Assembly (NCBI GenBank): GCA_944385485.1 | Contig: CALWXL010000011.1 | Span: 1 to 32,396, forward strand | Direction of reading: 5' to 3' | Source: an uncultured Oscillospiraceae bacterium | Lineage (GTDB): Bacteria; Bacillota; Clostridia; Oscillospirales; Oscillospiraceae | Length of the DNA stretch: 32,396 bases | Shown: one piece after another, positions 1 to 32,396 of the stretch | How positions within the stretch are numbered: position 1 is the stretch's first letter | Layout of the letters: every line of letters starts with the position of its first letter | Translations under genes and position numbers: made by a program | The notes under the pieces: model-generated | Seen by the model: the letters and a program-made list of their open reading frames with translations, nothing else | Databases searched by the model: none | Told to the model about the DNA's origin: nothing

Positions 1-24
1 TCTGGTATCATACCCTTTGTCGTT

Positions 25-100
25 GCGAGTGTAGCTCATCTGGTAGAGCGCCACCTTGCCAAGGTGGAGGTAGCGAGTTCGAGCCTCGTCACTCGCTCCA
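25..100 (+). tRNA. tRNA-Gly (anticodon GCC)
   Basis: The 7-bp acceptor stem GCGAGTG (25-31) pairs perfectly with CACTCGC (90-96). A discriminator T and an encoded CCA (98-100) follow. The anticodon stem CCACC/GGTGG encloses the loop TTGCCAA with anticodon GCC at 58-60, which reads glycine codons GGC and GGT. The T arm carries the usual GTTCGAGCC-type loop. An intrinsic terminator starts at the last base of the CCA, so the gene ends its transcript. Its promoter would lie left of the window. Confidence 0.96.
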
Positions 101-138
101 AAAAAGAAGGTCTGACCCCGGGTCAGACCTTCTTTTTT
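100..138 (+). terminator. Intrinsic terminator after tRNA-Gly
   Basis: This is a nearly perfect inverted repeat centred on base 119. GAAGGTCTGACCC pairs with GGGTCAGACCTTC, flanked by A6 on the left and T6 (133-138) on the right. Because of the A and T runs it could work in both directions. Confidence 0.92.
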
Positions 139-165
139 GGTATCCGTAAGTGATTTCAATGCTCG

Positions 166-251
166 CCGGAAGTCAATTCCGGCTGTGCCAAGGTTTTCGC
201 CCCAGGCGAAAACACTTGTACGGCGCACTTGCGCCGCCCCGCTTTGCGGGG
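166..251. repeat. Cluster of four consecutive perfect hairpins in the 200-bp gap before the antiporter gene
   Basis: Four perfect stem-loops follow one another. CCGGAA/TTCCGG lies at 166-182, GTTTTCGCC/GGCGAAAAC at 193-213, CGGCGC/GCGCCG at 221-236 and CCCCGC/GCGGGG at 237-251. No T tract follows any of them and no ORF with a ribosome site is present. They may be a dispersed palindromic repeat or a structured 5' leader of the antiporter mRNA. The sequence alone does not decide. Confidence 0.6.
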
Positions 252-340
252 ACCCCGTGGAGATGTGCCCGTTTGGGTATACCTTCTTTTTACTTTTCCG
301 GTCCCAGGACCCCCAACATTCTGGAAAGGTGGGTGATCTC

Positions 341-1951
341 ATGAACGAATCTCTGCTGCTGATGGGTTCTGTCATCCTCATCTGCATCCTCCTCAACCGC
401 TTTTTGGAGAAGATTCCCGTCCCCTCTCTGCTTATCTTCATTGCCCTGGGTATGCTCTTCGGGGAAAACGGTCTGCTGCACATCTCCTTTGACGACTACA
501 TCGGCGTCAACGCCATCTGTTCGGTGTGTCTGGTGTTTATCATGTTCTACGGCGGATTCGGCACCAATCTCAAGGCCGCCCGTCCGGTGCTGGCCCCCTC
601 GGTGCTGCTGTCCACCGTGGGCGTGGCGGGCACCGCCGGGGTGGTGGCCCTGTTTGCCCATTACGCCCTGGGTTTGCCCTGGCTGCAATGCTTTTTGGTG
701 GGGGCGGTCATCTCCTCCACCGATGCCGCCTCGGTGTTCAGCATCCTGCGCTCCAAAAACCTGGCTTTGAAATACCACACCGACTCCCTGCTGGAGCTGG
801 AGTCCGGCTCCAACGACCCCATGTCCTATATGCTCACCACCGTGGCCATTTCCCTGCTGGCCGGTCAGTCCGTGTCCATTCCCCTGCTGCTGGCCCAACA
901 GCTGCTGGTGGGTCTGGCCTGCGGTGGGGCGCTGGGCTGGCTGGCGGTGAAGCTGCTCCACCAGCACCTGCTCCCCTCCCAGCAGAGCCACACCGTCTTT
1001 CTCATCTCCGTGATGCTCCTGTCCTATGCCCTGCCCACAGCGCTGGGGGGCAACGGCTACCTCAGCGTGTATCTGTGCGGCATCTGGATTGGAAACTCCC
1101 CTCTGCCGCAGAAAAAGTACCTGGTGTACTTCTTTGACGTGCTCACCCACGTCTCCCAGGTGCTCATCTTCTTCCTGCTGGGCCTGCTGGTAACTCCGGC
1201 CCAGCTGCCCGGCGTCATCCTCCCCGCCCTGGGGCTGATGCTGGCCCTCACCTTTGTGGCCCGTCCCCTGGTCACCGGGGTACTGCTGGCCCCGTTCCGG
1301 GCCTCTCCCCGGCAAATCCTCCTGGTGGCCTGGTCCGGCCTGCGAGGGGCCGCCTCCATCGTGTTTGCCATTGCGGCGGTGCTCAGTGGAGTGGAGACCA
1401 CCTACAACCTGTTCAACCTGGTGTTCTGTATGGTGCTGCTGTCCATCTCCATCCAGGGCACGCTGCTGCCCGCCGTGGCACAGCGGCTGGCCATGATCGA
1501 CCCCACCGCCGACGTGCGCCACACCTTCACCGACTACCAGGAGGACAGCGACATCCACTTCATCAAGCTTCACATAGACCCCGCCCACCCCTGGTGCGGC
1601 CAAGCCCTGTCCCAGCTGCGCCTGCCCCCAGACCTGCTGGTGGCCATGATCGTGCGGGGAAAAGAGGAGGTGGAGGTGCCCACGGGGAACACGGTGCTGG
1701 AGCCAGGCGATCTGCTGGTGCTGGCCGCCCGCAGCTTCGAGGACCGGGAGCACCTGGCCCTGTTTGAACTGGTGGTGGAGCGCAACCACCGCTTCGCCAA
1801 CTGCCCCCTGTCCCAGATTCCCCAGGCCAACGCCCAGCGGGTGATCCTCATCAAGCGGGGCATCGACACCCTCATCCCCACCGGGAGCACCGTGATTCAG
1901 CCAGGGGATATCCTGGTCATGGCACACACCGGCAAAACCTCCCCCACATGA
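341..1951 (+). CDS. Monovalent cation/proton antiporter, NhaP2/CvrA type with two C-terminal TrkA-C (RCK_C) domains
   Basis: This is an inner-membrane antiporter of the CPA1 family that exchanges K+ or Na+ for H+. The first ~390 of 536 residues form a run of hydrophobic segments. They include the conserved region 'SSTDAASVFSILR', where acidic residues of the transport core lie, and 'GLRGAASIVFAI' near the last helix. Two TrkA-C-like regulatory domains follow at residues ~406-468 and ~481-533, each ending in a 'PGD.LV' strand. These domains bind nucleotides or ions in relatives. The start at 341 is chosen because GGAAAGGTGG lies just upstream and the membrane domain begins there. An in-frame extension to 137 would run through the hairpin cluster and has no ribosome site. 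Potassium versus sodium specificity cannot be told from sequence. The gene appears to be a single transcription unit ending in the terminator at 1957. Confidence 0.88.
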   Translation: MNESLLLMGSVILICILLNRFLEKIPVPSLLIFIALGMLFGENGLLHISFDDYIGVNAICSVCLVFIMFYGGFGTNLKAARPVLAPSVLLSTVGVAGTAGVVALFAHYALGLPWLQCFLVGAVISSTDAASVFSILRSKNLALKYHTDSLLELESGSNDPMSYMLTTVAISLLAGQSVSIPLLLAQQLLVGLACGGALGWLAVKLLHQHLLPSQQSHTVFLISVMLLSYALPTALGGNGYLSVYLCGIWIGNSPLPQKKYLVYFFDVLTHVSQVLIFFLLGLLVTPAQLPGVILPALGLMLALTFVARPLVTGVLLAPFRASPRQILLVAWSGLRGAASIVFAIAAVLSGVETTYNLFNLVFCMVLLSISIQGTLLPAVAQRLAMIDPTADVRHTFTDYQEDSDIHFIKLHIDPAHPWCGQALSQLRLPPDLLVAMIVRGKEEVEVPTGNTVLEPGDLLVLAARSFEDREHLALFELVVERNHRFANCPLSQIPQANAQRVILIKRGIDTLIPTGSTVIQPGDILVMAHTGKTSPT

Positions 1952-1956
1952 AGAAA

Positions 1957-1991
1957 GCCCTGTGCAGCTTGAGACTGCACAGGGCCTTTTT
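1957..1991. terminator. Intrinsic terminator between convergent antiporter and cinA genes
   Basis: GCCCTGTGCAG (1957-1967) pairs perfectly with CTGCACAGGGC (1975-1985) around a 7-nt loop, followed by CTTTTT. It lies 6 bp after the antiporter stop and 8 bp from the cinA stop, so it may serve both genes. The T tract favours the plus strand. Confidence 0.88.
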
Positions 1992-1998
1992 GCGCTTT

Positions 1999-3249
1999 TT
2001 ATGCTTTGGCGCAGTACCGCCGCACCAAATCCAAGGCATGATTGGCCGCCAGGGTCCGCACCCGGTCCCGGCGCTGGGCCGCGCCTCCCAGATGCAGCTC
2101 CACCGCCTCACACCCCTCTGGGGTGGCCAGAGCCACATACACCAGCCCCACCGGGTTGCCCCGGTCATCGCCGTCCGGGCCTGCCACTCCGGTGGTGGAC
2201 ACCGCCAGGTCACACCCCAGCGCCTTCCGGGCCCCCTGGGCCATCTGCCGGGCCACCTCAGCGCACACCGCCCCCTGGGTGTCCAGCAGCTCCTGAGACA
2301 CCCCCAGCACGTTGGCCTTCACCTGGTTGGTGTAGCTCACCACACCGCCCCGCAGCACCGCCGAGGCCCCGGGCACATCGGTAATCCGCTTGGCGATGAG
2401 GCCCCCGGTGCAGCTCTCGGCCGTGCCCAGAGTCAGGCCCTTCTGGGCCAGCATGGGCACCACTACCTCTTCCAGAGAGGACACGTCTGCCCCGTAGATC
2501 TGGTCCCCCAGGATGTCCCGGACCTCCTGTTCCACCGGGGCGATCATTTCCTTGGCCTGCTCCACCGTTTCCGCCTTGGCGGTGATGCGCAGCTCCACCT
2601 CTCCCTCCTTGGCGTAGGGGGCCAGGGTGGGATTGGTCAAAGCGTTCATCTTGTCCCGCAGCAGCTGCTCCACCCCCGACTCGCCCAGGCCGAAGATGCG
2701 CAAGGTGCGGGAGTGGATGACACCCTGGGTGAGCTGGGCCAGATAGGCAGCCGCTTCTTCCCGGAACATGGGGATGCACTCCCGGGGCGGGCCGGGGAGC
2801 ATCACCACATGGACCCCGTCCACACAGAAGGCGCACCCGGGAGCGGTGCCCCAGCGGTTTTCCAGCACCGTGCACCCCTTTGGCAGATCCGCCTGCTGGA
2901 GGTTGTTGTCCGTCATGGTGCGCCCGGACTTGGCAAAGTAGTCCCGAATGCTCTGCTCACATTCCGGGTGGTACTCCAACGGCAGTCCAAAGGCCTGGGC
3001 CACCACTTTTTTGGTCAGGTCGTCACAGGTGGGTCCCAGCCCTCCGGTGGTGATGATCACGTCCGCCCGGCTTTTCGCCACCTCCACGGCCTGTTCCAGC
3101 CGTCCGGGGTTGTCTCCCACCACCGTGTGGTGGTACACGTTCAGCCCCATGCCCGACAAAAGACGGCTTAGATCCCGGGCATTGGTATTTAAGGTGTTGC
3201 CCAGCAGCAGCTCGGTACCCACTGCCAGCACTTCCACTTGATGTTCCAT
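1999..3249 (-). CDS. cinA: CinA: competence/damage-inducible protein with nicotinamide-nucleotide amidohydrolase domain
   Basis: This is a cytoplasmic 416-aa two-domain protein of the usual CinA length. The N-terminal half is a molybdopterin-binding-like (COG1058) domain with 'VGTELLLGNTLNTNA' near residue 11 and 'TTGGLGPTCDDLTK' near residue 67. In studied relatives this domain has ADP-ribose pyrophosphatase activity. The C-terminal ~150 residues are the PncC/CinA-C domain with 'TAESCTGGLIAKRITDVPG' and 'STTGVAGPDGD'. That domain deamidates NMN to nicotinate mononucleotide in NAD recycling. ATG at 3249 follows AGGAGGA (3258-3264) by 8 nt, and a sigma-A promoter lies further upstream. It is a lone gene divergent from the aromatic operon. 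A NAD synthase gene lies elsewhere in the window (29297-31222) but is not co-transcribed. Confidence 0.96.
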   Translation of the reverse strand: MEHQVEVLAVGTELLLGNTLNTNARDLSRLLSGMGLNVYHHTVVGDNPGRLEQAVEVAKSRADVIITTGGLGPTCDDLTKKVVAQAFGLPLEYHPECEQSIRDYFAKSGRTMTDNNLQQADLPKGCTVLENRWGTAPGCAFCVDGVHVVMLPGPPRECIPMFREEAAAYLAQLTQGVIHSRTLRIFGLGESGVEQLLRDKMNALTNPTLAPYAKEGEVELRITAKAETVEQAKEMIAPVEQEVRDILGDQIYGADVSSLEEVVVPMLAQKGLTLGTAESCTGGLIAKRITDVPGASAVLRGGVVSYTNQVKANVLGVSQELLDTQGAVCAEVARQMAQGARKALGCDLAVSTTGVAGPDGDDRGNPVGLVYVALATPEGCEAVELHLGGAAQRRDRVRTLAANHALDLVRRYCAKA

Positions 3250-3279
3250 ATGCAGTTTCCTCCTATGGTCTTTGCTGTT

Positions 3280-3308
3280 ATCCTATTCCCCCCACGCCCC
3301 CTTGTCAA
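3280..3308 (-). promoter_or_regulatory. Sigma-A promoter for cinA
   Basis: On the minus strand, TTGACA (3303-3308) is followed by a 17-bp spacer and TAGGAT (3280-3285). The -10 box lies about 30 bp before the cinA start, leaving a short 5' leader that holds the ribosome site. Confidence 0.75.
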
Positions 3309-3350
3309 TGCCCACATCTTTTCCACTTTAGTGCATCAGAAAAAAAAGGC

Positions 3351-3379
3351 TTGCATTTTCCCACTCGTTGGGATATAAT
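3351..3379 (+). promoter_or_regulatory. Sigma-A promoter for the aromatic amino acid operon
   Basis: TTGCAT (3351-3356), a 17-bp spacer and a perfect TATAAT (3374-3379). Transcription would begin near 3386. That places the leader peptide ORF, the candidate antiterminator and the attenuator terminator at the 5' end of the transcript, about 250 nt before aroF. Confidence 0.8.
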
Positions 3380-3410
3380 GACCTCACTTCATAAAGCGAG
3401 GTTTGCAGCG

Positions 3411-3506
3411 ATGACCTACACTTCCGCCCACAACTTCATGGCTTATTATGGCTTTACTCGATTTACCGGGTACGGCTATTTTGTCATGGATCAATGCGGC
3501 ATATGA
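3411..3506 (+). CDS. Phe/Tyr-rich leader peptide (31 aa) of the aromatic operon attenuator
   Basis: ATG at 3411 opens a 31-codon ORF ending in TGA at 3504-3506. Nine of the 31 codons are aromatic. Tyr codons start at 3417, 3444, 3447, 3471 and 3477, and Phe codons at 3435, 3453, 3462 and 3480. There is no Trp. Two clusters stand out: tandem Tyr-Tyr (3444-3449) and Tyr-Gly-Tyr-Phe (3471-3482). A modest ribosome site, GCGAGG, lies 9 nt before the start. The ORF sits just after a strong promoter and before an intrinsic terminator, and the first downstream gene makes aromatic amino acid precursors. By analogy with pheA/trp leaders, ribosome pausing at scarce Phe- or Tyr-tRNA would control termination. 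The peptide itself is probably not functional. The role is inferred from arrangement and composition only. Confidence 0.83.
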   Translation: MTYTSAHNFMAYYGFTRFTGYGYFVMDQCGI

Positions 3507-3577
3507 GTGAGGCATTTTGCACCCAGCTTATGGGGGCAGAATCGAACATACCGAAACGGAACGCTCATTGACGCATG
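3485..3577 (+). promoter_or_regulatory. Candidate antiterminator pairing of the aromatic attenuator
   Basis: CATGGATCAATG (3485-3496), at the end of the leader ORF, can pair with CATTGACGCATG (3566-3577). Ten of 12 positions pair: 6 bp, a 2x2 internal loop, then 4 bp. This pairing would consume the 5' arm and loop of the terminator stem (3562-3593) and prevent its formation. A ribosome reaching the stop codon at 3504 would cover 3485-3496 and allow termination. A ribosome held at the earlier aromatic codons (for example 3444-3464) would leave it free. Stalling at the last cluster (3477-3482) might still mask it partly, so the exact switch is uncertain. A second hairpin (TGCACCC/GGGGGCA, near 3518-3539) lies between the arms. 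Confidence 0.55.
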
Positions 3578-3605
3578 TGGCAGTCAATGGGCGATTTTTT
3601 ATTTT
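3562..3605 (+). terminator. Attenuator terminator upstream of aroF
   Basis: CGCTCATTGAC (3562-3572) pairs with GTCAATGGGCG (3583-3593): 11 bp with one G-U pair and a 10-nt loop. A then T6-A-T4 follow. It lies downstream of the leader ORF and 30 nt before the aroF start, so every operon transcript must read through it. The stem is strong enough to act as an intrinsic terminator. Confidence 0.88.
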
Positions 3606-3635
3606 ATCTCGCCACACTGAAAGGAAGGATTTACC

Positions 3636-4658
3636 ATGGTTATTGTTATGAAACCCTCTGCCACCCAGGATACCATCCAGGCTCTGGCCCACCAGCTGGA
3701 GACAGACCATCCGGAAGTACGGGTGAGCATCACCAAAGGCGTGGGCTGCTCCATTCTGGGTCTGGTGGGAGACACCTCCCGCATCGACCAGGATAAGATC
3801 ACCATTCACGACGACGTGGATCGGGTGATGCGGGTGCAGGAGCCTTACAAAAAGGCCAACCGCAAGTTCCACCCCGAGGACAGCGCCGTGCGGGTTGGGG
3901 ATGCCGTCATCGGTGGGGGCGGATTCACCGTCATCGCCGGGCCCTGCTCGGTGGAGAGCCGGGAGCAGATCATCGACGTGGCCCAGTCCGTGAAGGCCTC
4001 CGGAGCCTCCCTGCTGCGAGGCGGCGCCTTCAAGCCTCGCACCTCCCCCTACGCCTTCCAGGGCATGGGCACACCCGGCCTGGATCTGCTGCTGGAGGCC
4101 AAGGCAGAGACCGGACTTCCCATTGTCACCGAGCTGATGAGTCCCAAGTACTGCGAGCTGTTCGAGGAAAAGGTGGATGTGGTGCAGATCGGCGCCCGGA
4201 ACATGCAGAACTTTGATCTGCTCAAAGAGGTGGGCAAGATGTCCAAGCCCATTTTGCTCAAGCGGGGCCTGGCCAACACCTACGAGGAGTGGATCATGTC
4301 GGCTGAGTACATCATGGCTTCCGGCAATGAAAATGTCATCCTGTGTGAGCGGGGCGTGCGCACCTTTGAGACCTACACCCGCAACACCCTGGATCTGTCC
4401 GCTATCCCCGCCATCCGCCGCATGAGCCACCTGCCCATCGTGGTAGACCCCTCCCACGCCGCCGGCATGTACTGGATGGTGGAGCCTCTGGCCATGGCCG
4501 CCGCCGCTGTGGGCGCCGATGGCCTGATGATCGAAGTACACAACAACCCCGCCTGCGCTCTGTGCGACGGACAGCAGTCCCTGACCCCCGAGAAGTTCCG
4601 CCGCCTCATGGATAAGGTGACTCCCCTGGTGGAGTTGATGGGCAAGACTTTGACCTAA
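3636..4658 (+). CDS. aroF: 3-deoxy-7-phosphoheptulonate (DAHP) synthase, type I-beta with N-terminal ferredoxin-like domain
   Basis: It condenses phosphoenolpyruvate with erythrose-4-phosphate, the first committed step of the shikimate pathway, in the cytoplasm. Residues 1-~70 form the ferredoxin-like/ACT-like regulatory domain seen in the Thermotoga-type enzyme, which in that family mediates feedback by Tyr/Phe. The TIM barrel follows, with 'AGPCSVES' (metal-ligand Cys) near residue 105, 'GGAFKPRTSPYAFQG' near 128, 'RGVRTFETYTRNTLD' near 233, 'VDPSHAAG' near 271 and 'IEVHNNPA' near 299. Length of 340 aa matches the family. The start is set by GAAAGGAAGG at 3618-3627. It is the first structural gene after the Phe/Tyr attenuator, so it probably has both transcriptional and allosteric control. 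The symbol aroF is used loosely, since relatives are also called aroA or aroG. Confidence 0.97.
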   Translation: MVIVMKPSATQDTIQALAHQLETDHPEVRVSITKGVGCSILGLVGDTSRIDQDKITIHDDVDRVMRVQEPYKKANRKFHPEDSAVRVGDAVIGGGGFTVIAGPCSVESREQIIDVAQSVKASGASLLRGGAFKPRTSPYAFQGMGTPGLDLLLEAKAETGLPIVTELMSPKYCELFEEKVDVVQIGARNMQNFDLLKEVGKMSKPILLKRGLANTYEEWIMSAEYIMASGNENVILCERGVRTFETYTRNTLDLSAIPAIRRMSHLPIVVDPSHAAGMYWMVEPLAMAAAAVGADGLMIEVHNNPACALCDGQQSLTPEKFRRLMDKVTPLVELMGKTLT

Positions 4659-4686
4659 ATTCAAATACAGAGAGGAGCTTGGAATC

Positions 4687-5019
4687 ATGGCCATGTTGGA
4701 ACGCACCCTCAACGGAGACTTTTACGAGGTTCTTCACACCCTGCACAATGCCATTTTGGAAGGCAGCATGTCCGCCTCCTATGAAAATGGAAACGACTAC
4801 ATGATGGGAGATACCCACTGTGCCATACGTATGTATGAACGGTACAGCGCCATGGGCAACAACCGGGTGGCCTTGTGTTTTTTGCTCACGGGTCTGGACA
4901 ACCAGCTTCACCTCACTGCCATCACCGCCGGCGGCAGCCAGGCCATGTTCTTCAAAATCAACACCTTGGGGGAGGATGCCTTCTTGGACACCCTGGCCCA
5001 AGCGCTAGACAAACTCTGA
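4687..5019 (+). CDS. Small DUF6054-like protein of unknown function inside the aromatic operon
   Basis: A 110-aa soluble protein without signal peptide or membrane segment. The sequence resembles what I recall of the DUF6054 family in Clostridia, with the central motif 'CAIRMYERYS' and the C-terminal 'AGGSQAMFFKINTLGEDAFL'. This assignment is from memory and was not searched. A GAGAGGAGC ribosome site lies about 8 nt before ATG 4687. The gene starts 28 bp after aroF and ends 15 bp before aroB, so it is co-transcribed. No catalytic motif is recognisable. Position between steps 1 and 2 of the shikimate pathway hints at a link to the pathway, but relatives need not sit there. A second ATG two codons later (4693) is also possible. 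Confidence 0.85.
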   Translation: MAMLERTLNGDFYEVLHTLHNAILEGSMSASYENGNDYMMGDTHCAIRMYERYSAMGNNRVALCFLLTGLDNQLHLTAITAGGSQAMFFKINTLGEDAFLDTLAQALDKL

Positions 5020-5034
5020 GAGGAGAATTTCCCC

Positions 5035-6096
5035 ATGCGCACCCTCACAGTCCCCCTCCCCGGACGGGAGTACAACCTGCTCATTCAATCCGGCCTGCTC
5101 CCCGGCTCCGGGGGCTACATCCGATCCCTGCTCCCCCGCTGCCGCAAGGCCGCCCTGGTCACCGACACCAACGTGGCCCCGCTGTACGGCCAAACCGTGG
5201 TGGACAGCCTCACCCAGGCGGGGTTCCAGGTGGAGACCTTCGTGGTCCCCGCCGGAGAGGCCAGCAAAAACGCCCAGCAGCTTTCCCAGCTATGGGGCGG
5301 CTTCGCCCGCTTTGGCCTGACCCGCACCGACTGCGTGGTGGCCCTGGGGGGCGGCGTCGTGGGGGATCTGGCGGGCTTTGCCGCCGCCACCATTCTGCGG
5401 GGGGTGGCCCTCATTCAGATCCCCACCACCCTGCTCTCACAGGTGGACTCCTCGGTGGGGGGCAAGGTGGCCATCGACCTGCCCGAGGGAAAGAACCTGG
5501 CAGGGGCCTTCTATCAGCCCCGGCTGGTGCTCATGGACCCCAATACCCTGAACACCCTGCCCGACGAGACCTTTGCCGACGGCATGGCGGAGGTCATCAA
5601 GTACGGATGCATTGCAGACGATGCCTTCCTGGAGTTTTTGAGCCAAAACCTCTCCCGCGCCTCCATCATGGCCCACATCGGCCAGGTGCTCTACACCTGC
5701 TGCCACATCAAGGCAGAGGTGGTAGCCGAGGACGAGCTGGACACGGGACGGCGGATGATTCTCAACTTTGGCCACACTCTGGGCCACGCCTACGAGCTGG
5801 CCGGGCACTACTCCACTTACACCCACGGCCAGGCTGTGGCCGCCGGGATGGTGCGGGCGGCTGAGCTGGGCACCGCCCTGGGGCTCACCCCCGCCCACCT
5901 GTCCGGCTCCATCGCCCGGCTGGTCTCCGCCTTCGGTCTGCCCACCGCCATTCCCTGCTCCCCGCAGGAGTATGAGGCCGCCATCGGCCTGGACAAAAAG
6001 GGGGCTGGCTCCTCCATCTCCCTCATTCTCCTGGACCGACCTGGCCACGCCGTGGCCTATCCCATTCCAAAACAGCAGCTGCTGGCCATGCTGTAA
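5035..6096 (+). CDS. aroB: 3-dehydroquinate synthase
   Basis: It converts DAHP to 3-dehydroquinate, shikimate pathway step 2, using NAD+ as a recycled cofactor and a divalent metal (Zn or Co). The 353-aa length is normal. The NAD-binding segment 'GGGVVGDLAGFAAATILRG' lies near residues 104-122, followed by 'IPTTLLSQVDSSVGGK'. 'GMAEVIKYG' near 185 and the metal-binding histidine segments 'FGHTLGHAYE' near 243 and 'THGQAVAAGM' near 263 complete the active site. GAGAGGAG lies 8-9 nt before the ATG. It is the third structural gene of the operon, with 12 bp to aroA. Confidence 0.97.
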   Translation: MRTLTVPLPGREYNLLIQSGLLPGSGGYIRSLLPRCRKAALVTDTNVAPLYGQTVVDSLTQAGFQVETFVVPAGEASKNAQQLSQLWGGFARFGLTRTDCVVALGGGVVGDLAGFAAATILRGVALIQIPTTLLSQVDSSVGGKVAIDLPEGKNLAGAFYQPRLVLMDPNTLNTLPDETFADGMAEVIKYGCIADDAFLEFLSQNLSRASIMAHIGQVLYTCCHIKAEVVAEDELDTGRRMILNFGHTLGHAYELAGHYSTYTHGQAVAAGMVRAAELGTALGLTPAHLSGSIARLVSAFGLPTAIPCSPQEYEAAIGLDKKGAGSSISLILLDRPGHAVAYPIPKQQLLAML

Positions 6097-6108
6097 CGAG
6101 GTATTTCT

Positions 6109-7335
6109 ATGAACGTCACCATTACCCCTACCACACTCCACGGCCCCGTCACCCCGCCCCCCTCCAAAAGCCAGGCCCATCGGCTCATCATTGCCGCCGC
6201 CCTGGCAGGGGGAGAGAGCGTGCTCCACAACGTGGCCCGCTCCCAGGACATTCTGGCCACCATCCGGTGCATGGAGGCCCTGGGCGCCACCTTCACCTGG
6301 TCCGGGTCCACCCTGACGGTGCAGGGCCTCACCATGAACCGCCCCGTTTCCCCACTTCCCCGCCTGGACTGCGGGGAGTCCGGCTCCACCCTGCGCTTTC
6401 TCATCCCCATCGCTCTGGCGGTGGCGGGAGGCGGGGTGTTTACCGGACAGGGACGGCTGATGGAGCGGCCCCAGAAGCCCTATTTTGACCTCTTCGATGC
6501 CAAGGGCATCTCTTACTCCCTGGAAAACGGGGTACTCACGGTCCAGGGCCAGCTTCCCGCCGGAGACTACCCCCTCCCCGGCAACGTGTCCAGCCAGTTC
6601 GTCACCGGCCTGCTGTACGCCCTGCCTCTGGTGGAGGGCACCTCCACCATCACCCTCACCTCTCCCCTGGAGTCGGAGGACTACGTGGCCATGACCCGGC
6701 AGGCTCTGACCCAGGCGGGCATCACCCTGGACGGGTACACCATTCCCGGAGGGCAGCGCTATTCCCCCATCCGGGGCAGCGTGGAGGCGGACTGGTCCCA
6801 GGCGGGCTTCTTCTACGCCGGGCTGGGGCTGGGCAATGACCTGAACATCCAAGGCCTGGACCCCCACTCTCCCCAGGGAGATCGGCGCATCGTCTCCTTC
6901 TATGAACAGCTCACCGGGCCGGAGGCAGACATCACCCTGGACGTGAGCCAGTGCCCCGACCTGGTGCCCCCTCTGGCCGCTCTGGCCGCTGGCATGGCGG
7001 GAAAGACCTGCCACATCGTGGGGGCGGCCCGGCTGCGCATCAAGGAGAGCGACCGCCTGGCCACCACCTCCCAGGTACTCACCGCCCTGGGCGCCCAGGT
7101 GGAAGAGCTCTCCGAGGGGCTGACCATTCGGGGCGTGCCCCAGTTTGCCGGGGGCGTCACCGTCCCCTGTCACAACGACCACCGCATCGCCATGATGGCG
7201 GCCATGGCCGCCACCCGGTGCGTGTCTCCCATCACCCTGACGGGGGCCCAGTGCGTGGCCAAATCCTTCCCCGACTTCTGGGAGGTCTACCAGCAGCTGG
7301 GTGGAACCATTACAAAAAGCGAGGATAACCTATGA
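6109..7335 (+). CDS. aroA: 3-phosphoshikimate 1-carboxyvinyltransferase (EPSP synthase)
   Basis: It transfers the enolpyruvyl group of PEP to shikimate-3-phosphate, pathway step 6. Of 408 residues, 'PPSKSQAHRLIIAAALAGG' near 19-37 carries the conserved Lys and Arg. 'DCGESGSTLRFLIPIAL' near 87, 'GRLMERPQ' near 118, 'RIKESDRL' near 309 and 'HNDHRIAMMAAMAAT' near 357 are the other substrate-binding segments. The segment around 'DCGESGSTLR' keeps the Gly-Glu-Ser-Gly-Ser-Thr pattern of the family. A modest GAGG ribosome site follows the aroB stop. Its stop overlaps the aroC start by 4 nt (ATGA at 7332), a sign of translational coupling. Confidence 0.97.
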   Translation: MNVTITPTTLHGPVTPPPSKSQAHRLIIAAALAGGESVLHNVARSQDILATIRCMEALGATFTWSGSTLTVQGLTMNRPVSPLPRLDCGESGSTLRFLIPIALAVAGGGVFTGQGRLMERPQKPYFDLFDAKGISYSLENGVLTVQGQLPAGDYPLPGNVSSQFVTGLLYALPLVEGTSTITLTSPLESEDYVAMTRQALTQAGITLDGYTIPGGQRYSPIRGSVEADWSQAGFFYAGLGLGNDLNIQGLDPHSPQGDRRIVSFYEQLTGPEADITLDVSQCPDLVPPLAALAAGMAGKTCHIVGAARLRIKESDRLATTSQVLTALGAQVEELSEGLTIRGVPQFAGGVTVPCHNDHRIAMMAAMAATRCVSPITLTGAQCVAKSFPDFWEVYQQLGGTITKSEDNL

Positions 7336-8378
7336 ACTATACCATTTTCGGCGAATCCCACGGCCCTGCCATCGGGGTCACCCTCACCGGAGTGCCCGCC
7401 GGGCTGGAGCTGGACTGGAATGCCATCCAAACAGACATGGCCCGCCGGGCCCCCGGCAAGTCCCCCTTAGCCACCGCCCGGAAGGAGGCCGACCAGGTGC
7501 AGGTGCTCTCCGGAGTGTTTGAGGGCAAGACCACCGGCTCCCCTCTGTGCGCCATGATTGCCAACACCGACACCCGCTCGGCCGATTACAGCCGCACTCG
7601 TGACCTGGCCCGGCCCGGCCACGCCGACTATCCCGCCCACGTCCGCTACCAGGGCTTTAACGACTACCGGGGCGGCGGACACTTCTCCGGACGGCTCACC
7701 GCCCCTCTGGTGTTTGCCGGGGCCATTGCCAAGCAGATTCTGGCCCAGCGAAACATCTATGTGGGGGCCCACATCAGCTCCATCTACGGTGTCAACGACG
7801 AGGCTCTGGAGGACTGGGACACCCTGAAGGGTGTGGCGGACAAGGAGTTTCCGGTTCTGAATGATGAGAAGGGCGCCGAGATGCAGGAGGCCATTTTGGA
7901 GGCCAAGGAAGAGCAGGACTCGGTGGGTGGGTCCATTGAGTGCGGGGTGTTCGGGCTCCCCGCCGGATACGGCTCCCCTGACTTTGGGGAGAACGCCGAG
8001 GGCATCTTCTCCCAGTACCTGTTTGCCGTCCCGGCGGTGAAGGCGGTGGCCTTCGGCGCTGGCACCGCCTTCTCCCTCATGCGGGGCTCCGAGGCCAACG
8101 ACCCCCTGTACGTGGATGAACACGGCCAGGTGGGGGCGGAGCAGAACTGTGCCGGCGGCATCAACGGCGGCATCACCAACGGCATGCCCCTGGTGTTTGA
8201 GGTGACCATGCGTCCCACCCCCTCCATCTCCCGCACCCAATTTACCATCGATATGAGCCGCATGGAAAATGCGGAGCTGACCTTACAGGGGCGGCACGAC
8301 CCCTGCGTGGTTCCCCGGGCGGTTCCTGTCATTGAAGCCGCTGCAGCCCTGGCCGCCTGCCAGCTGCTGGGAATTTGA
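7332..8378 (+). CDS. aroC: Chorismate synthase
   Basis: It converts EPSP to chorismate, the last shared step, using reduced FMN as a catalyst. The 348-aa length is at the short end of the family. 'GESHGPAIGVTLTGVPAG' opens the protein, and 'RRAPGKSPLATARKEAD' near residue 36 follows. 'RPGHADYPA', 'GGGHFSGRLTAPLVFAG' near 112 and 'RHDPCVVPRAVPVIEA' at the C-terminus are the signature regions of the FMN and phosphate site. Overlaps the end of aroA by 4 nt. After it the operon is interrupted by a 220-bp gap carrying a dispersed repeat before pheA. Confidence 0.97.
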   Translation: MNYTIFGESHGPAIGVTLTGVPAGLELDWNAIQTDMARRAPGKSPLATARKEADQVQVLSGVFEGKTTGSPLCAMIANTDTRSADYSRTRDLARPGHADYPAHVRYQGFNDYRGGGHFSGRLTAPLVFAGAIAKQILAQRNIYVGAHISSIYGVNDEALEDWDTLKGVADKEFPVLNDEKGAEMQEAILEAKEEQDSVGGSIECGVFGLPAGYGSPDFGENAEGIFSQYLFAVPAVKAVAFGAGTAFSLMRGSEANDPLYVDEHGQVGAEQNCAGGINGGITNGMPLVFEVTMRPTPSISRTQFTIDMSRMENAELTLQGRHDPCVVPRAVPVIEAAAALAACQLLGI

Positions 8379-8446
8379 TTTTTGGCCGGGACGGCGAGAG
8401 AAGTGAAGCGTGAAACATTGGACACGAACTGGAGGGCTCGACAAAA

Positions 8447-8570
8447 GGCTCCCCTGTGCAAGGGGAGCTGGCAGCCCGTAGGGCTGACTGAGGGGTTGAC
8501 CCAGGCCAGGTGACAGACAATCCCTCCGACCCGGCTAACGCCGGGCCACCTCCCTTTACACAAGGGAGGC
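8447..8570. repeat. Dispersed paired double-hairpin repeat, copy 1 (inside the aromatic operon)
   Basis: It has two ~52-nt half units in opposite orientation. Half A (8447-8498) holds the stems GCTCCCC/GGGGAGC and AGCCC/GGGCT and ends in GGGGTTG. Half B (8518-8570) begins CAATCCCTCC and holds CCCGGC/GCCGGG and CCTCCC/GGGAGG with a TTTACACAA loop. The same element is found at 16692-16815 and 26413-26535. It fills most of the 219-bp aroC-pheA gap. The remaining sequence (8379-8446) shows no gene. Transcribed copies could affect read-through or mRNA stability. Confidence 0.9.
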
Positions 8571-8597
8571 TGATTTCGAAGTTTGGAGGCCATTCCC

Positions 8598-9755
8598 ATG
8601 GAAGAATTGCAGCAGTATAGAGAAGAAATCGACCGCATTGACCGCCAAATGGTGGAGCTGTTCCGCCAGCGCATGGCCGTCACCGCCCAGGTGGGCCAGT
8701 ACAAGCTGGAGCGTGGCATCCCCGTGTTGGACGCCGTGCGGGAGCGGCAGGTATTGCAGGACAAGGCCCGGCTGGTGGACGGGGACCTGCGCCCCGGCGT
8801 CACCACCCTGTTTCAGACCCTCATGTCCATCTCCCGCCGCCAACAGCGGGATCTGACCCGGGAACGGGCGGACAATCCCGGCTTGCCCCGGTTTGTCCAG
8901 GCCCTGTCCGGGGTACGCACCCCGGTGGAACACCCTCGGGTGGTGTTCCAGGGCGTGGGCGGCGCATACAGTGAACAGGCCTGTGTCAACTTCTTCGGCG
9001 AAGAGGTCCAGGCCACCGGGCTGCCCCAGTTTGAGGATGCTTTCGTGGCCCTGAAGGAGGGCAAGGCGGACTACGCCGTGCTCCCCATTGAAAACAGCTC
9101 CACCGGAGCCATCCGCCAGATCTACGACCTGCTGGCCCAATACGATTTCTTCCTGGTGGGTGAGACCACGGTAAAGGTGGACCACTGCCTCATGGCTCTG
9201 CCTGGGGCCACCATGGACACCATCACCCACATCTACTCCCACGAGCAGGGCCTGCTGCAAAGCGCCAAGTTCTTAAGCCAGCATCCCACCTGGAAACAGG
9301 TCCCCCAGTGGGACACCGCTGGCTCGGCCCAGATGGTGGCCGCCAGCGGAGACCTAACCCGGGCGGCGCTGTGCTCGGCCCGGGCCGCCAAGCTCTACGG
9401 GCTGAACATCCTGGCCTGCCCCACCAACGACAACCCCCACAACACCACCCGCTTTGTGGTGGTCTCCCCCCGCATGGAGCTGCGGGATGGTGCGGACAAG
9501 ATCAGTACCGTCTTTCTCCTCCCCCACGAAGCCGGCTCTCTCCACGAGATTCTCACCATTTTCGCCGTCCACGGGCTGAACATGGTCAAGCTGGAGTCCC
9601 GGCCCCTGCCCCGGCACAGCTGGGAGTACATGTTCTTTTTGGAGTTCACCGGAAACCTCAATACCCCGGAGATCGCCGACGTGCTCCACGAACTGTCCCA
9701 AACCACCGGAGACTTCCGGGTTTTGGGCAACTTTGTGTCTAATTTGGAGGAATAA
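8598..9755 (+). CDS. pheA: Bifunctional chorismate mutase/prephenate dehydratase (P-protein) with ACT domain
   Basis: It turns chorismate into prephenate and then phenylpyruvate, the committed branch to phenylalanine. Residues 1-~85 form an AroQ-class chorismate mutase helix bundle ('YREEIDRIDRQMVELFRQR', with 'YKLERGIPVLDAVRE'). The prephenate dehydratase domain spans ~110-290 with 'GVGGAYSEQA', 'LPIENSSTGAI' and the catalytic 'NTTRFVVVS'. The C-terminal ACT domain has 'EAGSLHEIL' and 'ESRP', the site of Phe feedback in the family. The start is ATG 8598, 8 nt after GGAGG (8585-8589). An upstream in-frame TTG at 8583 overlaps that ribosome site and is not used. It ends 2 bp before the aroK-aroQ fusion. 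Both feedback and the operon attenuator would respond to phenylalanine. Confidence 0.96.
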   Translation: MEELQQYREEIDRIDRQMVELFRQRMAVTAQVGQYKLERGIPVLDAVRERQVLQDKARLVDGDLRPGVTTLFQTLMSISRRQQRDLTRERADNPGLPRFVQALSGVRTPVEHPRVVFQGVGGAYSEQACVNFFGEEVQATGLPQFEDAFVALKEGKADYAVLPIENSSTGAIRQIYDLLAQYDFFLVGETTVKVDHCLMALPGATMDTITHIYSHEQGLLQSAKFLSQHPTWKQVPQWDTAGSAQMVAASGDLTRAALCSARAAKLYGLNILACPTNDNPHNTTRFVVVSPRMELRDGADKISTVFLLPHEAGSLHEILTIFAVHGLNMVKLESRPLPRHSWEYMFFLEFTGNLNTPEIADVLHELSQTTGDFRVLGNFVSNLEE

Positions 9756-9757
9756 CC

Positions 9758-10687
9758 ATGAAGAACATTATCCTCATTGGTATGATGGGCTGTGGAAAAA
9801 CCACCGCCGGACGTCTTTTGGCCCAGCAGCTGGGGCGTCCCTTTGTGGACTGTGACGAGCTCATGGAGGGACATACCGGGCGGACCATCTCGGAAATCTT
9901 TGCCCAGGATGGAGAGCGGGGCTTCCGCTCTCTGGAGAGCCAAGTGCTGGAACAGCTCAGCAACCAAGAGGGTCTTGTCATCGCCACCGGAGGCGGGGCA
10001 GTGCTCTCCCGAAACAATGTGGTCTCCCTGCGCCGCAACGGCATTTTGGTCTTTCTGGACCGTCCCATTGAGGAGATCTGTGCCACGCTGGACACCAAGG
10101 ACCGCCCCCTGGCCCAGGACGGGCACCAGGCCTTTGTGGCCCGGCACAACCACCGGATGCCCCACTATCTCACCGCCGCCGACGTGGTCATCCACGACTT
10201 TTCCACACCGGAGGAGACGGTTGCGGAAATTCTGGAGAAAATCTCCGAGCTGGGCAAGAAGTTTCTCATCATCAACGGCCCCAACCTGAACCTGCTGGGC
10301 AAGCGCAACCTGGGGCTGTACAACCATGAGAGCTACGCCTCCCTGTGCGCCATGATTCAGCGGTACGCCACCGAACACAACTCCACCGCCACCTGTTTCC
10401 AATCCAATCACGAGGGCGCCATCATCGACCAGATTCACGCCGCCGACGGGGTGTATGATGCCATCGTCATCAACCCCGGCGCCTACGCCCATTACAGCTA
10501 TGCCATTGCAGAGGCCATCCAAGGGGTGGATATTCCCGCCTTTGAGGTACATATCGGCAACGTCCACGCCCGGGAGCCCTATCGCTCCGGGTCTGTCACC
10601 GCCGAGGCCTGTGTGGGCCAGATCTACGGTCTGGGCTTCGAGGGTTACCTGCGGGCCATGGACTATTTCCTCAAAGGAGGGCAATAA
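9758..10687 (+). CDS. aroK-aroQ: Fused shikimate kinase - type II 3-dehydroquinate dehydratase
   Basis: This is a single 309-aa reading frame that joins two pathway enzymes. Residues 1-~165 are shikimate kinase (step 5): Walker A 'GMMGCGKTTAGRLLA' near residue 8, 'FVDCDELME' near 28, 'ERGFRSLESQVL' near 53, 'ATGGGAVL' near 75 and the lid region 'TKDRPLAQDG'. Residues ~168-309 are a compact type II dehydroquinase (step 3): 'IINGPNLNLLGKRNLGLYN' (catalytic Arg/Tyr region), 'SNHEGAIIDQIHAA' near 210, 'INPGAYAHYSYAIAEA' near 233 and 'EVHIGNVHAREPYRSGSV' near 264. No stop or shine site separates the halves, and each keeps its full set of motifs. AroE, the enzyme of step 4 that links these two reactions, starts 2 bp downstream. 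The fusion would join steps 3 and 5 around it. Confidence 0.95.
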   Translation: MKNIILIGMMGCGKTTAGRLLAQQLGRPFVDCDELMEGHTGRTISEIFAQDGERGFRSLESQVLEQLSNQEGLVIATGGGAVLSRNNVVSLRRNGILVFLDRPIEEICATLDTKDRPLAQDGHQAFVARHNHRMPHYLTAADVVIHDFSTPEETVAEILEKISELGKKFLIINGPNLNLLGKRNLGLYNHESYASLCAMIQRYATEHNSTATCFQSNHEGAIIDQIHAADGVYDAIVINPGAYAHYSYAIAEAIQGVDIPAFEVHIGNVHAREPYRSGSVTAEACVGQIYGLGFEGYLRAMDYFLKGGQ

Positions 10688-10689
10688 CG

Positions 10690-11520
10690 ATGCTGCAAGT
10701 CATTGGAGATCCCATCGCTCACTCCAAATCCCCCATCATCCAGACCACCATGCTGGACTATCTGGGTCTGGACATCCCCTATACGCCCCACCTGGTGAAA
10801 AAGGGGGATGTGGCCCAGTATCTGGCCTTTGCTGCGGCCAACCAGGTCACCGGTTTCAATTCCACCATGCCCCACAAGGAGGACCTGGTGCCCCTGATGG
10901 ATGAACTGGGGGAGGAAGTGCAGCGGTATGGAGCGGTCAACACCGTCTGTCTGCGGGACGGGAAATGGGTGGGACACAACACCGATGGGGACGGCTGCCT
11001 GGAATCCCTGGTCTATTCCGGCATGTGGCCGGCCCGGCAAGTGGTGCTGCTGGGGGCGGGAGGCGCCGCCCGGGCGGTGGCCCTGCGCCTGGCCCAGGCG
11101 GGAGCGGAGCGCATCTGGGTGTGCAACCGCACCCTGTCCAAGGCCCAGCAGCTGTGCCAGTTGGACCCCACCGGGGTCCTGGCCCCCGCAGGGTTTGACC
11201 TCGATACCCTGGCCCGGCTGTGCAGCCAGTCCCAGCTGGTCATCAACTGCACCAACCTGGGCATGAACGACTGCCCCCACCAGTTTGAGGACTTCTCCTT
11301 CCTGGATGTCCTGCCCCGGGATGCCGGGGTGATGGACCTGATCTATTACCCCGCCCAGACCCAACTGCTCCAGCAGGCCCAGGCCCGGGGACTGAACACC
11401 TGCAACGGCCTGCCCATGCTGGTGTATCAGGCCATCTTCTCTCTGGAGTATTTTTTGAACCGCTCCCTGCCCCGCGGCGAGCTGGCCAAGGCGGTGTTTG
11501 CCCGGCTGGCACAGGTTTAG
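10690..11520 (+). CDS. aroE: Shikimate dehydrogenase (NADP+)
   Basis: It reduces 3-dehydroshikimate to shikimate, pathway step 4. In 276 residues it shows the substrate segment 'GDPIAHSKSPIIQ' at the N-terminus, 'NSTMPHKEDLVPLMD' near 57 with the catalytic Lys, and 'GAVNTV' and 'GHNTDGDG' near 78-100. The Rossmann glycine loop 'LLGAGGAARAVALRLAQAG' lies near 119, and 'NGLPMLVYQ' near the C-terminus. Its AAAGGAGG ribosome site lies inside the end of the upstream fused gene, and only 2 bp separate the two. It is the last gene of the operon, 44 bp before a long terminator. Confidence 0.97.
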   Translation: MLQVIGDPIAHSKSPIIQTTMLDYLGLDIPYTPHLVKKGDVAQYLAFAAANQVTGFNSTMPHKEDLVPLMDELGEEVQRYGAVNTVCLRDGKWVGHNTDGDGCLESLVYSGMWPARQVVLLGAGGAARAVALRLAQAGAERIWVCNRTLSKAQQLCQLDPTGVLAPAGFDLDTLARLCSQSQLVINCTNLGMNDCPHQFEDFSFLDVLPRDAGVMDLIYYPAQTQLLQQAQARGLNTCNGLPMLVYQAIFSLEYFLNRSLPRGELAKAVFARLAQV

Positions 11521-11564
11521 ACAACTCGGACAATTCATTCCATATAGTTTCATAACATCTAACA

Positions 11565-11640
11565 ACCCTTCTTTTGCTTACTTTCGCCACTTTTCGTGGT
11601 ATACCCAAGGAAAGTAAACACAAAGAAGGGTCGTTTTTTT
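11565..11640 (+). terminator. Long nested intrinsic terminator of the aromatic operon
   Basis: The outer stem pairs ACCCTTCTTT...TTACTTTC (11565-11585) with GAAAGTAA...AAAGAAGGGT (11610-11631), with a small internal mismatch. An inner CCAC/GTGG hairpin (11587-11599) sits in the loop. CG and T7 (11634-11640) follow. It lies 44 bp past the aroE stop. Confidence 0.88.
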
Positions 11641-11650
11641 GTATGGAGAG

Positions 11651-11702
11651 AACCAGATACGCTGATGGAGGACCCCCCTTCCTCGGTGTGGTCTGGTTTT
11701 TT
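11651..11702 (+). terminator. Second hairpin with T tract before the discoidin gene
   Basis: AACCAGA (11651-11657) pairs with TCTGGTT (11692-11698), with partial pairing inside (GGAGG/CCTC). T6 ends at 11702. It could be a back-up terminator for the aromatic operon or an attenuator of the next gene. No clear promoter was seen between it and ATG 11795. Confidence 0.5.
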
Positions 11703-11794
11703 GCTCCGTACCCCGTGTTTGGAAAGGAGGGAGCCCACCCCCACACAATTCCTGTCCTTATGTGCCCACCAGGAGAATAGGAGGAGGTACAACC

Positions 11795-14026
11795 ATGCAT
11801 AAACTCTCAAAGAAACTGTGTGCGCTGGTGCTGGCCTTTGCCATGTGCCTGTCCACCCCTGCCTACTCCATCATGGAGGAGTACACCACCGTACAGGGCG
11901 CAGCCATCTCCCACGAGGGGCTGCGGGAGTCCCTCAACGGGGAGGACCTGAACCTGGACAAGGCCATTGACGGCAGCGAGGACACCATGGCCAACGTCAG
12001 CAACACCACCGATCTGCAGGGCAAGTCCATCACCGTGGAGTATGCTCAGGCCCCCACCGGGCTGCGCATCCTCTCGGGCAGCAACGGGGACAAGCTCACC
12101 GCCCCGGTAGCGGTGTACCTGTCCACCGACGGCACCACCTTCGGCACCAGCCCTGTGGCCACCCTCACCTCCGACCAGATCACCAAGGACGGGGATGTGC
12201 GCACCCATGAGGTGCTCTTTGCCAACCCCGACGGGGCCAAATACGTCAAGCTTCTGTTCACCGACAACTCCCCCGGCGGCTGGTCCCCCATCCGGGAGAT
12301 CTACGGCCTCAACGGCGTGGTGAAGACCCAGCCCGGCCAGGACAACGCCAACCTGGCCCTCAACGCCACGGCCGCCTCTTCCGCCAATGAGACCTCCGGA
12401 TTCAGCCAGGAGAAAGCCAACGATGGCGACCTGTCCACCCGCTGGTCCAGCGGAACCCTCGATGGGGAAAATCCCCAGTGGCTGCGCCTGGACTTCGGCG
12501 CCCCCACCACCTTCAACTGCGTGCGCCTGTTCTGGGAGAAGTCCGGCGGTAAGGCCTACCAGATCCAGACCTCGGACAACGGCACCGACTGGGCGGACGT
12601 GGCCACCGTCACCGACGGCCAGCCCAGCGAAACCCGCACCCTGACCTTTGACGCTGTCACTGCCCGCTATGTCCGGGTGCTCGTCACCGAGAACTTCTCC
12701 GACATCTGGACCTGCGTGTCCATCTATGAGATGGAAGTGTACAACAACTCCTGGGACTTCATCCGCACCCAGGCGGAGGCCCAGCTGCAAAACGCCCTGC
12801 GGCTGTTTGCCAGCCATGCGGCCAAGAGCCAGGACCACACCAGCATCAACGACCTGTTCAACGCCTACAAGAGCGATCCCACCAAGTACCAGGATGTGGT
12901 GGACGAGATGCAGTGCATCGTGGACGCCTGCCAGCTCATCCTCACCCTCAAGGACAGCGACAACCAGAAGCTGGTCAACCTGGAAAAGGAGATTCGCCCC
13001 TGGGTGTACCGCCTCAACGACATGTGTCAGATCATCATCGACTCCCTCCAGGCCCTGCACGGGGAGGAGAGCCAGCGGTTTGACCACCTGATGAATGCCA
13101 TCTACCTCACCAACGGCATTGACACCCTGGACAAGTACAAGACCGAGAGCCTGGAGGGCCAGGGCACCAGCCAGACCATCAGCACCTACATCGTCAACCC
13201 CGGTGCTACCTACATTCTGCCCTTTGCCCGCTCCATCATGACCCAGGCCAGCCAGTCCTTCTTCTCTGAGGCCCCCGGCCCCTTCGCCTTCACCAACACC
13301 AACGTGGAGGGCTGGGCCATGGCCAAGGCAGGCAACATCTTCACCGTCACCGATGGGGAGACCGTGACCCTCACGTCCGGCTCCTATGTCCAGTTCGATC
13401 TGGCCCAGCTGATTACCCTGGGCACGGTGGACGGCCTGGACACCTCCAAGGTCCAGATCTCCCTGGATGGCAAGTCCTGGAGCGACTTCGCCTCCGGCGC
13501 CCAGGCCCGGTACCTGCGCCTGATGAACGACACCGCCCAGGAAGTCTCCGTGGACCTCACCCAGGTATCCATCACCGCCCAGGTGGTGGGCATCGCCTCG
13601 GTGACCTCCAGCACCCAATTCTGGGAGCCCAATAACTACCCCACCGGCAACATCAACGACTACAACAACACCACCTTCGTCTGGCTCACCAGCCAGGCCA
13701 AGGGCACCAGCCTCACCGTCACCTATGACGCTGTGACCAACATCGACCGCATGGAGTTTGCCACCACTTCCGATGGCGACGCTATGAAGGGCAAGCTGAA
13801 CCTGGAGTACCAGGACGCCGATGGCAACTGGATCAGCGTGGGCACCGTGGACAGCGATGACTTTGTGGACGGCTCCATCGCCGTGAACTTCGATTCCGTC
13901 CAGGCCAAGGCCATCCGTGCCACCGTGGCGGAGTCCCGCTCCGGAAACTGGCTGAAGGTCACGGCGTGTGCGTCTACCGCAGCAAGGGCCGGGATGAGGA
14001 GTAATTCCTCCAGCGTACCCTTCTAA
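11795..14026 (+). CDS. Secreted multi-domain protein with discoidin (F5/8 type C)-like domains; C-terminus probably frameshifted
   Basis: 743 aa with a signal peptide (KLSKK, then a hydrophobic core, cleavage near residue 25, 'TPAYS'). Beta-rich discoidin-like regions lie at ~35-165, ~185-312 (the clearest, from 'NLALNATAASSANETSG' to 'IYEMEVYN') and ~602-740. Such domains bind carbohydrates at the cell surface. A helical stretch (~315-440) and another beta region (~470-600) lie between them. No catalytic domain or sortase signal was found. ATG 11795 has AGGAGGAGGT (11777-11786 region) upstream. An in-frame GTG at 11762 would place the signal peptide too far in. After codon ~722 (13961) the reading frame looks wrong. 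The +1 frame reads 'GVCVYRSKGRDEE' and stops at 14004, a natural discoidin ending, while the annotated frame ends in a low-complexity tail. Its target is unknown. Confidence 0.82.
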   Translation: MHKLSKKLCALVLAFAMCLSTPAYSIMEEYTTVQGAAISHEGLRESLNGEDLNLDKAIDGSEDTMANVSNTTDLQGKSITVEYAQAPTGLRILSGSNGDKLTAPVAVYLSTDGTTFGTSPVATLTSDQITKDGDVRTHEVLFANPDGAKYVKLLFTDNSPGGWSPIREIYGLNGVVKTQPGQDNANLALNATAASSANETSGFSQEKANDGDLSTRWSSGTLDGENPQWLRLDFGAPTTFNCVRLFWEKSGGKAYQIQTSDNGTDWADVATVTDGQPSETRTLTFDAVTARYVRVLVTENFSDIWTCVSIYEMEVYNNSWDFIRTQAEAQLQNALRLFASHAAKSQDHTSINDLFNAYKSDPTKYQDVVDEMQCIVDACQLILTLKDSDNQKLVNLEKEIRPWVYRLNDMCQIIIDSLQALHGEESQRFDHLMNAIYLTNGIDTLDKYKTESLEGQGTSQTISTYIVNPGATYILPFARSIMTQASQSFFSEAPGPFAFTNTNVEGWAMAKAGNIFTVTDGETVTLTSGSYVQFDLAQLITLGTVDGLDTSKVQISLDGKSWSDFASGAQARYLRLMNDTAQEVSVDLTQVSITAQVVGIASVTSSTQFWEPNNYPTGNINDYNNTTFVWLTSQAKGTSLTVTYDAVTNIDRMEFATTSDGDAMKGKLNLEYQDADGNWISVGTVDSDDFVDGSIAVNFDSVQAKAIRATVAESRSGNWLKVTACASTAARAGMRSNSSSVPF

Positions 14027-14032
14027 AGCAAA

Positions 14033-14070
14033 CAAGAACGCCCGTTGCCTTTTGGCAGCGGGCGTTCTTG
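14033..14070 (+). terminator. Strong hairpin after the discoidin gene (T-poor terminator)
   Basis: CAAGAACGCCCGTTGCC (14033-14049) pairs with GGCAGCGGGCGTTCTTG (14054-14070), 17 bp with one G-U pair and a TTTT loop. No T run follows. Placed 6 bp after the stop, it is probably a terminator or a 3'-end stabiliser. Confidence 0.6.
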
Positions 14071-14090
14071 CATGTCCTAGGAGCACGAAA

Positions 14091-14116
14091 AGGGCCGCTG
14101 ACACGTCAGCGGCCCT
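14091..14116 (-). terminator. Terminator hairpin for the small minus-strand gene
   Basis: AGGGCCGCTGA and TCAGCGGCCCT (14091-14101 and 14106-14116) pair perfectly around a 4-nt loop. Read on the minus strand, it is followed by TTTTCG, 12 bp after the stop of the 14128-14322 gene. Confidence 0.65.
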
Positions 14117-14127
14117 TGTTTATCCTC

Positions 14128-14322
14128 TTACAGCTCGATGTCCTCGTAATCGTCATACTCGGAGGAACAGAAGCAGCAATTTGCCTTCTTCTCCTCCACC
14201 TTGTCAGCAATGGCGTAGAAGGTGTCCACGATCTTGTCCCAATAGGCCATCACCAGGCATACCACAGCGCTCACCGCCATGGCCACAGCAGCTGCCTTGA
14301 GAATAAAACGGACGACTTTCAT
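14128..14322 (-). CDS. Small membrane protein, 64 aa, unknown function
   Basis: It has one N-terminal hydrophobic segment (residues ~5-26, 'FILKAAAVAMAVSAVVCLV'), then an amphipathic helix ('YWDKIVDTFYAIADKVEEKK'), a Cys cluster 'NCCFCSS' and an acidic tail 'EYDDYEDIEL'. It has a good ribosome site (AAGGAGGGAC, 14331-14338 on the plus strand), its own likely promoter and a terminator, so it is probably expressed despite its size. The family is not recognised. The topology would leave the Cys cluster and acidic tail on one side of the membrane. It could be a membrane anchor or metal-binding peptide, but nothing in the context shows this. Confidence 0.72.
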   Translation of the reverse strand: MKVVRFILKAAAVAMAVSAVVCLVMAYWDKIVDTFYAIADKVEEKKANCCFCSSEYDDYEDIEL

Positions 14323-14359
14323 GTTTCAGTCCCTCCTTGTGTGTGTTTCGGTACGTCAT

Positions 14360-14388
14360 AGTGTACACGATTTCCGGGCAAAAAACAA
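14360..14388 (-). promoter_or_regulatory. Possible promoter of the 64-aa membrane protein gene
   Basis: On the minus strand, TTGTTT (14383-14388), a 17-bp spacer and TACACT (14360-14365), about 38 bp before the start codon. The -35 box is only moderately like consensus. Confidence 0.5.
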
Positions 14389-14526
14389 TGGGAATTGAAA
14401 AAAATTCACATACGTTCTGCCCTCCACCTGTCTGCACCCCCGGGGTTTTCCACGCTTTGCACCACAAAGTGGTAAATTTCTATGAAATTTTCCATTCTTT
14501 CACCAGTCCGCAGGGAAAAACTCCAC

Positions 14527-14555
14527 TTGTTTTTTCCTCTCAAATGGAATACAAT
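14527..14555 (+). promoter_or_regulatory. Sigma-A promoter for asp23-fakA
   Basis: TTGTTT (14527-14532), a 17-bp spacer and TACAAT (14550-14555), 65 bp before the Asp23 start. An upstream in-frame start at 14482 would precede this promoter, which argues for the shorter Asp23 protein. Confidence 0.7.
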
Positions 14556-14619
14556 GTATAAACTAAAGGTATGTTTTTCACCACGCAACTCCACTCTTAC
14601 CATAGAAAGGAAGGGTTCC

Positions 14620-14970
14620 ATGAAGATACAAACTGAACAGGGCCGCATCCGCATTGCCAGCGAAGTATTCAGCAACATCACCGGTGCTGTGGCCACCAGC
14701 TGCTATGGCGTGAAGGGCATGGCTTTCCGCTCCAAAACCGACGGTCTGGTCCACCTGCTCCGCCGGGAATCCATGTCCAAGGGCGTCAAGCTGGTGTATC
14801 ACGAGGATGACTCTGTGTCCATTGAGCTGCACATCATCGTGGACAACGGGGTGAACCTGGTGGCCGTGAGCCGCTCCATCCAAAGTGAAGTCAAGTACAA
14901 CGTCAACCGTTTGACCGGTGTGGAAGTGCGCAGCGTATCTGTGTGCGTCGACTCCATGGTCATTGGCTGA
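14620..14970 (+). CDS. Asp23/Gls24 family envelope-associated protein
   Basis: A 116-aa protein of the DUF322/Asp23 family, equivalent in position and size to B. subtilis YloU. Family features are the N-terminal 'GRIRIASEVFSNITGAVAT', the segment 'GVKGMAF' and the C-terminal 'VEVRSVSVCVDSM'. In staphylococci Asp23 lies under the cell membrane and affects envelope stress. AAAGGAAGG (14606-14613) lies upstream of ATG 14620. Its partner gene follows after 33 bp, the conserved yloU-yloV order of Firmicutes, which suggests the two work together. Confidence 0.93.
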   Translation: MKIQTEQGRIRIASEVFSNITGAVATSCYGVKGMAFRSKTDGLVHLLRRESMSKGVKLVYHEDDSVSIELHIIVDNGVNLVAVSRSIQSEVKYNVNRLTGVEVRSVSVCVDSMVIG

Positions 14971-15003
14971 AGCCAGAGCTGATAGAAAGGAATTTGCTGA
15001 ACT

Positions 15004-16635
15004 ATGATCGACATCATTGACGGCGCATTGTTTCAACGCATGGTGATCCATGCTGCCGCCTCCATCAATGCCCAGAAGCAGAGCATCAACGAGCTCAACG
15101 TATTCCCCGTGCCCGATGGCGACACGGGCACCAATATGTCCCTGACCATCGGCACTGCTGCCGCCGAGGCCAAGAAGAAGCCCGCCACCACGGTGGCCCA
15201 GGCTGCCGCCACCAACGCCTCCGCCCTGCTGCGGGGCGCCCGCGGCAACTCCGGCGTCATTCTCTCCCTGCTCTTCCGGGGCGTGTCCAAGGCCCTGAAG
15301 GAGCACGACACCGCCGACGGCGTGGCGCTGGCTGCCGCCCTCCACGAGGGCGTGTCAGCCGCCTACAAGGCGGTGATGAAGCCCGCCGAGGGCACCATCC
15401 TCACCGTCTCCCGCCTGTCCGCCAAGGCCGCCGCCGAGGCCGCCCAGGAGCAAAACAGCGCCGAGCACGTGCTGGAATGCGCCATCGCCCAGGGCCAGGA
15501 GGCTCTGGCGGAGACCATCAACCAGAACCCCGTGCTGAAAAAGGCGGGCGTGGTGGACGCCGGCGGCAAAGGCTACCTCATCATTCTCCAGGGCATGCTG
15601 GACGAGATGCGAGGCATCCCCGCCCCCCAGGGCGAGGAGGACGAGGCTCCCCAGGCCAAGGACAAGGCGGACTTCGCCTCCTTTGAGACCGGGGACATCA
15701 CCTTCGGCTACTGCACCGAGTTCATCTGCTCCCGGGACAACACCAAGGACCCCGATCTGCTGCGCTCCTTCCTCAATGGTATGGGTGACAGCCTGGTGCT
15801 GGTGGACGACGACGAGATCATCAAGGTCCACGTCCACACCAACCACCCCGGCCGGGTGCTGGAAGAGGCCCTGACCTACGGCGCTCTGCTCACCGTGAAG
15901 ATCGAGAACATGCGGGAGCAGCACACCGAGATCCTGGAGGAAGTGAAGGAAGAGCCCACCGTGGCCCCTGCCGAGAAGAAGTACGGCGTGGTGGCCGTGT
16001 GTGCCGGCGGCGGCCTGGCCTCCGTGTTCCGGGACCTGGGCGTGGACGGCATTATCTCCGGCGGTCAGACCATGAACCCCTCCACCGAGGACATCCTGCG
16101 GGAGATCGCCCGCACCCCCGCCGAGACCGTGTTCGTGCTGCCCAACAACAAGAACATCATCATGGCCGCCCAGCAGTGCGTGGGCCTCATCGAAGGCCGG
16201 GAAGTGGTGGTCATCCCCACCCGCACCGTGCCCCAGGGCATTTCCGCCATGCTGATGATGGATCCCGACGGCGAGGTGCAGGACAACGTCACCGCCATGC
16301 AGGATGCCATGGCCAACGTCCACACCAGCGAGGTGACCTATGCCGCCCGCAACTCCGACTTTGACGGCTTTGCCATCAAGGAGGGCGACTATATGGCCCT
16401 CAGCGACGGCCAGCTGTTCGGCACCGCCCAGTCCATGGAGGAGCTGCTGACCAACCTGGCCCAGGCCGAGAATCAGCAGAATGCCGAGTTCATCAACATC
16501 TTCTACGGCGAGGACGTGGACGAGGAGTCCGCCGGCAAGGCCCTGGAGCTGTTCCAGCGCCTGTGCCCCAACGCCGAGATCACCCTGCTCAGCGGCGGTC
16601 AGCCCGTGTACTACTATATGATTTCCGCAGAATGA
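15004..16635 (+). CDS. fakA: FakA/YloV-type DAK-domain protein (fatty acid kinase catalytic subunit)
   Basis: 543 aa. The N-terminal DhaL (DAK2) domain spans ~8-200, with the metal/ATP site 'NVFPVPDGDTGTNM' at residues 32-45 and 'RGARGNSGVILSLLFRG' near 78. A middle domain (~225-310) and a C-terminal DegV-like domain (~320-543, 'YGVVAVCAGGGLASVF' and 'LPNNKNIIMAA') complete the FakA layout. In S. aureus FakA phosphorylates fatty acids carried by a DegV-type FakB protein, feeding phospholipid synthesis. No fakB is in this window. The ribosome site is GAAAGGAA, 8 nt before ATG. The gene is co-transcribed with Asp23 and ends at the terminator at 16655. Confidence 0.92.
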   Translation: MIDIIDGALFQRMVIHAAASINAQKQSINELNVFPVPDGDTGTNMSLTIGTAAAEAKKKPATTVAQAAATNASALLRGARGNSGVILSLLFRGVSKALKEHDTADGVALAAALHEGVSAAYKAVMKPAEGTILTVSRLSAKAAAEAAQEQNSAEHVLECAIAQGQEALAETINQNPVLKKAGVVDAGGKGYLIILQGMLDEMRGIPAPQGEEDEAPQAKDKADFASFETGDITFGYCTEFICSRDNTKDPDLLRSFLNGMGDSLVLVDDDEIIKVHVHTNHPGRVLEEALTYGALLTVKIENMREQHTEILEEVKEEPTVAPAEKKYGVVAVCAGGGLASVFRDLGVDGIISGGQTMNPSTEDILREIARTPAETVFVLPNNKNIIMAAQQCVGLIEGREVVVIPTRTVPQGISAMLMMDPDGEVQDNVTAMQDAMANVHTSEVTYAARNSDFDGFAIKEGDYMALSDGQLFGTAQSMEELLTNLAQAENQQNAEFINIFYGEDVDEESAGKALELFQRLCPNAEITLLSGGQPVYYYMISAE

Positions 16636-16654
16636 GTTACTAAAACGCCAAAAC

Positions 16655-16690
16655 GGCGGTGCAGCAAACGCTGCACCGCCTGTTTCTTTG
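16655..16690 (+). terminator. Intrinsic terminator after fakA
   Basis: GGCGGTGCAGC (16655-16665) pairs perfectly with GCTGCACCGCC (16670-16680) around AAAC, followed by TGTTTCTTTG. Confidence 0.85.
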
Positions 16691-16691
16691 T

Positions 16692-16815
16692 CAATCCCTC
16701 CGCCCCGGCTTACGCCGGGCCACCTCCCTTTACACAAGGGAGGCGTTGGGTACGGCATTGCCCTTAGGCCCCCCTTGTGCAAAGGGGGCTGTCACCGCAG
16801 GTGACTGGGGGATTG
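16692..16815. repeat. Dispersed paired double-hairpin repeat, copy 2
   Basis: Half B (16692-16744) begins CAATCCCTCC with stems CCGGC/GCCGG and CCTCCC/GGGAGG. Half A in inverse (16767-16815) has CCCCC/GGGGG and GTCACC/GGTGAC and ends GGGGGATTG. The outer ends CAATCCC and GGGATTG form inverted termini. This copy is arranged with the CAAYCC tips outward, the opposite of copies 1 and 3. It lies just after the fakA terminator. Confidence 0.88.
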
Positions 16816-16853
16816 TTTCCCTCTGCGAAGTTGGTAAGACACACATCACCTTT

Positions 16854-17923
16854 TTATGCCGTTTTTCTCTCTTGTTCTGGCAGTACCCGCACCACCACCA
16901 GATGGTGGAACACCCAGGCAAACACCATAGCCAAAAGCACCCCCAGAAGGGTGTCCACAATGCGCAGCACCACCGCCTCCTGTACGGAGTAAATAGCGGT
17001 GCCCGCCATCAGTGCCCCAAAGCAGTTCATGGCCGTTTTATACCGATAGTCGGTGCAAAAGCCCAGGCACAGCCCGCCCAAAGGCCCCATCACAGGGTGC
17101 AGAGCATCGGGAAGTAGCAGGTACAACAGGAAAAACGCCCCGGAGCCCGCCACCGCCCCCACCATGCGCTGCCACAGCCGGGTGCGGGTATCGGGGGAAT
17201 AGGGGTATTGGGACAGCAGAGAGGCGCAGGCAAACCCCATCCAGATAAACCGCTGGACCTGGAACACGCTGCCCAGGGTGAGCACCAGGCTCACCCCCAA
17301 CGCCATGCGCACCTGCCAGAGGTTTACAAGGGACGTAAGGGAAAACCGCCGCACCACATGGGTAAACCGCACCTCTTTGTGGGCCTCCCGGTGTTTTCTC
17401 ACCAGAATGAAGGCACAGATGCCATACCCCACCAGGGCCAGCCCCGCCCGCTGGAGCAGCGCCCCCCCTGCACCGGGTTGCCGGTGAGATACACATAGGC
17501 AAAGCCGCACAAGCCGCCGTTGCCCAGCTCGGGCCGCTGGCTGATGAGGGTCAGCAGGGCGAAAAACGCCACCCCGTGGAGGACAAACAGCAGGACGGGC
17601 GGGGCCATCAGGGCCAGGGTGGGAGCCAGAAGCAAAATGGCCAGCATCGCCACCAGGGCCACCAGGGAGTCCCGGACACAGTACTCAAAATTTACAAAGC
17701 GGACGGCCAACATCCAGCAAAACAGCACCACCGCCATGGGGGTGTTCTCCTGCCCGAAGATCTGGGACAGCCCGCCGATGAACAGGATGGCAAAGGCCAC
17801 GATGAGCAGGGACCGGGCGGCCATGATGGCGTAGTAATACCGCTTTTCTTTCGCCGACGAGCTGTTGCGGATGTGCTGCTTCAAAATGGCCGGGTCCAGC
17901 TGTAACCCCTGATACACACTCAT
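16854..17923 (-). pseudogene. FUSC-family integral membrane protein gene, split by a frameshift at a G7 tract
   Basis: Two overlapping minus-strand frames (17923 to ~17465 and ~17465 to 16854) make one ~356-aa protein when a single G is added to the G7 tract at 17462-17468 (C7 on the plus strand). The first part has several hydrophobic segments ending '...VYLTGNPVQGG'. The second continues 'ALLQRAGLALVGYGICAF' and has further membrane segments and 'WQRMVGAVAGSGAFFLLYL', typical of FUSC/aromatic acid exporter-like proteins. The reference frame as given would stop at 17399 with an unrelated tail. ATG 17923 overlaps the marR stop by 4 nt, so they form an operon. It may be a sequencing error, a recent loss, or a phase-variable switch. 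In intact form it would probably export small aromatic or other acids, a role inferred only from family and its MarR neighbour. Confidence 0.78.
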
Positions 17924-18351
17924 ACCTGTTTCCCCTCCTCCACCTGGCACACCACCCGGTCCACCTGGGCCAGAAGCTCCACAAAGTCGGGGCCTATCCC
18001 CCGCATCAAATCATAATAGGGGTCCAGATTGGCCTCACACTGGTTTTTCAGCTCTTCCATCCCCAACTCTGTGAGGGTCATGCAGTAACCCCGCTCGTCC
18101 CCGGGCTGGGGCTTCTTTTCGATATAGCCCTTTTCCGACAGGCTTTTCAGGCAGCGGCTCACCGCCTCCTTTTTCATCCCGCTGCACTGGCTGAGCTGGT
18201 TGGGCCGATTTTGGCCCGGCTTCAGGTACAGCCAGGACAGCAGCTCCCACTCACTGGACGTCAAATGCCCCGACTTCTGGGGCAGCAGCAGCCGGATGAG
18301 CCGCTGCATCTGCTGCTGGTAGTGCATCACCTGCGTCCACTCCAATTCCAT
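17920..18351 (-). CDS. MarR-family transcriptional regulator
   Basis: A 143-aa winged-helix regulator. The DNA-binding part runs from 'LTSSEWELLSWLYLKPGQN' near residue 30 through the recognition helix region 'KKEAVSRCLKSLSEKGYI' near 60, and a wing with 'PQPGDERGYCMTLTELG'. Flanking helices (1-~28 and ~105-143) would form the dimer. MarR proteins typically release DNA when they bind phenolic or aromatic ligands. The ATG at 18351 is preceded by AAGGA and GGAGG. Its promoter overlaps a TTAAC-3-GTTAA palindrome, fitting autorepression. The stop overlaps the start of the downstream FUSC-type membrane gene, the usual regulator-plus-exporter layout. The ligand is not known. Confidence 0.92.
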   Translation of the reverse strand: MELEWTQVMHYQQQMQRLIRLLLPQKSGHLTSSEWELLSWLYLKPGQNRPNQLSQCSGMKKEAVSRCLKSLSEKGYIEKKPQPGDERGYCMTLTELGMEELKNQCEANLDPYYDLMRGIGPDFVELLAQVDRVVCQVEEGKQV

Positions 18352-18372
18352 GGTTCCTTCGCCTCCATTTAG

Positions 18373-18385
18373 TTAACAGTGTTAA
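18373..18385. promoter_or_regulatory. Palindromic operator, probably for the MarR regulator
   Basis: TTAAC-AGT-GTTAA is a perfect inverted repeat lying immediately downstream of the -10 box of the marR promoter and 22 bp before its start codon. Binding here would block RNA polymerase. The binding protein is inferred from proximity. Confidence 0.65.
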
Positions 18386-18413
18386 TTATATGGAGGTGCC
18401 CGCACCTTGTCAA
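18385..18413 (-). promoter_or_regulatory. Fully consensus sigma-A promoter for marR and the FUSC gene
   Basis: On the minus strand, TTGACA (18408-18413), exactly 17 bp, and TATAAT (18385-18390). The spacer itself contains a second palindrome, AGGTGCGGGCACCT. Such an unregulated-strength promoter is expected to need a repressor. Confidence 0.9.
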
Positions 18414-18558
18414 GAGTGGTTTCCCTCTTTCTCAACTTCCTACAGATTTCATGCAACTTTTCACCCTGCTTTGCATATACTACATGGTATACGGGGGAGT
18501 GTGGCGGTAGGGACTGCCCATTCTCCCATAGAATTTCATAGAAACGGAGCGATATACC

Positions 18559-18660
18559 ATGTTCTTGCAAAGCACACCCCCGAAATCCACCACCCCTACC
18601 CCCGACGTGGACGATCTCATCTTCATGGGCCAGGCTGGGCCAATCGTCAGCCAGCGTTAA
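18559..18660 (+). CDS. Candidate small ORF, 33 aa, unknown function
   Basis: ATG 18559 to TAA 18658-18660. GGAG (18546-18549) lies 9 nt before the ATG. The product has a Pro/Thr-rich first half ('STPPKSTTPTPDV') and a more ordered end ('DDLIFMGQAGPIVSQR'), with GC-rich third positions in the second half as in real genes here. It sits in the 360-bp gap between marR and prfB and ends 38 bp before the prfB -35 box. A GTCAAAAA/TTTTTGAC hairpin follows at 18663-18683. I do not recognise the family. It could be a real microprotein or chance; conservation would decide. Confidence 0.4.
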   Translation: MFLQSTPPKSTTPTPDVDDLIFMGQAGPIVSQR

Positions 18661-18697
18661 GGGTCAAAAATCATCTTTTTGACGGGAATCTCCCCCC

Positions 18698-18726
18698 TTT
18701 ACAACCCATCCGCCTTTCTATATAAT
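18698..18726 (+). promoter_or_regulatory. Sigma-A promoter for prfB
   Basis: TTTACA (18698-18703), a 17-bp spacer and TATAAT (18721-18726), 46 bp before the prfB start codon. Confidence 0.78.
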
Positions 18727-18772
18727 ATACGGGATATATTATGGCCATGGGCCGGTTAAAGGATGAACGAGA

Positions 18773-19894
18773 ATGCTTCAATTTGACGAATACAAGGTAA
18801 AACTCAACAACCTCAAGCCCGAGCTGGAGGAGCTGGGCCAGGCCCTGGACCTGGAGGCTGCCGAGCGGGAGTTGGATATGCTCCAGGCCGAGTCCGCCTC
18901 GGACGGGTTCTGGGACAACGTGGACAAGGCCCGGAAGATTCAGCAGCGCATCAGCCAGCTGGAGGGCAAAATCAACGCCCAGGCCAAGCGTCTGTCCACC
19001 TGGGACGATCTGATGGTCATGTGTGAGATGGGCAACGAGGAGGAGGACGAATCCCTGGTGCCCGAGGTGGAAGAGGGCTTCGAGGGCCTCATCCGCAACA
19101 TGGAGGAGGCCCGTCTGGCCACCCTCCTGTCCGGCGAGTACGATGCCTCTCCCGCCATTGTCTCCCTTCAGGCCGGTGCCGGCGGCACCGAGGCCCAGGA
19201 CTGGGCCCAGATGCTCTACCGCATGTACACCCGCTGGGCTGAGCGCCACGGCTTTACCTACTCCATTCTGGACTATCAGGACGGCGACGAGGCGGGCATC
19301 AAGTCCGCCACCATCCGTATCGACGGCGAGAACGCCTACGGCTATTTGAAGAGCGAGCACGGGGTGCACCGCCTGGTACGCGTCTCCCCCTTTGACGCCA
19401 ACGCCCGCCGTCAGACCTCCTTCGCCGCCGTGGAGGTCACCCCCGAAATCGACGACAGCGTGGAAGTGGAGATCCGTCCCGAGGACATCGAGATGCAGGT
19501 CTACCGCGCCTCCGGCGCCGGCGGCCAGCACGTCAACAAGACCTCCTCCGCCGTGCGACTGATCCACAAGCCCTCGGGGCTGGTGGTGGCCTGCCAGACC
19601 GAGCGAAGCCAGCTGCAAAACCGGGAGACCTGTATGAAGATGCTGCGCTCCAAGCTCATCCAGATCAAGGAGCAGGAGCACCTGGACAAGATCTCCGACA
19701 TCAAGGGCGTGCAGCTGAAGATCGAGTGGGGCAGCCAGATCCGCTCCTACGTGTTCATGCCCTACCAGCTGGTGAAGGACAACCGCACCGCCTACGAGAC
19801 CTCCAACATCAACGGAGTCATGGACGGCGACCTGGACGGCTTCATCAACGCCTACCTCACCGCCTCCGCCACCGGCAACTGGGCCACAAAATAA
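18773..19894 (+). CDS. prfB: Peptide chain release factor 2 (RF2)
   Basis: It releases nascent peptides at UGA and UAA stop codons. 373 aa. The coiled N-terminal domain is followed by the codon-recognition loop 'RVSPFDANARRQTSF' with the RF2-type SPF motif. The catalytic 'ASGAGGQHVNKTSSAVRL' carries GGQ near residue 250. Most bacteria, including E. coli and B. subtilis, control RF2 by an in-frame UGA and +1 frameshift near codon 25. Here the same region ('ELGQALDLEAAEREL') is read straight through without a stop, so that autoregulation is absent. AAAGGA lies 10 nt before the ATG. It is a single gene with its own promoter and terminator. Confidence 0.97.
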   Translation: MLQFDEYKVKLNNLKPELEELGQALDLEAAERELDMLQAESASDGFWDNVDKARKIQQRISQLEGKINAQAKRLSTWDDLMVMCEMGNEEEDESLVPEVEEGFEGLIRNMEEARLATLLSGEYDASPAIVSLQAGAGGTEAQDWAQMLYRMYTRWAERHGFTYSILDYQDGDEAGIKSATIRIDGENAYGYLKSEHGVHRLVRVSPFDANARRQTSFAAVEVTPEIDDSVEVEIRPEDIEMQVYRASGAGGQHVNKTSSAVRLIHKPSGLVVACQTERSQLQNRETCMKMLRSKLIQIKEQEHLDKISDIKGVQLKIEWGSQIRSYVFMPYQLVKDNRTAYETSNINGVMDGDLDGFINAYLTASATGNWATK

Positions 19895-19910
19895 ATTCCT
19901 TTTCCTCCCC

Positions 19911-19957
19911 ATACACCGCCTGTCAGGGCTATACGCCTTGACAGGCGGTATGTTTTT
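19911..19957 (+). terminator. Intrinsic terminator after prfB
   Basis: ACCGCCTGTCA (19915-19925) pairs perfectly with TGACAGGCGGT (19939-19949), with further A/T pairs outside. TGTTTTT ends the structure. Confidence 0.87.
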
Positions 19958-20001
19958 GGTTCATGCTTTCTTAATTTGTTAGCAAAATGTTTCCTATTTA
20001 G

Positions 20002-20030
20002 TTGACGTGAGAATTGGAGAGGTCTACAAT
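20002..20030 (+). promoter_or_regulatory. Sigma-A promoter for the CAP-domain surface protein
   Basis: TTGACG (20002-20007), a 17-bp spacer and TACAAT (20025-20030). The implied transcription start near 20037 lies after the in-frame ATG at 20014, so that ATG cannot be used from this promoter. Confidence 0.8.
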
Positions 20031-20064
20031 GGTGCCAGGAAGGAATTCTGAGGAGGTATGGAAT

Positions 20065-22746
20065 ATGCAAAAACTTGTTCGAAGATGTCTGGCGCTCTTC
20101 CTGGCCGCTTTGTTTGCAGTGACTTGCAGCATTCCGGTCTTTGCCGCCAACACCAACACCGCCGTCCAATTGGATGTCACGTACCAGCAGACGGATGCCC
20201 GCGGTATGTTGCAGTTGGTCAACGACTTCCGCGCCAGCGACCAGGCATGGTACTGGAATGAGGACGACCAAACCAAAACAGATTTGTCCGGCAAGCTCCA
20301 GCCGTTCACCTACGACTATAAGCTGGAGCAGGTGGCCATGCAGCGCGCTGCGGAAATCATCCTCCATTACAGCCACACCCGGCCCGACAACACCCGCTGC
20401 TATACTGCATATACGGAGCAGGGTGTCACCTACTCCAGCGCAGCGGAAAACATCGCCATCGGTTACACATCCGCCCAGGCAGTCTTTAAAGCCTGGAGAG
20501 AGGATGCCGAGATGTACGAAGGTCAGGGCCACCGCCGCAATATGCTCTCCAACAATCGGAGCATCGGCATTGCCCATGTGGAGTATGAGGGTATGAATTT
20601 CTGGGTGCAAGAGTTTGGCACCCTCTACACCCCCAGCACCACCGAGACCACCCCCAACAACTCTGAAACCACCGTAACCATCCATGTGGCCTCGGAATTG
20701 ATTCAGGACGTCACCATCACCCCTGTGGATGCCCTGTCCTTGAGCGTGGGTGATCAAGTATCCCTGCCTACGGTAAATGCCACACTGACCACCACCGAGA
20801 CCTGGGCGTATACCCCTGATGTAAATGTGACCCTCTCCCCCACCTGGAGCGTCACATCCGGTAACGCCGTGGAAGTACTGGAAAACGGCAAGCTGGCCGC
20901 CCGGTCTGCGGGCAGCGCCACCCTCTCTGCCAGCATCCTGGGTCAGACGGTCACCTGCTCGGTTACCGTCACCGGTGCAACATCCTTTATCGTGACGCTG
21001 GACCAGAACTCCTATCCCTACACTGGCAAGCCCATTACCCCGAATGTCACCGTCACTTGGGGCGAGATCACGCTCACCGAAGGTGTGGACTACACTGTCA
21101 CCTATGCCAATAACATCCAGGTAGGAACTGCCACCCTAACCGTCACCGGTAAAGGCAACTACACCGGTGCCGTGACCAAGGAGTTTACCATCACACCCTG
21201 CCAGCATCAATGGGATGACGGTGAAATTACCACACCTGCCACCTGCACCACCGAAGGTGTGCGTACCTACACCTGCCAGCTGTGCGGGGAGACCAAAACG
21301 GAGGCCGTTGCCAAGTTGCCCCATACCCCGGTGACCGATCCCGCCGTTCCCGCCACTTGCACCAACACCGGATTGACGGAGGGCAGCCACTGTTCCGTGT
21401 GCCATCAGGTCATTGTGGCACAGACCGAGTTGCCCAAACTGCCTCACAACTATGTGGCCTCCGTCACCACTCCCGCCACTTGCACCGAGGAAGGTGTGCG
21501 CACCTATACCTGCTCCATGTGCAGCCACAGCTACACCGAGGCGATTCCCGCCACTGGGCACTCCTTCGGTCCGTGGACTCCCGTCAGCTCCCCCAGTTGT
21601 GACCAGAGCGGCAGCGAAAAGCGCACCTGTTCCACCTGCGGCTTTACGGAAAACAGAGGGATTGACCCCACCGGACACGACTGGGAAACGGAATATACCG
21701 TGGACAAGGCTCCCACCTGCACCCAAGAGGGCAGCAAGTCCATCCACTGTACCCGCTGCGATGCTGTTACCGATGTCCAGTCCATCCCCGCCACCGGTCA
21801 TACCTGGGACGAGGGAACCATGGTGACACCCGCTACCTGCACCGAAGAGGGCACTATGCGCTATACCTGCTCTGTTTGTCAGCAGTCCCATGACGGGCCA
21901 ATCCCCGCCACCGGCCACACCTGGGACGAGGGAACCGTCATCACCCCCGCCACCTGCACCGAAGAGGGCACCATACGCTATACCTGCTCTGTCTGTCAGG
22001 AGACCCATGACGAGCCAATCCCCGCCACCGGTCACACCTGGGACGAGGGAACCGTCATCACCCCCGCCACCTGCACCGAAGAAGGCTCCATCCGCTACTC
22101 CTGCTCCGTCTGTGATGAGCCCCGTGTGGAAGCCATCCCCGCCACCGGACACCACTATGAGGACGGTGTGTGTACGGTGTGTGGAGCTGAAGATCCCAAC
22201 TATACACCGCCTGAGCAAGGTGTTGTGCTGGTCAACAACTCCAAGGTTCCCATCTCTGTGAGCAACGCTCAGGACGTATTTGCCCCCAACACGGTCATCA
22301 CCGTAGACCCCATTGAAACTGGTGACATATATGCCCGTGTGGAACAATCTCTGAAGAAACTGGTCTCTGACATGAGCCATGTGACCATTCTGGAGTTCAC
22401 CGCCACCCGGGACGGCAAACCGATTCAGCCCACCCGTGCCATGCAGGTCACCTTCCAAATCCCCGCCAACCTGTCCGCAGACAACTTGAAGATGTTCTAT
22501 GTGGCGGAGGACGGCTCCAGGGAGAACATTCCCATCACCATCAACCGGGACGCCAACACTGTCACCGCCAATCTCTCCCACTTCAGCACCTATGTGCTGG
22601 CCAACGTGGTGACGGATGCGGGCAGCAGCTCTGTCCCCCCCACTGGCGACAACAGCAATCTGGCCCTGTATGGGGTGGTTCTGGTGGTATGCGTGTGTGC
22701 CCTGGCTACTGTGACTGTGGTGGTGAGCCGCCGTCGGCAGCGTTGA
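20065..22746 (+). CDS. Large CAP-domain surface protein with Ig-like domain, Cys-rich tandem repeats and sortase-like tail
   Basis: 893 aa. A signal peptide (residues 1-27, 'FAVTCSIPVFA') leads into a CAP/SCP domain (~45-190) with 'ILHYSHTRPDN', 'AAENIAIGYTSAQ' and 'GHRRNMLSNN'. An Ig-like BIG2-type domain (~210-300) and a domain of the 'YPYTGKPITPNVTV' kind (~310-372) follow. Residues ~378-708 hold about eight repeats of the type PATCTEEG..TYTCS.C, each with three Cys. The last three are near-identical at DNA level. A beta-rich region (~715-850), 'PPTGDN' near 857, a hydrophobic segment and an Arg-rich end ('SRRRQR') form a sortase-type anchor, though with PPTGD rather than LPXTG. ATG 20065 has AGGAGGT 7 nt upstream. 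Its role on the surface is unknown; CAP proteins in bacteria are rarely characterised. Confidence 0.9.
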   Translation: MQKLVRRCLALFLAALFAVTCSIPVFAANTNTAVQLDVTYQQTDARGMLQLVNDFRASDQAWYWNEDDQTKTDLSGKLQPFTYDYKLEQVAMQRAAEIILHYSHTRPDNTRCYTAYTEQGVTYSSAAENIAIGYTSAQAVFKAWREDAEMYEGQGHRRNMLSNNRSIGIAHVEYEGMNFWVQEFGTLYTPSTTETTPNNSETTVTIHVASELIQDVTITPVDALSLSVGDQVSLPTVNATLTTTETWAYTPDVNVTLSPTWSVTSGNAVEVLENGKLAARSAGSATLSASILGQTVTCSVTVTGATSFIVTLDQNSYPYTGKPITPNVTVTWGEITLTEGVDYTVTYANNIQVGTATLTVTGKGNYTGAVTKEFTITPCQHQWDDGEITTPATCTTEGVRTYTCQLCGETKTEAVAKLPHTPVTDPAVPATCTNTGLTEGSHCSVCHQVIVAQTELPKLPHNYVASVTTPATCTEEGVRTYTCSMCSHSYTEAIPATGHSFGPWTPVSSPSCDQSGSEKRTCSTCGFTENRGIDPTGHDWETEYTVDKAPTCTQEGSKSIHCTRCDAVTDVQSIPATGHTWDEGTMVTPATCTEEGTMRYTCSVCQQSHDGPIPATGHTWDEGTVITPATCTEEGTIRYTCSVCQETHDEPIPATGHTWDEGTVITPATCTEEGSIRYSCSVCDEPRVEAIPATGHHYEDGVCTVCGAEDPNYTPPEQGVVLVNNSKVPISVSNAQDVFAPNTVITVDPIETGDIYARVEQSLKKLVSDMSHVTILEFTATRDGKPIQPTRAMQVTFQIPANLSADNLKMFYVAEDGSRENIPITINRDANTVTANLSHFSTYVLANVVTDAGSSSVPPTGDNSNLALYGVVLVVCVCALATVTVVVSRRRQR
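21791..22141 (+). repeat. Three tandem 117-bp repeats within the CAP protein gene
   Basis: Units begin at 21791, 21908 and 22025, exactly 117 bp (39 codons) apart, and a partial fourth starts at 22142. Each encodes GHTWDEGT.(I/V)TPATCTEEG and a CSVC segment. The high DNA identity between units 2 and 3 points to recent duplication or slippage. Earlier, more diverged units lie at ~21199-21790. Confidence 0.92.
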
Positions 22747-22776
22747 TCGCATTCCCCACACATTCCCTTACATAGC

Positions 22777-22828
22777 AAAGATCCTGTGATGCTGAAATCA
22801 GCGTCACAGGATCTTTTTGTATATTTTT
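22777..22828 (+). terminator. Intrinsic terminator after the CAP protein gene
   Basis: AAAGATCCTGTGATGCTG (22777-22794) pairs with CAGCGTCACAGGATCTTT (22799-22816) with one G-U pair, followed by TT, GTATA and T6. Confidence 0.88.
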
Positions 22829-22878
22829 TCTCTTTTTGCACAGAGTAACCATGCAAGTGAACGCAAAGGAGTGATTGC

Positions 22879-24096
22879 ATGGCTCACCCGGCCATTGACA
22901 TCAAAAGCGAAATTGGCCCCTTGAAGCGGGTGCTGCTCCACCGACCCGGCGGGGAGCTGGAAAACCTGATGCCGGAGTATCTGGAACGGCTGCTCTTTGA
23001 CGACATTCCCTATCTGAAGATCGCCCAGGAGGAACACGACGCCTTCTGTCAGCTGCTGCGGGAGAACGGTGCCGAGGTGGTGTACCTCACCGATCTGGTC
23101 TCAGAATCCCTCACCGACGAGCAGGTCAAGGAGCAGTTTGTTCTGGAGTATATCCGGGAGGCGGGGGTGCGGGGGGAGAAACGCACCGCCATGATTGCCC
23201 AGCGCTTTCTCTCGATGTCCACCCACAATATGGTGTCCGCCATGATGGCGGGACTGCGGAAATCCCAGGTGCGGGGGTACGGGCGGAAAAACCTCACCGA
23301 CTACCTGGCCGACGACTATCCCTTTGTGCTGGACCCCATCCCCAACCTGTACTTTACCCGGGACCCCTTTGCCGCCGTGGGAAACGGGGTGACCATCCAT
23401 CACATGCACACCGTCACCCGGCGGCGGGAGACCCTCTTTGCCCAGTATATCTTCACCCACCATCCCCAGTATAAAGACACCCCGGTGTACTACGACCGCA
23501 ACGCCGAGAGCTCCATTGAGGGGGGCGACCTTCTGGTCCTCTCCCCCCAGGTGGTGGCCATTGGCATCTCCCAGCGCACCCAGCCCTGGGCCATTGAACA
23601 GCTGGCCAAGCGGCTGCTCTCTCCCGAAGTGGGCTTTTCTCAGGTGCTGGCCTTTGACATCCCCAAAAATCGGGCCTTCATGCACCTGGATACCGTGTTC
23701 ACCATGGTGGACGTGGACAAGTTCACCATGCACCCGGGCATTTCCTCCCACCTGCGCCTGTTCGTGCTGGAGCTGGAGGACGGACACCTCACCATCACCG
23801 AGGAGGAGGAGAGCCTGGAAAACATCCTGAAAGAGCACTTGAACCTGGACGCGGTCACCCTCATCAAGTGCGGCGGCGGGTCGGTGATCGACGCGGCCCG
23901 GGAGCAGTGGAACGACGGCTCCAACACCTTCTGCCTCTCCCCGGGGCGGGTGGTGGCCTACTCCCGCAACCATGTCACCAACCGGGTCATGGAGGACGCA
24001 GGCATCGAGGTGCTCACCATCCCCAGCAGCGAGCTGTCCCGGGGCCGGGGCGGCCCCCGGTGTATGACCATGCCCCTGGTGCGGGGCGCAATCTAA
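22879..24096 (+). CDS. arcA: Arginine deiminase
   Basis: It hydrolyses arginine to citrulline and ammonia, the first step of the arginine deiminase (ADI) fermentation pathway. Of 405 residues, 'FTRDPFAAVG' near 157, 'EGGDLLVLSPQ' near 214, 'HLDTVFTM' near 273 and 'RGRGGPRCMTMPL' at the C-terminus (catalytic Cys) are the guanidino-hydrolase signature. AAAGGAG lies 8 nt before ATG 22879. It begins the arc gene cluster, 50 bp past the CAP gene terminator. No convincing promoter or ArgR-type box was found in the short gap, although TTGCA...TGCAA (22836-22856) forms an inverted repeat there. The reaction raises pH and feeds the ATP-yielding carbamate kinase. Confidence 0.97.
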   Translation: MAHPAIDIKSEIGPLKRVLLHRPGGELENLMPEYLERLLFDDIPYLKIAQEEHDAFCQLLRENGAEVVYLTDLVSESLTDEQVKEQFVLEYIREAGVRGEKRTAMIAQRFLSMSTHNMVSAMMAGLRKSQVRGYGRKNLTDYLADDYPFVLDPIPNLYFTRDPFAAVGNGVTIHHMHTVTRRRETLFAQYIFTHHPQYKDTPVYYDRNAESSIEGGDLLVLSPQVVAIGISQRTQPWAIEQLAKRLLSPEVGFSQVLAFDIPKNRAFMHLDTVFTMVDVDKFTMHPGISSHLRLFVLELEDGHLTITEEEESLENILKEHLNLDAVTLIKCGGGSVIDAAREQWNDGSNTFCLSPGRVVAYSRNHVTNRVMEDAGIEVLTIPSSELSRGRGGPRCMTMPLVRGAI

Positions 24097-24121
24097 TCTG
24101 TTTGCAAAGGAGATAACAACG

Positions 24122-25114
24122 ATGGCAGTGAATCTAAAAGGCAAATCCTTCCTCACCCTCATGGACCTCAACGCCCAGGAAATCCGCTACCTGCTGGATC
24201 TGGGCCACTCCCTGAAGGCCAAGCGGCAGATGGGCCTCCACGGGGAGGCTTTGAAGGGCAAGCACATCGTGCTGCTCTTTGAAAAGACCTCCACCCGCAC
24301 CCGCTGCTCCTTCGAGGTGGCCATGGCGGAAGAGGGCGGCCGAGTGACCTACCTGGACCCCGGCTCCTCCCAGATGGGGAAAAAGGAGTCCATGGAGGAC
24401 ACCGCCAAGGTACTGGGCCGGTTCTTTGACGGCATCGAGTACCGGGGCTACGACCAGGCCATTGTGGAGACCCTGGCCAAACACGCCGGGGTACCGGTGT
24501 ACAACGGCCTCACCGACCTGGATCACCCCACCCAGATCATCGCCGACATGATGACCATGGAGGAGCATGTGAACAAGCCCCTGAAGGACTGCAAAGTGGT
24601 GTTTGTGGGAGACGTGCGTAACAACATGTGCTACGCCTGGATGTTCGGCTGCTGCAAGATGGGGGTGGACTTTGTAGGCTACGGCCCTCAGGAGCTCATT
24701 GACGGGGCGGACAAGACCATTCTGGAGGCCTGCAAGCAGGAGGGGGCCATCTCGGGGGCCAACATCACCCTCACCTGCGACCCCAACGCCTTGAAGGGAG
24801 CGGACGTGCTCTATTCTGACATCTGGGCCTCCATGGGGGAGGAGGAGCTCATCCCCCAGCGGGCCAAGCTGCTCACCCCCTACCGCATTGACCACACCAT
24901 GCTGGCCGCCACGGGCAACCCGGAAGTGATTTTCATGCACTGTCTCCCCTCCTTCCACGACTTCCAGACCAAACTGGCCAAAGAGTGGATGGACAAGGGG
25001 GTGGACATCCGGGAGGTCACCGACGAGGTGTTCCGCTCCCGCCACTCGGTGGTGTTTGACGAGGCGGAAAACCGGATGCACGCCATCAAGGCCATTCTGG
25101 TGGCAACCCTATGA
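24122..25114 (+). CDS. arcB: Ornithine carbamoyltransferase (catabolic)
   Basis: In the ADI pathway it splits citrulline with phosphate into ornithine and carbamoyl phosphate. 330 aa. The carbamoyl phosphate site 'FEKTSTRTRCSFEVA' lies near residue 57, 'DHPTQIIADMMTM' near 137 and 'MHCLPSFHD' near 272. Near 250 'HTMLAATGNPEVIF' is also typical. AAAGGAGAT lies before ATG 24122, 25 bp after arcA. Its stop overlaps the arcC start (ATGA at 25111). The anabolic enzyme ArgF looks the same; its position between arcA and arcC supports the catabolic role. Confidence 0.96.
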   Translation: MAVNLKGKSFLTLMDLNAQEIRYLLDLGHSLKAKRQMGLHGEALKGKHIVLLFEKTSTRTRCSFEVAMAEEGGRVTYLDPGSSQMGKKESMEDTAKVLGRFFDGIEYRGYDQAIVETLAKHAGVPVYNGLTDLDHPTQIIADMMTMEEHVNKPLKDCKVVFVGDVRNNMCYAWMFGCCKMGVDFVGYGPQELIDGADKTILEACKQEGAISGANITLTCDPNALKGADVLYSDIWASMGEEELIPQRAKLLTPYRIDHTMLAATGNPEVIFMHCLPSFHDFQTKLAKEWMDKGVDIREVTDEVFRSRHSVVFDEAENRMHAIKAILVATL

Positions 25115-26058
25115 AAAAAGCTACCAAAGTGGTGGTGGCCCTGGGGGGCAACGCGCTGGAGGATAAGCAGCTCCCCCCCACCGCCCAGTCTCAACATCAG
25201 GTGCTCCAGCGCACCGCCCAGCAGCTGGCTCAGCTCTCCCTGTCCGGTTATGAACTGGCCATTGTCCACGGCAACGGCCCCCAGGTGGGGCGCATCCTCC
25301 TGGCCAGTGAGACAGCGGCCTCGGTGACCCCTCCCATGCCCTTTGACGTGTGCGGGGCCATGAGCCAGGGGTATATCGGCTACCACATCCAGCAGACCCT
25401 CACCGCCGCTCTGCGCTCCAAGGGAAAGCAAATTCCCGTGGTGACGGTGGTGACCCAGGTGGTGGTGGACCCCGCTGACCCCGCCTTTTCCCACCCCACC
25501 AAGCCCATCGGGCCCTTTTATACCCAGGAGCAGGCGGAAGAACTCACCAAAGAGCGGGGCTATCACATGCGCCAAGACGGCCAGCGGGGGTATCGCCGGG
25601 TGGTGCCCTCTCCCCAACCTCAGCGCATTGTGGAGATTGGCACCATGAAAACCCTTTGGAACACCACCATCACCATCGCCTGCGGCGGCGGGGGCGTGCC
25701 GGTGGTGGAGGGGGCGGACGGACACCTGGAAGGGGTGGCCGCCGTCATCGACAAGGACCTGGCCGCCTGCCGGTTGGGCATTGAGATGGAAGCGGACGTG
25801 CTGATGATTCTCACGGAAGTGCCCGCCGTGGCCCTCCACTTCGGTACCCCCCAACAGGAGGACCTGGGAGAGGAGAAGGCGGAGACCCTGGAGCAGTACG
25901 CCCACCAGGGACACTTTGGGGAGGGCTCCATGCTGCCCAAGGTGAAGGCCGCCATTCAGTTTGCCCGCTCCGCGCCCGGGCGGAAGGCCATCATCACCAG
26001 CCTGGACCGGGGGCTGGAGGCCCTGGCGGGGAAGTGCGGCACCCGGGTGACGGCCTGA
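25111..26058 (+). CDS. arcC: Carbamate kinase
   Basis: It transfers phosphate from carbamoyl phosphate to ADP, the ATP-producing step of the ADI pathway. 315 aa in the amino acid kinase fold: 'VVALGGNALEDKQLP' at the N-terminus, 'IVHGNGPQVGRILLASE' near 51, 'GGGGVPVVEGADGHLEGV' near 193 and 'IDKDLAA' near 213. It starts 4 nt inside the end of arcB. The cluster then breaks for 660 bp before the transporter gene. Confidence 0.97.
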   Translation: MKKATKVVVALGGNALEDKQLPPTAQSQHQVLQRTAQQLAQLSLSGYELAIVHGNGPQVGRILLASETAASVTPPMPFDVCGAMSQGYIGYHIQQTLTAALRSKGKQIPVVTVVTQVVVDPADPAFSHPTKPIGPFYTQEQAEELTKERGYHMRQDGQRGYRRVVPSPQPQRIVEIGTMKTLWNTTITIACGGGGVPVVEGADGHLEGVAAVIDKDLAACRLGIEMEADVLMILTEVPAVALHFGTPQQEDLGEEKAETLEQYAHQGHFGEGSMLPKVKAAIQFARSAPGRKAIITSLDRGLEALAGKCGTRVTA

Positions 26059-26061
26059 TAA

Positions 26062-26400
26062 ATGGCCCCCTTGCATGAAGGGAGCCATCTGCCCAAAAGC
26101 TGACCGAGAGGGCCTGTTCTTCTCCGATTTCTGTGGTGAAAACCACCGTCCCCGCCGGGGACGCTCCGCTGGGGTCTATTTTTGACCGGGCAAAAATAGA
26201 CGAAAAACCCGCTTAGGGCGTTCCCCCCTAAGAACCTCCCTGAGGTACCAGACTGGAACTGCGTCAAATTGATCCTCGGCCCGTCACCCTTGCTGTGGCT
26301 CCTGATATTGCCACCACACCAGGCCGCCATGGCAGCTGGCCCTATGGCCAGGTGTTTTCCACCTCCGGGCCTTCCCTGGAGCAGCGGTGCCTCAGTCACC
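26062..26400. repeat. Hairpin-rich non-coding stretch between arcC and the transporter gene
   Basis: No gene with a ribosome site was found. Perfect or near-perfect stems are ATGGC.CCCTT/AAGGG.GCCAT (26062-26088), GTCCCC/GGGGAC (26148-26162), GTCTATTTTT/AAAAATAGAC (26174-26201) and CTTAGGG/CCCTAAG (26212-26232). The first hairpin follows the arcC stop by 3 bp and may mark the end of the arcABC transcript, though it has no T tract. The region looks like a dispersed intergenic repeat, but only one copy is in the window. Confidence 0.55.
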
Positions 26401-26412
26401 GCCAGACTCAAC

Positions 26413-26535
26413 GCCTCCCTTGTGTAAAGGGAGGTGGGCTGACGGAAGTCAGCTCGGAGGGATTGTCTGCGGCTGCCTACCGTCAACCCCTCAGTCAGCC
26501 CTACGGGCTGACAGCTCCCCTTGCACAGGGGAGCC
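26413..26535. repeat. Dispersed paired double-hairpin repeat, copy 3
   Basis: Half B in inverse (26413-26465) holds CCTCCC/GGGAGG and GCTGAC/GTCAGC and ends GGAGGGATTG. Half A (26484-26535) begins CAACCCCTCAG with TCAGCCC/GGGCTGA and CTCCCC/GGGGAG. The element is copy 1 turned around. It lies in the arcC-transporter gap. From 26536 to 26722 no gene or promoter was seen apart from the AAGGAGGT ribosome site at 26710-26717. Confidence 0.88.
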
Positions 26536-26722
26536 TTTGGTGCGGTGCAGCCCATGGACTGGGCTGCCAGGCTTTCGATAGCTGGGAACAGCGGCTCACC
26601 AGGGGAAGGCCCCTCCTTTGGTGGTCTTTCGTGCCTTTCTGGCAGCAGAAAGTCACCCCTAGCGGGTAGCGTCCCCACCAGGCTGGCAAGCCTGTATTCA
26701 TTTCTCCGTAAGGAGGTACACT

Positions 26723-28117
26723 ATGAAATCCTTTCGCATGCCCACCGCCTACACCATCCTCCTCTCCCTGTTGCTGGTGATGACCATTCTCACCTGGGTC
26801 ATCCCCGCCGGACGCTACCAGACAGGGCCGGAGGGGGAGCCGATGGCGGGCACCTATGAGCAGATTCTCCAGCAGGGGCAGCCCATCACCTCGGTGCTCA
26901 CCGCCCCCCTGGAAGGGCTGTATGAGGGCATTGACATCGCCGCCTTCATCCTCATGGTGGGTGGCTTCCTGGGGGTGGTGGGCAAGACCGGGGCCATCGA
27001 CCGGGGTATTTCCGCCCTGGTGGCCAAGCTGCGAGGCAAAGAGACCCTACTCATCCCCATATTGATGACCGTGTTCGCCCTGGGTGGCACCACCTTCGGC
27101 ATGGCGGAGGAGACCATTGCCTTCTATCCCCTGGTGCTGCCCATTTTCATCTCCGCCGGGTATGACCCCATCACCGCCGTGGCGGTGATTTTGGTGGGGG
27201 CGGGTGTGGGCACCCTGGCCTCCACCGTCAACCCCTTCGCCACCGGCATCGCCGCCGGATTTGCCGGAGTGTCCCTGGGCACTGGGATGCTGCTGCGCAT
27301 TCTCATGCTGGTGGGGATGCTGGCGGTTTCTATCTACTTTGTCATGCGCTATGCCCGCCGGGTAAAAAACCACCCGGAGACCTCTCTCATGGCCAGCCGC
27401 CGGGCGGAGTACACCGCCCACTTCGCCGCCCAGGATACGGACGGGACCAAGCTGACCTGGGTGCAGTCCCTGGCTCTGGTGCTCTTTGCCCTCACCTTCC
27501 TGGTGATGATCTACGCCGTCATTCCCTTTGACGACATGGGCCTGCCCTTGCCCGCCCTGGGCTGGTGGTTCCCTGAGCTGTCCGCCCTCTTTCTGGCCGC
27601 CTCCATCCTGGTGGGGGTGTGCTGTGGACTGGGGGAAGAGGAGACGGTGGGGGCCTTCGTCCACGGCGCTGCCGACCTTCTGGGGGTGGCCTTCATCATC
27701 GGCATCTCCCGGGGCATCACCGTCATCATGAACGGGGGCCAGATCACCGCCACGGTGCTCTACTGGGGGGAACGGGCCCTTATGGGGGCCAGTGCAGTGA
27801 CCTTCACCCTGCTCACCTTCCTTTTGTACCTGCCCCTGTCCTTTCTCATCCCCTCCTCCTCGGGTCTGGCCACCCTGTCCATGCCCATTATGGCTCCTCT
27901 GGCAGACTTTGCCGGGGTGGGGCGGGAAGTGGTCATCACCGCCTTTCAGACCGCCTCAGGGCTGGTGAACCTCATCACCCCCACCAGTGCGGTGGTGATG
28001 GGGGCTCTAGCCCTGGGCCATGTGCCCTATGGGGCGTTTTTGAAGTTCATCTGGAAACTGCTGGCCATCTTGCTGGTGCTGTCCCTTATTTTTCTGGCCC
28101 TGGGGGCGTTGGCATAA
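26723..28117 (+). CDS. YfcC/ArcD-family transporter, probably arginine/ornithine antiporter
   Basis: A 464-aa integral membrane protein with about 12 hydrophobic segments. It begins 'FRMPTAYTILLSLLLVM' and 'LTWVIPAGRYQ', a pattern shared with YfcC/C4-dicarboxylate anaerobic carriers and the ArcD group. 'GGTTFGMAEETIAFYPL' near residue 113, 'ASTVNPFATGIAAGFAG' near 168 and 'IPSSSGLATLSMPIMAPLADF' near 378 are conserved helix-break regions. AAGGAGGT lies 6 nt before ATG 26723. Location after arcABC suggests exchange of arginine for ornithine, though the family also moves other substrates. The 660-bp gap of repeat DNA means it may be transcribed separately. I infer the substrate; the sequence does not show it. 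Confidence 0.86.
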   Translation: MKSFRMPTAYTILLSLLLVMTILTWVIPAGRYQTGPEGEPMAGTYEQILQQGQPITSVLTAPLEGLYEGIDIAAFILMVGGFLGVVGKTGAIDRGISALVAKLRGKETLLIPILMTVFALGGTTFGMAEETIAFYPLVLPIFISAGYDPITAVAVILVGAGVGTLASTVNPFATGIAAGFAGVSLGTGMLLRILMLVGMLAVSIYFVMRYARRVKNHPETSLMASRRAEYTAHFAAQDTDGTKLTWVQSLALVLFALTFLVMIYAVIPFDDMGLPLPALGWWFPELSALFLAASILVGVCCGLGEEETVGAFVHGAADLLGVAFIIGISRGITVIMNGGQITATVLYWGERALMGASAVTFTLLTFLLYLPLSFLIPSSSGLATLSMPIMAPLADFAGVGREVVITAFQTASGLVNLITPTSAVVMGALALGHVPYGAFLKFIWKLLAILLVLSLIFLALGALA

Positions 28118-28121
28118 AATA

Positions 28122-28156
28122 TCCCCGCTTACACCAAAGGTGTAAGCGGGAATTTT
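28122..28156. terminator. Bidirectional intrinsic terminator between the arc transporter and the chromate-type genes
   Basis: CCCGCTTACACC (28124-28135) pairs perfectly with GGTGTAAGCGGG (28139-28150), with AAAATAT on the left and AATTTTG on the right. It lies 7 bp after the transporter stop and close to the stop of the convergent gene at 28159. Confidence 0.85.
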
Positions 28157-28158
28157 GA

Positions 28159-28710
28159 TTACATCTGAAAAACTATGCCCACCACCGCAGAAAAGGCGAT
28201 GAACACGATGGGGTGGAGCTTTTTGGCGGGAGTGTAGCGCATGAGCACGAACACCACTGCCGCCAGGGCCACCCCCACCCAGTGCACCCCCAGGGGGCTG
28301 CCGGACTTGGCCAGGGCAATCACCGCCACTTCCAGCAGAGCCACGGTGATCAGGGCCACCGAAGCCGCCCGCAGGCCGTAGAAGATGGCGCTCACCACCC
28401 GGGACTGGCGGAACTGCTTCAAAATCCGGGCGATGAGGAGAATTACCAGAATGGAGGGGGTCACCAGCCCCAGGGTGGACACAATGCTACCCAGCAGTCC
28501 GGCGGTGTGGAAGCCCACATAGGTGGACATGTTCACCCCCAGGGGGCCGGGGGTGGACTCGGAGATGGCGATCATGTCCGCCAGCTGCCCCGAGGTAAAC
28601 CAGCCCGTGCGCTGGCCCAGGTCGGTGAGGAAGGGGATGGTGGCCAGGCCGCCGCCCACGGAGAACAGGCCCACCTTGAAAAATTCGAAGAAGAGGCGCA
28701 GGTAGATCAT
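28159..28710 (-). CDS. Chromate transporter family protein, half-size (second subunit)
   Basis: 183 aa of the short-chain CHR family, where two half-size proteins from adjacent genes together correspond to a full-length ChrA. The N-terminal 'FFKVGLFSVGGGLATIPFL' and 'SESTPGPLGVNMSTYVGF' hold the conserved GGG and PGP motifs, followed by hydrophobic segments. ATG at 28710 overlaps the stop of the first subunit by 4 nt. Many short-chain family members have no proven chromate transport, so the natural substrate may be another oxyanion. Confidence 0.9.
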   Translation of the reverse strand: MIYLRLFFEFFKVGLFSVGGGLATIPFLTDLGQRTGWFTSGQLADMIAISESTPGPLGVNMSTYVGFHTAGLLGSIVSTLGLVTPSILVILLIARILKQFRQSRVVSAIFYGLRAASVALITVALLEVAVIALAKSGSPLGVHWVGVALAAVVFVLMRYTPAKKLHPIVFIAFSAVVGIVFQM

Positions 28711-29300
28711 GCCTTCTCCCCTCCCTTCTTACCGTAGATGGCCAGCCCCACCAGGCCGGACACCACCACCAGGAACACCGGGGAGCACAGAGCCCCCGCC
28801 ACCTGGCCCAGCACGCCGCCGGGCATGGGGGCCCACACCCCCACCGCGCCCAGAAGGAGCACCACCCCATAGATGAGCCGGGTTTTCCAGTCCACCAGGG
28901 AGGTCTTCAGCAGCTTGAGAACGCTGGACAAAATGAGGGCCACCACACCCGCTCGTACCCCGTTGAAGGCGTGGACCACCACAGGCAGGTGCATGAAGTT
29001 ACTCAAAAAGGCGGCAATGGCCATGATGATCACCAGGCAGGGGAACACCACGCCCAGAGTGGCCACCACACCGCCCAGCCAGCCCAAGCGGTTATAGCCC
29101 ACAAAGGTGGCGGTATTCACGGCGATGACCCCGGGGGTACACTGGCCCACGGCGTAGTAGTCGGCCAGCTCCTCCTCGGTGGCCCACCCTTTGTTGTCCA
29201 CCAGCTCCCGCTGCAAAATGGGGAGCATGGCGTAGCCGCCGCCGAAGGTACACACGCCGATTTTGGAAAAGGTGAAAAAGAGATCCAGATACTGTTTCAT
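28707..29300 (-). CDS. Chromate transporter family protein, half-size (first subunit)
   Basis: 197 aa. The N-terminal 'FSKIGVCTFGGGYAMLPIL' and 'GQCTPGVIAVNTATFVGY' are the same motifs as in its neighbour, though the second reads CTPG where the partner has TPGP. ATG 29300 is preferred because GGGAGG lies 8 nt upstream in the end of nadE. The upstream in-frame start at 29327 lacks one. The gene overlaps nadE by 4 nt and the second subunit by 4 nt, so the three genes form one tightly coupled minus-strand operon. Confidence 0.9.
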   Translation of the reverse strand: MKQYLDLFFTFSKIGVCTFGGGYAMLPILQRELVDNKGWATEEELADYYAVGQCTPGVIAVNTATFVGYNRLGWLGGVVATLGVVFPCLVIIMAIAAFLSNFMHLPVVVHAFNGVRAGVVALILSSVLKLLKTSLVDWKTRLIYGVVLLLGAVGVWAPMPGGVLGQVAGALCSPVFLVVVSGLVGLAIYGKKGGEKA

Positions 29301-31222
29301 AGCAGGTCCTCCCACTCGTCCAGCCACAGCCGGGCCACCGCATCGCTGGGCATCCGCCAGTCACCCCGGGGGGAGAGGGTCACCGAGCCCACCTTGGGCC
29401 CGTCGGGCAGGCAGGAGCGTTTGAACTGCTGGGCAAAGAAGCGGCGGTAGAAGTTGCCCAGCCAGCGGTGCAGGGTCTGCTTGTCGTAGCGGTCGCCCAG
29501 GGCGTACACCGCCAAGCGGAACACCTTCCGGGGGGAGAAGCCCCAGCGGATGGCGTAGTAGAGGAAGAAGTCGTGGAGCTCGTAGGGGCCCACCAGGTCC
29601 TCGGTCTTCTGGGCGATCTCCCCGTCCTTGGGGGGGAGCAGTTCGGGGGAGACCGGGGTGTCCAGAATGTCCTGGAGCACCTCGCCCAGCTTGCCCCCCT
29701 CTTCCCGGGCCACGTAGTCCACCAGGTGGCGCACCAGGGTCTTGGGGATGGAGGCGTTGACGGCGTACATGGACATGTGATCCCCATTGTAGGTGGCCCA
29801 GCCCAGAGCCAGCTCGGACAGGTCCCCGGTGCCGATGACCAGGCCGCCGGTGCGGTTTGCGATGTCCATGAGCACCTGGGTGCGCTCCCGGGCCTGTCCG
29901 TTTTCAAAGGTCACCGAGTGATCCTCCATGGACTGGCCGATGTCAGCAAAGTGCTGGCGCACGGCATCCCCGATGTTCACTTCCTGGAATCCGGTTCCCA
30001 ATTCTCCCGCCAAAAGCTCTGCGTTGGAGCGGGTGCGGGCGGTGGTGCCAAAGCAGGGCATGGTGATGGCCAGAATGTCCCGCTTGTCCCGGCCCAGCAG
30101 GTCGAAGGCCCGGGCGGTGATCAAGAGGGCCAGGGTGGAGTCCAGACCGCCGGACAGCCCCACCACAGCGGTGGCGGCGTGGGTGTGCTCCAGCCGCTTA
30201 GCCAGCCCTAACGCGGCCAGGGTGAGAATCTCCTGGCACCGCTCCGCCCGGCCCGCCTCGTCCTGGGGCACGAAGGGGGTGGGAGAAATGGGCCGGGTGA
30301 GTTTGGTATCCACAGGGGTGAAGCGCACCTCCGCCCACCCCTCGGGGTTGCGGCTGGCGAATGTGGTCAGCCGCTGCCGCTCATGGCACAGCCGTCCGAT
30401 GTCCAGCTGGGAGATGGTCAGCCCGGTGCTGAAGCGGCGCTGGGCCAACAGGGCGCCGTTTTCTGCAATCATGTTGTGGCCGGAGAACACCAGATCGGTG
30501 GTGGACTCCCCTTCCCCGGCGTCGGCATACACGTAGCCGCAGCACAGCCGCCCGGACTGGCCCACCACCAGATTGCGGCGGTAGCTGCTCTTGCCCACAA
30601 TTTCATTGCTGGCAGACAGGTTCAAAATCACCGTGGCTCCGTACTCGGCCAGGATGCGGGAGGGGGGATCGCTCACCCACAGGTCCTCGCACAGCTCCAC
30701 GCCGATGCGCAGCCCCGGCACGTCGGGGCAATCCATCAGGGGCGAGGCGCCGTACATCTCCTGCCACCCCTCTTCCAGGTGGGGCAGGCGCACCAAAAAG
30801 CTGTGATCGAAAAACAGACCTTCCCCGGAGGTAAACCACCGCTGTTCGTAAAATTCCCCGTAGTTGGGAATGTGGGTCTTGGGCACCACCGTCACCACCT
30901 GGCCATACTGGATGACCACGGCGCAGTTATAGAGTTTGCCCCCCGCCCGCAGGGGCATACCCAGGGCGCAGAGCACCTCCAGGTGCTGGGTGGCCTGCAT
31001 GACGCTGCGCAGGGCCTCCAGGGCCCCGTCCAGCAGGGTATCCTGCAAAAACAGGTCGCCGCAGGTGTACCCGGTGAGGCACAGCTCGGGCAGTACCAGA
31101 ATTTTGACCCCCTGCTCCTGGGCCTCCTCCATCAGGCGGACAATTTCCGCCCCGTTGTGGGCGCAGTCTGCCACCCGGATGGAGGGGGTGCCTGCCGCCA
31201 CGCAAATCAAGCCGTCTTTCAT
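29297..31222 (-). CDS. nadE: Glutamine-dependent NAD+ synthetase
   Basis: It makes NAD+ from nicotinate adenine dinucleotide with glutamine as the nitrogen donor. 641 aa. The N-terminal nitrilase-type glutaminase domain (~1-300) carries its triad: Glu46 in 'LPELCLTGYTCGD', Lys115 in 'VPKTHIPNYGEF' and Cys178 in 'VELCEDLW'. The synthetase domain has the ATP pyrophosphatase loop 'VVGLSGGLDSTLAL' near residue 355, 'GTGDLSELALGWATYNGDH' near 465 and 'QQFKRSCLPDGPK' at the end. ATG 31222 follows AGGAGG by about 9 nt. A further in-frame start 10 codons upstream (31252) lacks one. It leads an operon with two chromate-transporter-type genes, an unexplained combination. Confidence 0.97.
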   Translation of the reverse strand: MKDGLICVAAGTPSIRVADCAHNGAEIVRLMEEAQEQGVKILVLPELCLTGYTCGDLFLQDTLLDGALEALRSVMQATQHLEVLCALGMPLRAGGKLYNCAVVIQYGQVVTVVPKTHIPNYGEFYEQRWFTSGEGLFFDHSFLVRLPHLEEGWQEMYGASPLMDCPDVPGLRIGVELCEDLWVSDPPSRILAEYGATVILNLSASNEIVGKSSYRRNLVVGQSGRLCCGYVYADAGEGESTTDLVFSGHNMIAENGALLAQRRFSTGLTISQLDIGRLCHERQRLTTFASRNPEGWAEVRFTPVDTKLTRPISPTPFVPQDEAGRAERCQEILTLAALGLAKRLEHTHAATAVVGLSGGLDSTLALLITARAFDLLGRDKRDILAITMPCFGTTARTRSNAELLAGELGTGFQEVNIGDAVRQHFADIGQSMEDHSVTFENGQARERTQVLMDIANRTGGLVIGTGDLSELALGWATYNGDHMSMYAVNASIPKTLVRHLVDYVAREEGGKLGEVLQDILDTPVSPELLPPKDGEIAQKTEDLVGPYELHDFFLYYAIRWGFSPRKVFRLAVYALGDRYDKQTLHRWLGNFYRRFFAQQFKRSCLPDGPKVGSVTLSPRGDWRMPSDAVARLWLDEWEDLL

Positions 31223-31260
31223 GGGAAAACAGCCTCCTTCTTCACAATACATCGGGAAAT

Positions 31261-31289
31261 ATCATATCCTAAACCGGGGAAAATTGCAA
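31261..31289 (-). promoter_or_regulatory. Sigma-A promoter for nadE
   Basis: On the minus strand, TTGCAA (31284-31289), a 17-bp spacer and TATGAT (31261-31266), 38 bp before the nadE start. The 128-bp gap to divergent spoIIP must also hold that gene's promoter, but no sporulation-type (sigma-E) site could be named with confidence. Confidence 0.7.
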
Positions 31290-31350
31290 CCGCTCCCCGG
31301 CAGTTCTATCCCTCCACCTCCCGGCATAGGTTGGTGGAGAGGTGAATGCT

Positions 31351-32396
31351 ATGCAAAAGAACAGGACAAGTGCCCCCCTGCTGCGGGGTCTGCGGCAGGG
31401 CATCGCCCTCTTCCTGACAGCTGTGGCCCTGTGGATCGTCTATCTCACCGCCGACCCCGCTGTGGCCCTTGAAAAACTCAAACAGCTGGCCCAACTAGAC
31501 CAGCTGACCGAAACCCTTTTGAATTTGGAACTGCCCTGGAGCACCCAGCCCTCCACACCGCTGTGGCAGCAGGTGATTTTGGGCCAGTCCTCCCTGCTCT
31601 CAGGGGCTGCCCAGGCCACCCCAGTTCCCACGGCCACACCCACGCCCCAGCCCACCGCCACCCCAGAGCCGGAGGCCGTGGAGGAGGAGAAAGACGAAAC
31701 GCCGCCCCAGACCACCACCGCCCCGGACGGCATCATCCCCAGCACCTTGAAGGCCAGCGATTCCCCCGTCTACGTCACCCAGGGCAACGTGAGCATCCGC
31801 AATTACACCGACTACTCTTTGGACATAAACGCCCTGTTGGAGGCCGCTCCCCAGCTCACCCCTGCGGAGGATGGCCCGGATATTCTCATCTATCATTCCC
31901 ATGCCACCGAGGCCTATACCATGGACGGCACGGATATGTATGAGGAGAGCGACAGCTACCGCACGTTGAACACCGAGCAGAACATGGTGCGGGTAGGCAC
32001 CGAGATGACCAAGATTTTGGAGGCGGCGGGACTGGAGGTTATCCACGACACCACCCTCTATGACTACCCGGACTACAACGACGCCTACAACCGTTCCTCT
32101 CAGGCCGTAAAGGAGACCCTGGACAAATATCCCTCCATCCGCCTGGTTATTGATGTGCACCGGGACGCCCTGGCCGGGAACGACGGCACCATCTATAAGA
32201 CAGTGGCCGGCACCGTGGAAAACTGCGCACAGATCATGATGGTCATGGGTACCGACTCCCTGGGCCAGACCCACCCCAATTGGCGGGTGAACCTGTCCCT
32301 GGCCACCTCCATCCAGAAAGCCCTGGCGGATAAGTGGTCCACCCTGGCCCGGCCCATCGCCCTGCGCACCTCCCGGTTCAACCAGCACTACTCCAC
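31351..32396 (+). CDS. spoIIP: Stage II sporulation protein P (partial, cut by the window end)
   Basis: The first 348 residues are seen, with no stop codon before the window ends. A membrane segment (residues ~17-32, 'GIALFLTAVALWIVYL') is followed by a Pro/Thr-rich linker ('TPVPTATPTPQPTATPEPE', ~90-110). The amidase_3-like domain then has 'ILIYHSHATEAYT' near residue 180 and 'LVIDVHRDAL' near 268 with the zinc-binding His residues. SpoIIP is a peptidoglycan amidase that works with SpoIID and SpoIIM during forespore engulfment. Presence of the gene marks the organism as a spore former or a close relative of one. GGAGAGG (31336-31342) lies 8 nt before ATG 31351. Confidence 0.95.
   Translation, partial: MQKNRTSAPLLRGLRQGIALFLTAVALWIVYLTADPAVALEKLKQLAQLDQLTETLLNLELPWSTQPSTPLWQQVILGQSSLLSGAAQATPVPTATPTPQPTATPEPEAVEEEKDETPPQTTTAPDGIIPSTLKASDSPVYVTQGNVSIRNYTDYSLDINALLEAAPQLTPAEDGPDILIYHSHATEAYTMDGTDMYEESDSYRTLNTEQNMVRVGTEMTKILEAAGLEVIHDTTLYDYPDYNDAYNRSSQAVKETLDKYPSIRLVIDVHRDALAGNDGTIYKTVAGTVENCAQIMMVMGTDSLGQTHPNWRVNLSLATSIQKALADKWSTLARPIALRTSRFNQHYS

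Follow-up and report, generated by a model that had tools for sequence, protein, structure and literature searches.

The window, as the whole stretch of DNA analysed here (32,396 nucleotides) is called, is contig 11 of an incomplete 1.77 Mb genome (86% complete) from an uncultured Oscillospiraceae bacterium. Its aroF gene is 96-98% identical to those of the three closest named records, Pseudoflavonifractor capillosus An386a, uncultured Oscillospiraceae bacterium and Candidatus Enterenecus avicola. The gap between cinA, on the minus strand, and aroF holds a promoter, a 31-codon ORF, a hairpin at 3519-3537 and a terminator. The features of this gap and of the operon that follows are:

3351-3379, plus strand: promoter read from the sequence, with -35 box TTGCAT (3351-3356), -10 box TATAAT (3374-3379) and a spacing of 17
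3398-3413, plus strand: Shine-Dalgarno-like GAGG (3398-3401) and ATG start of the leader ORF, from the sequence
3411-3506, plus strand: leader peptide ORF, MTYTSAHNFMAYYGFTRFTGYGYFVMDQCGI, 31 codons, nine of them Phe or Tyr and none Trp
3451-3476, plus strand: hairpin within the ORF over the control codons, with Phe codon UUU in its loop; a candidate RNA polymerase pause hairpin
3476-3481, plus strand: CTATTT at the 3' end of the in-ORF hairpin, matching the NusG pause consensus TTNTTT at five of six positions
3494-3509, plus strand: predicted antiterminator 5' strand, AUGCGgCAuAUGAGUG, overlapping the stop codon (3504-3506)
3519-3537, plus strand: hairpin nested in the antiterminator loop (GCACCCAGCTTATGGGGGC), from folding
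3562-3576, plus strand: predicted antiterminator 3' strand, which doubles as the terminator 5' arm and part of its loop
3562-3605, plus strand: intrinsic terminator, a hairpin at 3562-3593 (11 bp) with the tail A-T6-A-T4, from reading and folding
3636-4658, plus strand: aroF, DAHP synthase, type I, with a ferredoxin-like N-domain (Pfam)
4687-11520, plus strand: remainder of the operon, comprising DUF6054, aroB, aroA, aroC, pheA, an aroK-aroQ fusion and aroE (Pfam)

Pfam calls from aroF through aroE agree with the shikimate-to-Phe operon that a preliminary description of this DNA had placed after the leader, and the domains of the pheA product are CM-PDT-ACT. The operon includes a DUF6054 gene (PF19524; 4687-5019) between aroF and aroB, and one fused protein (9758-10687) combines shikimate kinase with type II dehydroquinase. 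The promoter proposed at 3351-3379 is borne out by conservation of both boxes in close relatives whose sequence reaches that far; its -35 box is weak, matching the consensus at three of six positions. Reading and folding likewise agree on an 11-bp intrinsic terminator with a T tail upstream of aroF, the 11 pairs including one G-U and enclosing a 10-nt loop. An automatic consensus scan of the window reported neither this promoter nor the terminator hairpin at 3562-3593 (its terminator search accepts loops of 3-8 nt), and its sole call on the plus strand was a terminator-like hairpin at 3455-3472, within the leader ORF. Both features were identified by reading plus comparison with relatives, and the terminator also by folding.

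The ORF at 3411-3506 has the length and codon content first read from it, and its Phe and Tyr codons (9/31) compare with 6.2% (314/5066) in 14 window genes (binomial p = 8e-5). Dinucleotide shuffling of 3381-3635 gave a comparable ORF, defined as 12-60 codons with at least 29% Phe/Tyr, in 25 of 1000 cases, so the single window sequence is no more than suggestive, and the main weight for the leader lies with its relatives. Of 136 distinct regions upstream of aroF relatives, 77 contained the leader peptide by an iterative peptide profile, an in-sample count. A terminator-like hairpin is present in all 77, its extent being doubtful in two (L123 and L131), and in 56 of 58 Oscillospiraceae leaders an in-frame ATG has an SD-like purine box in front of it. 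The median number of aromatic codons is eight across 110 leaders. In the N-terminal part of the peptide, third codon positions are no more variable than first and second positions (0.36, 0.42 and 0.36), so the substitution pattern gives no coding signal there.

A profile of 25 peptides, carrying no position information, was compared with 291 whole genomes of the class. Forty genomes matched, each at one place; these include at least the window itself and leaders with the L077 and L106 peptides, all of which are in the profile. The match lies upstream of an aroF-type DAHP synthase on the same strand in 29 genomes and upstream of pheA (three), tyrA, aroB or another DAHP synthase in six, so that 35 of the 40 precede aromatic-pathway genes; the other five, with E values of 0.0018-0.0072, lie elsewhere, context being judged by eye from ORFs. 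The remaining 251 genomes gave no match at E 0.01, and short peptides are easily missed. In the window's own genome the sole profile match is the aroF leader. Records with the leader at aroF come from Oscillospiraceae, Clostridium, Lachnospiraceae, Christensenella, Sporomusa and Pelosinus.

Of 39 genomes examined within the genus (out of 42, with G004, G014 and G034 left out), 31 carry the leader. Among the eight congeners without the peptide, five lack ORF and terminator together and three (L023, L115 and L118) keep the terminator with no aromatic ORF; expression in these three should be low or differently controlled. In L023 a deletion seems to run from just past the -10 box nearly to the terminator. 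That three congeners have a terminator but no aromatic ORF is a point in favour of the ORF being a small functional protein, or serving re-initiation only, next to a constitutive, partial terminator. Peptide sequence and length vary widely, however, and the stop-codon region remains complementary to the terminator arm in distantly related groups (see below); we regard this explanation as extremely improbable.

The biosynthetic repertoire of the window's clade was also compared with the codons in its leaders. tyrA scored above the cut-off in six of seven close genomes, the window's own (86% complete) giving a weak match only, and a chorismate-binding TrpE-type protein was found in none of the seven genomes of the clade (G000 and six congeners), a combination that fits the Phe/Tyr-only codons there. 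TrpA was present in one of these seven, G024. Across the family, TrpE-type proteins occurred in genomes of 0/10 leaders without Trp codons versus 8/39 with them (Fisher p = 0.18), and we therefore make no claim relating Trp codons to Trp synthesis. Such proteins were found in 8 of 12 leaderless genomes versus 8 of 49 (p = 0.0012), an association that is only noted here because several leaderless genomes are close kin.

The preliminary description had also proposed an antiterminator in which 3485-3496 pairs with 3566-3577. These segments do pair at 10 of 12 positions, but 267 of 500 shuffles reach the same number and six relatives retain only 7-8 of 12, and this pairing was rejected. Folding the RNA that a ribosome would leave free instead gives a 14-bp helix between 3494-3509 and 3562-3576 around the nested hairpin. 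The helix forms in seven of seven close relatives (-13.4 to -15.8 kcal/mol), and none of 2000 column permutations was as good, for a segment preselected by folding; the fold of 3490-3582 was equalled by 5 of 200 shuffles. By sequence, the terminator and the 14-bp antiterminator are mutually exclusive. Comparison with relatives thus upholds the conserved ORF and terminator of the preliminary description and replaces its antiterminator with a different conserved helix.

Two other pairings were discarded. A partner for the terminator arm within the ORF of Flavonifractor-type leaders (ATGGGCGCC with GGCGCTCAT) fails in L040, where the terminator arm reads GCACATT and the sequence following the stop codon has changed to match; for this reason the stop-codon segment was favoured, such cases being few. 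Anchors for L032 and L004 were misplaced in one table read for this comparison, and no count draws on that table. The minimum-energy fold also contains a protector pairing between the beginning of the ORF and the stop region, for which inspection of the alignment by eye suggested no conservation.

Support for the stop-codon helix across the wider family differs among groups. An initial test for a contiguous helix gave p ≥ 0.05 in 67 of 77 leaders. Of 81 non-redundant leaders (the 110 minus similar ones), 25 form a helix with the terminator arm that is better than shuffles (p ≤ 0.05), most of the 25 belonging outside Oscillospiraceae, with a combined p of 1.5e-15 if leaders are treated as independent. 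A stricter shuffle test on energy gave p = 0.19 for the window's clade A (seven sequences) and p = 0.08 for the window alone, and 3e-7 for clade B, 5e-6 for clade C and 7e-10 for the distant group, values that are not independent because rows within a clade are related. This test and the position scan described next used 7, 24, 26 and 52 leaders (109 of 110, without L123). Unrelated letters still pair in L182 (11 bp), L160 (10 bp), L159 and L165, and in several Clostridium leaders a strand within the ORF, TAATGAGT (peptide S-N-E), pairs with ACTCATTA.

The dependence of this pairing on the point from which the RNA is free was then computed. In clade A the terminator 5' arm was held with probability 0.95-0.99 with RNA free from -60 to -12 of the stop codon and 0.34-0.48 with RNA free only from +6 to +30. 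In the window the corresponding values were about 0.86 (-85 to -10) and 0.05-0.13 (+5 to +15), with 0.43-0.70 for the longest, untranslated leaders. Shuffled upstream RNA still held the arm at 0.78 in clade A, 0.81 in B, 0.76 in C and 0.65 in the distant group, and in clades B and C the probability drops only to about 0.67-0.70 at +12, so the scan speaks for the direction of the effect more than for its specificity.

A second conserved structure lies within the ORF. The hairpin at 3451-3476 reaches 3448-3479 if folded freely, and in Oscillospiraceae each of 44 distinct 36-nt rows (57 leaders, with L142 left out for an insertion) forms a hairpin spanning the same codons. In covariation score, paired cells and double-change cells the alignment exceeds all 500 shuffles, and the number of pairs with double changes was reached by 120 of the 500; sliding the register by +1 gives more double-change cells (14 vs 13). 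RNAalifold returned no consensus pairs from this alignment, the pairs coming from single-sequence folds and pair counts. Fold z-scores average -4.0 in Oscillospiraceae (42/45 below -2) and -3.7 in distant Clostridia (16/19 below -2). When the peptide was held fixed and synonymous codons were drawn by each genome's aroF usage, the native hairpin exceeded its recodings in stability (p ≤ 0.05) for 17 of 19 distant leaders (-11.2 vs -4.4 kcal/mol) and for 13 of 58 Oscillospiraceae leaders (-15.3 vs -11.4 kcal/mol). A T-rich motif follows the hairpin directly: TTNTTT in 28 of 77 leaders (recoding predicts 7.1) and [CT]TNTTT in 60 of 77 (recoding predicts 13.8). The latter begins 0-2 nt past the hairpin end in folds limited to codon columns 38-49, a limit that favours such offsets, and a freely folded stem can extend a few nucleotides into the motif. 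The window leader has no strict TTNTTT, and CTATTT also replaces it in most genus members checked.

The placement of this hairpin bears on another reading of the leader, nascent-peptide arrest, of which tnaC is an example, in which the conserved R-F-x-G-x-G-[FY]-F would stall the ribosome on free aromatic amino acids rather than by slow decoding. The Oscillospiraceae peptide is indeed conserved beyond its Phe and Tyr residues, with Arg-Phe and a Gly near-invariant (57, 57 and 58 of 58). Most of this conservation, however, falls in the in-ORF RNA hairpin, where second codon positions are the most variable (0.087, 0.274 and 0.107) and Phe/Tyr swaps are included, and what distant members have in common is mainly the aromatic cluster plus a Gly. 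We consider arrest by the peptide unlikely.

Taken together, a Phe/Tyr leader-peptide attenuator before the shikimate-to-Phe operon, as the preliminary description had it, is well supported by comparison (ORF family, gene context and antiterminator), and the locus is very probably a ribosome-mediated transcription attenuator that tunes the operon to the supply of charged Phe- and Tyr-tRNA. From the ORF family, its gene context, the terminator, the conserved mutually exclusive helix and the in-ORF hairpin, all obtained by sequence comparison, we infer translation, stalling, pausing and a response to Phe/Tyr as follows. The leader ORF would be transcribed, and the ribosome would be able to catch up thanks to the hairpin spanning the control codons, a probable pause site for the polymerase. 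A terminating ribosome would cover the stop-codon strand, as ordinary ribosome footprints indicate. With ample charged tRNA, the ribosome would reach the stop codon at 3504-3506 and place its footprint over 3494-3509; with this strand covered, the terminator at 3562-3593 would form and transcription would stop. With scarce charged tRNA, the ribosome would wait at the Tyr and Phe codons (3444-3482), leaving 3494-3509 free to pair with 3562-3576, so that no terminator would form and the operon would be read. Since many relatives have the same arrangement, these bacteria probably sense a shortage of Phe and Tyr by the progress of a ribosome along the leader, and the family is a proposed controller of aromatic amino-acid synthesis in many gut bacteria.

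A tRNA- or metabolite-sensing riboswitch, of T-box type or with an unknown aptamer and with the ORF incidental, would account for control at the same position. The genome has 10 T-box matches, seven of them above the cut-off, the leader has a fold z-score of -5.2, and among 20 scanned loci where no leader peptide matched, five (L060, L061, L062, L079 and L102) have a T-box upstream of aroF. No Rfam family, T-box RF00230 included, matched 3340-3640 even at E 10, however, nor did any match 20 other leader loci at gathering scores, and the conserved structure sits within the ORF and at its stop codon; a riboswitch is thus very unlikely here. At the five aroF loci with T-boxes, one sensing system has been exchanged for another.

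The textbook controls of aromatic genes in Firmicutes are T-boxes and TRAP. Enteric pheL/pheA and trp attenuators consist of a leader peptide with control codons, a terminator and a mutually exclusive antiterminator, all of which the window leader shares. It differs from them in belonging to a different phylum with no Rfam match, in having its antiterminator strand at or beside the stop codon, and in carrying a separate hairpin within the ORF. Leader-peptide attenuation in Firmicutes was predicted in 2010 for hisS*/hisZ of bacilli (PMC2965389); according to the accessible text, this histidine leader was, like the window leader, recognized by comparison, and it differs in amino acid, genes and class. 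Closer to the window, the available part of Stav et al. 2019 (PMC6429828, Fig. 6b) reports two candidate uORFs with Phe and Tyr at shikimate metabolism genes, with Clostridium novyi among five genomes. Compared by description only, the window leader family likely corresponds to these uORFs, and it may in part be the family of 2019. The uORFC-13-1 motif (Brewer et al. 2021, PMC8632094; 24 representatives) is an Acholeplasma aroF uORF, also found in unassigned environmental sequence; as described there it resembles the window leader in having a uORF with at least one Phe codon before aroF and before an intrinsic terminator, together with a further base-paired element. By the same partial description it is, unlike the window leader, reported only from Acholeplasma and environmental sequence, with an antiterminator not described. 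Because such leaders are reported in the accessible portions of PMC2965389, PMC6429828 and PMC8632094, the kind is known, and the earlier assessment of the system as unusual and not well described was only partly right. In the openly accessible main-text literature covered, we found no description of the antiterminator, the in-ORF hairpin or the Clostridia-wide spread; the main text of a C. difficile RNA survey (PMC3649979) mentions neither leader peptide nor aroF in the part available, and aroF is likewise unmentioned in the accessible text of a T-box survey (PMC2494555). New here is the hairpin inside the ORF over the control codons, followed by [CT]TNTTT.

This hairpin may matter because B. 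subtilis polymerase outruns the lead ribosome, as stated in the accessible text of PMC9226507, so that leader-peptide attenuation should be hard. In the tlrB leader of B. subtilis a NusG-dependent pause synchronises the polymerase with the leader ribosome (PMC6851288, available text). As far as these two sources describe them, the tlrB and vmlR leaders (PMC6851288, PMC9226507) share with the window leader a uORF and an attenuator; they have a NusG-dependent pause with a hairpin, to which the in-ORF hairpin would be a candidate counterpart, and they differ in sensing antibiotics and in pausing after the uORF, not within control codons. In NusG-dependent pauses TTNTTT occupies -11 to -6 relative to the RNA 3' end and a hairpin ends 11-12 nt upstream of it, the T-rich motif by itself being insufficient, and the pro-pausing NusG residues of B. 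subtilis are N81 and T82 (PMC12288461, in the part available). The in-ORF hairpin and its T-rich motif resemble such pauses, and a polymerase pause there, possibly NusG-dependent, is plausible; at CTATTT it would put the RNA 3' end near 3486. Counting against this reading are CTATTT in place of TTNTTT in the window, the Ile at the T82 position of its NusG (see below) and the insufficiency of the motif by itself. That the control codons double as a pause signal, the hairpin and T-rich motif halting the polymerase just before the antiterminator strand, is a tentative proposal, to which we give somewhat less than even weight. If true, an attenuator in the style of the tryptophan operon would be workable where polymerase normally outruns the ribosome, and a double-coded attenuator would be in broad use across Clostridia to control aromatic amino-acid synthesis. 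Because its sensing codons hold a candidate pause signal, the family makes the problem of a polymerase outrunning its ribosome directly testable.

The residues corresponding to N81 and T82 were located in NusG proteins by what we take to be the B. subtilis NusG motif. NusG of the window's genome reads RNI, with N kept and Ile in place of T82, the residue said to recognise the T-rich motif of the pause, positions being matched by eye. In the 32 rows compared (L208-L239, two of them missed by the pattern), Oscillospiraceae have RNI or RNV versus RNT in 8 of 10 distant Clostridia, the other two being those missed.

Follow-up and report, generated by a model that had tools for sequence, protein, structure and literature searches.

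A probable leader-peptide attenuator with Phe and Tyr codons ahead of the aroF operon in Oscillospiraceae

The aroF operon and its leader region

The window, i.e., the whole 32,396-nt stretch of DNA analyzed here, belongs to contig 11 of an assembly from an uncultured Oscillospiraceae bacterium (1.77 Mb, 119 contigs, 86% complete). It holds an aromatic amino acid operon headed by aroF and, between a promoter-like site and aroF, a compact leader region with a short open reading frame (ORF) and several potential RNA structures:

3351..3379, + strand: promoter read in the sequence, with a -35-like TTGCAT (3351-3356), a 17-nt spacer and a -10 TATAAT (3374-3379)
3398..3401, + strand: GAGG, probable ribosome-binding site read in the sequence, 9 nt 5' of the leader ATG at 3411
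3411..3506, + strand: leader ORF MTYTSAHNFMAYYGFTRFTGYGYFVMDQCGI, 31 codons, stop TGA at 3504-3506
3450..3477, + strand: SL1, hairpin in the ORF and candidate transcription pause signal, GGCUUUACUCG-AUUUAC-CGGGUACGGCU, then AUUUUGUCAU|G with the step at 3487/3488; -10.8 kcal/mol
3494..3509, + strand: predicted antiterminator 5' strand, AUGCG (3494-3498), CA (3500-3501) and AUGAGUG (3503-3509), which holds the leader stop codon
3514..3542, + strand: SL2, hairpin between both antiterminator strands, from a fold of 3513-3545 at -13.2 kcal/mol and also present in a longer fold
3562..3576, + strand: predicted antiterminator 3' strand, i.e., the terminator 5' arm and first loop bases, CGCUCAUUGAC then GCAU
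3562..3607, + strand: intrinsic terminator, 11-bp stem (3562-3572/3583-3593) and tail ATTTTTTATTTTAT (A-T6-A-T4); fold at -17.9 kcal/mol
3636..4658, + strand: aroF1, DAHP synthase (NF006421, 493.9 bits), with DAHP_synth_1 and ferredoxin-like domains
4687..11520, + strand: rest of the operon by family searches, i.e., DUF6054 protein, aroB, aroA, aroC, pheA, aroK-aroQ fusion and aroE

The operon leads as far as phenylpyruvate, its pheA being a chorismate mutase-prephenate dehydratase, and no aminotransferase for the last step was identified among the genes searched. Of the 23 relatives examined for it, 22 have pheA after aroF, and the remaining one, L041, is a contig of only 4126 bp.

An earlier note made from the sequence alone had proposed a sigma-A promoter, a 31-codon leader ORF rich in Phe and Tyr codons, an 11-bp terminator with a T-rich tail before aroF, and an aromatic operon behind it, and each of these landmarks was recovered. 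The promoter-like TTGCAT-N17-TATAAT is readable at 3351-3379, and TTGC[AT]-N17-19-TATAAT-like sites stand 5' of the leader in 56 of the 64 leaders with enough sequence; a consensus promoter scan of the window did not return the window's TTGCAT-17-TATAAT site. The ORF at 3411-3506 contains four Phe and five Tyr codons, i.e., 9 of 31, and no Trp codon; these codons are scattered, not set in one long run, and the last aromatic one is Phe24 at 3480-3482. The terminator is present at 3562-3593, with stem arms CGCTCATTGAC and GTCAATGGGCG, and aroF at 3636 heads the aroF-to-aroE genes, pheA included. In 14 large ORFs of the window, Phe and Tyr together make up 6.3% of codons; against this background, 9 in 31 corresponds to a binomial P of 8.7e-5, and 0 of the 4544 stretches of 31 aa in the same ORFs reach this number. 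Among window ORFs of 20-60 aa, 3 of 210 reach 23% Phe plus Tyr.

Conservation of the leader among relatives

A search with the 31-aa peptide was positive for 28 of the 42 same-genus genomes, with the best match located just 5' of aroF in all 28. Twelve of the remaining 14 have aroF1, four with a leader missed by the search (L209, L213, L214 and L218) and eight without, so that the leader is retained at 32/40 same-genus aroF1 loci and lost or altered at 8/40. When these eight were read individually, five ran from a promoter through a short 5' UTR into aroF, one had a terminator only and two had a different leader region. Loci L207, L208, L210, L211 and L215 of the genus look like natural deletions of the attenuator. 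Named holders of the leader include Pseudoflavonifractor capillosus An386a (L031), Flavonifractor plautii ATCC 29863 (L044) and Candidatus Enterenecus avicola (L033).

We evaluated the reading frame across a non-redundant set of 66 leaders, picked for a CTCGATTTA-like motif; 65 of them were testable. Frame 0 displayed an open core with an upstream ATG in 65/65 leaders, compared to 3 and 6 for the other two frames, indicating that the frame is not there by chance. Since 27 of the tested leaders had been fetched by the peptide, we repeated the count on the other 38, with a similar outcome (38 vs. 1 and 5).

The two parts of the ORF differ in how they are conserved. Leader codons before the SL1 region displayed pN/pS ratios of 0.40 in the window clade and 0.67 in the rest of the genus, while codons -3 to +9 around CGA-TTT displayed nonsynonymous divergence in excess of synonymous (pN/pS of 3.0 and 1.36, respectively), an excess that stayed when four anchor codons were left out (0.138/0.054 and 0.124/0.083). 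This points to a front part kept as peptide and a core kept more as RNA. A second reading frame through SL1, suggested by the same excess in frame 0, was rejected, with mostly no start or an early stop. CGA-TTT-A was found in 28/28 same-genus leaders from the peptide search; its CGA-TTT part is also invariant in the 37-leader divergence set, there as a consequence of choosing that set by the CGATTTA motif.

SL1, absent from the earlier note and found here at 3450-3477, has the core fold GGCUGGACUCG-AUUUAC-CGGGUUCGGCU in relatives. Across 33 of them, 87.1% of cells are paired and one pair is compensatory, occurring in G-C, G-U and U-A forms; sliding the pairing by -1 gave a slightly higher covariation score (0.137 vs. 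0.124) but only 59% of cells paired. The tenth nucleotide after SL1 and the next one form a U|G step, with U in 61/66 and G in 65/66 leaders, and this step sits inside a codon with a variable first base (ATG/GTG/TTG). The pause of the his leader is hairpin-stabilized, with a characteristic spacing and a pyrimidine-G step, and both the distance from SL1 to the U|G step and the step itself resemble it. More generally, nascent RNA hairpins are able to prolong transcription pauses (PMC6336406). The constraint on the SL1-region codons, exerted on RNA more than on peptide, suggests an RNA polymerase pause, with the U|G step 10 nt past SL1 as the candidate site.

Beyond the genus, a covariance model of the SL1 core built from 33 sequences (R1) was run on 300 family genomes and matched 64 at E ≤ 0.1, with 53 matches at E ≤ 0.005. 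Among 52 matches examined (G162 was left out), 48 were located on the same strand 5' of aroF, one 5' of a fused aroK-aroE gene, and three (L197, L200 and L203) before neither aroF nor another aromatic gene. The leader before the aroK-aroE gene (L195 in G319, MKLSVRFSYYRGFGWARFTGAGALS) has its own terminator, so that the element is not confined to a single operon of the shikimate pathway. L204 (G102), one of the 48, carries a more aromatic leader ORF, MSIRTFTAAYYYFYFSFIYFLDKANLSMLQTGYS, with a run of Phe/Tyr codons, no CGATTTA core and a terminator thereafter; its aroF is 59% identical. At L197, in a genome of 1.3 Mb (G318), a leader-like stretch CCARFTGGGFLAMDAKRQ stands in frame and without a terminator before a gene reading like ribonuclease J, and is perhaps a relic. 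We also searched 394 genomes of the order, many of which were in the family set as well, and obtained one match below E 1e-4 outside the family, L174 (G642, family f23). Its leader MRVSHAKRFYYYFSLRFMRAFLAWKRIDGCVSS includes the hairpin GCCUGCG-AUUUAU-GCGGGC, then UUUUUUGGCGU|G (U6), then a GCGGAGC...GCTCCGC-T6 terminator, and an aroF 62% identical to that of the window starts 298 nt past the leader end. The element is either older than the family or has moved out of it. The weaker order matches (L175-L186) had no aroF nearby.

The terminator is strongly supported by covariation. In 18 leaders (17 distinct), 97.7% of cells are paired over 13 pairs, three of which show compensatory double changes, and the covariation score was reached by 0/500 shuffles, while slid versions paired at most 41% of cells. 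A scoring scan, run without a null, located a terminator in 66/66 leaders.

For the antiterminator, the pairing put forward by the earlier note (3485-3496 with 3566-3577) forms in the window but involves only 63.7% of cells in 17 distinct relatives, i.e., the level of shuffles, and it was rejected for want of conservation. In a fold from SL1 to the terminator 3' arm, the window pairs AUGCG (3494-3498) with CGCAU (3572-3576), CA (3500-3501) with UG (3569-3570), and AUGAGUG (3503-3509) with CGCUCAU (3562-3568). The first and the last of these stretches make up the conserved antiterminator, with 12 pairs counted and 90.3% of cells paired in 17 distinct leaders, and the pairing of 3500-3501 with 3569-3570 is an addition seen in the window's own fold. 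At least eight pairs were found in 59 of 60 folded leaders, L190 being the exception; six of the 66 (L159, L165, L188, L192, L193 and L196) were left out of this count, their core motif being missing. Across all 66 leaders, cognate duplexes were more stable than swapped ones (-18.5 vs. -15.6 kcal/mol, permutation P about 1e-4), with the cognate partner at a median rank of 14.5 of 66, and only 31/66 leaders reached z < -2 against mononucleotide-shuffled upstream sequence. In the 18 nearest leaders (17 distinct), the covariation score was reached by 87/500 shuffles and only two pairs show double changes; one pair in this group goes from C-G to U-A in five sequences. This scarcity of covariation is attributable to the invariant core.

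A second isozyme operon with a Tyr-rich leader

Next to aroF1, 32 of 42 same-genus genomes carry a second DAHP synthase gene, aroF2, whose product is 57-65% identical to the window AroF. It is followed in 6/6 loci with ORFs read by a gene beginning MKKILVVGLGLIGG-like, which we call tyrA on the basis of best NCBIfam matches to prephenate dehydrogenases, under the curated cut-offs. We took the aroF2 loci of 31 of the 32 genomes (G026 was left out), and a script detected a Tyr-rich leader 5' of aroF2 in 30 of them, counting L224 on a correct-strand ORF read separately; the 31st, L277, is cut by the contig end. A typical leader reads MTSRNYGYGYYRYYDSGVLSCP. A terminator follows in 26/26 leaders scanned, out of 29 aligned, in a scan run without a null. 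The leader also contains a hairpin, CCGCUAU-N4-AUAGCGG, followed in most cases by UUUG and UCAU|G, which is nearly invariant in the genus and carries no covariation signal. An antiterminator folds in most of these leaders, yet cognate pairing was no better than non-cognate (P = 0.61). Searches with Rfam families returned no T-box or other match at the aroF2 and tyrA loci.

A model of the Tyr-leader hairpin (R2), also run on 300 family genomes, matched 47 at E ≤ 0.05. In the 30 R2 loci returned, aroF (58-67% identical) was downstream in 30/30, tyrA lay within the locus in 28/30 and a Tyr-rich ORF was detected by script in 27/30. Within a collection of ten named genomes, R2 was found in six, including F. 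plautii and excluding P. capillosus An386a and E. avicola.

The codons of the aroF1 leader differ with the presence of aroF2. The latter was not found in seven window-clade genomes, the window genome (G000) being incomplete, nor in G006, and in seven of these eight genomes tyrA was located behind a short 5' UTR with no leader seen. The aroF1 leaders of genomes without aroF2 (n = 8) have no Trp codon and on average 3.5 Tyr and 4.1 Phe codons, compared to exactly one Trp and on average 1.04 Tyr and 5.1 Phe codons for genomes with aroF2 (n = 23); G008, 64% complete, was left out of this comparison. The AroF tree places the window clade as the sister of G012 (support 99/94), a genome with aroF2, while G006 branches off on its own. 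The data thus hold at most two independent events, and rank-test P values overstate the codon shift.

These patterns would fit a two-channel aromatic sensor made of leader peptides only, an idea we hold tentatively and at a little short of even odds. Specifically, aroF1...pheA would answer to a Phe(+Trp) leader and aroF2-tyrA to a Tyr leader, each of the two containing an in-ORF hairpin, then a U-rich stretch and a conserved U|G pause step. With the loss of aroF2 and the accompanying Tyr leader, in the window clade and separately in G006, the aroF1 leader would have been re-tuned, with the Trp codon going out and Tyr codons coming in, to yield a joint Phe/Tyr sensor.

Proposed mechanism, alternatives and related systems

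We interpret the window leader, with a probability of about 0.88, as a ribosome-mediated transcription attenuator that matches the shikimate-to-phenylpyruvate operon to the charging of tRNA-Phe and tRNA-Tyr, and in most relatives of tRNA-Trp as well. In this gut bacterium of the Flavonifractor/Pseudoflavonifractor group, a ribosome on a tiny Phe/Tyr-rich peptide appears to decide the transcription of an aromatic operon. RNA polymerase, having transcribed SL1, would probably pause 10 nt beyond it, which would give a ribosome time to initiate on the leader ORF and draw level with the polymerase. With charged Phe and Tyr tRNAs, this ribosome would reach the stop codon and, from its presumed position there, cover the antiterminator 5' strand, so that the terminator at 3562-3593 would form and transcription would end before aroF. 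If it stalled on a Phe or Tyr codon, the last being Phe24, the strand at ~3494-3509 would be free to pair with the terminator 5' arm and loop, and aroF would be transcribed. A ribosome footprint reaches about 12 nt past the A site, and the Phe24 codon (3480-3482) is located 11 nt 5' of the first antiterminator base: a ribosome stalled at this or an earlier control codon would leave almost all of the strand accessible, and one that has arrived at the stop codon would mask it. We infer the pausing, the ribosome positions and a response to amino acid supply.

A leader-peptide attenuator can be expected to combine a short leader ORF rich in end-product codons, an intrinsic terminator before the first structural gene, and an antiterminator that excludes this terminator. 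At the window locus, the putative leader has 9/31 Phe/Tyr codons and a frame kept in 65/65 leaders, and the terminator before aroF covaries. The predicted antiterminator excludes it by pairing; its near-group covariation is weak, and the stop codon lies inside its 5' strand in the window and not in all relatives. In most leaders this strand is found ~40-60 nt past the SL1 anchor, while the stop codon ranges from +36 to +90 nt, so that a ribosome halting there would, in some relatives, fall short of the strand or end up well beyond it; the attenuation model fits least neatly at this point. Equilibrium folds of the two states, which differ in length, have -37.4 kcal/mol for the terminator and -32.4 kcal/mol for the antiterminator. 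With the terminator the more stable, the switch would have to be kinetic, the antiterminator forming first and holding briefly.

Other readings of the locus can be weighed against the same data. SL1, with its constant AUUUA loop, might bind a ligand or a protein and shift the terminator balance, leaving the ORF incidental. Such a riboswitch or protein-binding RNA would explain why codons -3 to +9 are conserved as RNA over peptide (3.0 and 1.36, also without anchor codons) and why CGA-TTT-A occurs in 28/28 same-genus leaders found by peptide, but not why the frame is kept in 65/65 leaders, why codons before SL1 are constrained at the peptide level, or why codon content matches what the operon makes (Tyr at aroF2-tyrA) and differs where aroF2 is lost, and we consider it improbable. 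A nascent peptide can also act by itself, as in TnaC, which stalls the ribosome with tryptophan, and a conserved peptide (R-F, G-[YF]-F) could likewise arrest the ribosome on sensing a free metabolite. Arg-Phe in 28/28 same-genus leaders and Gly at codon +6 in 37/37 leaders, a set picked by CGATTTA and hence with Arg-Phe by choice, would be in line with arrest. However, the same codons also keep their synonymous sites, as explained by pairing and the loop, adjacent residues vary freely (F/A/Y/S/T at +5), and L218 has Arg-Ser in place of Arg-Phe, making peptide arrest marginally less probable still.

A T-box sensing uncharged tRNA-Phe or tRNA-Tyr would suit bacteria in which T-boxes are common, with matches in 20/20 relatives searched and ten in the window's own genome. 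Of 11 other Clostridia loci, one (L101) has a T-box 5' of aroF. For the window aroF a T-box is refuted at the sequence level and retains a very small probability, as no Rfam family matched 3250-3700 even at E ≤ 5 and the T-box model (RF00230) had no match in the whole window at gathering score. Just as improbable is a chance ORF before a plain terminator: small ORFs are common and a few in the window (3/210 of 20-60 aa) reach 23% Phe plus Tyr, but frame, position, structure and gene neighborhood are conserved across the family, which refutes chance. Comparison between genomes supports the reading frame, the terminator, the predicted antiterminator, the hairpin and the codon bias, and ribosome-controlled attenuation through Phe/Tyr codons, as the earlier note had read the locus, is supported by frame, terminator covariation, cognate antiterminator and the parallel Tyr leader. 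The conserved ORF and compensatory changes that it had proposed to look for in relatives were largely found, i.e., frame 0 in 65/65 vs. 3 and 6, terminator covariation, a cognate antiterminator at P about 1e-4 with little covariation in the near group, and a Tyr leader on aroF2-tyrA.

Attenuators of enteric pheA/pheST, trp and his combine control codons, a nearby hairpin, an antiterminator and a terminator ahead of an operon for the sensed amino acid, and the window has the same control-codon, hairpin, antiterminator and terminator layout. It differs from these leaders in that its Phe/Tyr(/Trp) codons are scattered, the hairpin lies wholly in the ORF, the antiterminator encloses SL2, and the leader heads the common pathway, not only a terminal branch; pheL, for instance, has a long run of Phe codons. 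In E. coli, aroF-tyrA is under TyrR and pheA under pheL, so that a DAHP synthase isozyme likewise travels with tyrA and the Phe and Tyr branches are controlled separately, whereas in the present system leader peptides seem to provide both controls, with no repressor in the model.

In Firmicutes, leader-peptide attenuators with His codons have been predicted for hisZ and a hisS paralogue in bacilli (PMC2965389) and for his leaders in the Bacillus cereus group, some Eubacteriales and Erysipelotrichales, Clostridia included (PMC9413887). These are predictions of the same kind, made for other families, in which runs of His codons precede his genes or hisS. The ilv-leu leader of Staphylococcus aureus, also a Firmicute attenuator, is backed by genetic evidence, and its codons are Leu (and Ile) for the branched-chain pathway (PMC5794164). 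Close by description, which is the basis of this comparison, is the uORFC-13-1 motif of Acholeplasma aroF, a candidate uORF with Phe codon(s) for which attenuation was proposed as a prediction: like the window leader, it stands directly 5' of aroF, has Phe codons and is followed by a terminator (PMC8632094). Its 24 sequences are all from Acholeplasma or environmental, and the passage describing it mentions an earlier hypothesis of attenuation at E. coli aroF and no Tyr leader, second isozyme or antiterminator (PMC8632094). The view of the earlier note that such a system is not well described accordingly holds in part: the kind was already predicted or shown in Firmicutes, while for the present aroF family no report was found. 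Our literature search, with subscription papers and supplements outside its scope, returned no report of an aroF leader in Oscillospiraceae or of the Phe/Tyr isozyme pairing. The kind is thus known and the member new, i.e., an aroF leader family in Oscillospiraceae with an unusual isozyme pairing.

Oscillospirales are bacteria with many T-boxes, and to these the present data add a leader-peptide attenuator that is found across a family and supported by comparison. Control of the pathway's first step appears to be divided between two isozymes through the codon content of two tiny peptides. With naturally leaderless relatives and others whose leader is re-tuned, specificity and its evolution become directly testable, with F. 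plautii ATCC 29863 (both leaders) and P. capillosus An386a (Phe/Tyr leader, no Tyr-leader match) at hand.

Some further observations concern the window genome and the operon itself. Nine of the ten T-box matches in G000 were fetched (L227-L235), and several stand before genes reading like valS, leuA, glyS, ilvB, cysS and transporters, and none before the aroF operon. The DUF6054 protein is encoded at 4687-5019, between aroF and aroB, and 7 of the 23 relatives examined have a homologue in this position. A single ORF of 309 aa at 9758-10684 encodes a fusion of shikimate kinase (aroK) with type II dehydroquinase (aroQ). Finally, the 200-nt gap between aroC and pheA (8379-8582) contains palindromic GCTCCCCTGTGCAAGGGGAGC ... 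CCTCCCTTTACACAAGGGAGG and looks like an interspersed repeat element in the operon.
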